From assembly GCA_016926235.1 (NCBI GenBank), contig JAFGOZ010000239.1:16279-80278 (forward strand): a DNA stretch of 64,000 nucleotides. Reading direction: 5' to 3'. The stretch is from Bacteroidales bacterium (GTDB lineage: Bacteria; Bacteroidota; Bacteroidia; Bacteroidales; UBA10428). Below are positions 1 to 64,000 of this stretch, piece after piece; position 1 is the first letter of the stretch; every line of letters starts with the position of its first letter. The notes below the pieces were generated by a model. That model saw only the letters and a program-made list of their open reading frames with translations, made no database searches and was not told the DNA's origin. The translations under genes and the position numbers were made by a program.

Positions 1-2
1 CC

Positions 3-941
3 CTGCCAGTAATTGACAGCAGCATAAGCATTCCGGTTTATATTAAAGTGAATTCAAATAGCGAATTGAGTTTAAAAATCAATTTACCCGGAGAATTAAC
101 TAAAAACAGGATAATAATACTGGAAGATAAAAAGAAAGGGACATTTATAAATATGATAGATCAGCAAGAATTTATTTTTACTGCAAATGTACTGGACGAT
201 ACAAACAGGTTTGTGCTTCATATTGCTTTTCCATTGGATGTACAGGTTAGTTCAAAGAATGTTACATGTAATGCATCGAATGATGGAATGATTGATTTAA
301 CTGTCAATGGAGGCATTGCACCCTATATTATAACATGGACAACAAATGACTCAGCACAAAGTCTGATTAATCTTGCGGCTGGAGACTATTCTGTAAAAAT
401 TACCGATCAAATTGGGAATGAGTTTTCAGAAATAATAAAGATTCTTGAACCGGAAAGGATACAAATTACTTCTTATGTTACAAATCCATCTTCTCCCGGC
501 ATAGCTGATGGTTTAATTGATAATGTAATAAAAGGAGGAATACTTCCATACACATATTTCTGGTCTGATAATTCTTCAGATGAAGACTTAACAGGTATAA
601 CAGCCGGAATGTATACAATAACCGTTATTGATAATAATGGATGTTTTGCTATAGATACCATTATTCTTTTAGATCCGGAGACCGGTACCAATCTGCTATC
701 TGAAAATAAATATATTGAACCTGTAATATACTCTAATGGTAGCCAGATATTCATTCAGTCAAATAACGAATTTCAGGATAATTGCATCTTTAAAGTGTTT
801 ACAATAGAAGGCAAATTAATTTTGAGTCAAAATATCGAAAGCAATTATAGTATTATTAATTTAAAAAATGAAGGTGTATTTTTAGTAAAACTTACTTCTG
901 ATGGTACTACCTATTCAAAGAAACTATATTTAAAACCCTAG
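3..941 (+). CDS. T9SS-sorted secreted protein with SprB-type repeats, 3' end only
   Basis: The frame is open to the left edge, so this is the C-terminal 312 residues of a longer protein; the GTG at 48 is not a credible start. Two repeats of about 70 residues (starting near VTCNASNDG and SSPGIADG, each with a GG-Y-W core and a G-Y-I/V-D/T-D pattern) look like SprB repeats. The last 75 residues resemble a type A T9SS sorting domain: a beta-rich stretch, a G-x-L-I-L core, a V-K-L segment and the ending SKKLYLKP. The likely fate is export by Sec, transfer across the outer membrane by T9SS and attachment or release. The T9SS core genes lie about 40 kb away in the same window. What the missing N-terminal part does cannot be seen. 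Confidence 0.8.
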   Translation: MPVIDSSISIPVYIKVNSNSELSLKINLPGELTKNRIIILEDKKKGTFINMIDQQEFIFTANVLDDTNRFVLHIAFPLDVQVSSKNVTCNASNDGMIDLTVNGGIAPYIITWTTNDSAQSLINLAAGDYSVKITDQIGNEFSEIIKILEPERIQITSYVTNPSSPGIADGLIDNVIKGGILPYTYFWSDNSSDEDLTGITAGMYTITVIDNNGCFAIDTIILLDPETGTNLLSENKYIEPVIYSNGSQIFIQSNNEFQDNCIFKVFTIEGKLILSQNIESNYSIINLKNEGVFLVKLTSDGTTYSKKLYLKP

Positions 942-981
942 AATTGAACATATCTAGTCATTTAATTGTTAATATTTATCA

Positions 982-1011
982 TTGGGGAATTCTGTTTTAT
1001 TAGTAAATTTG
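982..1011 (+). promoter_or_regulatory. Bacteroidota-type promoter for the PID-type small gene and exosortase
   Basis: TTG at 982-984 is followed after 19 bases by TAAATTTG at 1004-1011, which fits the TTTG / TAnnTTTG consensus of the primary sigma factor in Bacteroidota. The start codon of the small gene lies about 20 bases downstream. No other start is nearby, so the site probably drives the small gene and the exosortase together. Confidence 0.6.
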
Positions 1012-1030
1012 ATAAGAGAATTATAGAATT

Positions 1031-1198
1031 ATGAAACGTGTAGTTGGAACATTGACATTACTCTTCTTTTTTGTTTTGTATGTATTGGGGCAGCCGGGTC
1101 CTAACCCTGCACCTGTGGATGGGGGACTTGGTATTTTAATTGCAGCAGGTTTATTTTTTGGGGTGTCGCGTTTACGAAAGAAGAGGAATGAACTTTAA
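1031..1198 (+). CDS. 55-residue protein with PID-CTERM-like sorting tail
   Basis: The ATG at 1031 opens 55 codons ending in TAA. The protein has three parts: a signal peptide (MKR plus a hydrophobic core, likely cut near VLG/Q at residue 20), a linker of about 10 residues rich in Pro and Gly, and a tail PVDGGLG + hydrophobic helix + RLRKKR. A short motif, a transmembrane helix and a basic cluster are the tripartite form of exosortase sorting signals; the P-V/I-D-G-G motif matches what I recall as PID-CTERM in Bacteroidota. An exosortase gene follows after 54 bases. After both cleavages only about 10 residues would remain, so this is a minimal substrate, a pro-peptide or a regulator. The family name is from memory and the role is inferred. 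Confidence 0.75.
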   Translation: MKRVVGTLTLLFFFVLYVLGQPGPNPAPVDGGLGILIAAGLFFGVSRLRKKRNEL

Positions 1199-1252
1199 GC
1201 AGGAATACAATTTCCTGTTTATACGCCATGAGTAATTCAAATTGTCCTATTT

Positions 1253-1804
1253 ATGGTAAATAAAATCAGGAAGTTTTACGAGAAAAGGTCAGATTTAGAG
1301 CTATTTCTTCTTAAATCAGGAGTTTTATATATCCTCTGGTTAGTATTAAAGTTATTATTTAATAATATTCCGGTTTTAATTCCTGTAGCAGAGTCAGTTA
1401 GCAGGGTGTATACTCAGTTTATCCTGTTGTCAGGAGAATTGGTACTTCGCATATTTGGATATAATCCGATTTTGGATGGGAACCACTTGTTTATAGACGG
1501 TTCGCGAGGAGTTACCATTGTAAAAGGTTGTCAGGCATGGTTTTTAATGTCCGTTTATGCAGGCTTTATTATTGTTTATCCGGGAAACAGAAAATCAAAG
1601 TACTGGTTTATAATAATTGGGTTAATTATCCTGGTATTTCTTAATATTTTGCGCATATCCGGTATGGTATTGGTCTCGTATTATGCACAGGAAAAGATGC
1701 GGCTATATCACAAATATATATTTAAAACCATTTTACACCTGAGTGTCTTTATAATGTGGTTGTTATGGGTTTCAAAGCACGGCAAGAAATTGATAAAAAC
1801 ATGA
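1253..1804 (+). CDS. Exosortase/archaeosortase family transpeptidase-like membrane protein
   Basis: This 183-residue protein has about five hydrophobic segments. Candidate catalytic residues are in the usual order: Cys93 in VKGCQAW, Arg134 in NILRISG, and a His at 153 or 162 in the segment before the last helix. The family cleaves C-terminal sorting signals in the inner membrane and may transfer the product to a glycan or other carrier. It is short compared with fused EpsI-type exosortases, as in the stand-alone Bacteroidota forms. The preceding small gene ends in a matching sorting signal, so the two probably form one transcription unit from the promoter at 982-1011. GCQAW replaces the more usual GC-S/A-G, which makes the exact subfamily uncertain. 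Confidence 0.8.
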   Translation: MVNKIRKFYEKRSDLELFLLKSGVLYILWLVLKLLFNNIPVLIPVAESVSRVYTQFILLSGELVLRIFGYNPILDGNHLFIDGSRGVTIVKGCQAWFLMSVYAGFIIVYPGNRKSKYWFIIIGLIILVFLNILRISGMVLVSYYAQEKMRLYHKYIFKTILHLSVFIMWLLWVSKHGKKLIKT

Positions 1805-1849
1805 GTAAACCCGGAAAAAAATTTGGTCTTCCGACTCCGGACTTCTTTC

Positions 1850-2755
1850 TTAATGAATTATCTCACTCCTGATACTTCTAACAATCTCTTTAACTTCATC
1901 CAGTATTTCAGGAGTAATGCTTATGTTTATATTGTTTGCAGAAATAACTTTATTCACAGTATCAATATTTACTCCTTCCCCAAATTTTACATCAATTTTA
2001 TCAAAAGATTTTTTTAGCATTTTTAGCATAAGCAGATATTTGGCAACAGTAATATCGTCACGGTTATTACTCAATAATGCGATAAGAGAATTAAGTGAGT
2101 ATTTTTGAACAGCAATACGTTCTGCAATTTCAGTGTTATGTATATCCTGGCAGGCTATATTGGAAGCAATATATAAAGCTTCAATCCATCCTCCAAGCAT
2201 AATAAGGGCAGCAGCATTACCTTGTGAGTTGCTTTTTAAATACTCATCGGTAGAATAGTAAATTCTGCTTGCTATTTCATTTAAAGTATCTTTATTGTTA
2301 TTGCCCTCATCGATGTAGTCGGCAGCAGCGGTAAAATATTCTTCGGGGATACTAAGATCGGAAGATAGTTTGTGTATTACTGTTAAATATTCCAATGCTG
2401 CCTGAAATTCTTCAAAATTTCGGGCATAGCTAAGATCAACTCCATAAATCCCCAGGTTTAGGGCTTTTTCGGAACTTGATACATAACCATCAGCATTGGA
2501 GACAGGATTTAAAATGGAAGGATCATAAACAGCACCTACCTCTTCGAAGAGACGAGACATCTCTACAGGTGGATACATATTATAGAATATAGCCCTGGTT
2601 TCATTTTTTCTTTTTTGTTGTATTATCTGGAGATCTTCTGCTGTCATAGAAGATTGATCGTCCTGGGAAACATCTTTGTTAGAAGTTTTACAGCTGAGAG
2701 TAAAAATGAGCAGAAGAATAAATAATGACTGTGAAGTAAAATTCTTTTTCAACAT
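1850..2755 (-). CDS. Putative lipoprotein of unknown function
   Basis: The 301-residue product begins with a type II signal peptide: MLKKN, a hydrophobic stretch, then a lipobox-like TLSC with Cys22. The rest is soluble, mostly predicted helix, and rich in Asp, Glu and Asn, with no motif that I recognise. It faces the exosortase gene tail to tail with a 45-base gap. A TACGTTTG -7 element lies about 60 bases before the start codon. It is probably an outer-membrane lipoprotein exposed to the periplasm; no function can be assigned from the sequence. Confidence 0.7.
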   Translation of the reverse strand: MLKKNFTSQSLFILLLIFTLSCKTSNKDVSQDDQSSMTAEDLQIIQQKRKNETRAIFYNMYPPVEMSRLFEEVGAVYDPSILNPVSNADGYVSSSEKALNLGIYGVDLSYARNFEEFQAALEYLTVIHKLSSDLSIPEEYFTAAADYIDEGNNNKDTLNEIASRIYYSTDEYLKSNSQGNAAALIMLGGWIEALYIASNIACQDIHNTEIAERIAVQKYSLNSLIALLSNNRDDITVAKYLLMLKMLKKSFDKIDVKFGEGVNIDTVNKVISANNINISITPEILDEVKEIVRSIRSEIIH

Positions 2756-3222
2756 ATGGTTATGTTTTACTAAAATTTACGTACTAAAGATATAGAAATT
2801 ATAAGTAATCCACAAACGTAAACGGTGTATTATACTATCGTTTATTAATTGAATTGTTTAAACATATTGAGCTAAGTATATTAAAAAAGTTTTACCTGAG
2901 CAAGCAAGATAATGATTAATCTAATAATACGATCCTCTGTCTTATGGTAATTAGGGCATCTTACAACTGATTCGCTATGGCAGAAAGCTCGACTATGTCA
3001 ATCAATAAAAAAACAGTTGAAAAGTAGTAATTTAGTATTATAATTTTTTTTATACAAAATATTTTCTCAACTATAAAAAACCAAATACAATACATTTCGT
3101 AAACTAGTACATTTATTGTATATTTATACTATAAAGCAAATATGGGGAAGTAATAATTTTCCTCTGTCAGAAGAATAATAATATGAATTAATTGGGTTTA
3201 CCTTTTAATCAAATAATTAAAA
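2756..3222. other. Intergenic region between divergent genes
   Basis: These 467 bases are AT-rich and contain no credible ORF, tRNA or strong hairpin. A -7 promoter element for the leftward lipoprotein sits at 2813-2820. I could not find a full-consensus promoter for the rightward kinase. The segment 2930-3010 has higher GC than its surroundings, but I see no structure in it. Confidence 0.5.
2813..2820 (-). promoter_or_regulatory. Candidate -7 element of the lipoprotein gene
   Basis: CAAACGTA on the plus strand reads TACGTTTG on the minus strand, an exact TAnnTTTG. No TTG was found at the proper upstream distance, so this is half a promoter. Confidence 0.35.
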
Positions 3223-4719
3223 TTGGAAAGTAAAATAGCAGAATCGGTTAAAATTCAACAATATTTGCTTGAAAGCATTCCATATGTTGCATGGTATGTT
3301 GATATTGAAGGGATCTTTGTTTATGCAAATAGGCAATATTGTATGATGTATAATCTCAGTCCTGATGAAATCATTGGTAAAAATTACTATGACTTGTTTC
3401 CTGAGGATATTGCAGAAAAATACCGGGCAAATGATAAGAGGGTGATGAAGATGAAAAAACCAATTGCCTATGAACATATTACTGATGGCAAATGGTATTC
3501 TACTGTACTTTCACCGATTATCGACGAGAATAATATTGTAATAGGATTGACAGGTGTTCAAAGAGATATCAACTTTCAAAAACAGATAATGCATACGCTT
3601 AATATTGAGCGTGAATTTTTACAGGCATTGATGGATAATATTCCATTTACTATTTATTTTAAAAACCTCGAAGGAAAATATACTAAGATCAATAAAGCAT
3701 ATGCCACATTAATCGGGGTATCAGACCCTGATGATGCATTGAATAAGGATGAATTTGATTACTTTGATAAGGAATATGCTAATACAAACCATATTGAAGA
3801 TTTAACTGTTTTACGTACGGGTGAATCAATAAATGGGAAGGTAGAACTGGTGAAGAAACCAAAAGGGGAATATGCCTGGATGTATGCAACTAAAGTAGGC
3901 GTTATTGATGAAAATGATATTGTAACAGGAATGGTTTGTATTGCATATGATATTACAGAAAGAAAACTTAACGAACAGAAATTACTTGAAGCGAAAGAGA
4001 AAGCCGAAGAAAGCGACAGGTTAAAAACAGCATTTCTGGCTAATATGTCGCATGAAATCCGCACTCCTATGAATGGAATAATTGGCTTTTCAAATCTTCT
4101 TAAAAACCAGGATTTGCAGGATGGTGAAAAGACAGAATATATTGAACATATAAATACATGCGGTAATACACTGCTGAATTTGATTGATGATATAATTGAT
4201 ATTTCAAAAATTGAAGCAGGTGAATTAAAGGTAAAAATGGCACGTTGTCAGGTAAATGATGTGTTAACGGATTTGCAAAAGACATTTGAAAATTCGCAAA
4301 AAACCTACTATAGAAGAAATGTTGATCTTATTTTTAAGCCGGGTATAACGGAAAATGGTTTTTCTATTTTTACCGATCCATACCGTTTCAGACAAATTAT
4401 TTCAAACCTTATTGGCAATGCCATTAAATTTACTGAAGTAGGTAGCATAGAGTTTGGGTATTATCAGAAAGACCAAAATTATCTGGAGTTTTATGTAAAA
4501 GATACCGGAGTAGGAATCCCGGAAGATAAACTCGCTATTATCTTTGATCGTTTTCAACAGATTAATGAGCATAAACATTTAAATCAAAAGGGGACCGGAT
4601 TAGGTTTAGCGATTTCAATGCACCTTACACATCTGTTGGGTGGAGAAATGCGTGTTGAATCAAAGGTGGGTGCAGGATCAACTTTCTTTTTTACATTGCC
4701 TCATAATAACAAAGCCTGA
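3223..4719 (+). CDS. PAS-PAS sensor histidine kinase
   Basis: This 498-residue protein has no membrane segment. Two PAS domains (about residues 12-115 and 127-250) precede a HisKA domain with the phospho-acceptor His277 in FLANMSHEIRTPMNG. The HATPase domain is complete: N box near 386-403, G1 DTGVGIP at 427, F box at 441 and G2 GTGLGLAI at 457. There is no receiver domain and no adjacent response regulator, so it is an orphan cytosolic kinase whose partner lies elsewhere. The start is TTG at 3223: a stop lies three codons upstream and the first PAS domain begins within a dozen residues. The PAS ligand is unknown. Confidence 0.88.
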   Translation: MESKIAESVKIQQYLLESIPYVAWYVDIEGIFVYANRQYCMMYNLSPDEIIGKNYYDLFPEDIAEKYRANDKRVMKMKKPIAYEHITDGKWYSTVLSPIIDENNIVIGLTGVQRDINFQKQIMHTLNIEREFLQALMDNIPFTIYFKNLEGKYTKINKAYATLIGVSDPDDALNKDEFDYFDKEYANTNHIEDLTVLRTGESINGKVELVKKPKGEYAWMYATKVGVIDENDIVTGMVCIAYDITERKLNEQKLLEAKEKAEESDRLKTAFLANMSHEIRTPMNGIIGFSNLLKNQDLQDGEKTEYIEHINTCGNTLLNLIDDIIDISKIEAGELKVKMARCQVNDVLTDLQKTFENSQKTYYRRNVDLIFKPGITENGFSIFTDPYRFRQIISNLIGNAIKFTEVGSIEFGYYQKDQNYLEFYVKDTGVGIPEDKLAIIFDRFQQINEHKHLNQKGTGLGLAISMHLTHLLGGEMRVESKVGAGSTFFFTLPHNNKA

Positions 4720-4780
4720 ATATTTCCAAATATCAGGTTTCTTCAACTATTTTTATTATTCATGTAACATATATTATTGT

Positions 4781-4812
4781 TTTGGTTTTTTTAAAATACC
4801 TGAGTAACTTTG
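4781..4812 (+). promoter_or_regulatory. Consensus promoter of the acyl-CoA synthetase gene
   Basis: TTTG at 4781-4784, a spacer of 20 bases, and TAACTTTG at 4805-4812 match the Bacteroidota housekeeping promoter exactly. The in-frame TTG at 4810 lies inside the -7 element and therefore upstream of the mRNA start, so translation must begin at the ATG at 4840. Confidence 0.75.
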
Positions 4813-4839
4813 CTTTTACCAAACCACTTTTTATTAAAC

Positions 4840-6450
4840 ATGCTTACCCAGAATTTGGTAAAAACCATTGAGAAGGCTATTAATAACAACTGGCAATTAC
4901 CTTCCCTGACTAACTATAATGGAGTTTCATATTCCTATGGAGAGGTTGCTTTGCGGATAAAGCACCTTCAGAAGTTGTTTATACAGCACCAAATCAAACC
5001 TGGAGATAAGATCAGTTTAATAGGAAAGAATGCTGCTGAATGGGGAATAATTTATCTCGCAACAATAACCTTTGGAGCCGTAATTGTGCCACTTTTACCG
5101 GATTTTAAAAGGGAAGATGTTATCAATCTGATAAATCATTCCGATTCGTTATTGTTGTTTAGTGGAGCACAGTTAAAAGCCGAACTAGATATAAGTAAAA
5201 TGCCCAATATTAAAGCAATTTACAGCCTCGAAGATGTTGAAAAATTTGAGAAAGAAGTAAGGAGCAAAGAGACAAACGATGAAAATAAAATAAGTTTTAA
5301 AAACATTGAAAACTCTGAATTAGCTGTGATTAGTTATACCTCAGGTACTACTGGATTTTCAAAAGGAGTGATGTTAAACCATAATAGCCTTATGGCGAAT
5401 GTGCTGTTTGCACAAAACAATATGCCTCTTGAACCTGGAAACAGAATCCTCTCATTTCTCCCCATGGCGCATGCATATGGATGCATGTTTGAATTTTTAT
5501 TTCCTTTTACTTTGGGTTGTAATGTTGTTTTTCTTACAAAAATACCCTCCCCGCAAATTATTGTGCAAGCATTTAAAGAAGTTAAGCCCGAGCTGATATT
5601 ATCAGTACCCTTAATTATTGAAAAAATTTATAAGAAACAATTATCCCCGGTCCTTTCACAGAAAAAGATGAAGGTTCTGTTAAAAATACCGGGGCTTAAA
5701 AAAATTATTTTCAAGAAAATAAAGGGGAAATTATCAGAAGTATTTGGTAATAATTTTCGTGAACTGGTCATTGGTGGGGCTGCATTTAGTAAAGAAGCAG
5801 AGCACTTTTTGCGAAAAATCGGATTCCCTTTTACTATTGGTTATGGCATGACGGAATGTGGCCCATTAATCAGTTATGCCGCATGGGCAAAAGCAAAACT
5901 TGAATCATGTGGTAAACCTATTGATTATATAGAAGTGAAAATAGATTCGGATGATCCGGTTAATATACCTGGCGAAATACTAATAAAAGGTGAAAATGTG
6001 ATGCTTGGTTATTATAAGAATAAAGAGGCAACGGATGCATCAATTGATGTTGATGGCTGGCTTCATTCAGGTGATCTTGGGATTTTAGATAAAGATAATT
6101 ATATTTTTATTAAAGGGAGAAGTAAAAGCATGATACTTGGTCCTTCAGGACAGAATATTTATCCTGAAGAACTGGAGAATAAAATCGATAGCCAGGTGTT
6201 CGTATTGGAATCATTAGTTGTGGAACGTGATAGTAAACTTGTAGCGCTGGTATGCCCTGATCCGGATTATACTAAAAGGGAAAAATTGAATGATGAGTCT
6301 CTCTTGTCATTGTGCGAGGAGTATATAAAGACCTTAAATAAAGATATGCCTGCATATATGAATATTTCACGTGTTGAGTTACATCATGAGGAGTTTGAAA
6401 AAACACCGAAAAAGAGTATTAAGCGATTTTTATATACCGAAAATAAGTAG
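4840..6450 (+). CDS. Long-chain acyl-CoA synthetase (AMP-forming)
   Basis: This 536-residue ANL superfamily enzyme activates a fatty acid with ATP to the acyl-AMP and then forms the acyl-CoA. The P-loop-like motif ISYTSGTTGFSKGVML is intact near residue 170, YGMTECGP marks the A5 region, and GWLHSGDLG followed by KGRSK marks the hinge and C-terminal domain. I chose the ATG at 4840 over a TTG at 4810 because the latter sits within a consensus promoter. The protein is shorter than the 600-residue FadD15-type synthetases. It ends four bases before the convergent DUF2461 gene, with no terminator between them. The substrate chain length is not visible from the sequence. Confidence 0.88.
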   Translation: MLTQNLVKTIEKAINNNWQLPSLTNYNGVSYSYGEVALRIKHLQKLFIQHQIKPGDKISLIGKNAAEWGIIYLATITFGAVIVPLLPDFKREDVINLINHSDSLLLFSGAQLKAELDISKMPNIKAIYSLEDVEKFEKEVRSKETNDENKISFKNIENSELAVISYTSGTTGFSKGVMLNHNSLMANVLFAQNNMPLEPGNRILSFLPMAHAYGCMFEFLFPFTLGCNVVFLTKIPSPQIIVQAFKEVKPELILSVPLIIEKIYKKQLSPVLSQKKMKVLLKIPGLKKIIFKKIKGKLSEVFGNNFRELVIGGAAFSKEAEHFLRKIGFPFTIGYGMTECGPLISYAAWAKAKLESCGKPIDYIEVKIDSDDPVNIPGEILIKGENVMLGYYKNKEATDASIDVDGWLHSGDLGILDKDNYIFIKGRSKSMILGPSGQNIYPEELENKIDSQVFVLESLVVERDSKLVALVCPDPDYTKREKLNDESLLSLCEEYIKTLNKDMPAYMNISRVELHHEEFEKTPKKSIKRFLYTENK

Positions 6451-6454
6451 CCTT

Positions 6455-7123
6455 CTATTCGGATTCCAAAATAGCCCTGTTTATAAATTGATTAAAAGCA
6501 TACATTAAGTTAAATGCTTTTATAATCTCTGGGAAAAACGCCTTTTTAAGAATAGAGGCTTCATCATATTCTTTAAGCAAAGTATAGCTTTTAAATTTTA
6601 ATAGATCAACATCCTTAAAATCATTTGGAAAATCTTTAGGCGCTTTTTTTAATTTATCACCGTATATTTTTGGGAATAGCTTTTTAAAAGCAGAATTGTT
6701 AAGGATCTTTTTAAATTCTTCCGTATTACCATAAATTTCATTTCGAACAGCTTTTAGAACGGGTGCTTCAGGCATATATATTCCTCCTCCAATAAAACAT
6801 CCTCCCGGTTCAATATGGAGGTAATATCCGGCAAGTCCGCTTTTTCGACCGCTTTGTACAATATGTGCTCCAAAGTTGGTTTTGTAGGGAGTTTTGTCAT
6901 TTGAAAACCTTGTATCCCTATAAATTCGATAAATGCTTTCTTTTGCGCTGATTGTTTTTATTAGCGGGTCAAATTTACTGATCTCAGCAATCATCATATT
7001 TACAAATAATTCAAAATTTTCCCGGGCCTCATTGTACCATTTTTTGTTCTCCTGAAACCATTCCCTGTTATTATTATTAGAGAGGGTTTTTAAAAATTCA
7101 AGAATCGTTGTATTTAAAATCAT
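6455..7123 (-). CDS. DUF2461 / TIGR02453 family protein
   Basis: This 222-residue protein matches the DUF2461 family along its whole length. Visible marks are the N-terminal NNNREWFQENKKWY, the central YRDTRFSNDKTPYKTN and the glycine-rich GLAGYYLHIEPGGCF. The family is widespread and cytosolic; its biochemical role is not established to my knowledge. The gene is transcribed alone, towards the acyl-CoA synthetase and away from ispD. Confidence 0.85.
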   Translation of the reverse strand: MILNTTILEFLKTLSNNNNREWFQENKKWYNEARENFELFVNMMIAEISKFDPLIKTISAKESIYRIYRDTRFSNDKTPYKTNFGAHIVQSGRKSGLAGYYLHIEPGGCFIGGGIYMPEAPVLKAVRNEIYGNTEEFKKILNNSAFKKLFPKIYGDKLKKAPKDFPNDFKDVDLLKFKSYTLLKEYDEASILKKAFFPEIIKAFNLMYAFNQFINRAILESE

Positions 7124-7202
7124 TATTGTAGTAAATTAGATTTCTGAAAAAACAATATAATAAAGGTATTGTTTTAATTTGGTTTCAAACAATGATTTCT
7201 GG

Positions 7203-7883
7203 ATGAAAAAATATGTAATAATTGTTGGAGGTGGCAAGGGACAACGAATGCAATCGGAGGTTCCAAAGCAATTTTTGTTACTTGAAAATAAACCTGTAAT
7301 TGTTCATACTATTGAGGTTTTTCAAAAGTATGATCGGGATATATCGTTTATAATTGTTTTACCTTCTCAATATGTTGATCAATGGAATGATGAACTCGCA
7401 AAGTATCTAAATACAGATTTAGTGCAAATTACACAGGGAGGAACTGATCGTTTTTATTCGGTGAAGAATGGATTATCACTCATCCCGGAAGATGATGCAC
7501 TTGTAGCCATACATGATTCTGTAAGACCATTGGTTTCTTTGGCCACAATACAGCAATGCTTTAAAATTGCTGAAGAAAAGGGGAATGCAATACCTGTTAT
7601 AGAAGTTAGTGAATCTGTCAGAATTATAAATGAGGAGGGAAATAAGACCATTGACAGGTCTCGTTTACGATTGATACAAACACCACAGGTTTTTTATGCG
7701 GGTAAACTAAAGGATGCTTACAGACATGAGTTTTCGGCACAATTTACAGATGATGCCAGCGTTTTCGAAAAAGCTGGTAATACAATAAACCTGGTTGAGG
7801 GGAATAAGGAGAATATTAAAATTACCACCCCTGAAGATATGGAAGTGGCAACAGTATTTTTAAAAATGAGGTTTAATTGTTAA
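7203..7883 (+). CDS. ispD: 2-C-methyl-D-erythritol 4-phosphate cytidylyltransferase
   Basis: IspD transfers CMP from CTP to MEP in the non-mevalonate isoprenoid pathway. The nucleotide-binding N-terminus [17 protein letters not shown] is intact, as are HDSVRPLVS and the C-terminal DDASVFE and TTPEDM motifs. The length is 226 residues from the ATG at 7203, typical for the family. An in-frame TTG at 7179 overlaps a promoter-like TAATTTG and adds eight residues not expected in the family, so I prefer the ATG. Its stop codon shares bases with that of the convergent infB. Confidence 0.93.
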
Positions 7884-10768
7884 AGCTTTTTCTTTATCTC
7901 GGTTTCCTTGAAGGCTTCGATAATATCACCTACCTTAATATCGTTATAGTTAGATATATTTAATCCGCATTCAAGGCCGGTAACTACTTCCTTAACGTCA
8001 TCTTTAAACCGTTTTAGTGATCCAAGTTCACCGGTGTATAATACAATCCCTTCACGTATTAATCGTACTTTTGAATCCCGGTTTATTTTTCCTTCTTTCA
8101 CCATGCATCCTGCAATAGTGCCGACTTTGGTGATCTTGAATGTCTCAAGTATTTCGAGCGTAGCAACGACTTCTTCCTTAATTTCAGGAGACAACATACC
8201 TTCCATGGCAGCTTTCACGTCCTCTATTGCATCATATATTATAGAATACAGACGTACATCTATTTCTTCTTTTTCAGCTAGTTTACGAGCATTCATGGAT
8301 GGTCTTACCTGGAAACCAATGATGATAGCATCGGAAGCTGCAGCAAGCAGAATGTCACTTTCAGAAATTTGACCAACGGCCTTATGCCTGATTACTACTT
8401 CAATTTCAGGCGTGCTCAACTTAATGAGAGAATCAGAAAGTGCTTCAACAGAACCATCTACATCTCCTTTAACAATGATGTTAAGTTCCTGGAAGTTTCC
8501 AATGGCAATACGACGACCAATTTCATCAAGAGTAATATGTTTTTGTGTACGTAATCCTTGTTCACGCTGCAACTGCTCACGCTTTGATGCAATTTCTTTT
8601 GCTTCACGATCTGATTCCATTACGTTGAATGTATCACCAGCCTGTGGAGCTCCGTTCAATCCAAGTATTAATGCTGGTGTTGAAGGATCAGCTTCTGTTA
8701 TTCTATTACCACGTTCGTTGTACATGGCTTTTACGTGTCCAAAGTGAGTGCCGGCAAGTACCAGGTCTCCAATGCGTAGTGTTCCATTTTGTACAAGTAT
8801 AGTAGCTACATATCCCCGGCCTTTATCCAGTGATGATTCAATAATTGTACCTGAAGCTTTTCTGTTTGGATTGGCTTTAAGGTCAAGCATTTCAGCCTCG
8901 AGTAAAACTTTTTCAAGAAGATCATCCACTTTAATTCCATTTTTTGCAGAAATTTCCTGTGATTGATATTTACCTCCCCAGTCTTCCACCAGGAAGTTCA
9001 TATTTGCCAGTTCTTCCTTTACTTTTTCGGGGTTTGCAGATGGTTTGTCTATTTTATTAATAGCAAATACAATAGGTACACCAGCAGCATGAGCATGATT
9101 TATTGCTTCTACTGTTTGTGGTTTAACACCATCATCAGCGGCAACCACGATAATTGCCACGTCAGTAACCTGCGCTCCCCTGGCCCTCATAGCAGTAAAT
9201 GCTTCGTGTCCTGGTGTATCAAGGAAAGTAATTTTACGTCCATCTTCAAGCATAACATTATATGCTCCAATATGTTGGGTTATGCCTCCGGCTTCTCCTG
9301 CAATTACATTGGTGTTACGCACATGATCAAGAAGTTTTGTTTTACCATGGTCTACGTGTCCCATTACAGTTACGATAGGTGGTCTGGGTACAAGGTCTTC
9401 CTCGTTATCTGCTTCTTGCGCAATTGATTCCTGGAGTTCAACACTTACAAATTCTACTTTATAACCAAATTCATCAGCAACAAGTGCCATTGTTTCAGCA
9501 TCAAGTCGTTGATTAATAGAGACAAATAACCCCAGGCTCATACAAGATGAGATAATTTCGTTAACCGGTACACTCATCATAGATGCGAGTTCATTAACGG
9601 AAACAAACTCAGTAACTTTAATAATATTTTTGGTTTTTTCTTTTTGTTCTATTTCTTCCTGCAGTTTCTGGCTTATTGCATCTCTCTTTTCCCTTCTGTA
9701 TTTTGATCCTTTGGATTTGCCTTTTGATGTTAACCTTGCAAGAGTATCTTTAATTTGTTTTTGAACATCTTCCTCACTTATATCCGGACGATAGGTCTTT
9801 TTCTTTTTACCTTTTTTACCTTTTACTAATTCTTCATCTTCTATTTCTCCTCCTTTTTCATCCTTGAAAATGCGTTTTCTTTTTTTCTTCTTGCCAAAAT
9901 CATCATCACGGGAGGAAGCAATAGGTTTTTTATCTTTATCTTTTTGAGCAGGTAAGTCTATTTTACCTACAACTGTAGGACCGGCTAATTGTCCAACGTT
10001 GGCTTTGATAACTTTTTCTTCTTCGGGTTCTTCATCAGCATCAATTACTTTTTCTTTTACTTCCTGTTTAGTAGTTTTTGCTGCTTTTTCAAATTCTTTT
10101 TTCTGTTGTTTTTCAATCCTCTCCTTTTCTTTTTCTTTTTTTGTCTTTCTTGCCGGACGGGTTTTTTGATTCATTGACTCCAGATCAATTTTACCTACAA
10201 CACGTACTTCAATTTCTTTTTCTGGTTCAATTCGGGTTACTTCTTCAATTACTTTTTCAGGTTCTTCTTTTTTAGTAGTTTCTTCCGGCTCTTTCTCAAC
10301 TTTTGGTTCCTCTTTTGGTTCGGGTTCTTCCTCCTTTTCTTCTTCCTTTACTTTTTTCTTGGTTATTGAATCCAGATCAATTTTACCAACTACTTTTACG
10401 GTTGCTTTTTCTTGTTTTTTTAGTCGGTTATCAATGTGGGAACCCACTCCTGAGGGATCTTTTATAATAATTTCTTCTTCGGTTTCTATGCTTGAATCTT
10501 CAGTTTTTGTTGTTTCTATATCATTTAATGTAACAGATCCTTTACTTTCTTTAAGTTTATTAATCTGAATTTTTTCAGATTCCTTTTTAACTTTGGTATC
10601 AGTACTATACTCATTCGTGAGCAGGAAGTACAATTCATCAGATACTTTTGTATTAGGGTTTGAATCCAGATCAAATCCCTTCTTATGAAGAAAATCAACA
10701 ATAGTAGAAATCCCCACGTTTAATTCACGGGCCACTTTACTTAATCTTCTTGTTATGCCTTCACTCAT
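7880..10768 (-). CDS. infB: Translation initiation factor IF-2
   Basis: IF-2 is the GTPase that brings initiator tRNA to the 30S subunit and promotes subunit joining. The G domain is complete ([22 protein letters not shown]), followed by the IF-2 domains II to IV. The N-terminal half is a long, highly charged region of Lys/Glu runs, with an N-terminal three-helix segment and three copies of VVGKIDL (near residues 126, 190 and 266). The start is ATG at 10768; a TTG two codons upstream is less likely. It follows nusA by 70 bases and has its own promoter inside the end of nusA. Product about 962 residues. Confidence 0.96.
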
Positions 10769-10802
10769 AAGCAATTTCCTATTGTTTTTACGGCACTAAG
10801 AT

Positions 10803-10830
10803 AAACAATATATACAAAGTTATATTGTTT
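10803..10830 (-). promoter_or_regulatory. Perfect 10-bp inverted repeat around the infB -7 element
   Basis: AAACAATATA at 10803-10812 and its exact reverse complement at 10821-10830 are separated by eight bases. The infB -7 element lies across the loop and the distal arm. It could be an operator, or a hairpin in the nusA-infB read-through transcript. Confidence 0.4.
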
Positions 10831-10847
10831 TCGGCCTATTATTCAAA
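10815..10847 (-). promoter_or_regulatory. Internal promoter of infB
   Basis: On the minus strand TTTG (plus 10844-10847) is followed after 21 bases by TAACTTTG (plus 10815-10822), a full match to the Bacteroidota consensus. The -33 part lies within the last codons of nusA, so infB can be transcribed apart from rimP-nusA. Confidence 0.65.
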
Positions 10848-12074
10848 TTCTTCTTTTAAAATCTTAATTACTTCTTTTATGGTTTCTTCTTCGAGGTCAG
10901 TACGTTTTACCAAATCTTCAATTGATAATTCCAGAACGCTTTTTGCAGTGTCGCATCCTATAGCTTTTAATTCATCGAGTATCCAGCTTTCGATTTCATC
11001 TGCAAATTCTTCAAGGTTAACATCTTCGTCATCCAGATCTGCTTCTCGGTATACGTCAATTTCATATCCCGTAAGCTGACTTGCCAATTTAATATTCAAA
11101 CCACCTTTACCAATTGCCAATGATACTTCACTAGGTTTGAGAAATACTTCAGCTTTCTTTTCAGCTTCCAGTATTTTTATGGAACTGATCTTTGCCGGGC
11201 TTAATGCTCGTGTAATATAAAGTTGGGTATTTGGTGTAAAGTTTATGACATCTATGTTTTCATTCCTTAGTTCCCTTACAATACCATGAATCCTTGATCC
11301 TTTCATCCCAACGCATGCTCCAACCGGATCAACTCTTTCATCATACGATTCTACTGCTACTTTTGCCCTTTCTCCGGGTACCCTTACAATGTTTTTAATG
11401 GTTATTAGTCCATCAAAAATCTCGGGAACCTCAAGTTCAAATAGTCTCTCGAGGAATATTGGTGAAGTACGCGATAATATTATCAACGGATTGTTATTCC
11501 TCATTTCAACTCTGATCACAACAGCTCTAATGGCATCCCCTTTACGAAAATAATCAGATGGTATTTGTTCTGTTTTTGGCAGGATAAGCTCGTTTCCTTC
11601 ATCATCCAGGATAAGGATTTCACGTTTCCATACCTGGTAAACTTCTCCAGTTACTATTTCACCAATACGATCTTTATATTTTACAAAAACATTGCTTTTT
11701 TCAAGATCTAAGATACGGCTTGTAAGATTCTGACGAAGTGATAAAATAGCCCTTCGTCCAAAGTCGGCAAATTTTACCTCATCAGTCACTTCTTCTCCCA
11801 ATTCATAGTCCGAATCAATCTTCTTGGCTTCACTAAGAGCAATTTGAAAATTGGGATCTTCCACTTCACCATCCTTCACAATTTCCCTATTTCTCCAGAT
11901 TTCGAAGTCTCCCTTGTCGATGTTAATAATTACATCGAAATTTTCATCGGTACCATATTTTTTTTGCAGCATACTTTTAAATACGTCTTCCAGGACACTC
12001 ATCATTGTTGCCCGGTCAATACTTTTAAGTTCTTTAAACTCCGAAAAAGTTTCAATTAAATTAATATTGTCCAT
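10839..12074 (-). CDS. nusA: Transcription termination/antitermination factor NusA
   Basis: NusA binds RNA polymerase and modulates pausing, termination and antitermination. The 411 residues hold the N-terminal polymerase-binding domain, an S1 domain (near 130-200), and KH domains (VDPVGACVGMKGSRI and AIGKGGLNIKLA), then a short C-terminal helical extension. The two acidic repeat domains of the E. coli protein are absent apart from one short helix-hairpin-like tail, as is common outside proteobacteria. It lies 14 bases after rimP and before infB, the conserved operon order. Confidence 0.95.
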   Translation of the reverse strand: MDNINLIETFSEFKELKSIDRATMMSVLEDVFKSMLQKKYGTDENFDVIINIDKGDFEIWRNREIVKDGEVEDPNFQIALSEAKKIDSDYELGEEVTDEVKFADFGRRAILSLRQNLTSRILDLEKSNVFVKYKDRIGEIVTGEVYQVWKREILILDDEGNELILPKTEQIPSDYFRKGDAIRAVVIRVEMRNNNPLIILSRTSPIFLERLFELEVPEIFDGLITIKNIVRVPGERAKVAVESYDERVDPVGACVGMKGSRIHGIVRELRNENIDVINFTPNTQLYITRALSPAKISSIKILEAEKKAEVFLKPSEVSLAIGKGGLNIKLASQLTGYEIDVYREADLDDEDVNLEEFADEIESWILDELKAIGCDTAKSVLELSIEDLVKRTDLEEETIKEVIKILKEEFE

Positions 12075-12088
12075 TGTAAGTCCCGACT

Positions 12089-12550
12089 TTAAAAATTAAT
12101 AATCAGTGTAGTTGACTTAATATCTTCTAATGCAATCTTTTTTACCAGATCTTCATTTTCAGGCACATTCTTTTTAGCCTTCTTTTTACCTTTTATAAGT
12201 TCCAGCTCTATATTTTTCCCATCAAAAGATTGAAGTTTCCCTTTATGTTTTATCCCTTCATGCGTGATAACTTCAACATCTTTACCCATGTGTTTTTTGT
12301 ATTGCTGGGGTACCTTAAAAGGTAATGTCAGACCAGCAGAAGAAACTTCTAAAGAGAAATCTTCTTTTTCACGGTCTAACTGACCTTCAATACAGCGGCT
12401 GATACGAACGCACTCTTCAATACTGATACCTTCAAAACTGTCAATATAAACCTTAATCTGGTTTGCATTATTAACAGTAAGGTCTACAATAAATGACTTC
12501 TCATTTATGCAGCCTGTGGCTAGTTTATCTATGTCACTTTTGTTCAGCAT
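12089..12550 (-). CDS. rimP: Ribosome maturation factor RimP
   Basis: RimP helps the assembly of the 30S subunit. The 153-residue protein has the N-terminal alpha/beta domain with VDSFEGISIEECVRISR and the motif LEVSSAGLTLPFK, and a C-terminal SH3-like barrel. The ATG at 12550 is preferred to an adjacent TTG at 12553. It is the first gene of rimP-nusA-infB. A promoter at 12616-12646 and a hairpin at 12570-12588, very close to the start codon, suggest control at the leader. Confidence 0.92.
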   Translation of the reverse strand: MLNKSDIDKLATGCINEKSFIVDLTVNNANQIKVYIDSFEGISIEECVRISRCIEGQLDREKEDFSLEVSSAGLTLPFKVPQQYKKHMGKDVEVITHEGIKHKGKLQSFDGKNIELELIKGKKKAKKNVPENEDLVKKIALEDIKSTTLIINF

Positions 12551-12569
12551 CAATTTAAAATAATAAAAT

Positions 12570-12588
12570 AGGGGACTAAAGGTCCCCT
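12570..12588 (-). promoter_or_regulatory. Leader hairpin (attenuator-like) before rimP
   Basis: AGGGGAC and GTCCCCT form a perfect 7-bp stem with a 5-base loop. On the minus strand it is followed by an interrupted U-rich run and then the rimP ATG about 20 bases on. Rho-independent attenuators look like this; masking of the ribosome site is the alternative. Confidence 0.5.
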
Positions 12589-12615
12589 ATAACACTCCAA
12601 CACATTTTCAGCTTG

Positions 12616-12646
12616 CAAAGCTAAAAATAATAACTGAATTGACAAA
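12616..12646 (-). promoter_or_regulatory. Promoter of rimP-nusA-infB
   Basis: On the minus strand TTTG (plus 12643-12646), a 19-base spacer and TAGCTTTG (plus 12616-12623) match the Bacteroidota promoter. The expected transcript start is about 60 bases before rimP, leaving room for the leader hairpin. Confidence 0.68.
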
Positions 12647-12750
12647 AAAATATCCATTTTTTAATTATTGCTCAATGAATTATTGAGGAATCATTGTATT
12701 TTTATTTCTATCTTCGTTGCTTTAATTTATAAATTGATTTACGCAATAAA

Positions 12751-14001
12751 TTGGGCTTTAATAAACAAAAAATAGTTAACGATCCGGTTTACGGATTTAT
12801 AAAAATTGACTCTCCTTTTCTTTATGATCTTATAGAACACCCATATTTTCAAAGGTTAAGAAGGATTAAACAGCTGGGGCTGACAAATTTTGTTTATCCT
12901 GGGGCAAACCATTCACGTTTTCAACATGCGTTGGGGGCTTTACATCTTATGGGACTGGCAATTGAAGTTGTTCGAAGCAAAGGCCATGAGATTGCTCCCG
13001 AGGAAGCAGAAGCTGTAAAATATGCAATTTTACTGCATGATATTGGTCATGGACCGTTTTCCCATACTTTAGAACATACCGTCATACAAAATGTGCCCCA
13101 TGAATACATAAGTTTGTTGCTTATGGAACAATTGAATGATGAATTTAATGGGGGACTGGACCTGGCCATTAAAATCTTCAGGAATCAATATGAAAAAAAG
13201 TTTTTGCATCAACTGGTTTCAAGCCAGCTGGATATGGACAGGCTGGATTACCTGAAGAGGGATAGTTTTTTTACCGGTGTAACGGAAGGTGTAATTGGCT
13301 CAGACAGGATAATAAAGATGCTGAATGTTGTCGACGATCAGCTGGTAATTGACTCAAAAGGTATTTACTCCATTGAAAAGTTTCTGATTGCCCGTAGATT
13401 AATGTATTGGCAGGTTTATTTGCATAAAACCGTATTGGCTGCGGAGAAATTGCTGGTTAACACTTTACTTAGGGCAAAACATTTAGCTCAAAACGGTGTT
13501 GAATTATTCTGTACTCCAGCATTACATTATTTCCTTTACAATAATATAGGGAAGGATGAGTTTATAAGTAAAAAAGAAGAAGTGCTGCAAAATTTCACCA
13601 ACCTTGATGATGATGACATTATTGCATCAGCAAAAACCTGGACCATGCATCCGGACATATTATTATCAACTTTATGTAATGGTCTGAAAAATAGAAAGCT
13701 ATTTAAGATCGTTATTAGAACTGAACCTTTTTCCAATAAAATATTGTCAACGATTTCTGAAAAAGTACAGAAAGCGTATGCTATCTCAAAAGATGAATCA
13801 TATTACCTGGTATTAACCGGGTCAATTTCAAACAATGCGTATGATTTTGAGGATGATAAAATCAACATACTTTATAAATCGGGGGAAATTGCAGATATTG
13901 CGGAAGCATCTGATATGTTGAATGTATCGGTATTATCAAAAGTGGTTAAAAAATACTTTCTTTGCTTTCCAAAAGAATTTGAAAACGAGATAAAAATTTA
14001 A
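12751..14001 (+). CDS. HD-domain phosphohydrolase (SAMHD1/dGTPase-like)
   Basis: The 416-residue protein carries the HD metal-binding set: His in HSRFQHALG, the HD pair in LLHDIGHGPFSH, and Asp in SSQLDMDRLDYL. It belongs to the group of HD proteins related to dNTP triphosphohydrolases; hydrolysis of a nucleotide is likely but the substrate is not known. The start is TTG at 12751, since KIVNDPVYGFI, the conserved opening of the family, follows within seven residues and no ATG is available. It lies 13 bases before lpxD, probably in one transcript with the lipid A genes. Confidence 0.85.
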   Translation: MGFNKQKIVNDPVYGFIKIDSPFLYDLIEHPYFQRLRRIKQLGLTNFVYPGANHSRFQHALGALHLMGLAIEVVRSKGHEIAPEEAEAVKYAILLHDIGHGPFSHTLEHTVIQNVPHEYISLLLMEQLNDEFNGGLDLAIKIFRNQYEKKFLHQLVSSQLDMDRLDYLKRDSFFTGVTEGVIGSDRIIKMLNVVDDQLVIDSKGIYSIEKFLIARRLMYWQVYLHKTVLAAEKLLVNTLLRAKHLAQNGVELFCTPALHYFLYNNIGKDEFISKKEEVLQNFTNLDDDDIIASAKTWTMHPDILLSTLCNGLKNRKLFKIVIRTEPFSNKILSTISEKVQKAYAISKDESYYLVLTGSISNNAYDFEDDKINILYKSGEIADIAEASDMLNVSVLSKVVKKYFLCFPKEFENEIKI

Positions 14002-14014
14002 ATAATATTTAGAT

Positions 14015-15055
14015 ATGGAATTCACAGCCAAAATGATCGCTGAATTTTTAAAAGGAGAAATAGAAGGGAATCCTGATTCAGTGGTAAATGATGTAAGCAA
14101 AATTGAAGAAGGAAAACCGGGAACACTTGCATTTCTGGCAAATCCAAAATATGCAAAATACCTTTATGAAACCAGGGCTTCAATTATATTGATAAATAAA
14201 GATTTTGAACTTGAAAAAAGTGTAAATACTACACTTATTAGGGTTGAAAACGCGTACAATGCTTTTGCCTCATTGCTCCAGTTGTATGAACAGTACAAAC
14301 CTCAAAAGTCAGGAGTTGAAGAACCTTCTTACATTTCAAAATCTGCCAGAATAGGGAGCAACGTCTATATTGGAGCATTTGCTTATGTTGGAGAAAATGC
14401 AGTGATTGGTGATAATGTAAAACTTTATCCTCATGTTTTTGTGGGCGATAATGCGAAAGTGGGAGATAACTCGAAACTATACTCAGGAGTAAAGCTTTAT
14501 AGTGAATGTCAGGTTGGCAAAAACTGCATTATACATTCTGGTACAGTAGTCGGTTCGGATGGTTTTGGTTTTGCGCCTGCTGAAGGAGTATACAATAAAA
14601 TCCCTCAGGTGGGGAATGTTATTCTTGAAGACGATGTGGAGATAGGTGCAAATACATCGGTTGACAGGGCAACAATGGGTTCTACAATCATTCGGAAGGG
14701 TGCAAAACTGGATAACCTGATTCAAATTGCTCATAATGTTGAGATTGGTGAAAATTCTGTAATTATTTCTCAATCAGGTATTGCCGGATCAACCAAATTA
14801 GGTAAAAATTGTATACTGGCAGCACAGGCAGGAATAGTTGGACACCTGACCATTGCAGATGGCGTAAAAATTGGAGCTCAATCCGGAGTTGCGCATAGCA
14901 TTAAAGAAGAAGGTGTTGCCATTCTTGGGTCTCCTGCATTCGATTTCAGGGAGAGCAGAAAATCTATCGCCATATACAAAAATCTGCCTCAACTACGTCA
15001 GCAAGTAATTGATTTAGAGCGTGAAATAAAGGAACTAAAAGATAAAATGAAATAA
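14015..15055 (+). CDS. lpxD: UDP-3-O-acylglucosamine N-acyltransferase
   Basis: LpxD adds the second hydroxyacyl chain in lipid A synthesis. The 346 residues consist of an N-terminal uridine-binding domain (residues 1-100, with [11 protein letters not shown]), a left-handed beta helix of hexapeptide repeats, and a C-terminal helical tail. The conserved catalytic segment [10 protein letters not shown] provides the active-site His. It is followed by lpxC-fabZ and lpxA, so the acylation steps of lipid A are clustered here. Confidence 0.95.
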
Positions 15056-15157
15056 CCAGGATAATAATAAGTTTTACAATCATAAATAAACTCGCTAATA
15101 ATTACAGTTTTAATGATTTTTTGTATCTTGCGGGCTAAATTTTTTTAAATAAAATCA

Positions 15158-16567
15158 ATGGCTGATAAACAAAGAACTATTGCTAAACCCGTTACGGTTA
15201 AAGGGAAAGGGCTACATACCGGTCTTTTGGTTGAATTAACTTTCTACCCTGCTGAAGAAAACCATGGCATAAAATTTAAGAGAATTGACATGGAAAATAA
15301 GCCCATTATTGAAGCACTTGCAGATCATGTTGTTGAGACTTCACGGGGCACTACACTTGAACAAAACGGCGCCCGCATTGGCACAATTGAACATGTTATG
15401 GCAGCCATTCATGGCCTTAGACTGGATAACCTTATGCTTGAGGTTACCGGACCTGAGGTACCCATTTTGGATGGAAGTTCTTATCCTGTTATCGAAGCCT
15501 TATCGAATGCAGGCATTAAAGAACAGCAAGCCAATAAAGAGTATTATGAGATAACTGAAAAGAAGGTTTTTGTTTGTGAGAAAACAGGGTCAGAGATCAT
15601 TGCCTATCCTGATGATAATTTCAGTATTGATGTACTTATCGACTTTAATTCAAAAGTGGTTGGTCATCAATATGCTACTCTCAAGCACCTTGACGATTTT
15701 AAGGATGAAATAGCAATGTCTAAAACATTTGTTTTTATGCATGAGCTGGAAATTCTGCTTAAAAATAACCTGATAAAAGGCGGGGACCTTGATAATGCCC
15801 TGGTAATTATGGACAGACATATGGAGCAGGATGAATTGAACCATTTGGCAGAATTGTTTAACAAACCTAAAATAAAAGTCCAACCCGAAGGTGTATTAAA
15901 TAATACCGTACTCCATTATCAAAATGAACCAGCAAGGCACAAGCTACTTGATATGGTTGGAGACCTTGCTTTAATAGGTATGCCTATAAAAGGGAAGTTT
16001 GTTGCTACTCGTCCGGGGCATTCTGCAAACACAGCTTTTGCAAAAATGATTAGGGCTGAAATTAAAGCAACTTCAAAAAAGGTAAAAGCGCCGAAATACG
16101 ACCCCAATGAGGAACCACTGCTGGAAATAAACCAGATCATGAAAATACTTCCTCATCGTCCGCCATTTTTACTTATCGACAGGGTGATTAAGAGGGATGA
16201 GGAACAGGTAATAGGGATTAAAAATGTTAGTATGAACGAAGGTTATTTCGTTGGGCATTTCCCTGATGAACCAGTAATGCCGGGAGTATTGCAAATAGAA
16301 GCCATGGCACAAATGGGTGGTATACTTGTGTTGAATACGGTTCCGGATCCGGAAAACTATGCGACCTATTTCCTGAAAATTGATAAGGTGAAATTTAAGA
16401 AAAAAGTGGTTCCGGGCGATACAATTATAATTAGAATGACCCTGATTGAGCCTATACGCAGAGGTATTGCCCATATGTTTGGTGAAGCCTTTGTTGGAGA
16501 TACGTTGGTTACTGAAGGTGAATTGATGGCACAGATAGTAAAAGTAAGAGGGTTAGAAAAAAATTAA
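15158..16567 (+). CDS. lpxC-fabZ: Bifunctional UDP-3-O-acyl-N-acetylglucosamine deacetylase / 3-hydroxyacyl-ACP dehydratase
   Basis: This is a natural fusion of 469 residues. Residues 1-310 are LpxC, the committed deacetylase of lipid A synthesis, with zinc ligands His79 (GTIEHVMAA) and the HKLLDMVGD His/Asp pair. Residues from about 325 are FabZ, the dehydratase of fatty acid elongation, with ILPHRPPFLLIDRV and the active-site GHFPDEPVMPGVLQIEAMAQ. The fusion is typical of Bacteroidota and couples membrane phospholipid and lipid A precursor use. It lies between lpxD and lpxA; lpxA begins 16 bases later. Confidence 0.97.
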   Translation: MADKQRTIAKPVTVKGKGLHTGLLVELTFYPAEENHGIKFKRIDMENKPIIEALADHVVETSRGTTLEQNGARIGTIEHVMAAIHGLRLDNLMLEVTGPEVPILDGSSYPVIEALSNAGIKEQQANKEYYEITEKKVFVCEKTGSEIIAYPDDNFSIDVLIDFNSKVVGHQYATLKHLDDFKDEIAMSKTFVFMHELEILLKNNLIKGGDLDNALVIMDRHMEQDELNHLAELFNKPKIKVQPEGVLNNTVLHYQNEPARHKLLDMVGDLALIGMPIKGKFVATRPGHSANTAFAKMIRAEIKATSKKVKAPKYDPNEEPLLEINQIMKILPHRPPFLLIDRVIKRDEEQVIGIKNVSMNEGYFVGHFPDEPVMPGVLQIEAMAQMGGILVLNTVPDPENYATYFLKIDKVKFKKKVVPGDTIIIRMTLIEPIRRGIAHMFGEAFVGDTLVTEGELMAQIVKVRGLEKN

Positions 16568-16583
16568 AACTATTAATAAACAG

Positions 16584-17375
16584 ATGAAACAACCATTGGC
16601 AAACATACATCCTGATGCAAAAATTGCAGATAATGTGGTAATCGAACCATTTGCAACAATACAAGGGGATGTTGTTATTGAGGAAGGATCATGGATTGGG
16701 CCTAATGCAGTATTGATGGACGGTACAAGGATTGGAAAAAACTGCAATATTTATCCGGGTGCCGTAATTGCTGCCATACCGCAGGATTTAAAATTTGTCG
16801 GTGAAAAAACAACGGTTGAGATTGGAGATAATACAAATGTAAGGGAGTATGTTACCATAAGCCGGGGGACAAAAGCCAAAATGAAAACCGTAATTGGCTC
16901 TAACTGTCTTATTATGGCGTATTCACATGTAGCGCATGATTGTATTATCGGGGATAATTGTATACTGGTTAATGGTGTTCAATTAGCTGGTGAAGTTGAA
17001 ATTGATGATTGGGCAATATTAGGGGGTACTGTTGTTATACACCAGTTTGTACGTATTGGCAAACATGTATTTATGGCTGGCCGTAGCGGGGCACTTACAG
17101 ATGTTCCTCCATATGCAAAAGTAGCCGGTGTACCCTGCGATTTCATCGGGCTTAATGCAGTGGGCTTAAGAAGAAGAGGTTTTACTACTGAGAAAATAGC
17201 GGAAATTCAGGAAATTTACAGGATTATCTATCAAAAAGGAATGAACAATTCCCAGGCACTTGAACATATTGAAAAGAATATCCCGCAATCGGAGGAAAGA
17301 GATGAAATATTGAATTTTTATAAAGGTTCGAAACGCGGGGTTATCAATGCTCGCAAGGGAGAGATACAGTTCTAA
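16584..17375 (+). CDS. lpxA: Acyl-ACP:UDP-N-acetylglucosamine O-acyltransferase
   Basis: LpxA carries out the first acylation of lipid A synthesis. The 263 residues form a hexapeptide-repeat beta helix with the catalytic His in YSHVAHDCIIGD and the family motif GLNAVGLRRRGF, ending in a C-terminal helical domain. The length is normal. It is the last gene of the HD-lpxD-lpxC/fabZ-lpxA unit and is followed by a clear terminator. Confidence 0.96.
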   Translation: MKQPLANIHPDAKIADNVVIEPFATIQGDVVIEEGSWIGPNAVLMDGTRIGKNCNIYPGAVIAAIPQDLKFVGEKTTVEIGDNTNVREYVTISRGTKAKMKTVIGSNCLIMAYSHVAHDCIIGDNCILVNGVQLAGEVEIDDWAILGGTVVIHQFVRIGKHVFMAGRSGALTDVPPYAKVAGVPCDFIGLNAVGLRRRGFTTEKIAEIQEIYRIIYQKGMNNSQALEHIEKNIPQSEERDEILNFYKGSKRGVINARKGEIQF

Positions 17376-17400
17376 AGAAGATTTTGTATTTATAATATTG

Positions 17401-17427
17401 AGAGCCTCCATTTGGGGGCTTTTTTTA
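17401..17427 (+). terminator. Intrinsic terminator after lpxA
   Basis: AGCCTCC (17403-17409) pairs with GGGGGCT (17414-17420), including one G-T pair, across a four-base loop, followed by a run of seven T. Confidence 0.75.
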
Positions 17428-17449
17428 TGAAAAAAGATTTTTGGCACAG

Positions 17450-17533
17450 TAATTGTATTACATTATGTGCAAGCTCCTCTAGCATATACCCGCTTCTTCC
17501 GGGGACAGCCGAACACAAAGTTCGGCTTTTTTA
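17450..17533 (+). ncRNA. Candidate small RNA between lpxA and trpS
   Basis: About 85 bases lie between the lpxA terminator and a second, stronger plus-strand terminator. Within them ATGTGC / GCATAT can form a 6-bp hairpin and CCCG / CGGG a smaller one. A promoter-like pair (TTTG at 17411, 21 bases, GATTTTTG at 17436-17443, one mismatch) would start a transcript near 17450. No ORF fits. It could instead be only a back-up terminator for lpxA. Confidence 0.3.
17507..17533 (+). terminator. Second intrinsic terminator, plus strand
   Basis: AGCCGAAC (17507-17514) and GTTCGGCT (17520-17527) form a perfect 8-bp stem with a five-base loop followed by a T run. The T run exists only on the plus strand, so the site does not serve trpS, which comes from the other side. 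Confidence 0.75.
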
Positions 17534-17548
17534 TTTAAAATAAACAGA

Positions 17549-18586
17549 TTATTGTGGAGAACCGAAATGAACTCTTTTGGGTAATCCCGCAAAACGTCTT
17601 ACTTCGTTCAGGGTTTTCATCGCTATTTTTTCCGCACGGAAGGACAATTCAACTATTAATTCCTGTATTTCTTTGCGGTTACTCAATAATTCATCTTTTT
17701 TCTGCTTTAAAGGTTGGGTGACACTTACAACTGAATCAGCTGTTGCATCTTTAAGGTCTTTATATTGCAGTGAGCCGTTTACATAATCATTCTTCAAGGA
17801 ATTGTATGCTCCTTCATTACCACAGGCTTTAATGAGTGTAAAAAGGTTTTCAACGCCAGGGCTCATTCTGCCGTCTTTTCGATCCTCGCCTGCATCAGTT
17901 ACAGCCGATCGTATTTTTTTTCGGATCACATTCTCATCTTCAAATAAACCTATATAGTGTTTTGGGCCAAGACTTTTACTCATTTTTTTTGTTGGGTCAG
18001 CCAGCGACATAAGTTTCTGTACTTCAGTAAATAGAGGTTGTGGTTCCGGGAAACATTCGCCAAACTGGTTGTTAAAGCGAACAGCGATATTCCTTGAAAG
18101 TTCAAGATGCTGCTCCTGATCTTTTCCAACAGGAACAAAATCTGCTTTATACACTAAAATATCTGCTGCTTGAAGCACAGGGTAGGTAAACAGCCCGGCG
18201 GAGATAAAATTGTTACTCTTTCCTTTCTCTTCAAGTTGGGCTATTTTATCTTTAAACTGTGTCATACGGCTTAACTCACCATAGGAAGCCAGGCAATTAA
18301 AAATCCAGTTCAACTCTGCATGCTGGGGTACCAGCGATTGAATAAATACGATGGATTTTTCAGGGTCGATACCACAGGCTAATAGTTCAACGGCCATGTT
18401 AAATGTATTATCCTTTAGTAATTTGGTATTATATGGCATCGTCATAGCATGAAGGTCTACAACCCCGTATATGCAATTGTACTTATCCTGGATATCAACC
18501 CAATTCTTTACTGCGCCAAAATAATTGCCCAGGTGTATTTCTCCTGTAGGCTGAATACATGAAAGTACTACCTTTTTTTGATCCAT
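17549..18586 (-). CDS. trpS: Tryptophanyl-tRNA synthetase
   Basis: This class I synthetase charges tRNA-Trp. The HIGH-like motif is in QPTGEIHLGNYFG at residues 12-24 and the KMSKS motif in KKMSKSLGPKHYIG. At 345 residues it is of the usual bacterial size. It is transcribed alone and divergently from rbfA; a TAGATTTG element at 18610-18617 on the minus strand may be its -7 box. Confidence 0.96.
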   Translation of the reverse strand: MDQKKVVLSCIQPTGEIHLGNYFGAVKNWVDIQDKYNCIYGVVDLHAMTMPYNTKLLKDNTFNMAVELLACGIDPEKSIVFIQSLVPQHAELNWIFNCLASYGELSRMTQFKDKIAQLEEKGKSNNFISAGLFTYPVLQAADILVYKADFVPVGKDQEQHLELSRNIAVRFNNQFGECFPEPQPLFTEVQKLMSLADPTKKMSKSLGPKHYIGLFEDENVIRKKIRSAVTDAGEDRKDGRMSPGVENLFTLIKACGNEGAYNSLKNDYVNGSLQYKDLKDATADSVVSVTQPLKQKKDELLSNRKEIQELIVELSFRAEKIAMKTLNEVRRFAGLPKRVHFGSPQ

Positions 18587-18609
18587 CGCTTAATTTTTTA
18601 ATTGTGCTG

Positions 18610-18617
18610 CAAATCTA
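18610..18617 (-). promoter_or_regulatory. Candidate -7 element of trpS
   Basis: CAAATCTA on the plus strand gives TAGATTTG on the minus strand, 24 bases before the trpS start. No -33 TTG at the right distance was seen. Confidence 0.35.
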
Positions 18618-18638
18618 TAAAATGTTCTATAAAAATTG

Positions 18639-18647
18639 TACTTTTGC
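18639..18647 (+). promoter_or_regulatory. Candidate -7 element of rbfA
   Basis: TACTTTTGC fits TAnnTTTGC and lies about 55 bases before the rbfA start. The -33 element is not clear. Confidence 0.35.
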
Positions 18648-18700
18648 TAACTTTTAAAAACGTTAATTGTATGTAAATAATTAACAACAAAGACAGAACA

Positions 18701-19036
18701 ATGGATTCAACACGGCAGAATAAAGTAGCCAGGTTAATACAAAAAGAATTGGCAGGAATATTCCAGTTTCTCGGAAGAGAGATTACAGCCGGGAAAATGA
18801 TCACTGTCACCCAGGTAAGGATGACCCCCGATTTAAGTATAGCCAAAGTATATGTAAGTATTTTTCCTGCCGATGAGGATGATGTTGTAATAAACAATAT
18901 AAAAGAACGTATATCATCCATTAGGAATCAATTAGGTCAAAAAATAAGGCACCAGGTAAAATCGATACCCGAATTGCATATTTACCTGGATGATTCATTG
19001 GATTATATTGAGAACATTGAAAAGTTATTAAAATGA
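18701..19036 (+). CDS. rbfA: 30S ribosome-binding factor RbfA
   Basis: RbfA binds the maturing 30S subunit and helps 16S 5' end processing. The 111-residue protein shows the single KH-like fold pattern: N-terminal KVARLIQKELAGIF, then TVTQVRMTPDLSIAKVYVSIFP and the C-terminal IPELHIYLDDSLDY. The length is normal. It overlaps the next gene by four bases (ATGA), which indicates coupled translation. Confidence 0.93.
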   Translation: MDSTRQNKVARLIQKELAGIFQFLGREITAGKMITVTQVRMTPDLSIAKVYVSIFPADEDDVVINNIKERISSIRNQLGQKIRHQVKSIPELHIYLDDSLDYIENIEKLLK

Positions 19037-19842
19037 AGTATGACCCCATAAAAAAGAGCCTGGGAAAGGTATTTAATAAAAAACCATTTTTAAGGAAACT
19101 GTTTTATAAATTATTGGATATCCTTTTACTTCGCACATGGCATGTAAAAAAAGAATTGCGAAGTATAAGGAAAGAGTTAGGCAGGAATGCCAATGTTCTG
19201 GATGCAGGTGCTGGTTTTGGACAATACGTGTATTATATGTCATCTGCCGAGAAGCAGTGGAAAATTACAGGTATGGATATTAAAGAAGAACAGATTGAAG
19301 ATTGCAATATTTTTTTTGGAAAAATAGGCAGAGCAACCCAGGTACATTTTGAAATGGGAGACCTGACTAATCTGCCTAAGACAAAAGTATATGACCTGAT
19401 ATTATGTGTTGATGTAATGGAGCATATTGAAGAAGATGTAAAAGTATTTCAAAATTATGCCTCTGTATTGCGCGATAAAGGGGTATTGCTTATTTCAACA
19501 CCCTCAGATCAGGGTGGGTCGGATGTACATGATGATCATGAAGAATCATTTATTGATGAACATGTAAGAGATGGATATAATATTGATGAGATAAAACAAA
19601 AGATTTTAAGCTCAGGATTTTCTTCCATAAAAGCAAGATATTCGTATGGTTGGCCGGGCAAAATTTCATGGAAGCTATCCATGAAAATACCGATAAGCCT
19701 ACTGAATATTTCCAAGCTATTTTTTATCTTAATACCTTTTTATTATTTAATTACGTTCCCGTTTTGTTTGCTGTTGAACCTTATCGATGTGAATGGAAAT
19801 TTTAAAACAGGAACAGGATTGATCGTTAAGGCTGAAAAATAA
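19033..19842 (+). CDS. Class I SAM-dependent methyltransferase
   Basis: The 269-residue protein has the SAM-binding motif I VLDAGAGFGQYVYYM near residues 54-68, the acidic ends of strands 2 and 4 (GMDIKEEQ, LILCVDVMEHIEED) and LLISTPSDQGG. A hydrophobic C-terminal segment (ISKLFFILIPFYYLITFPFC region) may attach it to the membrane, which suggests a lipid or membrane-bound substrate. It overlaps rbfA by four bases. The substrate cannot be named. Confidence 0.82.
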   Translation: MKYDPIKKSLGKVFNKKPFLRKLFYKLLDILLLRTWHVKKELRSIRKELGRNANVLDAGAGFGQYVYYMSSAEKQWKITGMDIKEEQIEDCNIFFGKIGRATQVHFEMGDLTNLPKTKVYDLILCVDVMEHIEEDVKVFQNYASVLRDKGVLLISTPSDQGGSDVHDDHEESFIDEHVRDGYNIDEIKQKILSSGFSSIKARYSYGWPGKISWKLSMKIPISLLNISKLFFILIPFYYLITFPFCLLLNLIDVNGNFKTGTGLIVKAEK

Positions 19843-19963
19843 CATTTCTGTTTAAAACAATTAGCTGATAAGGATTTAAACTATTCTTGCAAATTTATCA
19901 TCAATTTGCGGGAGTATTTTATTTTTATTATATTTAGTATAGTATTAACTAAAACTACAAATC

Positions 19964-20467
19964 ATGAAAAAGAGCATACTAATACTTTATGTAATGTTAT
20001 TTGCAGCCGTTTTTGTTGCATGTGATGAAGATGATGATGATGACAAGAAAGATAATGGGCCAGCTTACGTTGGAATATGGGTTTATGAATATTACAGCGA
20101 TGCATATCAAATGGACCAGAAACAAACATTAACACTTACTGAAACGACTTTTCAAGTAATAGTTTCAGGAAACCAGGGGGGGACTTGGATCGATTTGCAG
20201 GGTTTTAAAGGCACAATGGTAGTTGATGGTGAAGATGCAGTTATAACTCTTACTCATGCGGGTGCAGCAGGCCCAAGTGGTTCAATTATATGGGAGGATG
20301 TAACCACCTCCTCAACTGCTCAATATTTACTTGCTATGGCCTTAAGTGGTCAGACAACAGTAAAAGCTAAAGTTTCCGTTGAAGGTAATTTACTTTCTCT
20401 GATATTGGATGAAGATGGAGACAGTGATCTTACGGATGAAGATACTTCAGTTTATACAAAACAATAA
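19964..20467 (+). CDS. Small putative lipoprotein
   Basis: The 167-residue product starts with a lipoprotein signal (MKKSILILYVMLFAAVFVAC, Cys20) followed by a very acidic run EDDDDDKK. The remainder is predicted beta-rich with Thr and Gly and resembles lipocalin-like small lipoproteins of Bacteroidota, but I cannot name a family. A run of acidic residues right after the Cys is reminiscent of surface lipoprotein export signals in this phylum. A terminator follows directly. Confidence 0.7.
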   Translation: MKKSILILYVMLFAAVFVACDEDDDDDKKDNGPAYVGIWVYEYYSDAYQMDQKQTLTLTETTFQVIVSGNQGGTWIDLQGFKGTMVVDGEDAVITLTHAGAAGPSGSIIWEDVTTSSTAQYLLAMALSGQTTVKAKVSVEGNLLSLILDEDGDSDLTDEDTSVYTKQ

Positions 20468-20472
20468 ATATC

Positions 20473-20502
20473 AAAGCCGGCAAAGAAAAGCCGGCTTTCT
20501 TT
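20473..20502. terminator. Bidirectional terminator between convergent genes
   Basis: AAAGCCGGC (20473-20481) and GCCGGCTTT (20490-20498) form a perfect 9-bp stem with an eight-base A-rich loop, followed by a T-rich run on the plus strand. The minus-strand run is weaker. Confidence 0.78.
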
Positions 20503-21543
20503 TCAAATATTTAGTATCCAGATATCTTCGTTGTTCAATTCTTTTTGAAGCTTATATAACTCTTTGATGGCTGTTCTCCGGTCTGTAAAAGATTTATAAG
20601 AAACCCGGTATAATTTATTCTTTGTATCTATCAGAATATTCGGTTCATATCCTTCAGCAGTGAGCTTTGATTTTAATCTGTCTGCATTTCTTCGTTGCCT
20701 GTAGCTTCCGGCAATAATGTAAAACTTACTATACTGGGTATAGTTAGAAATAAGTGATTCAGGAATATTATCACCATTGATTTTCTGGGATTTATCTTCT
20801 TCATAGTAGAGGGCATCCCTCTTGTCTGCCTGACCATTCAGCTCTTTACTTATTTCTGAAGAGTCGATTTCAGCAACTTTTTCTTTATTGAAAAGCTTCT
20901 GTTTTATACCTGCAAAGTCTATCTTCAAATCCTGTAAATAAGGAGTATATTGAGGAATCAGGATCAAAGCAATACCAGCAGCTATAATTACTGATGCAAT
21001 AATCCATCCCAGGGATTTGTTTTTCTTTGTTCCCATATCATTAGTATTTGAGGATTTAGTATTTGTAGTTTTTGTTCCTTCTCTTGGTATGACTGTTGTA
21101 CTTCTAATGTCAACGGATTCTTTTTCAATGGGTTTAACCTTTACTTTCGACATACCAAAAGCATCAAGCAAAAGGTTGGATTTTAATTCTTTCCTAAATT
21201 GTATTTTTTTCTTTTCATTGGCATATAGTTTACCAATGCCCGGTATCTCTGCTTCTTCACCGTTTGTAAGTTGTTGTTTAATTGATGATACAAATTCTTT
21301 AATTATCTCTGAAGCTTTTCCTTTGCTAACTTTCTCTGCTTTTTGGATGTATTTATTTAGCTCGTCATTGTCATCAATAATAAGATTGTCTTTAAAAACT
21401 ATCTCTTTTGCTGGGGGTTCAATACTGGTCTTGTCATAGCTTATTTTTGCAGGCTGGTATTTACATACGAAACCACCTAAATCCGGGATGATAATAAAAT
21501 CTCGGTGAAGCAAAATTTCATTTATATGTTCTCTTAATTCCAC
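20503..21543 (-). CDS. HU-CCDC81 and SPOR domain protein
   Basis: The protein begins with an HU/CCDC81-like domain (VELREHINEILLHRDFIIIP, then GEEAEIPGIGKLY), has one membrane helix in the middle (GWIIASVIIAAGIALILI) and ends in a SPOR domain (YYIIAG-like YSKFYIIAGSYRQRRNADRL) that binds denuded peptidoglycan. This places the HU part in the cytosol and the SPOR part in the periplasm, which suggests a link between division or cell wall and an intracellular ligand. I place the start at GTG 21543 (346 residues), since an AGGAG Shine-Dalgarno lies just upstream and the family opens with xELREHI; the ORF extends 34 codons further upstream without homology. Confidence 0.85.
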   Translation of the reverse strand: MELREHINEILLHRDFIIIPDLGGFVCKYQPAKISYDKTSIEPPAKEIVFKDNLIIDDNDELNKYIQKAEKVSKGKASEIIKEFVSSIKQQLTNGEEAEIPGIGKLYANEKKKIQFRKELKSNLLLDAFGMSKVKVKPIEKESVDIRSTTVIPREGTKTTNTKSSNTNDMGTKKNKSLGWIIASVIIAAGIALILIPQYTPYLQDLKIDFAGIKQKLFNKEKVAEIDSSEISKELNGQADKRDALYYEEDKSQKINGDNIPESLISNYTQYSKFYIIAGSYRQRRNADRLKSKLTAEGYEPNILIDTKNKLYRVSYKSFTDRRTAIKELYKLQKELNNEDIWILNI

Positions 21544-21552
21544 TCTCCTGTA
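21544..21552 (-). promoter_or_regulatory. Ribosome-binding site deciding the HU/SPOR start
   Basis: On the minus strand ACAGGAGA stands directly before the GTG at 21543. Strong Shine-Dalgarno sites are uncommon in this phylum, so it is good support for this start. Confidence 0.55.
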
Positions 21553-21679
21553 ATATTTTGACAAAATTATGAAAAAATTACTTCGTTTTTGTTCCAGGGA
21601 AATTGAAAATATTAGTATTATCAATAGGATATTAACAATTTGCACATATTTTACAATATGAATGAGTGTAAAAGTATGT

Positions 21680-21714
21680 TTTGCAAAAATTTATAGATAA
21701 AAGTTATACTTTTG
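21680..21714 (+). promoter_or_regulatory. Candidate promoter of galE-rfbB
   Basis: TACTTTTG at 21707-21714 is an exact -7 element. TTTG at 21680-21683 lies 23 bases upstream, slightly more than the ideal 19-21. The galE start is 34 bases downstream. Confidence 0.45.
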
Positions 21715-21747
21715 TGTTCATATCGATAAAAGAGCATTTTAATATAA

Positions 21748-22776
21748 ATGAAAACAAAAATATTAGTAACAGGCGGGCAGGGATATATTGGTTCCCATAC
21801 AGTTGTTCAATTGATAGATAAAGGTTATGAACCAATTATAATTGACAATCTTTCCAATTCAAATTTGAAAGTTTTGGATAGAATTGAAAAAATTACCGGC
21901 ATCAGGCCATCATTTAAAAAGGTTGAAATGTGCAACTATGATGAAATGGTGGCATTCTTTTCAGAATTTAATGGAATATCTGCCGCTATTCATTTTGCAG
22001 CCTTTTTACAGGTTAATGAATCGGTTGAAAAGCCATTAATGTATTATAATAATAATTTGAATTCAACGATTAATCTGTTGAAATGTATGCAGCAATTTGA
22101 TGTTCAAAATGTTGTATTTTCATCATCATGCACTGTATATGGCAATCCGGATAAACTGCCGGTTGATGAAAATGCACAGCTTAAACCAGCTGCATCACCC
22201 TATGGAAACACAAAAAGGATTTGTGAAGAGATATTGCATGATGCCTCTAAGGCTACCTCCATCCGGACTATTTCATTGAGATATTTCAATCCTATCGGGG
22301 CTCATGACTCTGCACTCATTGGTGAAGTGCAACATGGTGTTCCTCATCATTTAATACCTTATGTTACTGAGACTGCCTTTGGAAAAAGGGAAGTACTGAA
22401 TGTTTTCGGAGGTGATTATAATACGCCGGACGGAACCTGCATCAGGGATTACATCCATGTTGTTGATCTTGCAAATGCTCATATTTCAGCTATTGAAAGA
22501 TTGATACATATGAAAAGCAGAGAGAAATATGAGGTGTTCAACATTGGCACTGGTGTTGGTTATTCAGTGTTGGATATAATTAAAGCTTTTGAAGAAGCAA
22601 ATAATATCAGGATAAATTATCGGATTGCACCACGCAGGGAAGGAGATGTAGAAGCTATTTATGCTGACACATCAATTGCAAATAAAGCCCTTGGCTGGAA
22701 AGCAGAACGGGGGCTTCATGATATGATGCAATCGGCATGGAATTGGGAAAATAGTTTTAATAAAAACCCATTATAA
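21748..22776 (+). CDS. galE: UDP-glucose 4-epimerase
   Basis: GalE interconverts UDP-glucose and UDP-galactose. The 342-residue short-chain dehydrogenase has the NAD motif GGQGYIGSH, the catalytic Ser region VFSSSCTVYGNP and the YxxxK pair in SPYGNTK. DYIHVVDLANAH is the usual C-terminal landmark. It is followed after five bases by rfbB, so the two supply nucleotide sugars for surface glycans. Confidence 0.93.
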   Translation: MKTKILVTGGQGYIGSHTVVQLIDKGYEPIIIDNLSNSNLKVLDRIEKITGIRPSFKKVEMCNYDEMVAFFSEFNGISAAIHFAAFLQVNESVEKPLMYYNNNLNSTINLLKCMQQFDVQNVVFSSSCTVYGNPDKLPVDENAQLKPAASPYGNTKRICEEILHDASKATSIRTISLRYFNPIGAHDSALIGEVQHGVPHHLIPYVTETAFGKREVLNVFGGDYNTPDGTCIRDYIHVVDLANAHISAIERLIHMKSREKYEVFNIGTGVGYSVLDIIKAFEEANNIRINYRIAPRREGDVEAIYADTSIANKALGWKAERGLHDMMQSAWNWENSFNKNPL

Positions 22777-22781
22777 TTATT

Positions 22782-23837
22782 ATGTTAAAGAAAATACTAA
22801 TAACAGGTGGTGCAGGATTTATCGGGTCTCATGTAGTCAGGTTATTTGTGAAAAAATATCCGCAGTACGGCATTTTCAACCTGGATAAACTTACTTATGC
22901 AGGAAATTTGGAAAATCTTAAGGATATAGAAAACGAATCGAATTATACATTTATTCGTGGAGATATTGCAGATGCAACTTTCATCGACGATCTGTTTCAA
23001 AAACACAGGTTTGATGGAATAATTCATCTGGCAGCCGAATCACATGTTGATCGTTCCATATCAAATCCCAATGCGTTTATTATAACAAATATTTTGGGAA
23101 CTACTACATTGCTAAATGCTGCTAAAAAACTTTGGGACGGTAATTATACCGGAAAATTATTCTATCATATTTCTACAGATGAAGTTTTTGGTTCATTGAC
23201 TAATGAAGGATATTTTGTAGAAACAACACCATATGATCCCAAAAGTCCTTATTCTGCTTCAAAGGCCAGCTCCGATCACCTGGTCAGGGCGTATAATCAT
23301 ACTTATGGCATTCCGGCAATTATTTCCAATTGCTCAAATAATTATGGTCCCAATCAGTTTCCTGAAAAGCTTATTCCTCTTTCCATAAACAATATTATTA
23401 ATAGCATGAACATCCCAATATATGGGAAAGGTGAAAATGTTAGGGACTGGTTATTTGTTGAAGACCATGCTAATGCTATTGATCTGATTTTTCATAAAGG
23501 TAATCCTGGGGAAACCTATAACATAGGGGGCAATAATGAATGGCAGAATATTGAATTAATTAAGAAATTGTGTCAGATTATGGATAATCGATTAAAAAGA
23601 ATAATTGGCACTTCTGAAAAACTAATTACCTATGTTAAGGACAGGGCTGGACATGACTTGCGTTATGCAATTGATTCGTCCAAAATAGCCAGAGAGTTAG
23701 GATGGAAACCTTCTGTTAATTTTGAACAGGGCCTGGAAATAACCGTTGACTGGTACCTGAATAATAATGATTGGTTAAAACATGTATTATCAGGTGAATA
23801 TACAAAATATTATGAAGATCAGTATGTAAAAAGATAG
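22782..23837 (+). CDS. rfbB: dTDP-glucose 4,6-dehydratase
   Basis: RfbB (RmlB) makes dTDP-4-keto-6-deoxyglucose, the precursor of rhamnose and other deoxysugars. GGAGFIGSH is the NAD motif, STDEVFGSL carries the catalytic Thr/Asp/Glu, and YSASKASSDHL the Tyr and Lys. NRWLFVEDH-type C-terminal motif is present as VRDWLFVEDHANAI. The remaining rmlACD genes are not in this window. It ends four bases before the convergent glmS. Confidence 0.92.
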   Translation: MLKKILITGGAGFIGSHVVRLFVKKYPQYGIFNLDKLTYAGNLENLKDIENESNYTFIRGDIADATFIDDLFQKHRFDGIIHLAAESHVDRSISNPNAFIITNILGTTTLLNAAKKLWDGNYTGKLFYHISTDEVFGSLTNEGYFVETTPYDPKSPYSASKASSDHLVRAYNHTYGIPAIISNCSNNYGPNQFPEKLIPLSINNIINSMNIPIYGKGENVRDWLFVEDHANAIDLIFHKGNPGETYNIGGNNEWQNIELIKKLCQIMDNRLKRIIGTSEKLITYVKDRAGHDLRYAIDSSKIARELGWKPSVNFEQGLEITVDWYLNNNDWLKHVLSGEYTKYYEDQYVKR

Positions 23838-23841
23838 CCAG

Positions 23842-25677
23842 CTATTCTACAGTAACAGATTTTGCCAAATTCCTTGGCTGGTCAACATTACAGTTCCTCA
23901 TTACGGCGATATGGTAAGATAATAATTGTAATGGTACAACAGTAAGCAATGCCCCTAATTCTTCAGATGTAGTAGGAATTTCAATGATGTGGTCTACCAT
24001 CTTCTTTATAGTTTTATCACCTTTTGTGACCAGAGCAATTACTACACCATTTCGGGCTTTCACTTCCTGGATGTTACTTACAATTTTGTCATATGAAGTA
24101 TCTTGCAGGGCTATAAAGACCACAGGCATTTTTGCATCAATTAGTGCAATTGGCCCATGTTTCATTTCAGCAGCAGGGTAGCCTTCGGCATGTATATAGG
24201 ATATTTCTTTAAGCTTCAAGGCTCCTTCAAGTGCTACCGGGAAATAATATCCTCTTCCTAAGTAAAGAAAATTTGTAGAATCTTTATAAAGACTGGCTAT
24301 TTTCTTAATAGCTTCATTATACCCGAGTATCGATTCTATTTTTGATGGAATCATGGATAATTCCTGGATAAGTTCAATATATTTTTTCCCGGGTAAACAT
24401 TTCTTCTCGTGACCTAAAAGTAATGCCATCATGGCCAGTACTGTAACTTGTGCTGTAAAAGCCTTTGTAGAAGCCACACCAATTTCAGGGCCGGCATGTG
24501 TATATACACCCGCATGGGTTTCTCGTGGAATACTAGATCCAACAACATTGCATATTCCCAGCACAGTAGCTCCGCATTCTTTGGCTAGTTGTATTCCGGC
24601 CAATGTATCCGCGGTTTCTCCACTTTGGCTAATAGCAATTACAATATCATCTTTGTCCAGCAGTGGGTTACGATATCTGAATTCAGATGCATACTCCACT
24701 TCAACAGAAATCCTGGCAAGGCTTTCGATAAGGTATTCACCTACCAGACCTGCATGCCATGATGTTCCGCAGGCGATTATAATGATTCTTTTTGCATCAA
24801 CTAATTTGGGCAATACTTCAAATAAACCACCCAGACGTATTTCAGAAAAATCAGTGGCAACCCTTCCTCTTATTGTATCCAGGATGGATCTGGGTTGCTC
24901 AAAAATCTCTTTCAACATGAAGTGGTCATACCCGTTTTTTTCTATTTCGGTTATATCCAGATCGAGCTTCTGAATTTTTGGAATCAGTTTATCATTTGAA
25001 ACTGTTTTCAGGATCAGTTCGTTGCGTCTTATTATCGCGATATCGTCATTATTCAAATAAATCACGCTATTTGTATGTTCAATAATGGGGGTTGCATCTG
25101 ATGCAAGAAAATATTCTTCTTTGCCAAGCCCTATTACAAGAGGGCTGCCTTTGCGAGCTGCTATCAGCTTGTCGGGTTCATTTTTGCACATTATTACCAG
25201 ACCATAAGCGCCAATAACCTTTGTTAGTGCCAATCTTACAGCCATTTCTGCGGTAACCTTACCAGAAATATAAATATATTCTATAAGGTTTGCCAGTACT
25301 TCTGTATCGGTTTGTGTTTGAAAGACGTAACCTCGTTTTTCAAGCTTCTGTTTCAGGGTAGAATAATTTTCAATAATCCCATTATGGATGAGGACAAAAT
25401 GCCCTTTTTCTGATTGATGAGGATGAGCATTTACATCGTTTGGTTCACCATGGGTGGCCCACCGTGTATGCCCAATACCTATCGTTCCTGATATGTCTTT
25501 ATTATTTATATATTTTTCCAGGTCAGATACTTTGCCTTTACGTTTGTATACGTGAATATCTTTGTTTAGTAAGGCAATACCTGCCGAATCGTATCCACGA
25601 TACTCAAGCCTTTTTAGTCCGTTTAACAGAATTGGATATGCTTCTCTATTCCCTATATAACCTACAATACCACACAT
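23842..25677 (-). CDS. glmS: Glutamine:fructose-6-phosphate aminotransferase
   Basis: GlmS makes glucosamine 6-phosphate, the first step to UDP-GlcNAc for peptidoglycan and lipid A. The N-terminal glutaminase begins MCGIVGYIG with the catalytic Cys2; two SIS domains follow (CGTSWHAG, SQSGETADT), and the C-terminus ends in the conserved NLAKSVTVE. Length 611 is standard. It is the last gene of a unit with a DUF4270 lipoprotein and a starch-synthase-like gene. No glmS ribozyme is expected or seen. Confidence 0.97.
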   Translation of the reverse strand: MCGIVGYIGNREAYPILLNGLKRLEYRGYDSAGIALLNKDIHVYKRKGKVSDLEKYINNKDISGTIGIGHTRWATHGEPNDVNAHPHQSEKGHFVLIHNGIIENYSTLKQKLEKRGYVFQTQTDTEVLANLIEYIYISGKVTAEMAVRLALTKVIGAYGLVIMCKNEPDKLIAARKGSPLVIGLGKEEYFLASDATPIIEHTNSVIYLNNDDIAIIRRNELILKTVSNDKLIPKIQKLDLDITEIEKNGYDHFMLKEIFEQPRSILDTIRGRVATDFSEIRLGGLFEVLPKLVDAKRIIIIACGTSWHAGLVGEYLIESLARISVEVEYASEFRYRNPLLDKDDIVIAISQSGETADTLAGIQLAKECGATVLGICNVVGSSIPRETHAGVYTHAGPEIGVASTKAFTAQVTVLAMMALLLGHEKKCLPGKKYIELIQELSMIPSKIESILGYNEAIKKIASLYKDSTNFLYLGRGYYFPVALEGALKLKEISYIHAEGYPAAEMKHGPIALIDAKMPVVFIALQDTSYDKIVSNIQEVKARNGVVIALVTKGDKTIKKMVDHIIEIPTTSEELGALLTVVPLQLLSYHIAVMRNCNVDQPRNLAKSVTVE

Positions 25678-25679
25678 AT

Positions 25680-27122
25680 CTAAAAAATTGTATAAAATAT
25701 TTTCAATTGAATTGGATTTTTTGAATAACTACTATTAAGAAAAACTTTGCCGGTTGAAATAGAATTTTGATAATTGTTACCTGCTACAAGTATAAATTCT
25801 TTATAGTCAATTTTCCCTTTAAAGTATTCCTTTACATAATAAGTAAGGTTAAACATGTAGTAATTATCGGTAGAATTATATGTTCCATCAATAAAGGAAT
25901 AATTTGTTTCCTGATTATACACAAGGTGATCAGGAATACTTAAAAATTTCATTGGATCAGAATCATCCACCTTGTATAGCATAAGTGCTGAAGGGTAATA
26001 ACTGGTTGCAGTAAAAAATTCGGGTATAACCACTTTAGCTGGTTTTAATATCAATTCTGCCTTTGCAATTATTATTGAGTCTTTGTTCAGTTTGGTTTTT
26101 AATTCGTCTATTCCTGCCAAACGGATGACGGAATTTATTCCTCCCATGCCCTGCACAATAAATATACTGTCCTGGCTCGTTGAATCATTAATATAGCTAT
26201 ATACTTCTGAATTCGTGTGGTCGTGTTGTAGCAGACTTAATTTTGATGTGCAAAAATTAAATGGATATACATTATAATCATCGGGATAGAAGAAATAAAA
26301 TCTCAGTGTATTACTACTTGCACTGGAAACAGTAGTGTCATGATAAACAATCTCCATACGTGTCTGGACATTGTTGGCCATGTTAAGTGTTATAATAGCT
26401 CCATCACCGGAAGTTATTGTAGAAGTAACATATAGACCTTGAAAATTTTCTTTAAAAAGCTGTGCTGAGTCAAATCTTTCAAAGCTAAATAAGCGATTGA
26501 TATAATTGGTGTCTGTAATTTGTATTACTATTATGGAGTCTTTTGGTCGAATAGTTGTTGTGCCTAATAAGTTGGTGCCAATATATGGCGAGGGATCAAT
26601 ACCCGAATTTACAATATCATTATAGCTTGCTCCATTGTAAACAGTGGAATCGTAATTTAAACCTTCACCAAATAGTCTACTGGTAATTTCGTATATATTA
26701 ATCTCCATATTTGCGATAGAGTCTCCTATATATTTATTTATTAATAAATAGAGATAAACACTATCAATTTTGTTTTTTGTCTGGTCAATACTGATTATAG
26801 TAGTATAGGGAACACATGTGGCAAACATGGATGCACTGGAGGATCCAAAATATGGATCCTTAATACTTCCAAGAAGATTGTAGTATAAACGGTATGTATT
26901 AAGTTCCCGTCCGTTTGTTGTATATGTTTTAATATCCGATGTGCTATCGCAGTATGATAATAATCCATCACCCGGGGGCAATATTTCTTTGCCCAGGCTT
27001 GTTAGTTCCTTTTCACATGAAGTTATCAGTATTGCTACTATCGAAAGAACAAGGAGTTTATAGATATGTTTTGGATGTTTTTGCCAAGAATTCTTTTTTC
27101 TACCAAATGTCAGCTTATTCAT
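25680..27122 (-). CDS. DUF4270 family lipoprotein
   Basis: The 480-residue protein has a lipobox ILITSC near residue 35 after a basic N-terminus, then SLGKEILP and long beta-rich stretches typical of DUF4270. The family is restricted to Bacteroidota as far as I know, and its function is unknown. The gene overlaps the preceding starch-synthase-like gene by eight bases and lies two bases from glmS, a neighbourhood I recall as conserved in the phylum. It is probably an outer-membrane lipoprotein exposed to the periplasm or the cell surface. Confidence 0.82.
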   Translation of the reverse strand: MNKLTFGRKKNSWQKHPKHIYKLLVLSIVAILITSCEKELTSLGKEILPPGDGLLSYCDSTSDIKTYTTNGRELNTYRLYYNLLGSIKDPYFGSSSASMFATCVPYTTIISIDQTKNKIDSVYLYLLINKYIGDSIANMEINIYEITSRLFGEGLNYDSTVYNGASYNDIVNSGIDPSPYIGTNLLGTTTIRPKDSIIVIQITDTNYINRLFSFERFDSAQLFKENFQGLYVTSTITSGDGAIITLNMANNVQTRMEIVYHDTTVSSASSNTLRFYFFYPDDYNVYPFNFCTSKLSLLQHDHTNSEVYSYINDSTSQDSIFIVQGMGGINSVIRLAGIDELKTKLNKDSIIIAKAELILKPAKVVIPEFFTATSYYPSALMLYKVDDSDPMKFLSIPDHLVYNQETNYSFIDGTYNSTDNYYMFNLTYYVKEYFKGKIDYKEFILVAGNNYQNSISTGKVFLNSSYSKNPIQLKIFYTIF

Positions 27123-27933
27123 TTCCCTCTGTTAAAATTTTATCGTAAAATATGGAATATGCATCAACATATGTTTCTTCGGATTGATATTCCAGTAATG
27201 GTTTTTTTGTTTCTTTTAATAGTTTACCGACCTCACTATTGATTTTATCACTACCAATAATTATGCCATCCGACATCATAAACGCAAGATTTGTTAAATT
27301 AGTATATGTAGGATTGCTGATAATGTTAACATCTTTTTCTTCTATACCCTCCATATACAGTTTTTCTTTAAATTTACTGTTAAGGGGAGAGTTGAAATGA
27401 TCATCATATACGGAATACACTATTTTGGAATTCATAAACATCGGGTCTTCATTATATGCTTTTTTTATGTATAATGGGACCAGGCTTGTAAACCACCCAT
27501 GGCAATGAATGATGTCAGGTGCCCATCTGAGTTTTTTAACGGTTTCTATTACCCCTCTTGCAAAGAAAATTGCCCTCTCATCATTATCTTCAAAATATTG
27601 TTCCTTATCATCTTTCAGGATATACTTTCGATGAAAGTAATCTTCGTTATCAATAAAATATACCTGCATACGAGCAGATTGAATGGATGCGACTTTTATG
27701 ATTAGCGGATGGTCGGTATCATCTATAATTAAATTCATACCGGATAACCGGATTACTTCATGCAGTTGGTTACGTCTTTCATTTATGCACCCGTATTTGG
27801 GCATAAATGTCCGTATTTCCCTACCTTTTTCCTGAATACCTTGTGGAAGATTTCTGCTTATTAGCGAGAGATTTGTTTCCGGTAAATAAGGCGTTATTTC
27901 TTGCGATATAAATAATACTTTCGTATTTTCCAT
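27115..27933 (-). CDS. Degenerate glycogen/starch synthase N-domain protein
   Basis: The 272-residue protein matches only the N-terminal Rossmann domain of GT5 glycogen synthases (VLFISQEITPYLPET opening, PDIIHCHGWFTSLVPLY in the middle). The KTGGL substrate loop that follows the opening is replaced by ETNL, and the whole C-terminal catalytic domain (about 200 residues) is missing. A working synthase is therefore unlikely; a binding or regulatory role is possible. It keeps the neighbourhood panC / DUF4270 / glmS. The start is ATG at 27933, one codon after a TTG. Confidence 0.8.
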   Translation of the reverse strand: MENTKVLFISQEITPYLPETNLSLISRNLPQGIQEKGREIRTFMPKYGCINERRNQLHEVIRLSGMNLIIDDTDHPLIIKVASIQSARMQVYFIDNEDYFHRKYILKDDKEQYFEDNDERAIFFARGVIETVKKLRWAPDIIHCHGWFTSLVPLYIKKAYNEDPMFMNSKIVYSVYDDHFNSPLNSKFKEKLYMEGIEEKDVNIISNPTYTNLTNLAFMMSDGIIIGSDKINSEVGKLLKETKKPLLEYQSEETYVDAYSIFYDKILTEGNE

Positions 27934-27961
27934 CAATAATATGATTTTGCCAAAGTATCTG

Positions 27962-27969
27962 CAAAATTA
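27962..27969 (-). promoter_or_regulatory. Candidate -7 element of the glgA-like-DUF4270-glmS unit
   Basis: CAAAATTA on the plus strand reads TAATTTTG on the minus strand, about 28 bases before the start. No -33 match was seen. Confidence 0.35.
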
Positions 27970-28111
27970 CTAAAAATTATTGATATTATTCTATTCTGTT
28001 ATATTCATTAATTTTTTTCTTGTCAATGAATTTATGGGTTACACATGAAAAAGGAAAGGGAAATAAACTTTAAAAATGTTAAATTCTATCCTTAATTATT
28101 GGATTTAAAAT

Positions 28112-28119
28112 TATCTTTG
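28112..28119 (+). promoter_or_regulatory. Candidate -7 element of panC
   Basis: TATCTTTG is an exact TAnnTTTG. It lies only 16 bases before the panC ATG, which would give a very short leader. The -33 TTG is not at the usual distance. Confidence 0.4.
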
Positions 28120-28135
28120 GCGGATATTTTTCTGG

Positions 28136-28981
28136 ATGGAGAGATTTTATCATATATCTGATATTAAGACTTTTATAGCAGACAAGAAAAAGGGTGGAAA
28201 AACTATCGGGTTTGTTCCAACCATGGGTGCTTTGCATAAAGGTCACTTTTCTCTTGTTAAAAAATGCTCTGATGAAAATGATGTTACGATTGTTAGCATT
28301 TTTGTTAATCCCATTCAGTTTAATAATAAAGAAGACCTGAAAAATTACCCCAGAGATTTGGTCAAAGATATAGAAGCATTGAAGAAGTTTAGAGTAGAAG
28401 GTGTATTTATTCCGGATGAAAAGGAAATGTACCCCGAACCTGATAATTCGGTGTTTGACTTTGGAATATTAGATAAGGTAATGGAAGGTAAACACAGGGA
28501 AGGTCATTTTCGTGGGGTAGCAGTAGTAGTGAAAAAACTTTTTGAAATTGTGGAACCTGACAAAGCATATTTTGGGGAAAAAGATTTTCAACAACTTGCT
28601 ATCGTAAAGGAATTAGTAAGACAACTAAACATTCCTGTTGAGGTAACTCCTTGTCCAATAGTGCGAGAAAAAGATGGGCTTGCGATGAGTTCCCGGAATC
28701 AGTTATTATCACCTGATCAGCGGACTAATTCAGCTTATATCTCAAAAGTTTTATCCGACTCTCTGAAGAAAGCATCCTCATTTACCGTTGAGGAATTAAA
28801 ACAATGGGTTATACAACAGATAAATTGTAATACATATCTCAATGTTGAGTATTTTGAGATTGTAAATGATATAAATTTGCAACCTGTTAAAAATTGGAGC
28901 GAACATACGGATATACATGGATGTATAGCTGTAAATGTTGGGAATATCAGGTTGATCGATAATATTAAATATAATTTGTAA
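28136..28981 (+). CDS. panC: Pantothenate synthetase
   Basis: PanC joins pantoate and beta-alanine with ATP in pantothenate (coenzyme A) synthesis. The 281 residues include [14 protein letters not shown] with the HxGH-like nucleotide site, FGEKDFQQL and the MSSRN motif. The adjacent panD provides beta-alanine, so the last two steps are coupled. The ATG start fits the family opening. Confidence 0.95.
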
Positions 28982-28991
28982 TTTTGCGGCT

Positions 28992-29339
28992 ATGCAAATA
29001 GAAATTGTAAAATCAAAAATTCATCGCGTAACGGTTACCGAATCAAATTTAAATTATGTTGGAAGCATTACCATTGATGAAAATCTTATGGATGCTGCTA
29101 ATCTTATTGAATTTGAGAAGGTTCATGTGCTGGACATAAATAATGGAGAACGACTTGAGACCTATGTAATAAAAGGGGAAAGAGGTTCAGGCAAGATTTG
29201 CATGAATGGTCCGGCAGCACGTCGCATTGCAGTGGGAGATATTGTTATTGTGATATCCTATGCCGGTATGGATTTTGAAAAGGCAAAGACTTTTAAACCG
29301 GCCATAATATTTCCTGATACAGCAACTAATAAACTTTAA
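28992..29339 (+). CDS. panD: Aspartate 1-decarboxylase (pyruvoyl-dependent precursor)
   Basis: PanD makes beta-alanine from aspartate. The 115-residue proenzyme has the self-cleavage site in YVGSITID, where the Ser becomes the pyruvoyl group, and the NGPAARR motif. It starts 10 bases after panC. The length agrees with the family (about 115-130). Confidence 0.95.
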
Positions 29340-29352
29340 AATTTAAGTAACT

Positions 29353-30387
29353 TTGAAAAAGAAGATTATCCAGGCAATTAAGTTTGTAGTATTTTTAGCC
29401 ATAGGTGTTGGGCTTCTTTATTATGCGGCCAAAGGTATTGATCCCAAAAAAGTATGGGAAAACGTTAAAACAGCAAAATACTCATGGATTATTTTGTCCC
29501 TGGTAATTGCAATTGTTTCCCATCTTAGTCGTGCGCAAAGATGGCGGTTGCTTATTGAACCTCTGGGATATAAGCCTTCATTGAAACATACTTTTTATTC
29601 TGTCATGATTGGATATATGGCTAATTATGCATTTCCGAGAATAGGGGAAGTTACCCGTTGCGGAATGCTTAACCGGTCCAATAAAATTCCGTTTGATTCT
29701 TTAGTTGGAACAGTAATAGTTGAAAGGGCTACAGATTTACTTTTTTCAATGCTTTTTTTGGTGATTTTACTGGTTAGTAAATTCAGTTTTTTTGGTAGTT
29801 TTTTTGGTGTACATGTGTTTCAACCCATTGGGAATAAGTTTTCGGAACTATTTCATAATAAGCTGTTTATAGCAATATTTGCCAGTATTTTAGTTTTAAT
29901 TATCATAATGATCTTTGTAATTAAGCATCGATTTAAAGAAAATCCGCTGGTTAATAAGATGAAACAAATATTTAAAGGGGTTGGGTCAGGACTAACAAGT
30001 GTATATAAAATGCGCAGAAGATGGGAATATGTTTTACATAGTTTTCTAATTTGGATATGCTATCTTATGTCATCTTATGTAATATTGTATGCATTTTCTT
30101 TTACATCACATCTAAATTTATTTGATGCAGTGTTCATCTTAGTAGCTGGTTCATTTGGTTTCATAGCACCTGTGCAGGGTGGCGTCGGGGCTTTCCATTT
30201 CATCGTTTCCAGGGCGTTAATGATGTATGGTATTAGTGAAACTGATGCATTCTCCTTTGCCACCATACAGCATGGGACACAATCATTACTGGCAATATTG
30301 CTTGGAGCAGTTTCATTTATTCTAATCTATAAGTCATTAAAAATTAATAAGGCTTCTAAACATCCGACAGTAAATGAGGCAGCTTGA
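29353..30387 (+). CDS. Lysylphosphatidylglycerol synthase TM-region / YbhN family membrane protein
   Basis: The 344-residue polytopic protein has about eight hydrophobic segments and the family marks LSRAQRWRLLIEPLGY, RIGEVTRC and GGVGAFHFIVSRALM. Proteins of this family (UPF0104, like the flippase part of MprF) are thought to act on lipids; no catalytic synthase domain is present. The start is TTG at 29353, directly before KKKIIQ. Its end overlaps the next gene by 14 bases, so the two are probably co-translated. Confidence 0.8.
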   Translation: MKKKIIQAIKFVVFLAIGVGLLYYAAKGIDPKKVWENVKTAKYSWIILSLVIAIVSHLSRAQRWRLLIEPLGYKPSLKHTFYSVMIGYMANYAFPRIGEVTRCGMLNRSNKIPFDSLVGTVIVERATDLLFSMLFLVILLVSKFSFFGSFFGVHVFQPIGNKFSELFHNKLFIAIFASILVLIIIMIFVIKHRFKENPLVNKMKQIFKGVGSGLTSVYKMRRRWEYVLHSFLIWICYLMSSYVILYAFSFTSHLNLFDAVFILVAGSFGFIAPVQGGVGAFHFIVSRALMMYGISETDAFSFATIQHGTQSLLAILLGAVSFILIYKSLKINKASKHPTVNEAA

Positions 30388-30862
30388 AATTATTCAATCC
30401 AAGATTCTTGATTCTGACCAGTTAAAAACTTGGCTGGCATACTGGAATTTCAAAAACTTCAAGATAGTATTTACAAATGGTTGTTTTGATATACTGCATC
30501 TGGGTCATATTGAGTATCTGGCCAAGGCTTCTGATTATGGGGATGTTTTAATCGTTGGATTAAATACGGATAACTCAGTTAAAAAACTTAAAGGGTTGAA
30601 TCGACCTTTATTGGATCAACTATCCAGGGCTACATTACTTGCATCTTTAAGAATGGTTGATGCAGTTGTACTTTTTGATGAAGATACTCCCTTTGAGCTA
30701 ATCCGTTTAGTTCAACCGGATGTTTTGGTTAAAGGGAGTGATTATAAAGCCGAAGAAGTAGTAGGATATGATATAGTTACCGCAAAAGGCGGGGAAGTAA
30801 AAACAGTTAAACTTACTGAAGGGTATTCAACAACGGGTATTATAGACCGTATGCCAAAGTAA
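30374..30862 (+). CDS. rfaE2: RfaE2-type nucleotidyltransferase (heptose-1-phosphate adenylyltransferase-like)
   Basis: This 162-residue nucleotidyltransferase has FTNGCFDILHLGHIEYL with the HxGH motif and the C-terminal GYSTTGIIDRM of the cytidylyltransferase-like family. In RfaE2/HldE the reaction activates D-glycero-D-manno-heptose 1-phosphate with ATP for LPS core synthesis. The kinase half (RfaE1) is not next to it. The substrate is assigned by family only, and no other heptose gene is in the window. Confidence 0.82.
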   Translation: MRQLEIIQSKILDSDQLKTWLAYWNFKNFKIVFTNGCFDILHLGHIEYLAKASDYGDVLIVGLNTDNSVKKLKGLNRPLLDQLSRATLLASLRMVDAVVLFDEDTPFELIRLVQPDVLVKGSDYKAEEVVGYDIVTAKGGEVKTVKLTEGYSTTGIIDRMPK

Positions 30863-30872
30863 TACATTGAAT

Positions 30873-32234
30873 ATGGCGAAAGTCAAAACAGTATTTATTT
30901 GTTCCAACTGCGGTGTACAATCTGCAAAATGGATTGGCAGGTGTCCTTCCTGCAACGAATGGAATACTTATCAGGAAGAGGTTATTAGCAAAACATCTGT
31001 TACAAAACCTTATCAATCTCCTAAAAATTCGGGACCTTTTATTATTTCTGAGATACCAGTGGAAAGTGAGGAACGGCTGGTTACTATGGACAAAGAGCTA
31101 AATCGTGTACTAGGAGGGGGTATTGTAAAAGGTTCGGTAATACTTTTAGGTGGCGAACCAGGTATTGGCAAATCTACGCTTGCACTTCAGTTAGCTCTAA
31201 ACATGAATAATGTAAAGACACTTTATGTTTCAGGTGAGGAAAGTATACAACAAATTAAGTTGCGTGCTGAAAGACTTACTGAAAAAAGTGATGATTGCTA
31301 CGTATACTGTGATAACTCCTTGGAAAATGTATTAAACCAGTGCGAACAGGTTAATCCGGGTATTATATTTATCGATTCGATACAAACCCTTTATTCAGAT
31401 CAGTTTGATGCTACTCAGGGCAGTATTGTACAAGTCCGTGAATGTGCGGCACGACTTAGCCGGTATGCAAAGGAAAATAATATTCCCGTAATTCTCATTG
31501 GGCATATTAATAAAGAAGGAAGTCTTGCCGGACCAAAAGTATTGGAGCATGCAGTTGATGTTGTTTTACAATTTGAGGGAGAGCAAAATTATGTTTTTCG
31601 AGTATTACGCTCGCTTAAAAACCGTTATGGAGCAACTCCGGAGATTGGTATTTATGAAATGCTGCAGTCAGGACTTCAAATTGTCGATAATCCATCTGAA
31701 ATTTTACTTAGTAAGAATGAAGATAATTTAAGTGGTGTTACGGTTGCTTGTATGATCAATGGAATACGTCCATTCTTAATTGAAATGCAGGCGCTGGTTA
31801 GTTCAGCTGTATATGGTACACCACAGCGTTCATGTACAGGATTTGATGTACGTCGTTTAAATATGTTGCTGGCTGTTCTGGAAAAAAGAGCAGGATTTCA
31901 CCTGGTTTCAAAGGACGTGTTTTTAAATGTAGCAGGAGGCATAAAATCTGCAGATCCTGCTGTTGATCTGGCAATTATATGCGCAGTGCTATCATCAAGC
32001 GTTGACAGACCTATTGATAAAACTACCTGCTTTGCTGCGGAAGTAGGCCTTACAGGTGAATTAAGGCCTGTAAATCGTATCGAACATCGAATTGCTGAAG
32101 CAGAAAGATTAGGATTTAAAAAAATATTTATTTCAAAGTACAATATTAATAAAAAGGATTTTTCTAAATTTAGGCTCTCTATAGAAGCTCATAACAGGGT
32201 AGAAGATGTTTTTAAGCTATTATTCAAAAAGTAA
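30873..32234 (+). CDS. radA: DNA repair protein RadA
   Basis: RadA is a RecA-like branch migration helicase in recombination. It has the N-terminal C4 zinc finger (CSNCGVQ, CPSCNEW), Walker A GGEPGIGKSTLALQ, the KNRYG motif (LKNRYGAT, a variant of KNRFG) and a C-terminal Lon-like domain ending near AEAERLGF. The ATG at 30873 gives the usual opening MAKVKTVF; a TTG two codons before is less likely. The stop codon overlaps the start of the next gene by one base. Confidence 0.95.
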   Translation: MAKVKTVFICSNCGVQSAKWIGRCPSCNEWNTYQEEVISKTSVTKPYQSPKNSGPFIISEIPVESEERLVTMDKELNRVLGGGIVKGSVILLGGEPGIGKSTLALQLALNMNNVKTLYVSGEESIQQIKLRAERLTEKSDDCYVYCDNSLENVLNQCEQVNPGIIFIDSIQTLYSDQFDATQGSIVQVRECAARLSRYAKENNIPVILIGHINKEGSLAGPKVLEHAVDVVLQFEGEQNYVFRVLRSLKNRYGATPEIGIYEMLQSGLQIVDNPSEILLSKNEDNLSGVTVACMINGIRPFLIEMQALVSSAVYGTPQRSCTGFDVRRLNMLLAVLEKRAGFHLVSKDVFLNVAGGIKSADPAVDLAIICAVLSSSVDRPIDKTTCFAAEVGLTGELRPVNRIEHRIAEAERLGFKKIFISKYNINKKDFSKFRLSIEAHNRVEDVFKLLFKK

Positions 32235-32683
32235 TGGATGTTGATTACGTAATAAGACCTGAATATCAATCTCCAATGAAGATTTACGATATTGTCCCTC
32301 CGGCTATAGAAACCGGAGATACGTATTTTTTTTATACGGATAGTGGGCTGAGATATGAGGTTAGATTTGGCAAAAGAAAGGATAATTATTTAGGTAATAT
32401 TCTTAATTTTAGCGTATTGGATGACGAATTTGAGGATGAATACTCAGAAACTAATAAGGGTGAAGTATTCAGGGTTATTGCTACTGTTATAGAAATTGTT
32501 AGATTGTACCATGAAAAGCATAACTATTCAAACCATTATGAGTTTTCGGGAGAATATAAGGACATCAAAGATGATGATGAGTCAAGCATACGTACAAAGA
32601 TGTTTTTCAGAACAGCAAAAAAAGTAGTAAGTCCGCACTGGAATATAAAAATGATTGGTAACAAAGTGATTATATCGAAATAA
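32234..32683 (+). CDS. Conserved-looking protein of unknown function coupled to radA
   Basis: The 149-residue protein starts at an ATG that shares its first base with the radA stop (TAATG), a sign of coupled translation. It has no signal peptide or membrane segment. The middle is acidic, with YFFYTDSGLRYEVRFGKRK before and a KMFFRTAKK segment near the end. I do not recognise a family. The coupling suggests that a fixed ratio to RadA may matter, or that it is only packed into the transcript. Confidence 0.7.
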   Translation: MDVDYVIRPEYQSPMKIYDIVPPAIETGDTYFFYTDSGLRYEVRFGKRKDNYLGNILNFSVLDDEFEDEYSETNKGEVFRVIATVIEIVRLYHEKHNYSNHYEFSGEYKDIKDDDESSIRTKMFFRTAKKVVSPHWNIKMIGNKVIISK

Positions 32684-32715
32684 GCTATTAAATAATTACT
32701 TCCCTACAGTAGATT

Positions 32716-34413
32716 GTGAACGAAATACTTAAAATATCTAATCTCACAATTCAGGTTGACACATTTAATAATAAATCTCAAGTACTGGATAATGTTTCCT
32801 TTTCTCTGAACAAGGGAGAGATTGTAGGAATTTTAGGTGAATCGGGTTCGGGAAAATCAATTACAGCTTTATCTATTTTAGGAATTCTGGCAAAAGCTCT
32901 GAAAATAAAAAATGGACAAATCATCTTTAAAGGGAAGGATTTGCTGGAATTTTCAGATAAGAAAATGAATATGGTAAGAGGTAAGGCCATCTCTATGATT
33001 TTTCAGGAACCAATGACTTCGTTAAATCCTGTTTTAAAGTCTGGATTTCAAGTAGGCGAATCTCTGAAGGAAAATAGATCTATTCCAAAAAAAGAGTTAA
33101 AGGTAAGAGTTCTTAAACTTTTTGAAGAAGTAAAACTCCCGGATCCTTTACGTGTTTATAATAGTTATCCACACCAATTGTCCGGCGGGCAGCGTCAGCG
33201 TGTGATGATTGCGATGGCACTGGCGGGAAATCCAGAAATACTCATTGCGGATGAACCCACCACTGCCCTGGATATGACAGTTCAAAAAACGATAATTGAA
33301 TTACTTAAAGAACTGCAGAAAACGTATGGACTCAGCATCCTGTTTATTTCGCATGATATTGCCTTGATATCTGATATTGCTGACAGAATAATAGTGATGC
33401 GAAGAGGTAAAATTGTTGAGATGGGCAATAATAAAGAAATAGTGAATAACCCACAACATGTATATACGCGCGGACTCTTTGCCTGTCGCCCTCCTATAGA
33501 TAAAAAACCACGCAGGCTACTTACCATCCAGGATTTTGAAAAGGATAATAGTATTTCTATAGATGCAGGCAATGAAAATGGAAACAACACTATTATTAAA
33601 AAGATACAAAAGGACATCATTCTAAGAGTAGAAAATTTGCAGGTAGATTTTCTGACGACGAAAATATTTGGTAAGGAAAAAAACAGTAACAGAGCAGTAG
33701 ACGGGGTAAGTTTCGACTTATATAAAGGAGAAACGTTGGGTTTGGTAGGAGAATCAGGTAGTGGAAAGACTACTGTTGGCCGGACGATTATGAATTTGAT
33801 ATCGAATTATCAAGGAGTTATCGAATATAAAGGAAGACTTATCAAGTCTTTAAGTAACTCAGAACAACGTGCCTTGAAAAAAAATATTCAACTGATATTT
33901 CAGGACCCGTATTCTTCATTGAACCCAAAAATTCCGGTTGGCAAAGCTATTATGGAACCAATGGAAGTTCATGGTATTTGGGAAAATTCGAAAATAAGAA
34001 AAGACAAAGTATTTGAATTGCTGGATAAAGTAGGATTATTACCGGAGCATTTTAACCGCTATCCCAACGAATTTTCGGGTGGACAAAGACAGCGAATTGT
34101 TATTGCCCGGGCATTGTCTATGCAACCGGAGGTGATTATTTGCGATGAGTCAGTTTCTGCTTTGGATGTGTCTATTCAGGCGCAGGTTCTTAATTTGCTA
34201 AATGATTTAAAGGAAGAATTGGAATTAACCTATATTTTTGTTAGCCACGATCTGGGTGTTGTCAAATACATGTCTGATCGTATTATGGTACTAAATAAAG
34301 GAATTGTGGAAGAAATAAATACATCCGAAGAGTTGTTTAACAAACCTCAAACTGCATATACTGAAAAACTTATTCAGTCAATTCCCAGGGATCCAAATTT
34401 GTCCCACTATTAA
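32716..34413 (+). CDS. Double ATP-binding protein of a peptide/nickel-type ABC transporter
   Basis: Two complete nucleotide-binding domains are fused in 565 residues, as in YejF/GsiA-like proteins. Walker A motifs are GESGSGKSIT and GESGSGKTTV; signature motifs are LSGGQRQRV and FSGGQRQRI; Walker B motifs are ILIADEPTTALD and VIICDESVSALD. The family drives dipeptide, oligopeptide or related import or export. The matching permeases and binding protein are not in this window. Start is GTG at 32716. The last 14 codons overlap the convergent PBP gene. Confidence 0.88.
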   Translation: MNEILKISNLTIQVDTFNNKSQVLDNVSFSLNKGEIVGILGESGSGKSITALSILGILAKALKIKNGQIIFKGKDLLEFSDKKMNMVRGKAISMIFQEPMTSLNPVLKSGFQVGESLKENRSIPKKELKVRVLKLFEEVKLPDPLRVYNSYPHQLSGGQRQRVMIAMALAGNPEILIADEPTTALDMTVQKTIIELLKELQKTYGLSILFISHDIALISDIADRIIVMRRGKIVEMGNNKEIVNNPQHVYTRGLFACRPPIDKKPRRLLTIQDFEKDNSISIDAGNENGNNTIIKKIQKDIILRVENLQVDFLTTKIFGKEKNSNRAVDGVSFDLYKGETLGLVGESGSGKTTVGRTIMNLISNYQGVIEYKGRLIKSLSNSEQRALKKNIQLIFQDPYSSLNPKIPVGKAIMEPMEVHGIWENSKIRKDKVFELLDKVGLLPEHFNRYPNEFSGGQRQRIVIARALSMQPEVIICDESVSALDVSIQAQVLNLLNDLKEELELTYIFVSHDLGVVKYMSDRIMVLNKGIVEEINTSEELFNKPQTAYTEKLIQSIPRDPNLSHY

Positions 34414-36724
34414 CATTAAGATATCCCCCGCAATCGGTATTCATTTTAAATCCTTCAGGGGCCTCAAAAATCAAATCTTCAGTAATATTCAGGGTTTCAT
34501 CTTTAAATATTCGTTGCATATATAAAGCCCATATCGGGAGTGCCATCTTTCCTCCGGTACCCAGGTTTGTATTGAATCGAATTGAAGGGTCTTCGCCTCC
34601 AACCCAAACACCAGTAACCAGATTGGGTGTGATTCCCAAATACCAGCCATCAGAATAATCTTGTGTCGTTCCGGTCTTACCTCCCATTTGTCCTTTAAAC
34701 ATATATTCACTTCTTAAAGCTGCTCCTGTCCCGCTGTTTACGGTTTCTTTCATCATATCAACCATGAGGTAGGCGGTAGTTTCATTTATGGCTTCTGTTT
34801 TACGTGGTGTAAATTCCTGAAGGGTGTTTCCATTCCTGTCTTCAATACGGGTAACCAGTAATGGTTCTGTATGGATACCCTTATTGGCAAAAGTACTGAA
34901 TGCACCCACAACATCATATATTGAAAAGTCAGAAGTACCATAAATAATAGATGGCACAGCCAATACTTCTCCTTTTACACCCATTTTATGTATCATATTA
35001 ACCACAGCTTCAGGATTAAGCTGTTTTATTAACCAGGCGGCAATATAATTTGCAGAATGTGCTAATCCCCATTTCAGAGTTACATTCTTTCCCACGTATG
35101 ACTCATATCCTGAATTTCTTGGGGTCCAAATAGTATCTCTGTTATCAACCTTAATAATAAAACTGATTGGCACGTTTGGTACTTCCTGGCAGGGAGAATA
35201 ACCTTCCTGCATTGCCAATGTATACATAAATGGTTTTATTACAGAACCAGCTTGCCGTCTTTGTCTGTATACTCCATCATACTTAAAGTATTTGAAGTCG
35301 AGCCCTCCAACATATGCTTTTACATGACCAGTATGGGGATCCATAGACATCATACTTGATCTTAGCAGATATTTATAATACCATATAGAATCCCAAGGGC
35401 TCAAAATGGTGTCGCGGTCACCATCCCATGTAAATATGGTCATTCTTACGGGTTTCTTAAAGGTTGCCATAATGGAATCCTCAGAAACACCTCTTTTTTT
35501 CAATCCCCTGTAGCGGGCAGTATTTTTCATCGACTGGATCATCATTCCTTCGATTTGTTGCTTTGTTACCTTATAAGAATAGGGGCCTTTCCAACTTCCT
35601 TTTTTTTCTTTATAAAATTGCTTCTGCATGTTTTCGCTTAAATGTTCTGTCATAGCTTCCTCAGCATATTTTTGCATTTTGGAGTTAATGGTTGTATATA
35701 TTTTTAACCCGTCTGTATACAAATTATAGGATTCACCATTAGGCTTTTTATTTTTGTTACACCACCCATACAATGGATTAAAATACCATTCAACGGAATC
35801 TTCCTTATATTGTTCATAAGAAAAGTAATTGTCCCGTTCCGGTTTTGGCCTTGTCAAAATAACACGCAAATGTTCTCTGAAATATTTTGCTAAACCAACA
35901 TTATGGTCCTGTATATTAAATTGTAATTCAATGGGTATTTGGGATAATGAATCATATTCATTCTGCGAAATATAATTGTATTTTTTCATCTGGGAAAGAA
36001 CTGTATTTCTGCGGTTAAGCGAACGTTCCGGATTTATTATGGGACTATAACGGGTTGGAGCTTTGAGTAATCCAACCAGTAAAGCTGCTTCCTCAATTTT
36101 CAGGGAATCGGTGGATGTATTAAAAAAGGTCTTGGAAGCAGATTTTAAACCAAATGACTGATGTCCGAAGGCTACAGTATTTAGATACATTGTAATAATT
36201 TCCTGTTTGGTATATTGTTTTTCAAGCTTGGTGGCTGTAACCCACTCCTTAAATTTAATGATTCCCATATGCCATTTTCTCTTCAAGGAGCTGGTAAAAT
36301 ACGTTGTATCCCTTTCAAACAGGTTTTTTGCCAATTGCTGGCTTATTGTACTTCCTCCACCTGCATCATCACCCATAATGATAGTTTTCACTATTACACG
36401 CCCTAAACCTCTTGCATCTACACCTGAGTGTTTATGAAAACGTATGTCTTCGGTAGCTATCAGTGCATTAATGACATTAGGACTAATTTCTTTATAATCA
36501 ACAAAAGATCTGTTTTCAATATAAAATTTTCCTAAAAGATAACCATCTTCCGCATATACTTCAGAAGCAATGTTCTTTTGTGGATTTTCCAGGTCTGTAA
36601 AGTCTGGCATCCAACCCATTTTACCCATTCCGATCAATGAAAAAAGGATGATAACAAATAGAACAGGTATAGAATACAAAATCCAAAAAATCCTAATTTG
36701 CTTACGATATCGTGATTCCTTCAT
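34370..36724 (-). CDS. Penicillin-binding protein 1A (bifunctional glycosyltransferase/transpeptidase)
   Basis: The 784-residue class A PBP has an N-terminal membrane anchor (residues 10-33), a GT51 domain with catalytic Glu92 in ATEDIRFHKHSG and GGGSTISQQLAKNLF, and a transpeptidase domain with SxxK in AGSVIKPF, SxN in AHSANYIA, and KTGTT. It polymerises and crosslinks peptidoglycan in the periplasm. The active-site set is complete. A TAGGTTTG -7 element lies at 36753-36760 on the minus strand. Its end overlaps the ABC gene by 44 bases on the opposite strand. Confidence 0.94.
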   Translation of the reverse strand: MKESRYRKQIRIFWILYSIPVLFVIILFSLIGMGKMGWMPDFTDLENPQKNIASEVYAEDGYLLGKFYIENRSFVDYKEISPNVINALIATEDIRFHKHSGVDARGLGRVIVKTIIMGDDAGGGSTISQQLAKNLFERDTTYFTSSLKRKWHMGIIKFKEWVTATKLEKQYTKQEIITMYLNTVAFGHQSFGLKSASKTFFNTSTDSLKIEEAALLVGLLKAPTRYSPIINPERSLNRRNTVLSQMKKYNYISQNEYDSLSQIPIELQFNIQDHNVGLAKYFREHLRVILTRPKPERDNYFSYEQYKEDSVEWYFNPLYGWCNKNKKPNGESYNLYTDGLKIYTTINSKMQKYAEEAMTEHLSENMQKQFYKEKKGSWKGPYSYKVTKQQIEGMMIQSMKNTARYRGLKKRGVSEDSIMATFKKPVRMTIFTWDGDRDTILSPWDSIWYYKYLLRSSMMSMDPHTGHVKAYVGGLDFKYFKYDGVYRQRRQAGSVIKPFMYTLAMQEGYSPCQEVPNVPISFIIKVDNRDTIWTPRNSGYESYVGKNVTLKWGLAHSANYIAAWLIKQLNPEAVVNMIHKMGVKGEVLAVPSIIYGTSDFSIYDVVGAFSTFANKGIHTEPLLVTRIEDRNGNTLQEFTPRKTEAINETTAYLMVDMMKETVNSGTGAALRSEYMFKGQMGGKTGTTQDYSDGWYLGITPNLVTGVWVGGEDPSIRFNTNLGTGGKMALPIWALYMQRIFKDETLNITEDLIFEAPEGFKMNTDCGGYLNVNSGTNLDPWELTE

Positions 36725-37102
36725 AGTAATTATGAAATAAATATATACTTGACAAACCTACATCTTTTTTTACAATTGAAGTAATTTAAATATTAAAAAT
36801 CCTTCAATTTTGTTAACGGATATTACTTTGCTTACAAAAATGATTTATTTAATCATGCATAATACCTTCTTCATCAAAAGTTTTTATATCCTTTATCATT
36901 TTGCAGTATATTGCCATATCAGTAGTCCAAAACATTTTTTTAGTAATGAATAAAATAAAAACAGCAAACATTAAACGATTAAATCGTAAAATAATTATGA
37001 TTTGTTCATGTTTTATGTTTTACTTTGCGGATTGAATTTTTGAAAAATGTCTGTTATATAATATTTTAATACAGCCATAATTAAAAAAATAGTGCTTGTA
37101 AT
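36725..37102. other. Intergenic region between PBP1A and topA
   Basis: These 378 AT-rich bases separate divergent genes. A -7 element for PBP1A lies at 36753-36760. For topA I find only a promoter-like TTACTTTGC near 37020 with TTTG at 37001, at poor spacing. ACGATT-A-AATCGT near 36975 is a small palindrome. No ORF or RNA gene is seen. Confidence 0.5.
36753..36760 (-). promoter_or_regulatory. Candidate -7 element of the PBP1A gene
   Basis: CAAACCTA on the plus strand reads TAGGTTTG on the minus strand, 29 bases before the start codon. The -33 match is poor. Confidence 0.4.
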
Positions 37103-39394
37103 ATGAAAGAAAATCTTGTAATTGTTGAGTCACCCGCAAAAGCCAAAACTATTGAAAAGTTTTTAGGAAAAGATTTTCAGGTCGTTTCCAGCTATGGCCA
37201 TGTTAGGGATTTAGCAAAAAAAGACTTGGGTATTAACATTGAAAAGAATTTTGCTCCGCAATATATTATTCCTGATGATAAGAAAAAAGTAGTAAAGGAG
37301 CTTAAATCCCTTGCAAAGAATGTAAAAACCGTATGGTTAGCGACAGATGAGGATAGGGAAGGAGAAGCCATTGCCTGGCATTTATCAGAAGTATTAGGGT
37401 TGGATAAAAAAGCGACTAAACGAATTGTATTTCATGAAATTACAAAAGATGCAATACTAAATGCTATCAAAAATCCCAGATCTATTGATCAGTATCTTGT
37501 AGATGCGCAGCAGGCAAGAAGGGTTCTTGATCGTTTAGTTGGTTTTGAGTTGTCACCGGTTTTATGGAAGAAAGTTAAACCCAGCTTATCAGCAGGACGT
37601 GTGCAATCAGTTGCTGTAAAGTTGATTGTCGAGAGGGAACGTGAAATCATGGCTTTTAAAGCTGAATCTTCGTATAGGACTGTTGCGGCATTTAAAGATA
37701 AAAAAGGAGCTGAATTTTCAGCTGAACTATCGACAAGGTTTGAAAAAGAAAAAGATACAAAGGAATTTCTTAAAAGCTGTAGTTCAGCAACCTTTACTAT
37801 TTCAGATATTACTACCAAACCAGCGAAAAAATCTCCGTCACCTCCTTTTACTACCTCAACACTTCAGCAAGAGGCCAGTAGAAAATTAGGGTTTTCTGTT
37901 TCAAGGACAATGACCGTTGCACAAAAATTATATGAAGCCGGGAAAATAACTTATATGCGGACAGATTCAGTGAATCTTGCAGATACAGCTCTTAAAGCAG
38001 CAGCTGTAGTGATAAAAAAAGAGTTTGGCGATAAATATGTAAAAACAAGAAATTATACCACAAAAACAAAAGGAGCACAGGAGGCACACGAGGCAATTCG
38101 ACCATCATATCTTGACAAGCCAACTGTTCAGGGGAATACTGCCGAAAAACAATTATATGAATTGATCTGGAAAAGAACCATTGCATCGCAAATGAGTGAA
38201 GCATTATTACAGAAAACAAATGTTACCATTGATGTTTCGAATCGTGATGAAAAATTTATCGGGAGTGGTGAAGTTATTAAGTTTGATGGCTTTCTTAAAG
38301 TTTATATGGAATCTTCAGACAATGAAAATGATGAAAAATCAATGGGACTTTTACCCCCTCTTGAAATTAATAGCAAGGTAGCAGCAAAGCAAATAGTTGC
38401 AACACAGCGGTTTTCGTATCATCCTCCTCGATATACAGAAGCCAGTCTTGTAAGAAAACTTGAGGAACTTGGTATAGGAAGACCTTCTACTTATGCACCA
38501 ACTATTACAACAATACAAAACAGAGGCTACGTAGTCAAAGAAGACCATCCCGGGGAGGAAAGGAAGTATAATGTATTTACCCTGAAAGGAGATACAATAT
38601 CAGAAGAAATAAAAACTGAAATTACCGGTAGAGAAAAGGCAAAACTATTTCCTAATGATATAGGTATGATTGTTAATGATTTCCTGGTTCAACATTTTGA
38701 TGATATTATTAATTTTAATTTTACAGCTGAAGTTGAGAAAGAATTTGATGAAATAGCCTCAGGTAAAGCCGATTGGACTAAAATGATAAAAACATTTTAT
38801 CACCCCTTTCATAAGAAAATTGATACAACTACAAAATCATCTGAAAAAAGTAAAGGGGAAAGATTACTTGGGAAAGATCCTGAAACGGGAAAACCTGTTT
38901 CAGTGAAAATAGGAAGATATGGCCCACTGGTGCAGATTGGAGAAACAAATGATGAGGAAAAACCTCGCTTTGCCAGTTTATTAAAAGGACAACATCTTGA
39001 GACCATCACACTCGAAGAAGCACTTGAGCTTTTCAAACTTCCACGCTCTGTAGGTAAATTTGAAGGGAAGGATGTTACTATTGGTATTGGCCGTTTTGGA
39101 CCATATGCCAGACATGATAATAAATTTTATTCCCTCAAAAAGGGAATTGATGATCCGTTGACTATAGAACTTAACAGAGCAATTGAACTGATTGAAGAAA
39201 AACGTGAAAAAGACAAAAATAAGATTATAAAGACTTTTGAAGAAGAAAAGGATCTTCAGGTACTAAATGGCAGATGGGGCCCATATATTGCTTACAAGGG
39301 AGACAATTTCAGAATACCCAAAAGTACAAAAGCAGATGCGTTAACCTTTAAAGAATGCATGGACATAATAAATAAGCCGAAAAAAAAGAAATGA
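37103..39394 (+). CDS. topA: DNA topoisomerase I
   Basis: TopA relaxes negative supercoils by cutting one strand. The 763 residues start with the Toprim domain (VIVESPAKAKTIEKFLG, ATDEDREGEA) and carry the active-site Tyr in ITYMRTDSVNLA. Three C-terminal repeats with GRYGP, GRFGPY and GRWGPY are the Bacteroidota-type tail used in place of the zinc fingers of E. coli. A lysine-rich end follows. It is upstream of the arginase-like gene and the T9SS operon, an order I recall from other Bacteroidota. Confidence 0.96.
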   Translation: MKENLVIVESPAKAKTIEKFLGKDFQVVSSYGHVRDLAKKDLGINIEKNFAPQYIIPDDKKKVVKELKSLAKNVKTVWLATDEDREGEAIAWHLSEVLGLDKKATKRIVFHEITKDAILNAIKNPRSIDQYLVDAQQARRVLDRLVGFELSPVLWKKVKPSLSAGRVQSVAVKLIVEREREIMAFKAESSYRTVAAFKDKKGAEFSAELSTRFEKEKDTKEFLKSCSSATFTISDITTKPAKKSPSPPFTTSTLQQEASRKLGFSVSRTMTVAQKLYEAGKITYMRTDSVNLADTALKAAAVVIKKEFGDKYVKTRNYTTKTKGAQEAHEAIRPSYLDKPTVQGNTAEKQLYELIWKRTIASQMSEALLQKTNVTIDVSNRDEKFIGSGEVIKFDGFLKVYMESSDNENDEKSMGLLPPLEINSKVAAKQIVATQRFSYHPPRYTEASLVRKLEELGIGRPSTYAPTITTIQNRGYVVKEDHPGEERKYNVFTLKGDTISEEIKTEITGREKAKLFPNDIGMIVNDFLVQHFDDIINFNFTAEVEKEFDEIASGKADWTKMIKTFYHPFHKKIDTTTKSSEKSKGERLLGKDPETGKPVSVKIGRYGPLVQIGETNDEEKPRFASLLKGQHLETITLEEALELFKLPRSVGKFEGKDVTIGIGRFGPYARHDNKFYSLKKGIDDPLTIELNRAIELIEEKREKDKNKIIKTFEEEKDLQVLNGRWGPYIAYKGDNFRIPKSTKADALTFKECMDIINKPKKKK

Positions 39395-39436
39395 TAGTTG
39401 ATACATATATATTATAACATATAATGATTCTTAAGT

Positions 39437-40597
39437 ATGGATTTTAATGACTACCTTAATCCTGTGAGCCTGGAAAAACCTGATGAGAGGTTTTTCTTTA
39501 GGGAATCATTGTTTTGCAAAAAGATAAAAACTCATACACCCAATAATCCTATTACGGATATCGATGATATTCATGTAGCTATCATTGGTATTCCGGAAGA
39601 GCGCAACGCCATTTCATCCGGATCAAGATTAGCTCCCGATCCGATTCGTGAAAAATTATATCAACTTACATCAGTAAAAGGGGCATTGAATATATATGAT
39701 TTTGGCAACCTCAAGACTGGTAATTCAATAAATGATACCTATTTTGCTATAAGAGATGTTGTAAGTGAACTTATTGAAAAGAATATTGTACCTGTAATAA
39801 TCGGCGGAAGTCAGGACCTCACCTATGGTATGTTTTTGGCATACGAGTTTCTTAAACGAAAAATTAATCTTATCACTTTTGATGCCAGAATCGATCTTCA
39901 GAATGCTACAAATGAGATGAAGTCTGATTCCTATCTGAGTACAATTCTGGTGAAGAGGGATACATTATTTAATTATACCAATATTGGTCAGCAGATTTAT
40001 TTTTTGGATGACAACGAAACGGCTTTCCTGAATAAAACATTATCTTATCCAGTAAGATTGGGTCATGTTCGTGGTAATATGCCTGCTATTGAGCCATTAC
40101 TAAGGGATGCAGACCTTATAAGTTTGGATGTTTGCTCAATTAAACAAAATGATGCACCAGGTCAGTCATTTCCTTCACCAAATGGCTTTTATAGTGAAGA
40201 AATATGCCAACTTGCCCGTTATTCAGGCCTTAGCGACCGAGTTAGCTCATTTGGTATTTTTGAAATTAATCCAAAAAATGATATAAATAATCAAACAGCT
40301 CATTTAGCTGCGCAGATAATATGGTATTTTTTAGACGGACTGGCAAACCGGCAAAAGGAAGTACCTGCTGATGAAGATAAAAACTTTAAAAAATTTATCA
40401 TTCACCTTGATCATGAAGGGCGCGATGTAACATTTTTTAAAAGTATGAAAACAAACAGGTGGTGGATAGAAATACCATCACTTAAACCCAACAGGCAAAA
40501 TATTATTGCAGCATGCAATTATGACGATTATCAAACTACTTGTGGTAAAGAGATTCCGGATATATACTGGAAAATTTTTCAAAAAATAAATTATTAA
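39437..40597 (+). CDS. Arginase/formimidoylglutamase-fold protein lacking metal ligands
   Basis: The 386-residue protein has the ureohydrolase fold pattern, but each manganese-binding motif is altered. The GGxH motif reads IIGGSQDLTYG (His to Gln), DAHxD reads FDARIDL (His to Arg), and SxDxDxxDPxxAPG reads SLDVCSIKQNDAPG (second Asp to Cys). Hydrolysis of arginine or formimidoylglutamate is therefore unlikely. Databases would probably name it formimidoylglutamase. It stands just before the T9SS genes, so a structural or regulatory role there is possible but unproven. The C-terminal 60 residues (WWIEIP) extend beyond the family core. Confidence 0.82.
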   Translation: MDFNDYLNPVSLEKPDERFFFRESLFCKKIKTHTPNNPITDIDDIHVAIIGIPEERNAISSGSRLAPDPIREKLYQLTSVKGALNIYDFGNLKTGNSINDTYFAIRDVVSELIEKNIVPVIIGGSQDLTYGMFLAYEFLKRKINLITFDARIDLQNATNEMKSDSYLSTILVKRDTLFNYTNIGQQIYFLDDNETAFLNKTLSYPVRLGHVRGNMPAIEPLLRDADLISLDVCSIKQNDAPGQSFPSPNGFYSEEICQLARYSGLSDRVSSFGIFEINPKNDINNQTAHLAAQIIWYFLDGLANRQKEVPADEDKNFKKFIIHLDHEGRDVTFFKSMKTNRWWIEIPSLKPNRQNIIAACNYDDYQTTCGKEIPDIYWKIFQKINY

Positions 40598-40750
40598 ATT
40601 TTGTATTTTATAACCTAAATAAAAAATGAACGTAAAATACGGGACAAACCAAGCAGTTGTTAATAAATATTTGTACAGGTATAATATTTTTACTTATTTT
40701 ACTGTTTAATATTGTATTCGGAGTCTTTATTTACAGGCATATTTTAACTC

Positions 40751-41707
40751 ATGATGAAGCATTTAGTAAAAATTTTCTTCATAATTCTAATAGGAGGTCA
40801 GCTGGTAACTGCACAGCAAGACCCTATGTATAGCCAGAACATGTTTAATATGGCTGCCTATAATCCCGGATACGTTGGAAGTAATGATATGGTATGCCTT
40901 AGTGCAATTGCCCGGCAACAATGGACAGGTATTGAAGGTGCACCACAGACTTCTTTCTTTAATGCAAATATGCCTGTACGGCCATTTGGAATTTCAAGTG
41001 GTATTGGAATTTCAATATTAAATGATGTATACGGCTTTAATAATGATTTGGGCTTGAACTTTGCTTATGCATATAGAATGGACGCCGGAGATGGCAAATT
41101 GGGAATTGGAGCCAGCTTTGGGGTATTAAATTCTGCAATTGATGCATCGGATTGGAAGGTATATCATGATAATGGTACAATTGGAAGTCCTGATGATGCA
41201 AATTTCTTTCCAACAAGCGAAAATCCTTTCATATTTGATATGTCCTTCGGACTGTTTTACAGATTGAATAATATGTATATGGGATTATCTTCAACCCATA
41301 TTTTGGAACCATCAATTACTTACAAAGAAGCTTCAATAGAACCCTATGTAAAGAGACATTATTATATTACATCAGGATATAATTTACAATTAGGGAATCC
41401 GTTATTCGAAGTAATTCCCTCTTTTTTAGTACAATCTGATGGAAAAGTATCACAATTGGCATTAAATACGAACATATTATACAATAAAAAGATATGGGGT
41501 GGCGTTTCTTATAGGGTAGGTGACGCATTAATCGGAATGCTCGGTCTTGAGCTCTTTAATGGACTGAGAGTAGGATATGCCTATGATTTTGAGATGAATG
41601 CATTGAGAGAGTATGCCGGAGGATCACACGAATTGTTCATTGGTTATTGTTTCAGCTTAAAGGTTGACAAAGAACCGCAGCAATATAAAAGTATAAGATT
41701 TTTATAA
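40751..41707 (+). CDS. PorP/SprF family type IX secretion membrane protein
   Basis: The 318-residue outer-membrane beta-barrel has a signal peptide (to about QLVTAQ, residue 21) and the family opening QQDPMYSQNMFNMAAYNPGY with RQQWTGIEGAP. Alternating Gly and aromatic strands follow to the C-terminus. PorP/SprF proteins belong to T9SS; some anchor the PorKLMN-type complex to the outer membrane and others serve specific large adhesins. Its place directly before gldK argues for the core PorP. Confidence 0.9.
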   Translation: MMKHLVKIFFIILIGGQLVTAQQDPMYSQNMFNMAAYNPGYVGSNDMVCLSAIARQQWTGIEGAPQTSFFNANMPVRPFGISSGIGISILNDVYGFNNDLGLNFAYAYRMDAGDGKLGIGASFGVLNSAIDASDWKVYHDNGTIGSPDDANFFPTSENPFIFDMSFGLFYRLNNMYMGLSSTHILEPSITYKEASIEPYVKRHYYITSGYNLQLGNPLFEVIPSFLVQSDGKVSQLALNTNILYNKKIWGGVSYRVGDALIGMLGLELFNGLRVGYAYDFEMNALREYAGGSHELFIGYCFSLKVDKEPQQYKSIRFL

Positions 41708-41787
41708 ATTTTATTTATTTTTATAAAAAATTTTATTTACTTTAACTTAGAAAAGTCTGTGTAAAATACAATATAAAATAAATTGAT

Positions 41788-43116
41788 ATGAAAAGGTTAC
41801 TAAGTTTAGGCATCCTATTATCTTTGATTGCAAGTTGTACTTCATTAGATAATGGTGAACTTACTGGCGTGCCAGGGAGGAAAAGATATTTTGAACCAGA
41901 ACCGTTTGGGATGGTGTTTGTGCCTCAGGGAAGTTTTAATATGGGGCCCAATGATCAGGACGTAGCATGGGCTCAAAATAGTTTTACAAAAACTATTACT
42001 GTTGACGCTTATTGGATGGATGAAACCGAGATCACAAACAATGAATACAGACAATTCGTTTTTTGGGTAAGGGATTCTATATTCAGGTATTTATTAGGGC
42101 AGCAGCTTGATGATTTCATAATTACTGAGGATGGGTTTGGAAATCCAATTACTCCTCCAATTTTAAATTGGGAAACAGAAATAGACCCTGAAGATGAGGA
42201 GATGAATGAAATCTTGAAACAGATGTACTATCCTCAGAATGAAAGGTTTTGGGGTAGAAAAGAGTTAGATACGCGTAAACTCGAATATGAATATTTTTAT
42301 GTAGATTTAAAACAAGCTGCTAGAAAATCAAATAGATGGGATCCATCAAAACAGGAATACGGAGGCTACGTGATTAATAACCTTGGTGAAAGAGTTAAAG
42401 TAGTAGACAGATCATCATTTGTTATTAGAGATAAAATCTATGTATATCCTGATACTTTATGTTGGATTATAGACTTTACTTATTCATATAACGAACCATT
42501 GGCAAATATGTACTTCTGGCATAATGCTTATGACAACTATCCTGTAGTTGGAGTAAGCTGGAAACAAGCTACAGCATTCTGTATTTGGAGGACTATGTAT
42601 CTGAATAATTATCTTTCTTCTATTGGGGAACCATTTATACATGATTATCGTCTGCCAATTGAAGGAGAATGGGAATACGCAGCACGTGGAGGTCTTGATC
42701 TTTCAATGTATCCATGGGGAGGATTATATACAAGGAATAAGCAGGGATGTTTCCTTGCAAACTTTAAGCCTTTAAGAGGTAACTATATTGATGATGGTAG
42801 TTTGGCAACCATACGCGTAGGATCATATGAACCTAATGAATTTGGATTATACGATATGTCTGGTAATGTTTCTGAATGGACTTCAAGTGCATACGATGAA
42901 TCTGCTTATGCCTTTGTTCATGATATGAATCCTGATTATAAATATAATGCAAAACCAGATGATCCTCCTGTAATGAAACGTAAAGTTATTCGTGGTGGTT
43001 CATGGAAAGATATCGGATATTACTTGCAATGTGGTACAAGGACATACGAATATCAGGATACTGCCAAGAGTTATATTGGTTTCAGGTGTGTAAGAACATA
43101 CCTGGGAAATAGCTAA
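41788..43116 (+). CDS. gldK: T9SS lipoprotein GldK (PorK)
   Basis: GldK is an outer-membrane lipoprotein that forms, with GldN, the periplasmic ring of T9SS. The 442-residue protein has a lipobox (LSLIASC, Cys17) and a formylglycine-generating-enzyme-like fold: MVFVPQGSFNMGPND at the start, YRLPIEGEWEYAARGG, FGLYDMSGNVSEWTSS and VIRGGSWKD near the end. It begins 80 bases after porP and is followed by gldL, gldM and gldN. Confidence 0.95.
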   Translation: MKRLLSLGILLSLIASCTSLDNGELTGVPGRKRYFEPEPFGMVFVPQGSFNMGPNDQDVAWAQNSFTKTITVDAYWMDETEITNNEYRQFVFWVRDSIFRYLLGQQLDDFIITEDGFGNPITPPILNWETEIDPEDEEMNEILKQMYYPQNERFWGRKELDTRKLEYEYFYVDLKQAARKSNRWDPSKQEYGGYVINNLGERVKVVDRSSFVIRDKIYVYPDTLCWIIDFTYSYNEPLANMYFWHNAYDNYPVVGVSWKQATAFCIWRTMYLNNYLSSIGEPFIHDYRLPIEGEWEYAARGGLDLSMYPWGGLYTRNKQGCFLANFKPLRGNYIDDGSLATIRVGSYEPNEFGLYDMSGNVSEWTSSAYDESAYAFVHDMNPDYKYNAKPDDPPVMKRKVIRGGSWKDIGYYLQCGTRTYEYQDTAKSYIGFRCVRTYLGNS

Positions 43117-43159
43117 AAATAATTAAAAGAATATTTATAATTCTAATTCTAATTGATAT

Positions 43160-44125
43160 ATGAGAATTTCTGAAATAGTACAAAGTGCAGGCTGGAAAAA
43201 TTTCATGGCCAAGCTATACGGTTTAGGTGCATCCGTGGTAATTATAGGTGCATTGTTCAAAATTCAACACTGGCCGGGAGCAGGTTTTATGTTAACCATG
43301 GGGCTTTCGACAGAAGCAATAATCTTCTTTTTCTCTGCATTTGAACCATTGCATGAAGAACTGGACTGGACCCTTGTGTATCCTGAACTTGCAGGTATGA
43401 CGGATCCTGATGAGATTGACTCCATGGATGAAGAAACTGCTATTGGCCGGGATACTTCGAATTTAGAGAAGTTTGAAGATATCATGAAGAAAGCCAATAT
43501 TGATACCGACACCTTTGTAAGGTTAGGCGAAGGCTTAAACCAGTTGAATCAAACTGCAGTGAATATTTCGGATATTACAGAGGCATCAGTTGCTACAAAA
43601 AATTATATTTCAAGTATACGAAATGCTTCTGATTCAATGAATAATATATCCGATTCATATAATGAATCGACAGGTACCCTTAAAGAATCTGTAGAAAGTT
43701 TATCTGCAGCCTATAGTGATACAGCAAGTAAAATTGCTTCGTCAGGAAGTGAAGTAGTTGGTAAATTTACTAAATCGGGTGAGGCACTTGTAGTTTCATA
43801 CAACCAATTAGCAGAAGCTATGAAAACTGATTATGAAAACATAACAGGTGGAAATAGAAACTATGGGGATCAACTGGAGGCTATTAATAAAAACTTATCA
43901 GCATTGAATGCCGTGTATGAGTTGGAATTACAGAATAATAACAAGCATTTATCAGATTCGAAAGAGATATTTAAGGATTTAAATACTATTTTATCTGATT
44001 TAGGTAAATCGGTCAAGGAAACAGAGAATTATAATAAGGAAATTGCAAAACTTGGAAATAATTTGGCTGAATTGAATAATATATATGGTAACATGCTAGC
44101 TGCCATGAATGTATCAAAAAAATAA
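43160..44125 (+). CDS. gldL: T9SS motor protein GldL (PorL)
   Basis: GldL and GldM form the inner-membrane proton-driven motor of T9SS. The 321-residue protein has two N-terminal helices (LYGLGASVVIIGALFKI and GFMLTMGLSTEAIIFFFSAF); the Glu in the second helix is the residue expected to carry protons in this family. The rest is a long coiled-coil-like cytosolic part. FKIQHWPGA between the helices is the family mark. It is followed by gldM after 20 bases. Confidence 0.95.
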   Translation: MRISEIVQSAGWKNFMAKLYGLGASVVIIGALFKIQHWPGAGFMLTMGLSTEAIIFFFSAFEPLHEELDWTLVYPELAGMTDPDEIDSMDEETAIGRDTSNLEKFEDIMKKANIDTDTFVRLGEGLNQLNQTAVNISDITEASVATKNYISSIRNASDSMNNISDSYNESTGTLKESVESLSAAYSDTASKIASSGSEVVGKFTKSGEALVVSYNQLAEAMKTDYENITGGNRNYGDQLEAINKNLSALNAVYELELQNNNKHLSDSKEIFKDLNTILSDLGKSVKETENYNKEIAKLGNNLAELNNIYGNMLAAMNVSKK

Positions 44126-44145
44126 AAACGTTATAATACTTACCT

Positions 44146-45789
44146 ATGGCCCACGGAAAAGAAACCCCACGTCAGAAAATGATTGGCATGATGTATTTGG
44201 TGCTTACGGCACTTCTTGCATTAAATGTCCGTAAAGACGTTTTAGATGCTTTTGTTTTGGTTGATGAGGGATTAGTAAAAACTACCGAGAATTTCTTTCA
44301 TAAGAATGATCTATTATATACAGAATTTCAATCAGCCGCCGCCGAAAACCCGCAAAAGGCAAAGAAATGGTTAGACAAAGCCCTGGAAGTTCAACAAAGA
44401 TCTAATGATTTATGTACACTTATTGAAGATTTGAAGGTAGAGATATTAAAAACAGCCGAAAAATCAAATTTTGAAAAAGTTGTTGTTGATAACAAAATAG
44501 TTGGAGAAGAAATAAAAACAAAGGACAATTATGACATACCCTCCCAAATAATGGTTGGTGACAACAATGATGGGAAAGGCTTTGAACTTAAAAACGTCAT
44601 TGTAAAGCATAGAGAATTTCTTTTAGATCTGGTAGCAAAAACGGAATCAAATAAGTCTGTTATCTCATCAATTGAAGAAAACCTGAATACAAGTGATCCT
44701 CCTGCAAAGGAAGGAGAACAACAAACATGGGAAACGGAGCATTTTGAGCATCTTCCTTTAATTGCTGTAATTACGCTTATGTCTAAGATGCAGGGGGATA
44801 TAAGGAATGCTGAATCTGATATATTAAGGTATCTATATTCGCAAATTGATGCAGGTTCATTTAAATTCAATAAACTTGAACCTACAGTCATTCCTAATTC
44901 AAATTATATAATTCGCGGAAATGAATACTATGCTGAAGTATTTATTGCGGCATCAGATACAACCCAGGATCCAATAATTCTTGTTGGACCATACGATTCA
45001 AGCGAAGTGAGCGATGGAGTATACGAATATTTTCCAAAAAAGGATTATGTGTATGATACAATTCCGATTAATCCACATTCCAAAAAAGGTGAATATGTAA
45101 TAAAACCTACAAGTTCAGCAATATGGGGAGGGTTGATACAAATTGCATCACCAACCGGAGGAGTTATTAGTCAACCATTCAAAAAAGAATACCAGGTTGT
45201 TGAACCCAGTTTGACAGTTTCTCCAACAAAAATGAATATGTTTTATCTTGGTGTGGATAATCCTGTTGATATTGCCGTACCCGGCGTGACTTCTGATAAG
45301 GTATTTCCTAGTATTAATAATGGAAGGATTTATAAATCGGGAAAAGGTTACATAGTAAATCCATCAAGAGTTGGAACAGCACAGGTGAACATTACCGCAG
45401 AAGTGAACGGGGCAAAAAAGTCAATGGGGGCAAAAGAGTTCAGGGTAGAAAAATTACCTGATCCATATCCGGCAATAAAAGGACTAAAAAGAGGGGTGAA
45501 AGTAATAAAGCAAACTCAACTTTTAGCTTCGGGTGCAGGAGTTGAAGCTCAAATGCCCGATGGATTTGCTTTTAATATAACATATAGAATTACAGAATAT
45601 GAATTGATATATACTGTAAGAGGATTAACACAAAGGAAAACCAACAAAGGAGCTAATTTTGAAGCTGCTGTTCAACAAGCGATTCAAAATATGGGAAGGG
45701 GTGAGGTTTTATTCCTTAGTGGTATAAAAGTCGTTGGACCTGATGGTATAGTCAGGGATATCGGTTCAATTAGTGTAACACTGCAATAA
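44146..45789 (+). CDS. gldM: T9SS motor protein GldM (PorM)
   Basis: GldM spans the periplasm from the GldL pentamer to the GldKN ring. The 547-residue protein begins with KETPRQKMIGMMYLVLTALLALNV, which holds the single membrane helix and the conserved Arg thought to pair with the GldL Glu. Helical and then beta-rich periplasmic domains follow, as in known GldM structures. ALLALNVRKDVLDAF is diagnostic. Length is near the usual 510-550. Confidence 0.95.
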   Translation: MAHGKETPRQKMIGMMYLVLTALLALNVRKDVLDAFVLVDEGLVKTTENFFHKNDLLYTEFQSAAAENPQKAKKWLDKALEVQQRSNDLCTLIEDLKVEILKTAEKSNFEKVVVDNKIVGEEIKTKDNYDIPSQIMVGDNNDGKGFELKNVIVKHREFLLDLVAKTESNKSVISSIEENLNTSDPPAKEGEQQTWETEHFEHLPLIAVITLMSKMQGDIRNAESDILRYLYSQIDAGSFKFNKLEPTVIPNSNYIIRGNEYYAEVFIAASDTTQDPIILVGPYDSSEVSDGVYEYFPKKDYVYDTIPINPHSKKGEYVIKPTSSAIWGGLIQIASPTGGVISQPFKKEYQVVEPSLTVSPTKMNMFYLGVDNPVDIAVPGVTSDKVFPSINNGRIYKSGKGYIVNPSRVGTAQVNITAEVNGAKKSMGAKEFRVEKLPDPYPAIKGLKRGVKVIKQTQLLASGAGVEAQMPDGFAFNITYRITEYELIYTVRGLTQRKTNKGANFEAAVQQAIQNMGRGEVLFLSGIKVVGPDGIVRDIGSISVTLQ

Positions 45790-45809
45790 TTTTAATAAAC
45801 AATATTACC

Positions 45810-46628
45810 ATGAAACGGATAATTTTATTGGGCTTTATGGTTTCACTTGGTGTAAGTGCGATAAGCCAGAAGGTAGAGGTATATGTAAAGGAACATATCC
45901 CAAATAAATCACCTATTCCCTATGTTTATATCAGGGAAGCGGATGTGCTGTGGTCGAAAACTGTTTGGAGGATGATTGATTTGCGTGAAAAGCAAAACCA
46001 TGCTCTATATTATCCTAAAAAACCTATTGGTGTTAGTGATCACCAGAGAAGAAATCTTACAAGTTTGTTGCTTAAAGGCATTCAGGAAAAAACTATAACA
46101 CCTTATACAACAGATGATGAAAGAAATGAATTCAAAATGCGTATGACAGACCAGGAAATTAATAAAAAGTGGATGGGAGATAGTTCAACAGTGCTTAATC
46201 CTGATTTGTTATATACAGATGACATTAAGAAATTGTTAATCAAAGAATTGTGGTACTTTGATAAGCAACACTCTGTAATGAAGGTTCAGATAATAGGTAT
46301 CTGTCCGATTTTGGTATATCCTCAGCTTGACCAATATGGTACACCAACAGGTATCATAAACAAAGAACCAGTTTTCTGGATATATTATCCGGAAGCACGC
46401 CAACTTTTATCAGAGCATGAGGTGTTCAACAGGAGGAATGATGCGCAGCGTATTTCATTTGATGATTTCTTTCAACAACGATTATTCCATGGTTACATAT
46501 ATGGAGAGAGTAACGTATATGACAACAGGGTAATAGTTCAATATACTACTGGAATTGAAACTTTATATGAAGCAGAAAGAATACGTGATGAAATATTCAC
46601 TATTGAACATGACCTTTGGGAATACTAG
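45810..46628 (+). CDS. gldN: T9SS ring protein GldN (PorN)
   Basis: GldN is the periplasmic partner of GldK. The 272 residues start with a cleavable signal peptide (to about ISQ, residue 20); the mature part has VLWSKTVWRMIDLREKQN and the C-terminal DDFFQQRLFHGYIYGESN, both typical of the family. It ends the porP-gldKLMN unit and is followed within 15 bases by a strong terminator. Confidence 0.94.
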   Translation: MKRIILLGFMVSLGVSAISQKVEVYVKEHIPNKSPIPYVYIREADVLWSKTVWRMIDLREKQNHALYYPKKPIGVSDHQRRNLTSLLLKGIQEKTITPYTTDDERNEFKMRMTDQEINKKWMGDSSTVLNPDLLYTDDIKKLLIKELWYFDKQHSVMKVQIIGICPILVYPQLDQYGTPTGIINKEPVFWIYYPEARQLLSEHEVFNRRNDAQRISFDDFFQQRLFHGYIYGESNVYDNRVIVQYTTGIETLYEAERIRDEIFTIEHDLWEY

Positions 46629-46641
46629 AATGTATAAATAT

Positions 46642-46680
46642 ATAAAGAAAAAGCCCTCTTTTTGAGGGCTTTTTCTTTAT
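46642..46680. terminator. Bidirectional terminator between gldN and manC
   Basis: Bases 46642-46658 and 46664-46680 are perfect reverse complements (17 bp) with a five-T loop. The core is AAGCCCTC / GAGGGCTT with A and T runs outside, so it can end transcripts from both sides. The manC stop codon lies inside the right arm. Confidence 0.85.
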
Positions 46681-47768
46681 AGGAAATCTTCACCTTTCTT
46701 TATCCTGATATCATTTACAAATTGTTTTATCTTTTGTTCGTCTTCTTTTTTACAAATAAGAAGGATATTGTCTGATTCTACGATAATATAATCTTCCAAT
46801 CCCTGTATTACAACGAGTTTGTTTGAAGGTACATTAATGATAGAATTATTGGAATCATATATAAATACATTATCACTTCCGATAATAGAATTAGCATTCG
46901 CATCTTTTTGTGAATATTCATATAGTGAACCCCATGTCCCCAGATCTGACCACCCAAAATCAGTACAATATACATACACGTTTTCAGCTTTTTCCATTAT
47001 TCCATAATCAATAGAAATGTTCTTGCAGCTGGGATAAATTTTATTAATAAAGTCTTGTTCCTGAGAAGTATTAAAATAGTCCATTCCATCCTGAAAAAGA
47101 GTACTAATCTCAGAAAGATCCTTATTAAATGCATTCATAATGGTATTTAATGACCAGAAAAAAATTCCTGCATTCCAAAAGAACTCGCCGCTTTCATAAA
47201 ATACCTTCGCCATTTCAATATCAGGCTTCTCGGTAAACGTTTTTACTTTTTTTATACTTTCGGATTCTTTTGGACTCTTTGCATCATTAATTTGTATATA
47301 TCCATATCCGGTTTCAAGTCTGCTTGGCTGTATTCCCAGTGTAAGTAAAGCATCCTTATCGGAGACAAAGGAAAGGCCTTTCTCAACTACACGCAAAAAA
47401 GCATCTTCTTTTAATATAAGATGATCGGAGGGTGCTACAACAATGGTTGCATTCGGATTAGATTTAAGTATTTTATAATTTGCATATGCAATACAAGGAG
47501 CTGTATTTCTTCTCATGGGTTCAAGCAATACATGGTCTGGAGTGATTTCTGGTAATTGTTCGATTACCAATTCCTTGTATTCAAAGTTTGTTACTATTAA
47601 TATATTTTCCGGGGGAATGAGCTTTGTAAACCTGTCATACGTTTGTTGTAAGAGTGAGCGTCCTATGCCCAGTATGTCTAAAAATTGTTTAGGTTTAGCT
47701 GTCCTGCTTAATGGCCAAAACCTACTTCCAATTCCACCAGCCATTATTACACAATAATTATTGCTCAT
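46677..47768 (-). CDS. manC: Mannose-1-phosphate guanylyltransferase
   Basis: ManC makes GDP-mannose from mannose 1-phosphate and GTP for surface glycans. The 363-residue protein has the nucleotidyltransferase signature AGGIGSRFWPLSRTAKPKQF, the FVEKP-like motif TFTEKPD, and FFWNAGIFFW. It is the short form without the phosphomannose isomerase domain. The stop codon is inside the shared terminator stem. Confidence 0.93.
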   Translation of the reverse strand: MSNNYCVIMAGGIGSRFWPLSRTAKPKQFLDILGIGRSLLQQTYDRFTKLIPPENILIVTNFEYKELVIEQLPEITPDHVLLEPMRRNTAPCIAYANYKILKSNPNATIVVAPSDHLILKEDAFLRVVEKGLSFVSDKDALLTLGIQPSRLETGYGYIQINDAKSPKESESIKKVKTFTEKPDIEMAKVFYESGEFFWNAGIFFWSLNTIMNAFNKDLSEISTLFQDGMDYFNTSQEQDFINKIYPSCKNISIDYGIMEKAENVYVYCTDFGWSDLGTWGSLYEYSQKDANANSIIGSDNVFIYDSNNSIINVPSNKLVVIQGLEDYIIVESDNILLICKKEDEQKIKQFVNDIRIKKGEDFL

Positions 47769-47862
47769 AATTGTTATTTTACTCAGATTTCTTCTAATTT
47801 AGTAAATTTATTCAAAGAAAGTAAAAACTTTTTAATTTGCACAACTAAAAAGGGGATTAAGG

Positions 47863-48603
47863 ATGAAGTTGTTTTATCATTTTGGGAGGTATTTTATATT
47901 GATGGGGAAAGTTTTTTCAAAACCGGAAAAGGGAAGGATATATTACAAGGAAATTGTAAAGGAAATAGATAAGATAGGTATAAATTCAATAGGGATTGTA
48001 ATTATTATATCTGTATTTATGGGTGCAGTACTTACATTACAAGTACGGTACAATTTTGATAGTCCTATCATACCATTATATTTAATAGGCCTTTCTGTAA
48101 GGGATACGATGTTTCTTGAGTTTTCAAGTACGATTGTAGGATTAATCCTTGCGGGCAAAGTGGGTTCAAATATATCCTCAGAAATTGGTACCATGAGAAT
48201 CACTGAACAGATTGATGCATTAGAAATTATGGGAGTTAACTCAGCAGGTTTTTTAATATTACCAAAAATAATTGCTGCTGTTATAATAAATCCGTTTTTA
48301 ACTGTAATAAGCATGTTTGTAGGAATTTTAGGGGGCTGGTTAGCAGTTATTGCCACCGGAGCTTTATCTCCAGCTGATTATATTTATGGATTGCATTATT
48401 GGTTTATTCCCTTTTATATAGCCTATTCATTAATTAAAACTGTGGTATTTGCTATCATTATAACATCCGTTCCGGCTTATCATGGATATTATGTTAATGG
48501 GGGGGCTTTGGAAGTTGGAAGGGCCAGCACAAGAGGAGTTGTCTTTAGTTGTATATTAATTTTGGGTTCTGATTATGTATTAACACAATTAATATTATCA
48601 TAA
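47863..48603 (+). CDS. mlaE: MlaE-type ABC permease
   Basis: The 246-residue inner-membrane protein has the MlaE family marks: SVFMGAVLTLQ, then AGKVGSNISSEIGTMRITEQIDALEIMGV in the coupling region, and about five membrane segments. The complex moves phospholipids between the two membranes. It shares one base with the following ATPase gene. No MCE-domain (MlaD) gene is next to it in this window; in other Bacteroidota the MCE gene is often elsewhere. Confidence 0.9.
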   Translation: MKLFYHFGRYFILMGKVFSKPEKGRIYYKEIVKEIDKIGINSIGIVIIISVFMGAVLTLQVRYNFDSPIIPLYLIGLSVRDTMFLEFSSTIVGLILAGKVGSNISSEIGTMRITEQIDALEIMGVNSAGFLILPKIIAAVIINPFLTVISMFVGILGGWLAVIATGALSPADYIYGLHYWFIPFYIAYSLIKTVVFAIIITSVPAYHGYYVNGGALEVGRASTRGVVFSCILILGSDYVLTQLILS

Positions 48604-49361
48604 TGGTTGAGGTAAAAAGGGTGGAGAAGTATTTTGGGGATCATCATGTTCTTAAAGAGGTGTCGTTAAAGTTCGAAAAAGGGAAGACAAATTTAATAAT
48701 AGGTAGAAGTGGTTCGGGGAAAACAGTGCTATTAAAATGTATTGTGGGTCTCGAACAAGTAAATAGTGGTGAAGTACTTTATGATGGGAGGGATTTAACA
48801 AAAATGCATAATAAAGAAATAAAAGAGTTACGGAAGGAGATAGGGATGTTATTTCAGGGAGGTGCATTATTCGATTCAGCAACCATTGAAGAGAACGTAA
48901 TTTTCCCGTTGGATATGTTCTCGGATATGACATATGAAGAAAAAAGAGATCGGGCAAATTTTTGTTTGAAACGTGTAAATCTTGAGAACGTTAATCATTT
49001 ATATCCGGCTGAATTAAGTGGAGGTATGAAAAAACGGGCAGCTATTGCACGCGCTATTGCAAACAATCCAAAATATCTGTTTTGTGATGAACCCAATTCG
49101 GGATTAGATCCAAAAACATCTATAGTAATCGATAACCTGATAAAAGAAATAACGGAAGAGTTTAATACGACAACAATTATTAATACGCATGATATGAATT
49201 CTGTTATGGAAATTGGAGATCATGTGATGTTTATTTATGAAGGCGAAAAATGGTGGGAAGGCAGTAATACAGATATATTGGATACTGACAATGAAAGGCT
49301 CAACAGCTTTATTTTTGCTACAAAATTTACTAAACTTATTAAAAAAATGGATTTGTTATAA
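48603..49361 (+). CDS. mlaF: MlaF-type ABC ATP-binding protein
   Basis: The 252-residue ATPase partner of MlaE has Walker A GRSGSGKTVLLK, the Q-loop MLFQGGALFDS (typical for Mla ATPases), signature LSGGMKKRAAIARAI, and Walker B LFCDEPNSGLDP. The ATG overlaps the mlaE stop (TAATG), so the two are translated together. It ends two bases before the convergent DUF4834 gene. Confidence 0.91.
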   Translation: MVEVKRVEKYFGDHHVLKEVSLKFEKGKTNLIIGRSGSGKTVLLKCIVGLEQVNSGEVLYDGRDLTKMHNKEIKELRKEIGMLFQGGALFDSATIEENVIFPLDMFSDMTYEEKRDRANFCLKRVNLENVNHLYPAELSGGMKKRAAIARAIANNPKYLFCDEPNSGLDPKTSIVIDNLIKEITEEFNTTTIINTHDMNSVMEIGDHVMFIYEGEKWWEGSNTDILDTDNERLNSFIFATKFTKLIKKMDLL

Positions 49362-49363
49362 TC

Positions 49364-49600
49364 TTATTCAAGTTCCTCAAAATCGGTGTAATCACCGGTG
49401 TCATTTTTAATTTTTTTTTCCTTTTTTGGAATATAATCAATGTTAATCTCCCCTTCTTTTTTCTGGTAATCATTTGAATTAGTGCTTGAATTTTGATTCC
49501 GTACAAACATTTTTGGGAAAATCAGCCAAAGTAAAATTCTAAGACCCAGTAAGAATAAGACGATAAATAAAATTGTAGTGAAAAAACCACCAATTAACAT
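49364..49600 (-). CDS. DUF4834-like small membrane protein
   Basis: The 78-residue protein has one N-terminal membrane helix (FFTTILFIVLFLLGLRILLW) followed by a charged, flexible cytosolic tail ending in DTGDYTDFEELE. This agrees with DUF4834, a family of small Bacteroidota proteins; the acidic D/E-Y end is the conserved part as I recall it. Function unknown. It is the last gene of the 56-49 kb unit, 18 bases after the DUF5723 gene. Confidence 0.72.
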   Translation of the reverse strand: MLIGGFFTTILFIVLFLLGLRILLWLIFPKMFVRNQNSSTNSNDYQKKEGEINIDYIPKKEKKIKNDTGDYTDFEELE

Positions 49601-49618
49601 AATACCTTATTAATGAAA

Positions 49619-51085
49619 TTACTCAATTATAGGTCTGTCTTTGAATGTTTTGTTGCATCCAAACAGCAGGTTTAGGCCGAAATGAAAATTGGCCGATTTT
49701 GTTTTATATGGAACGGGATAACCTTCATTTACTTCCTTAGCATAGACTACCGGAATGTTGTCACTTACAAAGTACAAATGTACGCATCCTACTTTTATTG
49801 ATGCACCGAATCCAAGGTTAAAATAAGATTTGTTCATCATTGTATAACTAAAAGTAGGGGTAAATCCTGTGTTAGGGAAGAATGATGTGGAAAATGTCAG
49901 TTGCTGGTACATTTTTTTCTTAAAGAATTCGGTACGGGACAATAATCCTATTTGTATATTCTTATTAACCATATATGTACCACCCAGGTATATTTTTGTC
50001 GGTAATGCCGTGGAATATTTATTCTTACTATTTTGTTCAATTATTAAATTATTATCCAGAGAATCAATAAAATCATTTAAAAATCTTTCATCAAAATAAG
50101 TAGTATCATTCTTTGCTCCCACAGCATCAAAATATGCTCCAAGCAAAACAAAATCAGCATTTTGCTCAATATTTATTGGATTGGACCTCCAACGAATAAA
50201 TCCTATGTCTAGAATACTGGCTGAAATTGCTAAGCGTTCATCAAAATTATAATTCAATCCAAAATCAAAACCCAGTCCCATATTACTAAATGCATGTTTG
50301 ATAATGTCACTAGGATTGGAGTTTTCATCAAAGTAAATGGAATCAATTCTTTCATTTGTAAATGCAATTTGTGCAAGAGGAATATTCATATTTTGAATGA
50401 AAGATGCGTGAATAGGAACAGACAGGGGATTTAATGTAAATCCAATATTGGTTTTTCTTTGCGAAGCATTTGCTAATCCAAATAAAATCTTAGTGCTTAC
50501 TCCAAGCGATAAATAGGGATCGTATTGTTTTGAAATTCCAAATGAGAATTCCTGATATGCTGTTGCGTCGGCCCGAAAATCACTCCAGTCAAATTCATTT
50601 CCATGCTCAATGCCTTCTAAAGGAAGCCTGATAAAATCGGTGGGATATAAAAATCTTGCCGAAGCTTTTATTCTGTATGCAAATGTGAAATATTTATCGT
50701 CTTTGCGAAAGCCAAAGGATAAAACATCTATATTTGCCAGACCTGAGAAATAATTTTTTCGGCCAAAATTGTCCAAAAATTCATCCGGACCACCAATCAG
50801 GGGATTGAGAGTAAGAAGTGAACTTGTATCTACATCTTTGGAATAGCGCAATACATCATTAAGGTTTAAAGAGTTATTAGCAACATCAATTCCCAAATTT
50901 GATACACCAGGAATACCAATAAATACATTGCATTTAGGCTGATAAGCAGGATTATACATCTGCGCTTGAGGAATGCCTTTCATAAAATACATGGTGTTGC
51001 TTTGCTGGGCGTGAAGGGGAACATGATTAATTAAAAATACTAAAACGGTAAAGAGGCAGAGCTTATTTATTGTTTGCTTCATCAT
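49619..51085 (-). CDS. DUF5723 family outer-membrane protein
   Basis: The 488-residue protein has a signal peptide (to about PLHAQ, residue 27) and the DUF5723 opening NTMYFMKGIPQAQMYNPAY, then many amphipathic strands that suggest a beta barrel. Its NPAYQP motif also resembles PorP-type barrels, so it is probably an outer-membrane channel or barrel. It is 10 bases after a large lipoprotein gene and probably acts with it. Start at 51085 or the ATG one codon later. Confidence 0.78.
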   Translation of the reverse strand: MMKQTINKLCLFTVLVFLINHVPLHAQQSNTMYFMKGIPQAQMYNPAYQPKCNVFIGIPGVSNLGIDVANNSLNLNDVLRYSKDVDTSSLLTLNPLIGGPDEFLDNFGRKNYFSGLANIDVLSFGFRKDDKYFTFAYRIKASARFLYPTDFIRLPLEGIEHGNEFDWSDFRADATAYQEFSFGISKQYDPYLSLGVSTKILFGLANASQRKTNIGFTLNPLSVPIHASFIQNMNIPLAQIAFTNERIDSIYFDENSNPSDIIKHAFSNMGLGFDFGLNYNFDERLAISASILDIGFIRWRSNPINIEQNADFVLLGAYFDAVGAKNDTTYFDERFLNDFIDSLDNNLIIEQNSKNKYSTALPTKIYLGGTYMVNKNIQIGLLSRTEFFKKKMYQQLTFSTSFFPNTGFTPTFSYTMMNKSYFNLGFGASIKVGCVHLYFVSDNIPVVYAKEVNEGYPVPYKTKSANFHFGLNLLFGCNKTFKDRPIIE

Positions 51086-51095
51086 ACTAAATTTA

Positions 51096-53225
51096 TTAAT
51101 CCGTATTATTGATCCGAACCTTGGTATCTACGCCAAATGCAAAGTCAATATAATACCAGGTTAAAATTTTCACAGGATCATAGACTCCATTATTTGCCCA
51201 GGTATTTAACCGGCCTTTTATGATTAATTTATTTACGTTGTTGATTATATCTCCCATCTCTTCTCCCGTATAACTGGTTGAACCTTGTACCCTGCTCACA
51301 TAATCTTCCAATACAACTCCGTTATTATCTGTAGGAGCAGCCATGATACTGTTAAATACAATTGTATCATAATGAATTCCGGTGATAGAGTCATAAAGGA
51401 TAGCCTCCAAATCTAAATCGAAGGGGAAGGCATTCCTGAATGCATAGTGAAGAATAAGATATTCGATCATATCAGTATCTACCGTGTCTTCACTGCTTAG
51501 ACTAAAATTTATGGTATCCGTAATAGTTAATCTCTCTGCTTTTAGCTCGAGTGGCAATTGAACTTCTATACCTAATACTACTTTGCTGTCATCATATAGA
51601 AAATCCATATGTCCGGTATAACCATCGGGATTTGATATGGCTGTTCCTTCATAGAGATAGTAATCGGGTGGAGGGAAAGTGAGGAAATCAGTTAATCCCG
51701 GAGAATTGTACTTATCTATCGTTGTCATTCCTTCTGTTGGAGGGGAATACCTGTTATCAGGTACTTGAGGTGATTGCGGTGCAACATCTAATTCCTGTTC
51801 CCTGCCATCAAATACTCCGGTCATAAGTATATCCATGGTCAACGGAATTCCCATAGTGTTTTTATAAAACAAATAAAGTATAGGATTCGTAAGAGTAAAT
51901 ACTCCATCAATTTTATTCATAACTTTTACTACTTCAGCCAATTCATCCAGGTTAAAAGTATCCAATTCAATAGCTCTGGTATGCTGGCCTAAGTAGCCCT
52001 CAATATACCTTATATTAATATCAGTGAAATTCAGGGTAGAATTATAACTTACCGTATCATTCAAATCAAAGTTTATTGGTGTACCGGAGGAAACAGTACT
52101 AATCTCAAAGATGATAGGAATACGATTAGTATCCTCAAAAGTCGTAATACTGTTTGAAAGGTCAATATATCCGGTTCCTGAACCTCCTGCACTAATATTC
52201 ACTAATTCATTTACAACTATTCCATCAATGGTGGTATTTGGGAGTGTCAGGCTAAATTGCATATTATCACCAAAGGCAGAACCCATATTGTAATCTAGTC
52301 TTCCCGCACTCAGTTCAATCACAGTAACTCGTTCATCGCTTTCTGTTTCCATAAGAATTACAGATGTATCAATGGCAAAAGTCTGAGAGGGTAAAATGGC
52401 ATTCCCGCTTGTAGCACGCAAATTGGATGTGCGGATCCTGAGTCTAATATCATCATCCAGGTCAATGGGCACGTTGCTGCCACCACTTCCGGGCGAACTA
52501 AAATCAGTAATTTCAGCATCAATAGTGTTTGTCAATGTTTTGCCTGCCAAATCTACACTCCTAGTTTGGCTGCTATTTGGGGCTATATTGGTAAAGTTGA
52601 ATGTACCTACCAATGAATTATCAGATGAGTTGGTAAGGCTTATGCTTAATGCGGATATTGTTACAGGCAGATTATTGGTTACCGTTAAACTAAGCGTTCC
52701 TTCAGATAATTCTACCCATCCAAACTGAGGTATTGGACCAATGGTATATGATCCCAAATTTTGTGATGGAACTGCAGGAAAAGGAGCATTCGTTCCATCT
52801 GCAGCAGTAAGGGTTGTGCTTGCCGGGGGATCCATATTTGAGACCATCTGGCCAAGTGATATGGATTGGGAATAATCCAAATCCTGTACATTAAGGTCAA
52901 TTGGATCAAATCTTCTTGAAAATTCTGCCTGAGGAGGGATTTCAAACAGGTCAGTCATTTCAAAGATAGCTATAGAGTCCTGCATATATACTATCTTAAT
53001 AGAATCTCTGTTTGGTCCATATAACACAATGTTTGTATCATCTTCTGGTATTATATCCATGATTGTGAGTTTGCCATAAACTAAAGGAAGTGCTAACCGT
53101 GGGTTTATCTCAAAGTCTCCCTTGATACTTTTCAGATTTATCTCATCCTTCATACAAGAGCTAAAACTTAGGATAACAGCTAAAAGTATGGATGCTTTTC
53201 CTGATTTATTAATTAATGTCCTCAT
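51096..53225 (-). CDS. Large lipoprotein of unknown function
   Basis: From the ATG at 53225 the protein is 709 residues; a TTG three codons upstream is less likely. A lipobox FSSC lies about 24 residues in, followed by MKDEINL. The mature protein is almost wholly beta-rich, with many Ser/Thr/Asn and several repeated immunoglobulin-like stretches (LSLTVTNNLPVTI, ISISLTNSS-like). No catalytic motif is seen. Its partner is the adjacent DUF5723 barrel; a surface lipoprotein with a barrel is the pattern. I cannot name a family with confidence. Confidence 0.7.
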   Translation of the reverse strand: MRTLINKSGKASILLAVILSFSSCMKDEINLKSIKGDFEINPRLALPLVYGKLTIMDIIPEDDTNIVLYGPNRDSIKIVYMQDSIAIFEMTDLFEIPPQAEFSRRFDPIDLNVQDLDYSQSISLGQMVSNMDPPASTTLTAADGTNAPFPAVPSQNLGSYTIGPIPQFGWVELSEGTLSLTVTNNLPVTISALSISLTNSSDNSLVGTFNFTNIAPNSSQTRSVDLAGKTLTNTIDAEITDFSSPGSGGSNVPIDLDDDIRLRIRTSNLRATSGNAILPSQTFAIDTSVILMETESDERVTVIELSAGRLDYNMGSAFGDNMQFSLTLPNTTIDGIVVNELVNISAGGSGTGYIDLSNSITTFEDTNRIPIIFEISTVSSGTPINFDLNDTVSYNSTLNFTDINIRYIEGYLGQHTRAIELDTFNLDELAEVVKVMNKIDGVFTLTNPILYLFYKNTMGIPLTMDILMTGVFDGREQELDVAPQSPQVPDNRYSPPTEGMTTIDKYNSPGLTDFLTFPPPDYYLYEGTAISNPDGYTGHMDFLYDDSKVVLGIEVQLPLELKAERLTITDTINFSLSSEDTVDTDMIEYLILHYAFRNAFPFDLDLEAILYDSITGIHYDTIVFNSIMAAPTDNNGVVLEDYVSRVQGSTSYTGEEMGDIINNVNKLIIKGRLNTWANNGVYDPVKILTWYYIDFAFGVDTKVRINNTD

Positions 53226-53241
53226 AATGTTCAAGTTTTAA

Positions 53242-56034
53242 TTATTGAACACTGTAATTATACAAAAATCCATCGCTGCTTCCAACTATTAAGTTAAAAT
53301 TATTACCTGTTTCCTGAAAAATTCCGATACTGAAAGGGGTATAACCTTTTAGTGGGAAACCCTTGTATGTACTGCCATCCTTGCTAAACAGGTATATTTT
53401 ATTCGATTTTTTAGAGACAATGCCTATTTTTCTGTCATTTTGTGAAAAATGGTAGTACGCAGGTGGTGAATTAATTTCTTCATCGAATTTACAACTAAAT
53501 AATTCTTTTAGAACCTGGTTATAAATAGCCAGTTTATTTTTGTCAAGAATTATATAATCTTTTTTCCCATCGGCATCAAAATCCTGATAATCAAAATAAT
53601 GACTGGGGGAAAACGAGCCTAAACTTACTTTTTCCACTTTCCCGTCAAAATAAATATAAAATATCCGGCCAGCTGTGTCTGTCACTGCTAAACGAGCTTT
53701 TGAATTTGTTGTTTCTTCTTCGAGTACGAAAAGGTTGTTATTTGATTTACAAAATTGAGTACTTAAAGGTACACGAGTATTCCCTTTACGGTCAAGGATA
53801 TAAACACGATTTTTATCTGCGAAAACAATATAATCTTTATCACCCAACCTGAAATGTTGAACTTCATTGGAAATAATTGATTCTGAACCTTCAAATTCCC
53901 ATCCGGGAATTACATTTCCTTCCTTATCATAAACGTATATTTGTCGGTCTTCACCAGCTATAAAAATTCGATAATCCTGATTATTTTCATAGTCAAATAA
54001 GGCCATTCCGTTAGTTGCTGTTGACCGGAGAGTGACAGGATACCTTTCTACATAATTGCCATTGCGATCGATAAGGTGCAGTTGACTTTTTGTGTTAAAA
54101 AGTATTTGTAGTTTGTTGTTTTTATAAAAGTCAACCTGAAAAATGTCGCTCATAATTTTCTCGTGAAGAGGAAGTTTCCAAAGTATTCTTCCTGCTTTAT
54201 TTATAAGATAAATATTGTTTTTTAAATCTTGCACAAAGATTTCTTTATCGTTTGTATTATGGTTTACAAGCAGTCTTGGTTTAAAATCAATAATAGTATC
54301 GAGCAGGCTTTCCCATACAGTGTGAGGTGCTTCCTGGTATTCTGATATACATTGTATTGCACAATTCGTGAAAAACATATCCTCACTGGTATTAAACTGG
54401 CAAGCCAGAAGCTGGTATTTTTTTAGGATATCAAAGTTATCCTTAAATGCTTTTTTCTGTGTTGTATTTAAAAAATGTGATATATATTCATATCCTTTAT
54501 CGGTATTAGCATAAATAAAAAGATTTGTTTTTCCTGACAGGTAATCTGTAAATTGCTTGTAGCTGTTATCATTACTAAGTGTTTTGTGGAGTACGTTCAA
54601 ATATAAAAAATCAGATAAGCCTTTTATAGATGGACCAAAAATCAAATAGTTATCCAAAATTGTGAAGTAGCTGGATTCTGTGTTTGCAAAAACTTCGCCA
54701 TATAATGTATAGATTAGTTTGTTTGCAGGAAACTTATAAATATCAAACTGAGTTTCATTGTCAACCCGATATGTATATTTATTATCATTTACATTGCTAT
54801 TTTCCTTCTCGGCAAAATTCTGAAGTATTTCGATCAGTGCTTTTTTCGTTTCGCTTTTACTCTTAGTTTTAATAATTGAAAATGAATTTTTTGCATTCTC
54901 GAAATCATTGCTCCTGGTAATAGCCAGAGCAATTTCGCGGTCTACAATTGCATTAAAGATTTCTTCAATATTTGCGCCTGTGAGGTTATTAATTTTATTG
55001 ACCTCCTGGTTGTATTTATTTATTTTACCATCTTTTGTCAAATAGCTTTTAAAATCTTTTCTGAATTGAATATTGTCCTCAATGCCCATAAATAAAAATG
55101 CAGAAACATCGGCTGGTATATATTCTTCTAAAGTATTTTTTTGAGGTTCCTGGTTTTTAAAAATATTTAAATATTGATTTGTACTGTCATTTGAAAAAGT
55201 GAATCCATTTAATAAAAAGCTGGTATTCTTTATGGTGATATCAAGCTCAGTCCAGTTAGCTAATAATGGTGCGTTTAGTATTTTAGATTGCTTAGCAGGA
55301 GATAGTGCTACCGAGGTAAATTTTGCAAGGTTTTGGTGATTCACATATAAATTAGCGTCAACATATTTTCCCGCAGTTTCATAAACTTTTAAAAATCCGG
55401 TCTGATCCTTTATTTTTATATCTGCGTTTGCTTGTCGTATTGCGCTTTCCAAAAGTAAAGATGAGAAACTTATTACGCAAATATCATGAGTGAATGCACA
55501 TGAAAAATCTCCGGGTTTTACAGATCCATGGGCTGTAAAGTCATATATTTTAGTGTGTTCATATTTTCTTTCGTTAACCTCATATTTTTTTTCAGTAATT
55601 TTTTTTGCAAATGTAACGAAAGAATCATCTTGTCCTTTCTCTTTAAGTTTTATATAAAATATGGCATTACATTGATCTTTGCCACTCAGATGAAGTGAAA
55701 TAACAAGAGGATTGGTTTCAAAAACGCTTTTAATTTCGGGATTATTATTGAATATAGAGTCGAGAAAAAGAATGCCGGAATGAATGTTATTGACAATTTT
55801 CAGTTCATCAAGGCTGGTAAGAAATTGTATATTTTCCCATTTCTTTGCCAATTCAGTCAATGAACGGCTCTCAATAATTATTGTGGCATCTGTCGGAATA
55901 ACCTGGTATACATCAGTTATTTCAACTTTTTGTTTTTTAAGGTAAATTACTCCCCATACAACGAGGCCCATTGTAATAATCGTAATAAAAAGTCCAATGA
56001 TCTTTTTTGTTACACTTCCTTCCATCATATGCAT
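53242..56034 (-). CDS. Membrane-anchored protein with DUF3352-like region and beta-propeller-like C-terminus
   Basis: The 930-residue protein has one N-terminal helix (residues 9-29), so most of it is periplasmic. Residues 40-560 look like a DUF3352-type region (VIPTDATIIIESRSL opening). Residues 590-930 carry repeated strands with DLKNNIYLINKAGRILWKLP and IYVYDKEGNVIPGWEF patterns, typical of PQQ/WD-like propellers. ATGs at 56034, 56028 and 56025 are possible starts; a 16-bp palindrome covers them. First gene of a unit with the lipoprotein, barrel and DUF4834 genes. Function unknown. Confidence 0.72.
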   Translation of the reverse strand: MHMMEGSVTKKIIGLFITIITMGLVVWGVIYLKKQKVEITDVYQVIPTDATIIIESRSLTELAKKWENIQFLTSLDELKIVNNIHSGILFLDSIFNNNPEIKSVFETNPLVISLHLSGKDQCNAIFYIKLKEKGQDDSFVTFAKKITEKKYEVNERKYEHTKIYDFTAHGSVKPGDFSCAFTHDICVISFSSLLLESAIRQANADIKIKDQTGFLKVYETAGKYVDANLYVNHQNLAKFTSVALSPAKQSKILNAPLLANWTELDITIKNTSFLLNGFTFSNDSTNQYLNIFKNQEPQKNTLEEYIPADVSAFLFMGIEDNIQFRKDFKSYLTKDGKINKYNQEVNKINNLTGANIEEIFNAIVDREIALAITRSNDFENAKNSFSIIKTKSKSETKKALIEILQNFAEKENSNVNDNKYTYRVDNETQFDIYKFPANKLIYTLYGEVFANTESSYFTILDNYLIFGPSIKGLSDFLYLNVLHKTLSNDNSYKQFTDYLSGKTNLFIYANTDKGYEYISHFLNTTQKKAFKDNFDILKKYQLLACQFNTSEDMFFTNCAIQCISEYQEAPHTVWESLLDTIIDFKPRLLVNHNTNDKEIFVQDLKNNIYLINKAGRILWKLPLHEKIMSDIFQVDFYKNNKLQILFNTKSQLHLIDRNGNYVERYPVTLRSTATNGMALFDYENNQDYRIFIAGEDRQIYVYDKEGNVIPGWEFEGSESIISNEVQHFRLGDKDYIVFADKNRVYILDRKGNTRVPLSTQFCKSNNNLFVLEEETTNSKARLAVTDTAGRIFYIYFDGKVEKVSLGSFSPSHYFDYQDFDADGKKDYIILDKNKLAIYNQVLKELFSCKFDEEINSPPAYYHFSQNDRKIGIVSKKSNKIYLFSKDGSTYKGFPLKGYTPFSIGIFQETGNNFNLIVGSSDGFLYNYSVQ

Positions 56035-56039
56035 ATGAT
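56024..56039. repeat. Perfect 16-bp palindrome over the start codons
   Basis: ATCATATGCATATGAT is identical to its reverse complement and contains the first two candidate ATGs and part of the third. It could be a protein-binding site or a hairpin that hides the start; chance is possible in AT-rich DNA. Confidence 0.5.
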
Positions 56040-56086
56040 TTTATACTTCATTTATGCAAGAGTTACGTTAGATATGTTGAATGCAT

Positions 56087-56094
56087 CAAAATTA
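56087..56094 (-). promoter_or_regulatory. Candidate -7 element of the 56-49 kb operon
   Basis: CAAAATTA on the plus strand reads TAATTTTG on the minus strand, about 50 bases before the start. CAAA at 56110-56113 is 15 bases away, closer than the ideal. Confidence 0.35.
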
Positions 56095-56294
56095 CAGATT
56101 AATCATTTTCAAATAAATACGATTTTTTAAATCTTATAAACATTTCGTATTTGTTACGAGTATGATGCAGGCTTTTATTGAGAGGCTGTGTTAGCATTTC
56201 TTATTTACTAATAGAGCAAATCAAAAAATATCTTTTTCACCATTTAAAAACCTTTTTATATTTTTACTTTTCATATAAAAGAAAAATCATTTCT

Positions 56295-56975
56295 ATGGCA
56301 CAAATCGATCCTGATATACATGAAAGCTGGAAGATACATTTAATGGAAGAATTTTATAAGGATTATTTTGCTGAGTTGAAGAATTTTTTAGTTGAGGAAA
56401 AGAAAAAATTTACCGTATATCCTCCTGGCAGTCTTATTTTTAATGCATTTAATACAACCCCTTTTGATGCGGTTAAAGTAGTAATTATTGGCCAGGATCC
56501 TTATCATGGCAAGGGGCAGGCACATGGCTTATGCTTCTCGGTTCAGGATGGAGTGAAACCTCCTCCTTCACTGGTTAATATTTTTAAAGAAATACATGAG
56601 GATTTGGGTATGCCTGTTCCAAATCATGGTAATCTTACAAGCTGGGCAAGGCAGGGAGTTCTTTTGTTAAATGCAACTCTTACAGTGAGGGCCAATCAGG
56701 CAGGGTCACACCAAAATAAAGGATGGGAAACATTTACAGACGCAGTTATTAAAATTATATCTGATAAAAAGGAAGGTCTTGTTTTTCTTCTCTGGGGAAA
56801 TTATGCAAGGGCCAAAGTCAATATTATTGATAAAGAGAAGCATTTCATACTTCAGGCTGCACACCCATCGCCATTTTCAGCGTACAATGGTTTTATGGGA
56901 TGCAAACATTTCTCTAAAACCAATGATATTCTTAAAAACCAAGGATTGGATGAAATTAACTGGTCATTAAGTTAG
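56295..56975 (+). CDS. ung: Uracil-DNA glycosylase
   Basis: Ung removes uracil from DNA to start base excision repair. The 226-residue protein from the ATG at 56295 has the catalytic [13 protein letters not shown] (Asp68), the [12 protein letters not shown] region and the His loop [18 protein letters not shown]. The ORF is open 39 codons further upstream, but that part has no family homology and E. coli Ung is 229 residues, so I take the ATG. It is a single gene. Confidence 0.95.
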
Positions 56976-57059
56976 GTTTTGTAATTGATATAAAACAGTT
57001 GTTCTTGATTTTAACATTCTCTTTTCATATTTTTATAAAACTAACTAACTTTTCACACT

Positions 57060-58256
57060 ATGAATACTAACAGATTATCACGCCGTAATTTTTTCAAAAC
57101 GTCTGCTTTAAGTATTGGAGGACTAATGGCTTCCCGATTGTTAAAGGCAGGAAACCAAACTAAAATAGTAAAAAATAATACCATTTTATACCGCACTTTA
57201 GGTAAAACAGGCATTAAGGTTCCGATCATAAGCAGTGGGAGCATAAAAAAAGACAATCCCAATCTTGTAAAAGCAGCTATTGAAGCTGGTGTTATGCATT
57301 TTGATACTGCACGTGGTTATGAAAATGGAGAGAATGAAAAGATGTTGGGGGAGGCGATAAAAGGTTTTGACAGGGAGAAACTTGTTATTGGTACAAAAGT
57401 GAAAGGTGAAACCGATAAAGAGGGTTTCTTTTTGGAAAATGTTACAGTAGATACATGTATGGAGTCAATAAATGCAAGTCTTGAAAGCTTACATTTGGAT
57501 TATGTTGATATACTATATACTCATGCTGTAAAACGAAAAGAGGCAGTTTTATATGAACCGATGCTTGAGGCTTTAAAAAAAGCTAAGGAACAAGGAAAGG
57601 CACGGTTTATAGGAGTTACCACCCATACTAATATGGCTGAAGTGATTAATTCAGCAGTAGAGTGTGGCGAATATGACGTTGTGCTTACTTCCTATAACTA
57701 TCAGTATAAAGAAGGCAGTGATGTGGAACAGGCTATAAAAAGGGCTGCTGAAGCAGGTATGGGAATTATTGGAATGAAATCCCAGGCAGGTAAATTTCTG
57801 GACAAAGAACGCCAAAAACCCGTAAATTCGATTGCTGCTATAAAATATGTGCTTAACAATCCGAATATGCATACATTGTTAGTGTCTGTAAAATCTTATG
57901 AGCAGCTAATGGAATACATGGCCATTATGGACAATTTGGAAATGACAAACGAAGAAATAAATGAATTAAATTCATATTCGCTTGAGGGATCTATATATTG
58001 TTTGGGTTGCGAAGATTGTATTGCGCAATGTCCCAAACGGCTTCCTATACCCGATCTGATGAGAGCATATATGTATACATATGGTTATACTGAGCTTTCA
58101 AAAGGATACGAAGTTGTGAAATCACTTGATCTGGCGGATAATCCATGTAATGACTGCACTGTATGTACGGTTAATTGCAGGAATGGTTTTCAGGTGGCAC
58201 AAAAGGTGAAGGATATTGTTCGATTAAGGGAAGTGCCTTGGGAGTTTATTTCATAA
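57060..58256 (+). CDS. Tat-exported aldo/keto reductase with C-terminal iron-sulfur motifs
   Basis: The N-terminus LSRRNFFKTSALSIGGL is a twin-arginine signal (SRRNFFK). The AKR domain follows, with the catalytic set Asp82, Tyr87 (FDTARGYE), Lys113 (IGTKVKG) and His155 (YTHAV). The last 100 residues hold two Cys groups, CLGCEDCIAQCPKRLP and CNDCTVCTVNC, likely two iron-sulfur clusters. Tat export fits a cofactor-bearing enzyme in the periplasm. The substrate is unknown. It faces the Hdr-like operon tail to tail, 48 bases apart. Confidence 0.85.
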   Translation: MNTNRLSRRNFFKTSALSIGGLMASRLLKAGNQTKIVKNNTILYRTLGKTGIKVPIISSGSIKKDNPNLVKAAIEAGVMHFDTARGYENGENEKMLGEAIKGFDREKLVIGTKVKGETDKEGFFLENVTVDTCMESINASLESLHLDYVDILYTHAVKRKEAVLYEPMLEALKKAKEQGKARFIGVTTHTNMAEVINSAVECGEYDVVLTSYNYQYKEGSDVEQAIKRAAEAGMGIIGMKSQAGKFLDKERQKPVNSIAAIKYVLNNPNMHTLLVSVKSYEQLMEYMAIMDNLEMTNEEINELNSYSLEGSIYCLGCEDCIAQCPKRLPIPDLMRAYMYTYGYTELSKGYEVVKSLDLADNPCNDCTVCTVNCRNGFQVAQKVKDIVRLREVPWEFIS

Positions 58257-58304
58257 TAAATTTTTCCTGTTTCTATTCAACCGATAGTTCTGCAAACTAA
58301 TTTA

Positions 58305-60134
58305 CTATTTCACATAGGCTTCAGCAAAAACCTTTTTCTTTAATATCATTTTCAGCTTTTTCTCCTCTTCCTTCATTGAGTTTACAATTACTTCGGAGAT
58401 ATCCAAAACCTTTAATTGAGAATTGCGCATAAATGTTTTCTTACATAATGGGCAGGAAGTAACCAGAAGGTCAGGATTGTATGATAAATAATCATTAATG
58501 GCCTGATTCCGTATCATATCTCTTTCCTCCTGTTTAATTTTTAAATTGCCCAGACTTCCTCCACAGCAATAAGCTTTTTCCTTCTCATTCTTTATAGATA
58601 TAACAGATCCTGTTTGATTTAATAATTGCCTGGGTTCTTCATACATACCCATTCCTCTTCCGAGCTCACAAGGATCATGATAAATATACCTGTTGAGAGA
58701 CTTCACCAATTGAATGACATTCTGATCAATTAATTGCCGTATATATTCTACATGGAATACTACTTCTATATCAGGCAGATCATAATCTTCTTTAAATACT
58801 TTATAGCAGATAGGACATGATACAACCAGGGTTTTAGCGCCCGAATCAATAATTTTACGGGTATTATTTTCAATTAGCTTGGCAGCTGCATCGTATTGAC
58901 CTGCCAGCATGAGTGGGCGACCGCAGCAAGGTGCTTTTTCTTTATCAAGGAACCAGTAATTTACTTCTGCTGATTCAAAGATCTTTTGTATAGAAGATAC
59001 TATTCCGGGTGTAAGATGTGTCATACAGCCAGCAAAATAAACCACATCTGCCTTTGGTGAGCTGCTTATTTCAAGGTAGTCGTAAGAAGAATTATATTGA
59101 AGGGTGGATTCAATACGTTGTGTTATCCTAAGGTCAATAGTTTCGATACCTACCGGGCAGTCTCTCTGACATTTCCCACAAAGCAGGCAATTAAAGAGTT
59201 GTTCGTCGTCCAGATTTTTATTCCGGATATTTTTAAGAATGTATACTGATTGGGTATCCTTGATACCGGCTGTTATTAGCTGACAATTGTCCAGGCAAAT
59301 TCCGCAACGCGAACATGAGAATACCTGGACATCTGTGAAGGTATTTGTTCTCTTTTTAAGTTTAATACCGGTGTTTCTAAGTGCTATAAGAAGGATTTCT
59401 GTTGGTATATGCATATATCGTGAATTGGGTAGGGCAATGAAAAAGAAACCCAGGGCAAATGAATATGCATACCAGGCAGTATGGTTAAGTTGTTCTAAAA
59501 AGGAGATAGGTGCCAAAATTTTACCTAGGCTTGAAGTTAGGAAGCTCCCATTATTGTAAAGACCGGCTGAAATACTTTCAGCCAGCAGACGCAAAGGAAA
59601 TATTAGCCAAAGTGATGTTAATGCTATTTTATCACCTGTTTTTAGCCGGGTTGTTCTTTTTAAGCCAAAAAAGCCTTTCTTAAAACGCTTAATCATTGCC
59701 AGAGTGACACCAGAAAGAACAAATAGCAAGAGAAAGTCCATAACGAATGAAAATATCTTAGCAAACATAAATTCCTTCCCGGTTTCAAAATATCTAAAAA
59801 ATATAGGTTTATAAAAAGGCACAAGCAATGTTTTGTCCGCCGTTACTGTTTCAATGTGACCAATTACTATCAGTAAAAACCAACCAAAAGCAAGGCTCAT
59901 GTGCATGTAACCAAGAACCGGGTTCTTACGGAATATTTTACGGTGTATCAATCCTTCCATGAAGGCTTCCTTCGCTGAATGTAATGTCCTTCTTGTCCTC
60001 AGAGATTTAAACAGTCTGAGCTTATCGAATTTTGAAAGGCCTCTTACCCATTTTATTCCCCGATAAATAAGAATAAAAAGCAAATAGGCCAAACCAACCA
60101 AAAAAGGGATTACAAAGTAATTTTCATGATTCAT
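58305..60134 (-). CDS. Membrane HdrDE-like iron-sulfur oxidoreductase
   Basis: The 609-residue protein joins a NarI-like membrane part (about five helices in residues 1-245; His in YMHMSLAFGW and VIGHIE may bind heme) to two 4Fe-4S motifs (CSRCGICLDNC, CLLCGKCQRDCPVG) and two CCG domains (CCGRPLM with CPICYK; CCGGSLG with CPLCKKTF). The CCG domains hold the unusual clusters of HdrB/D. It resembles HdrD, DsrK or GlpC-like proteins fused to a cytochrome b subunit and probably links the soluble Hdr-like subunits to the quinone pool. It overlaps the previous gene by four bases. Confidence 0.85.
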   Translation of the reverse strand: MNHENYFVIPFLVGLAYLLFILIYRGIKWVRGLSKFDKLRLFKSLRTRRTLHSAKEAFMEGLIHRKIFRKNPVLGYMHMSLAFGWFLLIVIGHIETVTADKTLLVPFYKPIFFRYFETGKEFMFAKIFSFVMDFLLLFVLSGVTLAMIKRFKKGFFGLKRTTRLKTGDKIALTSLWLIFPLRLLAESISAGLYNNGSFLTSSLGKILAPISFLEQLNHTAWYAYSFALGFFFIALPNSRYMHIPTEILLIALRNTGIKLKKRTNTFTDVQVFSCSRCGICLDNCQLITAGIKDTQSVYILKNIRNKNLDDEQLFNCLLCGKCQRDCPVGIETIDLRITQRIESTLQYNSSYDYLEISSSPKADVVYFAGCMTHLTPGIVSSIQKIFESAEVNYWFLDKEKAPCCGRPLMLAGQYDAAAKLIENNTRKIIDSGAKTLVVSCPICYKVFKEDYDLPDIEVVFHVEYIRQLIDQNVIQLVKSLNRYIYHDPCELGRGMGMYEEPRQLLNQTGSVISIKNEKEKAYCCGGSLGNLKIKQEERDMIRNQAINDYLSYNPDLLVTSCPLCKKTFMRNSQLKVLDISEVIVNSMKEEEKKLKMILKKKVFAEAYVK

Positions 60135-60481
60135 ATGCTATTCTCCGTTTTTAGTTTTGAAATTCCTTTCTTAATTAAAAGTACAACATTCCTGATGTTG
60201 ATATCGCGTGGGCAAACAAGGGTGCATTTACCACAAAACATGCATTTATCGATCTCAATAGCTAGTTTATCTATTTCTCCTCTACGCAGCATAAGACCAA
60301 TTTTTCGTACATTAAAATCAGTCAAATTTCCTGCACTGCAGGTAGCTGTGCAACCGCCACATGAAAGACAGGTCAGAAAGGAAGGCTCATGTCTTAGTAC
60401 ATAGGTTAGTAACCGGCTGTCAAATTCGTCAAAATCGATTTGCCGTGATACACTGCCGGTTAAGAAGCTGAATTCGTTCAT
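60131..60481 (-). CDS. HdrC-like ferredoxin subunit (116 residues)
   Basis: This small protein holds two 4Fe-4S motifs, CLSCGGCTATCSAGN and CMFCGKCTLVCPRDI, in the HdrC arrangement. It has the intervening NVRKIGLMLRRGEID helix typical of HdrC. It overlaps both neighbours by four bases (ATGA), so translation is coupled to the flavoprotein and to the membrane subunit. Its role is electron transfer between them. Confidence 0.87.
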   Translation of the reverse strand: MNEFSFLTGSVSRQIDFDEFDSRLLTYVLRHEPSFLTCLSCGGCTATCSAGNLTDFNVRKIGLMLRRGEIDKLAIEIDKCMFCGKCTLVCPRDINIRNVVLLIKKGISKLKTENSI

Positions 60482-61518
60482 TTCACAAATGGTTTTTCAA
60501 AGTAATTGATCACCTTCATAGCAGCTGAACGGGCATTTTCGAGAGTTTCATTCACTGACATAGGGCAAATACATGTTCCTGCCATAAAAACACCTGGTTG
60601 GGTGGTGCAATTTCTGGCTGTATGGATATTTTCTGATTTAAGAAAACGATTTTCATCTAATTCGATAAATCCTTTTTTGCCGAATTTTTCATTTGAAGTT
60701 CCGGCTTCCATTCCAACCAGAAGTATTATCATGTCCACATCCATTCGCAGAGGTCTGCCTGACAAGGTGTCTTCGGCCTTTATTTGTAAACTTTTATCGG
60801 CTTTTTCTGAAGCTTCAGAAAGCCGGCCCCTTATAAATTGGATTTTATGATGTTTCTGAGCTTTCAGGTACAAGTCGTCGAATTTTGAACCATATAAACG
60901 CAGATCCATATAAAAACAGAATACTTCACTTTCGGGCAGCATTTTGCTCAGCTCAATGGCTTGTTTTATCCCTGTGATACAACAAACTTTCGAGCAGTAT
61001 GTGTTTCCGGATTTTGCATCACGTGAACCAACACAATGAATTATAGCAATACGACGGGGAGATTTGCCTCCTTTTGTTGTAATTGCTTTTTTTTGCTTAA
61101 ACATTTTTTCCAGATCGGCCGATGTAATAACATTCTCAAACAAACCATAGCCGTATTCTTCTTTACGGGTTGCATCGAAAATTTGAAAACCTGATGTTAC
61201 TACTACAGCATCTGCATTTACACTTAATTCATTACTAGCCTTGAGGACGAAATTTCCTTTATTCTTTTCAATATCTGTTATCTCCGTGTTGGTGATGGTT
61301 TTAATATTATAGTCAGCCAGTGCTGAAGCAAGTTGAGAGATTACTTCTTCAGGGTCTGAGAAATCGGGGAAGAGATGGCTCCATTGTGACAAGTAACCAC
61401 CTGCTGATTTTTCCTTTTCTAATAGGGTAACTTTGTATCCGGCTCGCGTAAGCTGGATGGCCGTTTCCATACCTGCGATTCCTGCTCCAACTATAGCTAT
61501 ATGTTTTGAGTTTTTCAT
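60478..61518 (-). CDS. HdrA-like FAD protein (short form)
   Basis: The 346-residue flavoprotein has the FAD motif VGAGIAGMETAIQLTRAGY at residue 10, the Cys group of HdrA (HCVGSRDAKSGNTYCSKVCC) and the C-terminal AGTCICPMSVNETLENARSAA. It lacks the extra N-terminal and ferredoxin domains of methanogen HdrA (about 650 residues) and is close in size to QmoA. FAD binding is clear; whether it bifurcates electrons is not. Confidence 0.87.
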   Translation of the reverse strand: MKNSKHIAIVGAGIAGMETAIQLTRAGYKVTLLEKEKSAGGYLSQWSHLFPDFSDPEEVISQLASALADYNIKTITNTEITDIEKNKGNFVLKASNELSVNADAVVVTSGFQIFDATRKEEYGYGLFENVITSADLEKMFKQKKAITTKGGKSPRRIAIIHCVGSRDAKSGNTYCSKVCCITGIKQAIELSKMLPESEVFCFYMDLRLYGSKFDDLYLKAQKHHKIQFIRGRLSEASEKADKSLQIKAEDTLSGRPLRMDVDMIILLVGMEAGTSNEKFGKKGFIELDENRFLKSENIHTARNCTTQPGVFMAGTCICPMSVNETLENARSAAMKVINYFEKPFVK

Positions 61519-62588
61519 GCATCTATTGTATTAAGACAACCACTAAATGAAGGTTCATTTATATACTCTCCGTTTTTACCTTTGTACTTATCTTCAGGAT
61601 TATATTTTATACCCATTTTATCAAGCAATGGCTCAACATCCACCTGGTGGAATTGTAATCCAAGTTCCCAGGGATCAAAACCTAGCACCAGGGCAGCGAA
61701 TTCTTCATAGGATAACACCGGTATGCCTTTCCCTTCTTTGCCATATGTTTTCCCTTCTATTTGCGCTATTGCATATTGCCATCTGTCCATAAACATATTG
61801 CATCCCGGGCAATTAGTGATAATGGCATCGGGTTGATAGGATTTCATGCTTTCGAGTTTTTTCCGGGTATTGGCAAGTGGATAACTTCGGTTATTTTTTA
61901 CCAGGTATTGCCTGAATCCAAAACCACAGCAGTGGCGGCGTTCGGGATAGTCGACTGTTTCTCCGCCCCAGGCAGTAATCATACCGGTGAGCACTTTTGG
62001 ATATTCGGCTCCTCCAACACCTCTTTCAGGGAACATTTTTGCATAGTGACAACCAATATGATCCACTATTTTTAAGGATTTCCCAGTTTTAGTATTTGTT
62101 AAATTATATTTTGCCTGCCTGGCAATTTCATTCCGGAATTTATAGATCACATCACAGGAATGAACAACGTTATCAGGAACAATAAAATCCCTTCCGGTGG
62201 CTTTTTTTAAATACATGCGGGTTTTTTCAAGCTCCTCAGGGAATTCTTTCCATGTTTCTAATATTTCGGAGTATATTCCAAATGATGTAATACATGATAC
62301 TACGGCCGACTTGATTCCCAGATCCATCATTAATGAGAAATGTCGTGCAGCTATGGTCTGTAATGTGCTAAATGTTACAACATCCGAATGATAACCGATT
62401 CCAGCGCAGGTTGTTTGATTTGCGTCGTCATAGATATTTTTCCCCAGATTGTTTTGTAAAATTTTTATAAAGGCTCTTTCAGCTCCCGGAAATATATTTT
62501 GACGTATACAACTTCTCAGATAATAGTAATTATCATCTGCAATCTCCTTATTAAATTCGCTCCATTTTATTTTCAGGTTCTTTTCCAT
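61515..62588 (-). CDS. HdrB-like CCG-domain subunit
   Basis: The 357-residue protein has the HdrB pattern: two CCG-type Cys regions, the clear one being RHCCGFGFRQY with NCPGCNMFMD, and an earlier set with IGYHSDV and HIGCHYAK. HdrB holds the catalytic non-cubane 4Fe-4S clusters that reduce disulfides in methanogens. The first CCG set seems incomplete: CAGIGYH replaces the usual CCG, so one cluster may be altered. It overlaps the flavoprotein gene by four bases. Confidence 0.8.
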   Translation of the reverse strand: MEKNLKIKWSEFNKEIADDNYYYLRSCIRQNIFPGAERAFIKILQNNLGKNIYDDANQTTCAGIGYHSDVVTFSTLQTIAARHFSLMMDLGIKSAVVSCITSFGIYSEILETWKEFPEELEKTRMYLKKATGRDFIVPDNVVHSCDVIYKFRNEIARQAKYNLTNTKTGKSLKIVDHIGCHYAKMFPERGVGGAEYPKVLTGMITAWGGETVDYPERRHCCGFGFRQYLVKNNRSYPLANTRKKLESMKSYQPDAIITNCPGCNMFMDRWQYAIAQIEGKTYGKEGKGIPVLSYEEFAALVLGFDPWELGLQFHQVDVEPLLDKMGIKYNPEDKYKGKNGEYINEPSFSGCLNTIDA

Positions 62589-62597
62589 AAGTGAGGA

Positions 62598-63287
62598 TTA
62601 TTCATTTTCAACATATTGTTTGTATTTTTTCATGTCAGCTTTTCCGTCTTCATCAATAAATCCCATTTCTATTGCTTTTTGTGAACTGTAGGTGTCAATT
62701 TTTTCAAACAGATCCAGTCCTCCGGTGTGTTTAAAGATCATATTCAGTTCAGAAAGTGCCTGGTCATTAATTTTTCGTAGTGCCCCGGGACCTTCCTTAT
62801 CCAGGTTAGCGCCAACCTTTTCGTATACTTTATGCATGTTTTCGTAGATCCATTTCCATACAGGCCCTTGTTCAGGATGTGTTTCAGGCACTATGGTTGT
62901 TGGATGGATACAATAGCCATATTTTAAGATGTTGGTTCCTACAGTATTTTTAATAAGATATTGCTGGCGGCCCTTTTTTGTTTTGGTAAACACTCCTGTT
63001 TCCTGTGCTATTGCTCGTAGTACGGAGATTAATAAACCGGGACAGTTACCTCTCGGGCATCGGGTTTTACATGACATGCATTGTCCACAATACCAGATCA
63101 TTTCACTCTCAAGTAATTCTTTTATTTTTTCTTCATTTCCTGATTGTACGATGGTGACGATGCTGCGGGGATCGTAATCGTAAAATTCAGCAGCGGGACA
63201 AATAGCTGTGCAAATGCCGCAATTCATGCATGCTTGTGCTCCTTCGATAAAACGCACGTCTTCATTGAAACGTTTTTTTAAGTCCAT
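62598..63287 (-). CDS. HdrC-like iron-sulfur subunit (229 residues)
   Basis: This is the first gene of the Hdr-like operon in the window. It has two cluster motifs, CMNCGICTAICPAAEFYDYD and CGQCMSCKTRCPRGNCPG, in HdrC spacing, followed by about 130 helical residues that are not part of standard HdrC. Together with the next gene it forms an HdrCB pair, while a second HdrC lies further on. The start ATG at 63287 follows a region with no evident promoter. Confidence 0.85.
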   Translation of the reverse strand: MDLKKRFNEDVRFIEGAQACMNCGICTAICPAAEFYDYDPRSIVTIVQSGNEEKIKELLESEMIWYCGQCMSCKTRCPRGNCPGLLISVLRAIAQETGVFTKTKKGRQQYLIKNTVGTNILKYGYCIHPTTIVPETHPEQGPVWKWIYENMHKVYEKVGANLDKEGPGALRKINDQALSELNMIFKHTGGLDLFEKIDTYSSQKAIEMGFIDEDGKADMKKYKQYVENE

Positions 63288-63384
63288 ACCAGGGGTTTTT
63301 CTAATTTCAATAACGAAGTAACGAAAGAATGATATGAAGTAAAACAGGTATAAAACGTAAAATTTTGGGTACGTTAAAATACGT

Positions 63385-63805
63385 ATGTCAGGAGATAAAG
63401 TATGGAATTTCCCGTAGCATGTAGAGTATGGATTTTCATCGTCTGGCCAATACTTGCGACGGTTATGACCTTATGGTATTCTGCCAGGCTGATCAAAAAA
63501 CGTTTTGGCCTGCTTTTTATTCATGTAAAGTACTCCACAAAATGGTATGGAGTAATTTTATCGATGAAAAGTACTTCAGAAAAAAACATGTGCCGCTTTG
63601 TATCCATGAAGAGCATATCATACAAAAATATGGAGCACTTTGCACCGGTGAAAAGCATAAAAGAAAATTGTATGGACTACTTTTCATCCATGAGTAGCAT
63701 TCCGAAAAATTGTATGATCTGCTTTTCACGGATAAAAAGTATATCAGATAATTGTTTGGAGTATATTTTATGCCTGAAACATATGTCAGAAGATCTTTTG
63801 TAGTA
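63385..63805. repeat. Degenerate 42-bp tandem repeat with internal dyads
   Basis: Unit boundaries fall exactly every 42 bases at 63564, 63606, 63648, 63690, 63732 and 63774; the unit before starts at 63523 (41 bases), and two poorer partial units precede it. Each unit runs roughly ATGAAAAGTATATCAGAAAA then TTGTATGGAGTACTTTTCAT. Across the junctions, arms of type CTTTT and AAAAG surround a variable centre (ATCGAT, CATCCATG, CACCGGTG), so each junction can form a hairpin. Confidence 0.8.
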
Positions 63806-63943
63806 GAGTTCACCCCTGCGGCATAATATTATTAACTTAATAGCATTGATCCTTGGCTATTCGGGTGGAAGACAATACATACGCACAAAATATTCATTAC
63901 TGACCGACTAAATATTTTTTTCATCTGTTTATAATTTATTTTT

Positions 63944-63980
63944 TAAGGTCAGATGGAACATCCACGAAGCTCTGACTTAA
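63944..63980. repeat. Inverted repeat near the right edge
   Basis: TTAAGGTCAGA and TCTGACTTAA pair over 10 bp with one bulged G and a 17-base loop. It may belong to a gene beyond the window. No T run follows directly. Confidence 0.4.
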
Positions 63981-64000
63981 GCGGATGATTTTCATTTATA

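Follow-up and report, generated by a model that had tools for sequence, protein, structure and literature searches.

What could an exosortase-type tail do for a protein that has almost nothing in front of it? The question is raised by a 55-residue protein encoded in the 64-kb stretch of Bacteroidales DNA analyzed here (the window), of which the initial annotation predicted that only about 10 residues would be left after cleavage by signal peptidase and exosortase, a figure that is right if the second cut falls near PVD (QPGPNPAPVD). That annotation had described a two-gene exosortase system, and it was borne out insofar as the tiny protein is a real, exosortase-linked member of a conserved family, while it missed the type IX secretion system (T9SS) type A cargo gene upstream, which is the usual neighbor of that family. 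The parts of the locus, all on the forward strand, are as follows.

1–941, forward: 3' portion of the gene for a T9SS type A cargo, with SprB repeats followed by a C-terminal sorting domain (CTD) at about 726–929; the gene starts beyond the left edge of the window
942–1030, forward: spacer of 89 bp from the cargo stop to the microprotein start
982–1011, forward: Bacteroidota-type promoter-like TTG-N19-TAAATTTG, from a pattern scan and weak alone
1031–1198, forward: PID-CTERM microprotein, 55 aa, by NF046080 match and sequence layout
1253–1804, forward: exosortase, 183 aa, XrtX-like but divergent, below the cut-off of NF046081 and above that of TIGR04178

The signal peptide, PVDGG motif, helix and basic end that had been read from the small ORF are all present. 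Specifically, an n/h-region of 20 residues leads to a plausible signal peptidase I site between G20 and Q21 (by a simple site rule), and the predicted cut leaves a seven-residue linker, QPGPNPA, with Q21 at +1, in front of PVDGG (residues 28–32), a hydrophobic stretch or helix (33–46) and the basic tail RLRKKR (47–52). A comparison with PID-CTERM models had been suggested, and the protein matched NF046080 (PID_CTERM) over residues 28–51 of 55 with 39.1 bits against a cut-off of 26 (E 4.7e-10), so that by score and layout it is a member of this family. The remark that annotation pipelines often drop ORFs of this size does not apply to this one: its product has an entry in the protein collection, derived from a single contig and carrying the precomputed Pfam assignment PF28310.1, and a search of that collection with it gave no match except itself. 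A scan of genome contigs with the single protein as query likewise gave no match, and one with a four-sequence alignment gave three loci, among them one (L003) in which the HMM found no PID.

The exosortase ORF follows on the same strand after a gap of 54 bp. Its best-scoring family was NF046081 (XrtX), at 111.9 bits and thus 58 bits under the cut-off of 170, and for that reason we leave it unassigned to XrtX; the exosortase/archaeosortase signature TIGR04178 (47.1 bits, cut-off 23) and Pfam PF09721 (40 bits, cut-off 25.7) nevertheless place it, by sequence, in the exosortase/archaeosortase superfamily. In exosortases, Cys, Arg and His have a catalytic role, and in an alignment of seven sequences, including the one from the window, C93 (1529–1531), R134 (1652–1654) and H153 (1709–1711) were invariant. 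An AlphaFold2 model of the enzyme had a mean pLDDT of 86 and gave no match to the PDB by fold at E 0.001; a search of the PDB by sequence gave none either.

On the other side of the microprotein, the cargo gene carries SprB repeats (PF13573 in a Pfam profile search), and its ORF at 48–941 matched the sorting-domain model TIGR04183 with 38.3 bits, as did its last 110 aa alone with 29.3 bits (cut-off 23 in both cases); Pfam PF18962, at 25.7 bits, fell narrowly under its cut-off of 27. By the TIGR04183 model, then, the gene at 1–941 is a T9SS type A cargo. The promoter that had been placed ahead of the small gene is less secure than the exosortase behind it: the call at 982–1011 follows what we take to be the Bacteroidota promoter consensus, and the relaxed pattern TTG-N17..21-TANNTTTG occurred at 6 sites on both strands of the window, fewer than the mean of 10.8 expected from 60 first-order Markov simulations, which makes the motif weak by itself. 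Only its position inside the 89-bp gap counts, and this is suggestive. Scans of positions 700–2200 found no excess of E. coli-type promoters (6, against 8.3 in shuffles) and no terminator above shuffles. Beyond the exosortase, a convergent gene at 1850–2755 on the reverse strand encodes 301 aa with a lipoprotein-like start (LLIFTLSCK), and its product matched no NCBIfam or Pfam family above cut-off.

Is the pairing of a small ORF with an exosortase particular to this contig? The initial annotation had tied its reading to two observations, homologs of the small ORF beside exosortases elsewhere and purifying selection on its codons, and both were seen in relatives. First, among the 30 loci of the order sample (393 genomes of one order) with the best matches to the window exosortase, 14 had a PID ORF, by HMM, directly upstream on the same strand; the exosortases nearest to that of the window (L209 at 40% and L210 at 35%) had no PID upstream. 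Second, pairwise comparison of three exosortase-adjacent PID genes (L217, L222 and L226) gave dN/dS values of 0.083, 0.117 and 0.044, with dS at 1.34, 1.01 and 0.43, two of the three thus exceeding 1. For these three relatives of the window ORF, such values (0.04–0.12) indicate purifying selection at the sequence level. The full row of cargo, PID and exosortase on one strand was found in the window and at L120, L148, L230 and L251, and also, with a degenerate motif, at L232, where a microprotein (1123–1419 of that locus) between a T9SS gene and an exosortase has PIANG in place of the expected PIDGG and matched no NCBIfam model. Exosortase-adjacent PIDs often had no T9SS gene upstream (L070, L074, L082 and L128).

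Across the phylum, small size is the norm. In a sample of 296 Bacteroidota genomes, which among the genomes seen has a single one (G001) in common with the order sample, PID_CTERM gave 141 matches in 49 genomes, with up to 9 copies in one genome. Read from stop to stop, their frames had a median of 78 aa, and 140 of the 141 were shorter than 200 aa, a few of them ending at contig ends; hence the tail has not been taken over from longer substrates, and tiny proteins are the normal form of the family. The sole long-frame match is a 995-aa frame (L135) with the motif PIDGE, and the gene called upstream of it does not encode a T9SS cargo. The order sample had PIDs in 85 of its 393 genomes at E 0.001 (69 above cut-off), with no frame longer than 173 aa among the matches listed. 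Further, the family and the enzyme occur in the same genomes. The XrtX model was matched at E 0.001 in all 49 PID genomes, as against 91 of the 296 overall, with 35 above the cut-off and 14 below it, two of the latter scoring under 70 bits and so possibly representing other exosortases; conversely, PIDs were present in 35 of the 36 genomes with an above-cut-off XrtX. They are rarely encoded next to it, with only 6 of the 141 lying within 3 kb of an XrtX-model exosortase.

What would be left of these proteins after processing is short and uniform. A simple rule found a signal peptidase site in 110 of 135 unique PID proteins (8 of 143 matches yielded no new usable protein), and these had a median length of 65 aa, a lower bound because the last suitable ATG was taken as the start. 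Within them, a median of 11 residues preceded the motif, 30% of the linker residues were proline, and Lys and Arg were scarce, with 17 in 110 linkers. Q occupied the predicted +1 position in 93 of the 110, or in 70 when the scoring bonus for Q was left out, and an identical linker recurred in several proteins. In Bacteroidetes, an N-terminal Q is converted to pyroglutamate, according to the available text of PMC5837995 and PMC10653852.

If the exosortase is seldom the neighbor, a T9SS gene usually is. Our census comprised the 141 matches of the phylum sample and two from genome G002 (143 in all, with some exosortase-only regions left out). The upstream gene was on the same strand in 121 cases, at a median gap of 90 bp, and on the opposite strand in 17, with none in 5 because the contig ended. 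The same-strand upstream genes gave 119 distinct C-termini, each taken at up to 110 aa, and 106 of them matched TIGR04183. As a control, 140 genes were picked at random, without matching for size or strand, from the 562 other eligible genes in these loci, and 10 of them matched; the Fisher p of 4e-45 is only descriptive, since loci that share a genome are not independent. For the upstream genes we took the longest non-overlapping ORFs of at least 90 aa, and some calls are wrong, so that the 13 misses, which include metK, fumarase and aconitase-like genes, also include at least one spurious ORF that masks a real CTD (L104). The pattern recurred in the order sample. There, the 89 best-scoring PID matches of those listed (29 loci returned and 60 further ones) had an upstream gene on the same strand in 66 cases, on the opposite strand in 14 and none in 9, and TIGR04183 was matched by 49 of the 66. 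By eye, some PIDs precede a T9SS gene instead of following it. No domain dominated among the linked cargoes: in 105 first stretches, each at most 400 aa long, FG-GAP_3 occurred in 15, LTD in 10 and fn3 in 9. A partnership of the PID microprotein with type A cargo is thus well supported, and the two samples make chance a very unlikely source of the linkage.

The partnership concerns a subset of cargoes. In two genomes chosen for their nearly single contigs and six PIDs each (G194 and G115), all 12 listed PIDs had a CTD upstream within 0.7 kb. These genomes hold 97 and 91 CTDs, so that 12 of 188, or about 6%, were paired with a listed PID, and PIDs therefore do not answer a general need of the T9SS. 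The linked CTDs of each genome were more alike than random sets (p 0.0125 in G194 and 0.002 in G115, with the 30 best-scoring CTDs per genome and near-identical duplicates included), and for all nine linked CTDs examined, the nearest neighbor was also linked. Behind the other 51 CTDs of this comparison, a simple rule for small ORFs with a transmembrane tail found none.

A search of eight chosen genomes with several PID loci further revealed 14 shared blocks that cover a PID. Four of these extend from the CTD region to a point no more than 35 bp from the PID stop: one at L107 (608 bp, 99.8% identity), one shared by L152 and L154 (494 bp, 94.1%), one by L164 and L168 (711 bp, 82.4%) and one by L124 and L125 (510 bp, 83.5%). 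Another two begin only downstream of the cargo stop and finish at the PID, two end at the PID stop but extend more than 1 kb up the cargo, and six overrun the PID stop by 136–732 bp; flanks that decay faster could also set the block ends, save where identity is near 100%. In similar pairs, the N-terminal parts of the cargoes were often hardly alike, as in L152/L154, where identity was 0.97 in the CTD, 0.95 in the PID and 0.07 in the cargo N-part. Over 166 within-genome pairs, PID identity tracked CTD identity by Pearson (0.50, where the cargo N-part gave 0.30) and did not do so by Spearman (0.28, where the N-part gave 0.30). In some genomes, then, it appears from such blocks that CTD and PID can travel together.

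Our preferred reading, which we hold tentatively and at somewhat less than even confidence, is that an XrtX-type exosortase cuts PID-CTERM microproteins into short, probably pyroglutamate-capped, proline-rich peptides, and that these act in partnership with the particular type A cargoes with which they are encoded, probably as surface anchors. The locus would then be a three-gene surface-display module of T9SS type A cargo, PID-CTERM microprotein and exosortase. The signal peptide would insert the microprotein into the inner membrane, signal peptidase I would free Q21, which would probably cyclize to pyroglutamate, and the helix and basic tail would keep a proline-rich segment of 10–15 residues at the periplasmic face. 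The XrtX-like exosortase, through its Cys-Arg-His residues, would cut near P-[VI]-D-G-G and transfer the peptide to an acceptor, either a lipid or a glycan. The cargo would meanwhile be exported and cross the outer membrane via its type A CTD. Since this CTD occupies the C-terminus, the cargo cannot have an exosortase tail of its own, and a separate micro-substrate encoded behind the cargo gene would solve the conflict by supplying that tail in trans. The processed peptide would finally help to retain, place or attach its particular cargo at the surface. In this scheme, we infer both cuts, the pyroglutamate, the acceptor, any contact between peptide and cargo, and the anchoring that would result. 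A variant in which a PorU-like sortase covalently joins the cargo to the N-terminus of the peptide is disfavored, because cyclization would leave the predicted N-terminal Q blocked, and Lys and Arg are rare in the linkers.

A stronger form of this proposal is possible, though we regard it as doubtful. A type A CTD and the PID microprotein downstream of it could together form a two-gene sorting signal, in which the CTD exports the cargo and the processed microprotein decides in trans whether it is kept on the cell or released. Type A CTDs lead either to static anchoring or to release, according to excerpts of PMC12618676, which leaves room for a partner that decides. What makes that decision is unsettled in the same excerpts, and the question becomes testable if some type A genes are followed by that of a partner. 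If true, the two-gene signal would match, on the type A side, the pairing known for type B cargo, where, in the sources as available, a PorP/SprF-like gene commonly lies directly downstream and shuttles or anchors the cargo.

This parallel can also be turned toward transport, in that a membrane-held microprotein might bring cargo with a linked CTD to the T9SS and be recycled by the exosortase cut. Such an escort would suit the position of PIDs directly behind the cargo, the CTD-PID blocks shared at some loci, the likeness of the linked CTDs and, by analogy, the way in which PorP/SprF shuttle type B CTDs as partial sources present it. We consider it unlikely, however, given that type A CTDs are served by PorV in the literature as available, that a low-complexity linker of about 11 residues offers little for specific recognition, and that most type A cargoes have no PID.

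The uniformity of these linkers, their recurrence in identical form and the predicted Q at +1 would instead befit a signal: the exosortase could free a pyroglutamate-capped, proline-rich peptide as an extracellular message, whose gene would lie behind adhesin genes so that the two are expressed together. We judge this quite unlikely, as a single signal needs no gene per cargo, and as exosortases have been proposed to cut off the C-terminal tail and couple the end thus exposed to a second molecule, such that, in the available text of PMC7468200, the new C-terminus is attached and not released.

The shared blocks allow a more neutral history, namely, that PID genes have spread by hitchhiking with duplicated T9SS 3' ends and are functionally unrelated to the cargo. 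The six blocks that run past the PID stop point this way, as do the PIDs that stand apart from T9SS genes and the near-identical CTD pairs that drive part of the CTD similarity. Against it, the linkage recurs in a second sample, in other genomes and with different CTD and linker types, and dN/dS is low; we regard hitchhiking as improbable. Finally, the microprotein might tune the exosortase, either as the pseudo-substrate that the initial annotation suggested or as an assembly partner. This reading has the 14 of 30 order-sample loci and the window itself in its favor, and it fits poorly and is highly improbable, because only 6 of 141 PIDs in the phylum sample lie near an XrtX-model exosortase and genomes hold up to 9 copies, mostly behind T9SS cargo.

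How does the proposed module compare with known systems? The substrates of PEP-CTERM/EpsH systems carry a signal peptide. The PID system resembles these systems in its motif, helix, charged tail and paired membrane enzyme (as available text of PMC1569441 and PMC7468200 describes them) and differs in that its substrates are nearly all microproteins with almost no passenger, encoded behind a separate secreted protein. With PID-CTERM/exosortase X (NF046080/NF046081), the module has in common a tail above cut-off, an exosortase nearest to XrtX and tight co-occurrence across genomes, and the window departs from it in an exosortase 58 bits under the XrtX cut-off. Like PorP/SprF-like partners, the closest analogy, which are thought, in partial sources, to anchor or shuttle cargo, the PID gene lies directly downstream of one class of T9SS cargo; PorP/SprF are outer-membrane barrels for type B CTDs, whereas PIDs are exosortase-tailed peptides behind type A CTDs, and we intend a comparison of how the two might work, with no claim of homology. 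Another Bacteroidota exosortase, XrtF of Flavobacterium johnsoniae, is encoded with an exosortase F-associated gene, and deletion of either lowers sand colonization and biofilm formation, as in T9SS mutants. XrtF belongs to a different exosortase family, and excerpts of PMC10936215, the source for this system, describe no PID partner and leave its substrates to future work.

Because the tail and the exosortase are named NCBIfam families, the parts of the module were already known. In full-text literature, where coverage of subscription journals is thin, we found no paper on PID-CTERM and none on an exosortase named XrtX (the string XrtX, among the matches listed, belonged to other fields). The available text of the literature that mentions both exosortases and type IX secretion did not describe the pairing of PID with T9SS, and the micro-size rule for PID substrates was not found in the literature searched. 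If true, the two-gene sorting signal would be the first link between an exosortase and the type IX secretion system, as far as these searches show. A partner encoded behind some type A cargoes would, in addition, assign exosortase X a class of substrates and a setting in which it acts, and the near absence of a passenger in those substrates would be accounted for.

Three further observations concern the family at large. First, a PID-like tail behind the type A cargo at L361 (genome G115) scored 21.9 bits with an HMM built here and was absent from the NF046080 matches, so that this model may miss some members. Second, at six loci (L257, L259, L261, L291, L307 and L319) the PID gene is directly followed by a gene with a shikimate kinase-like start, a name that we presume for it. 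Third, some PID frames (L075, L076, L078, L079, L106 and L142) extend N-terminally by about 60 residues with paired CxxC-like motifs (for example CHFCKSEE..PRPVGNYIVELK..CQSC); if they are translated, these extensions would resemble a small cytosolic zinc ribbon placed before the membrane segment.
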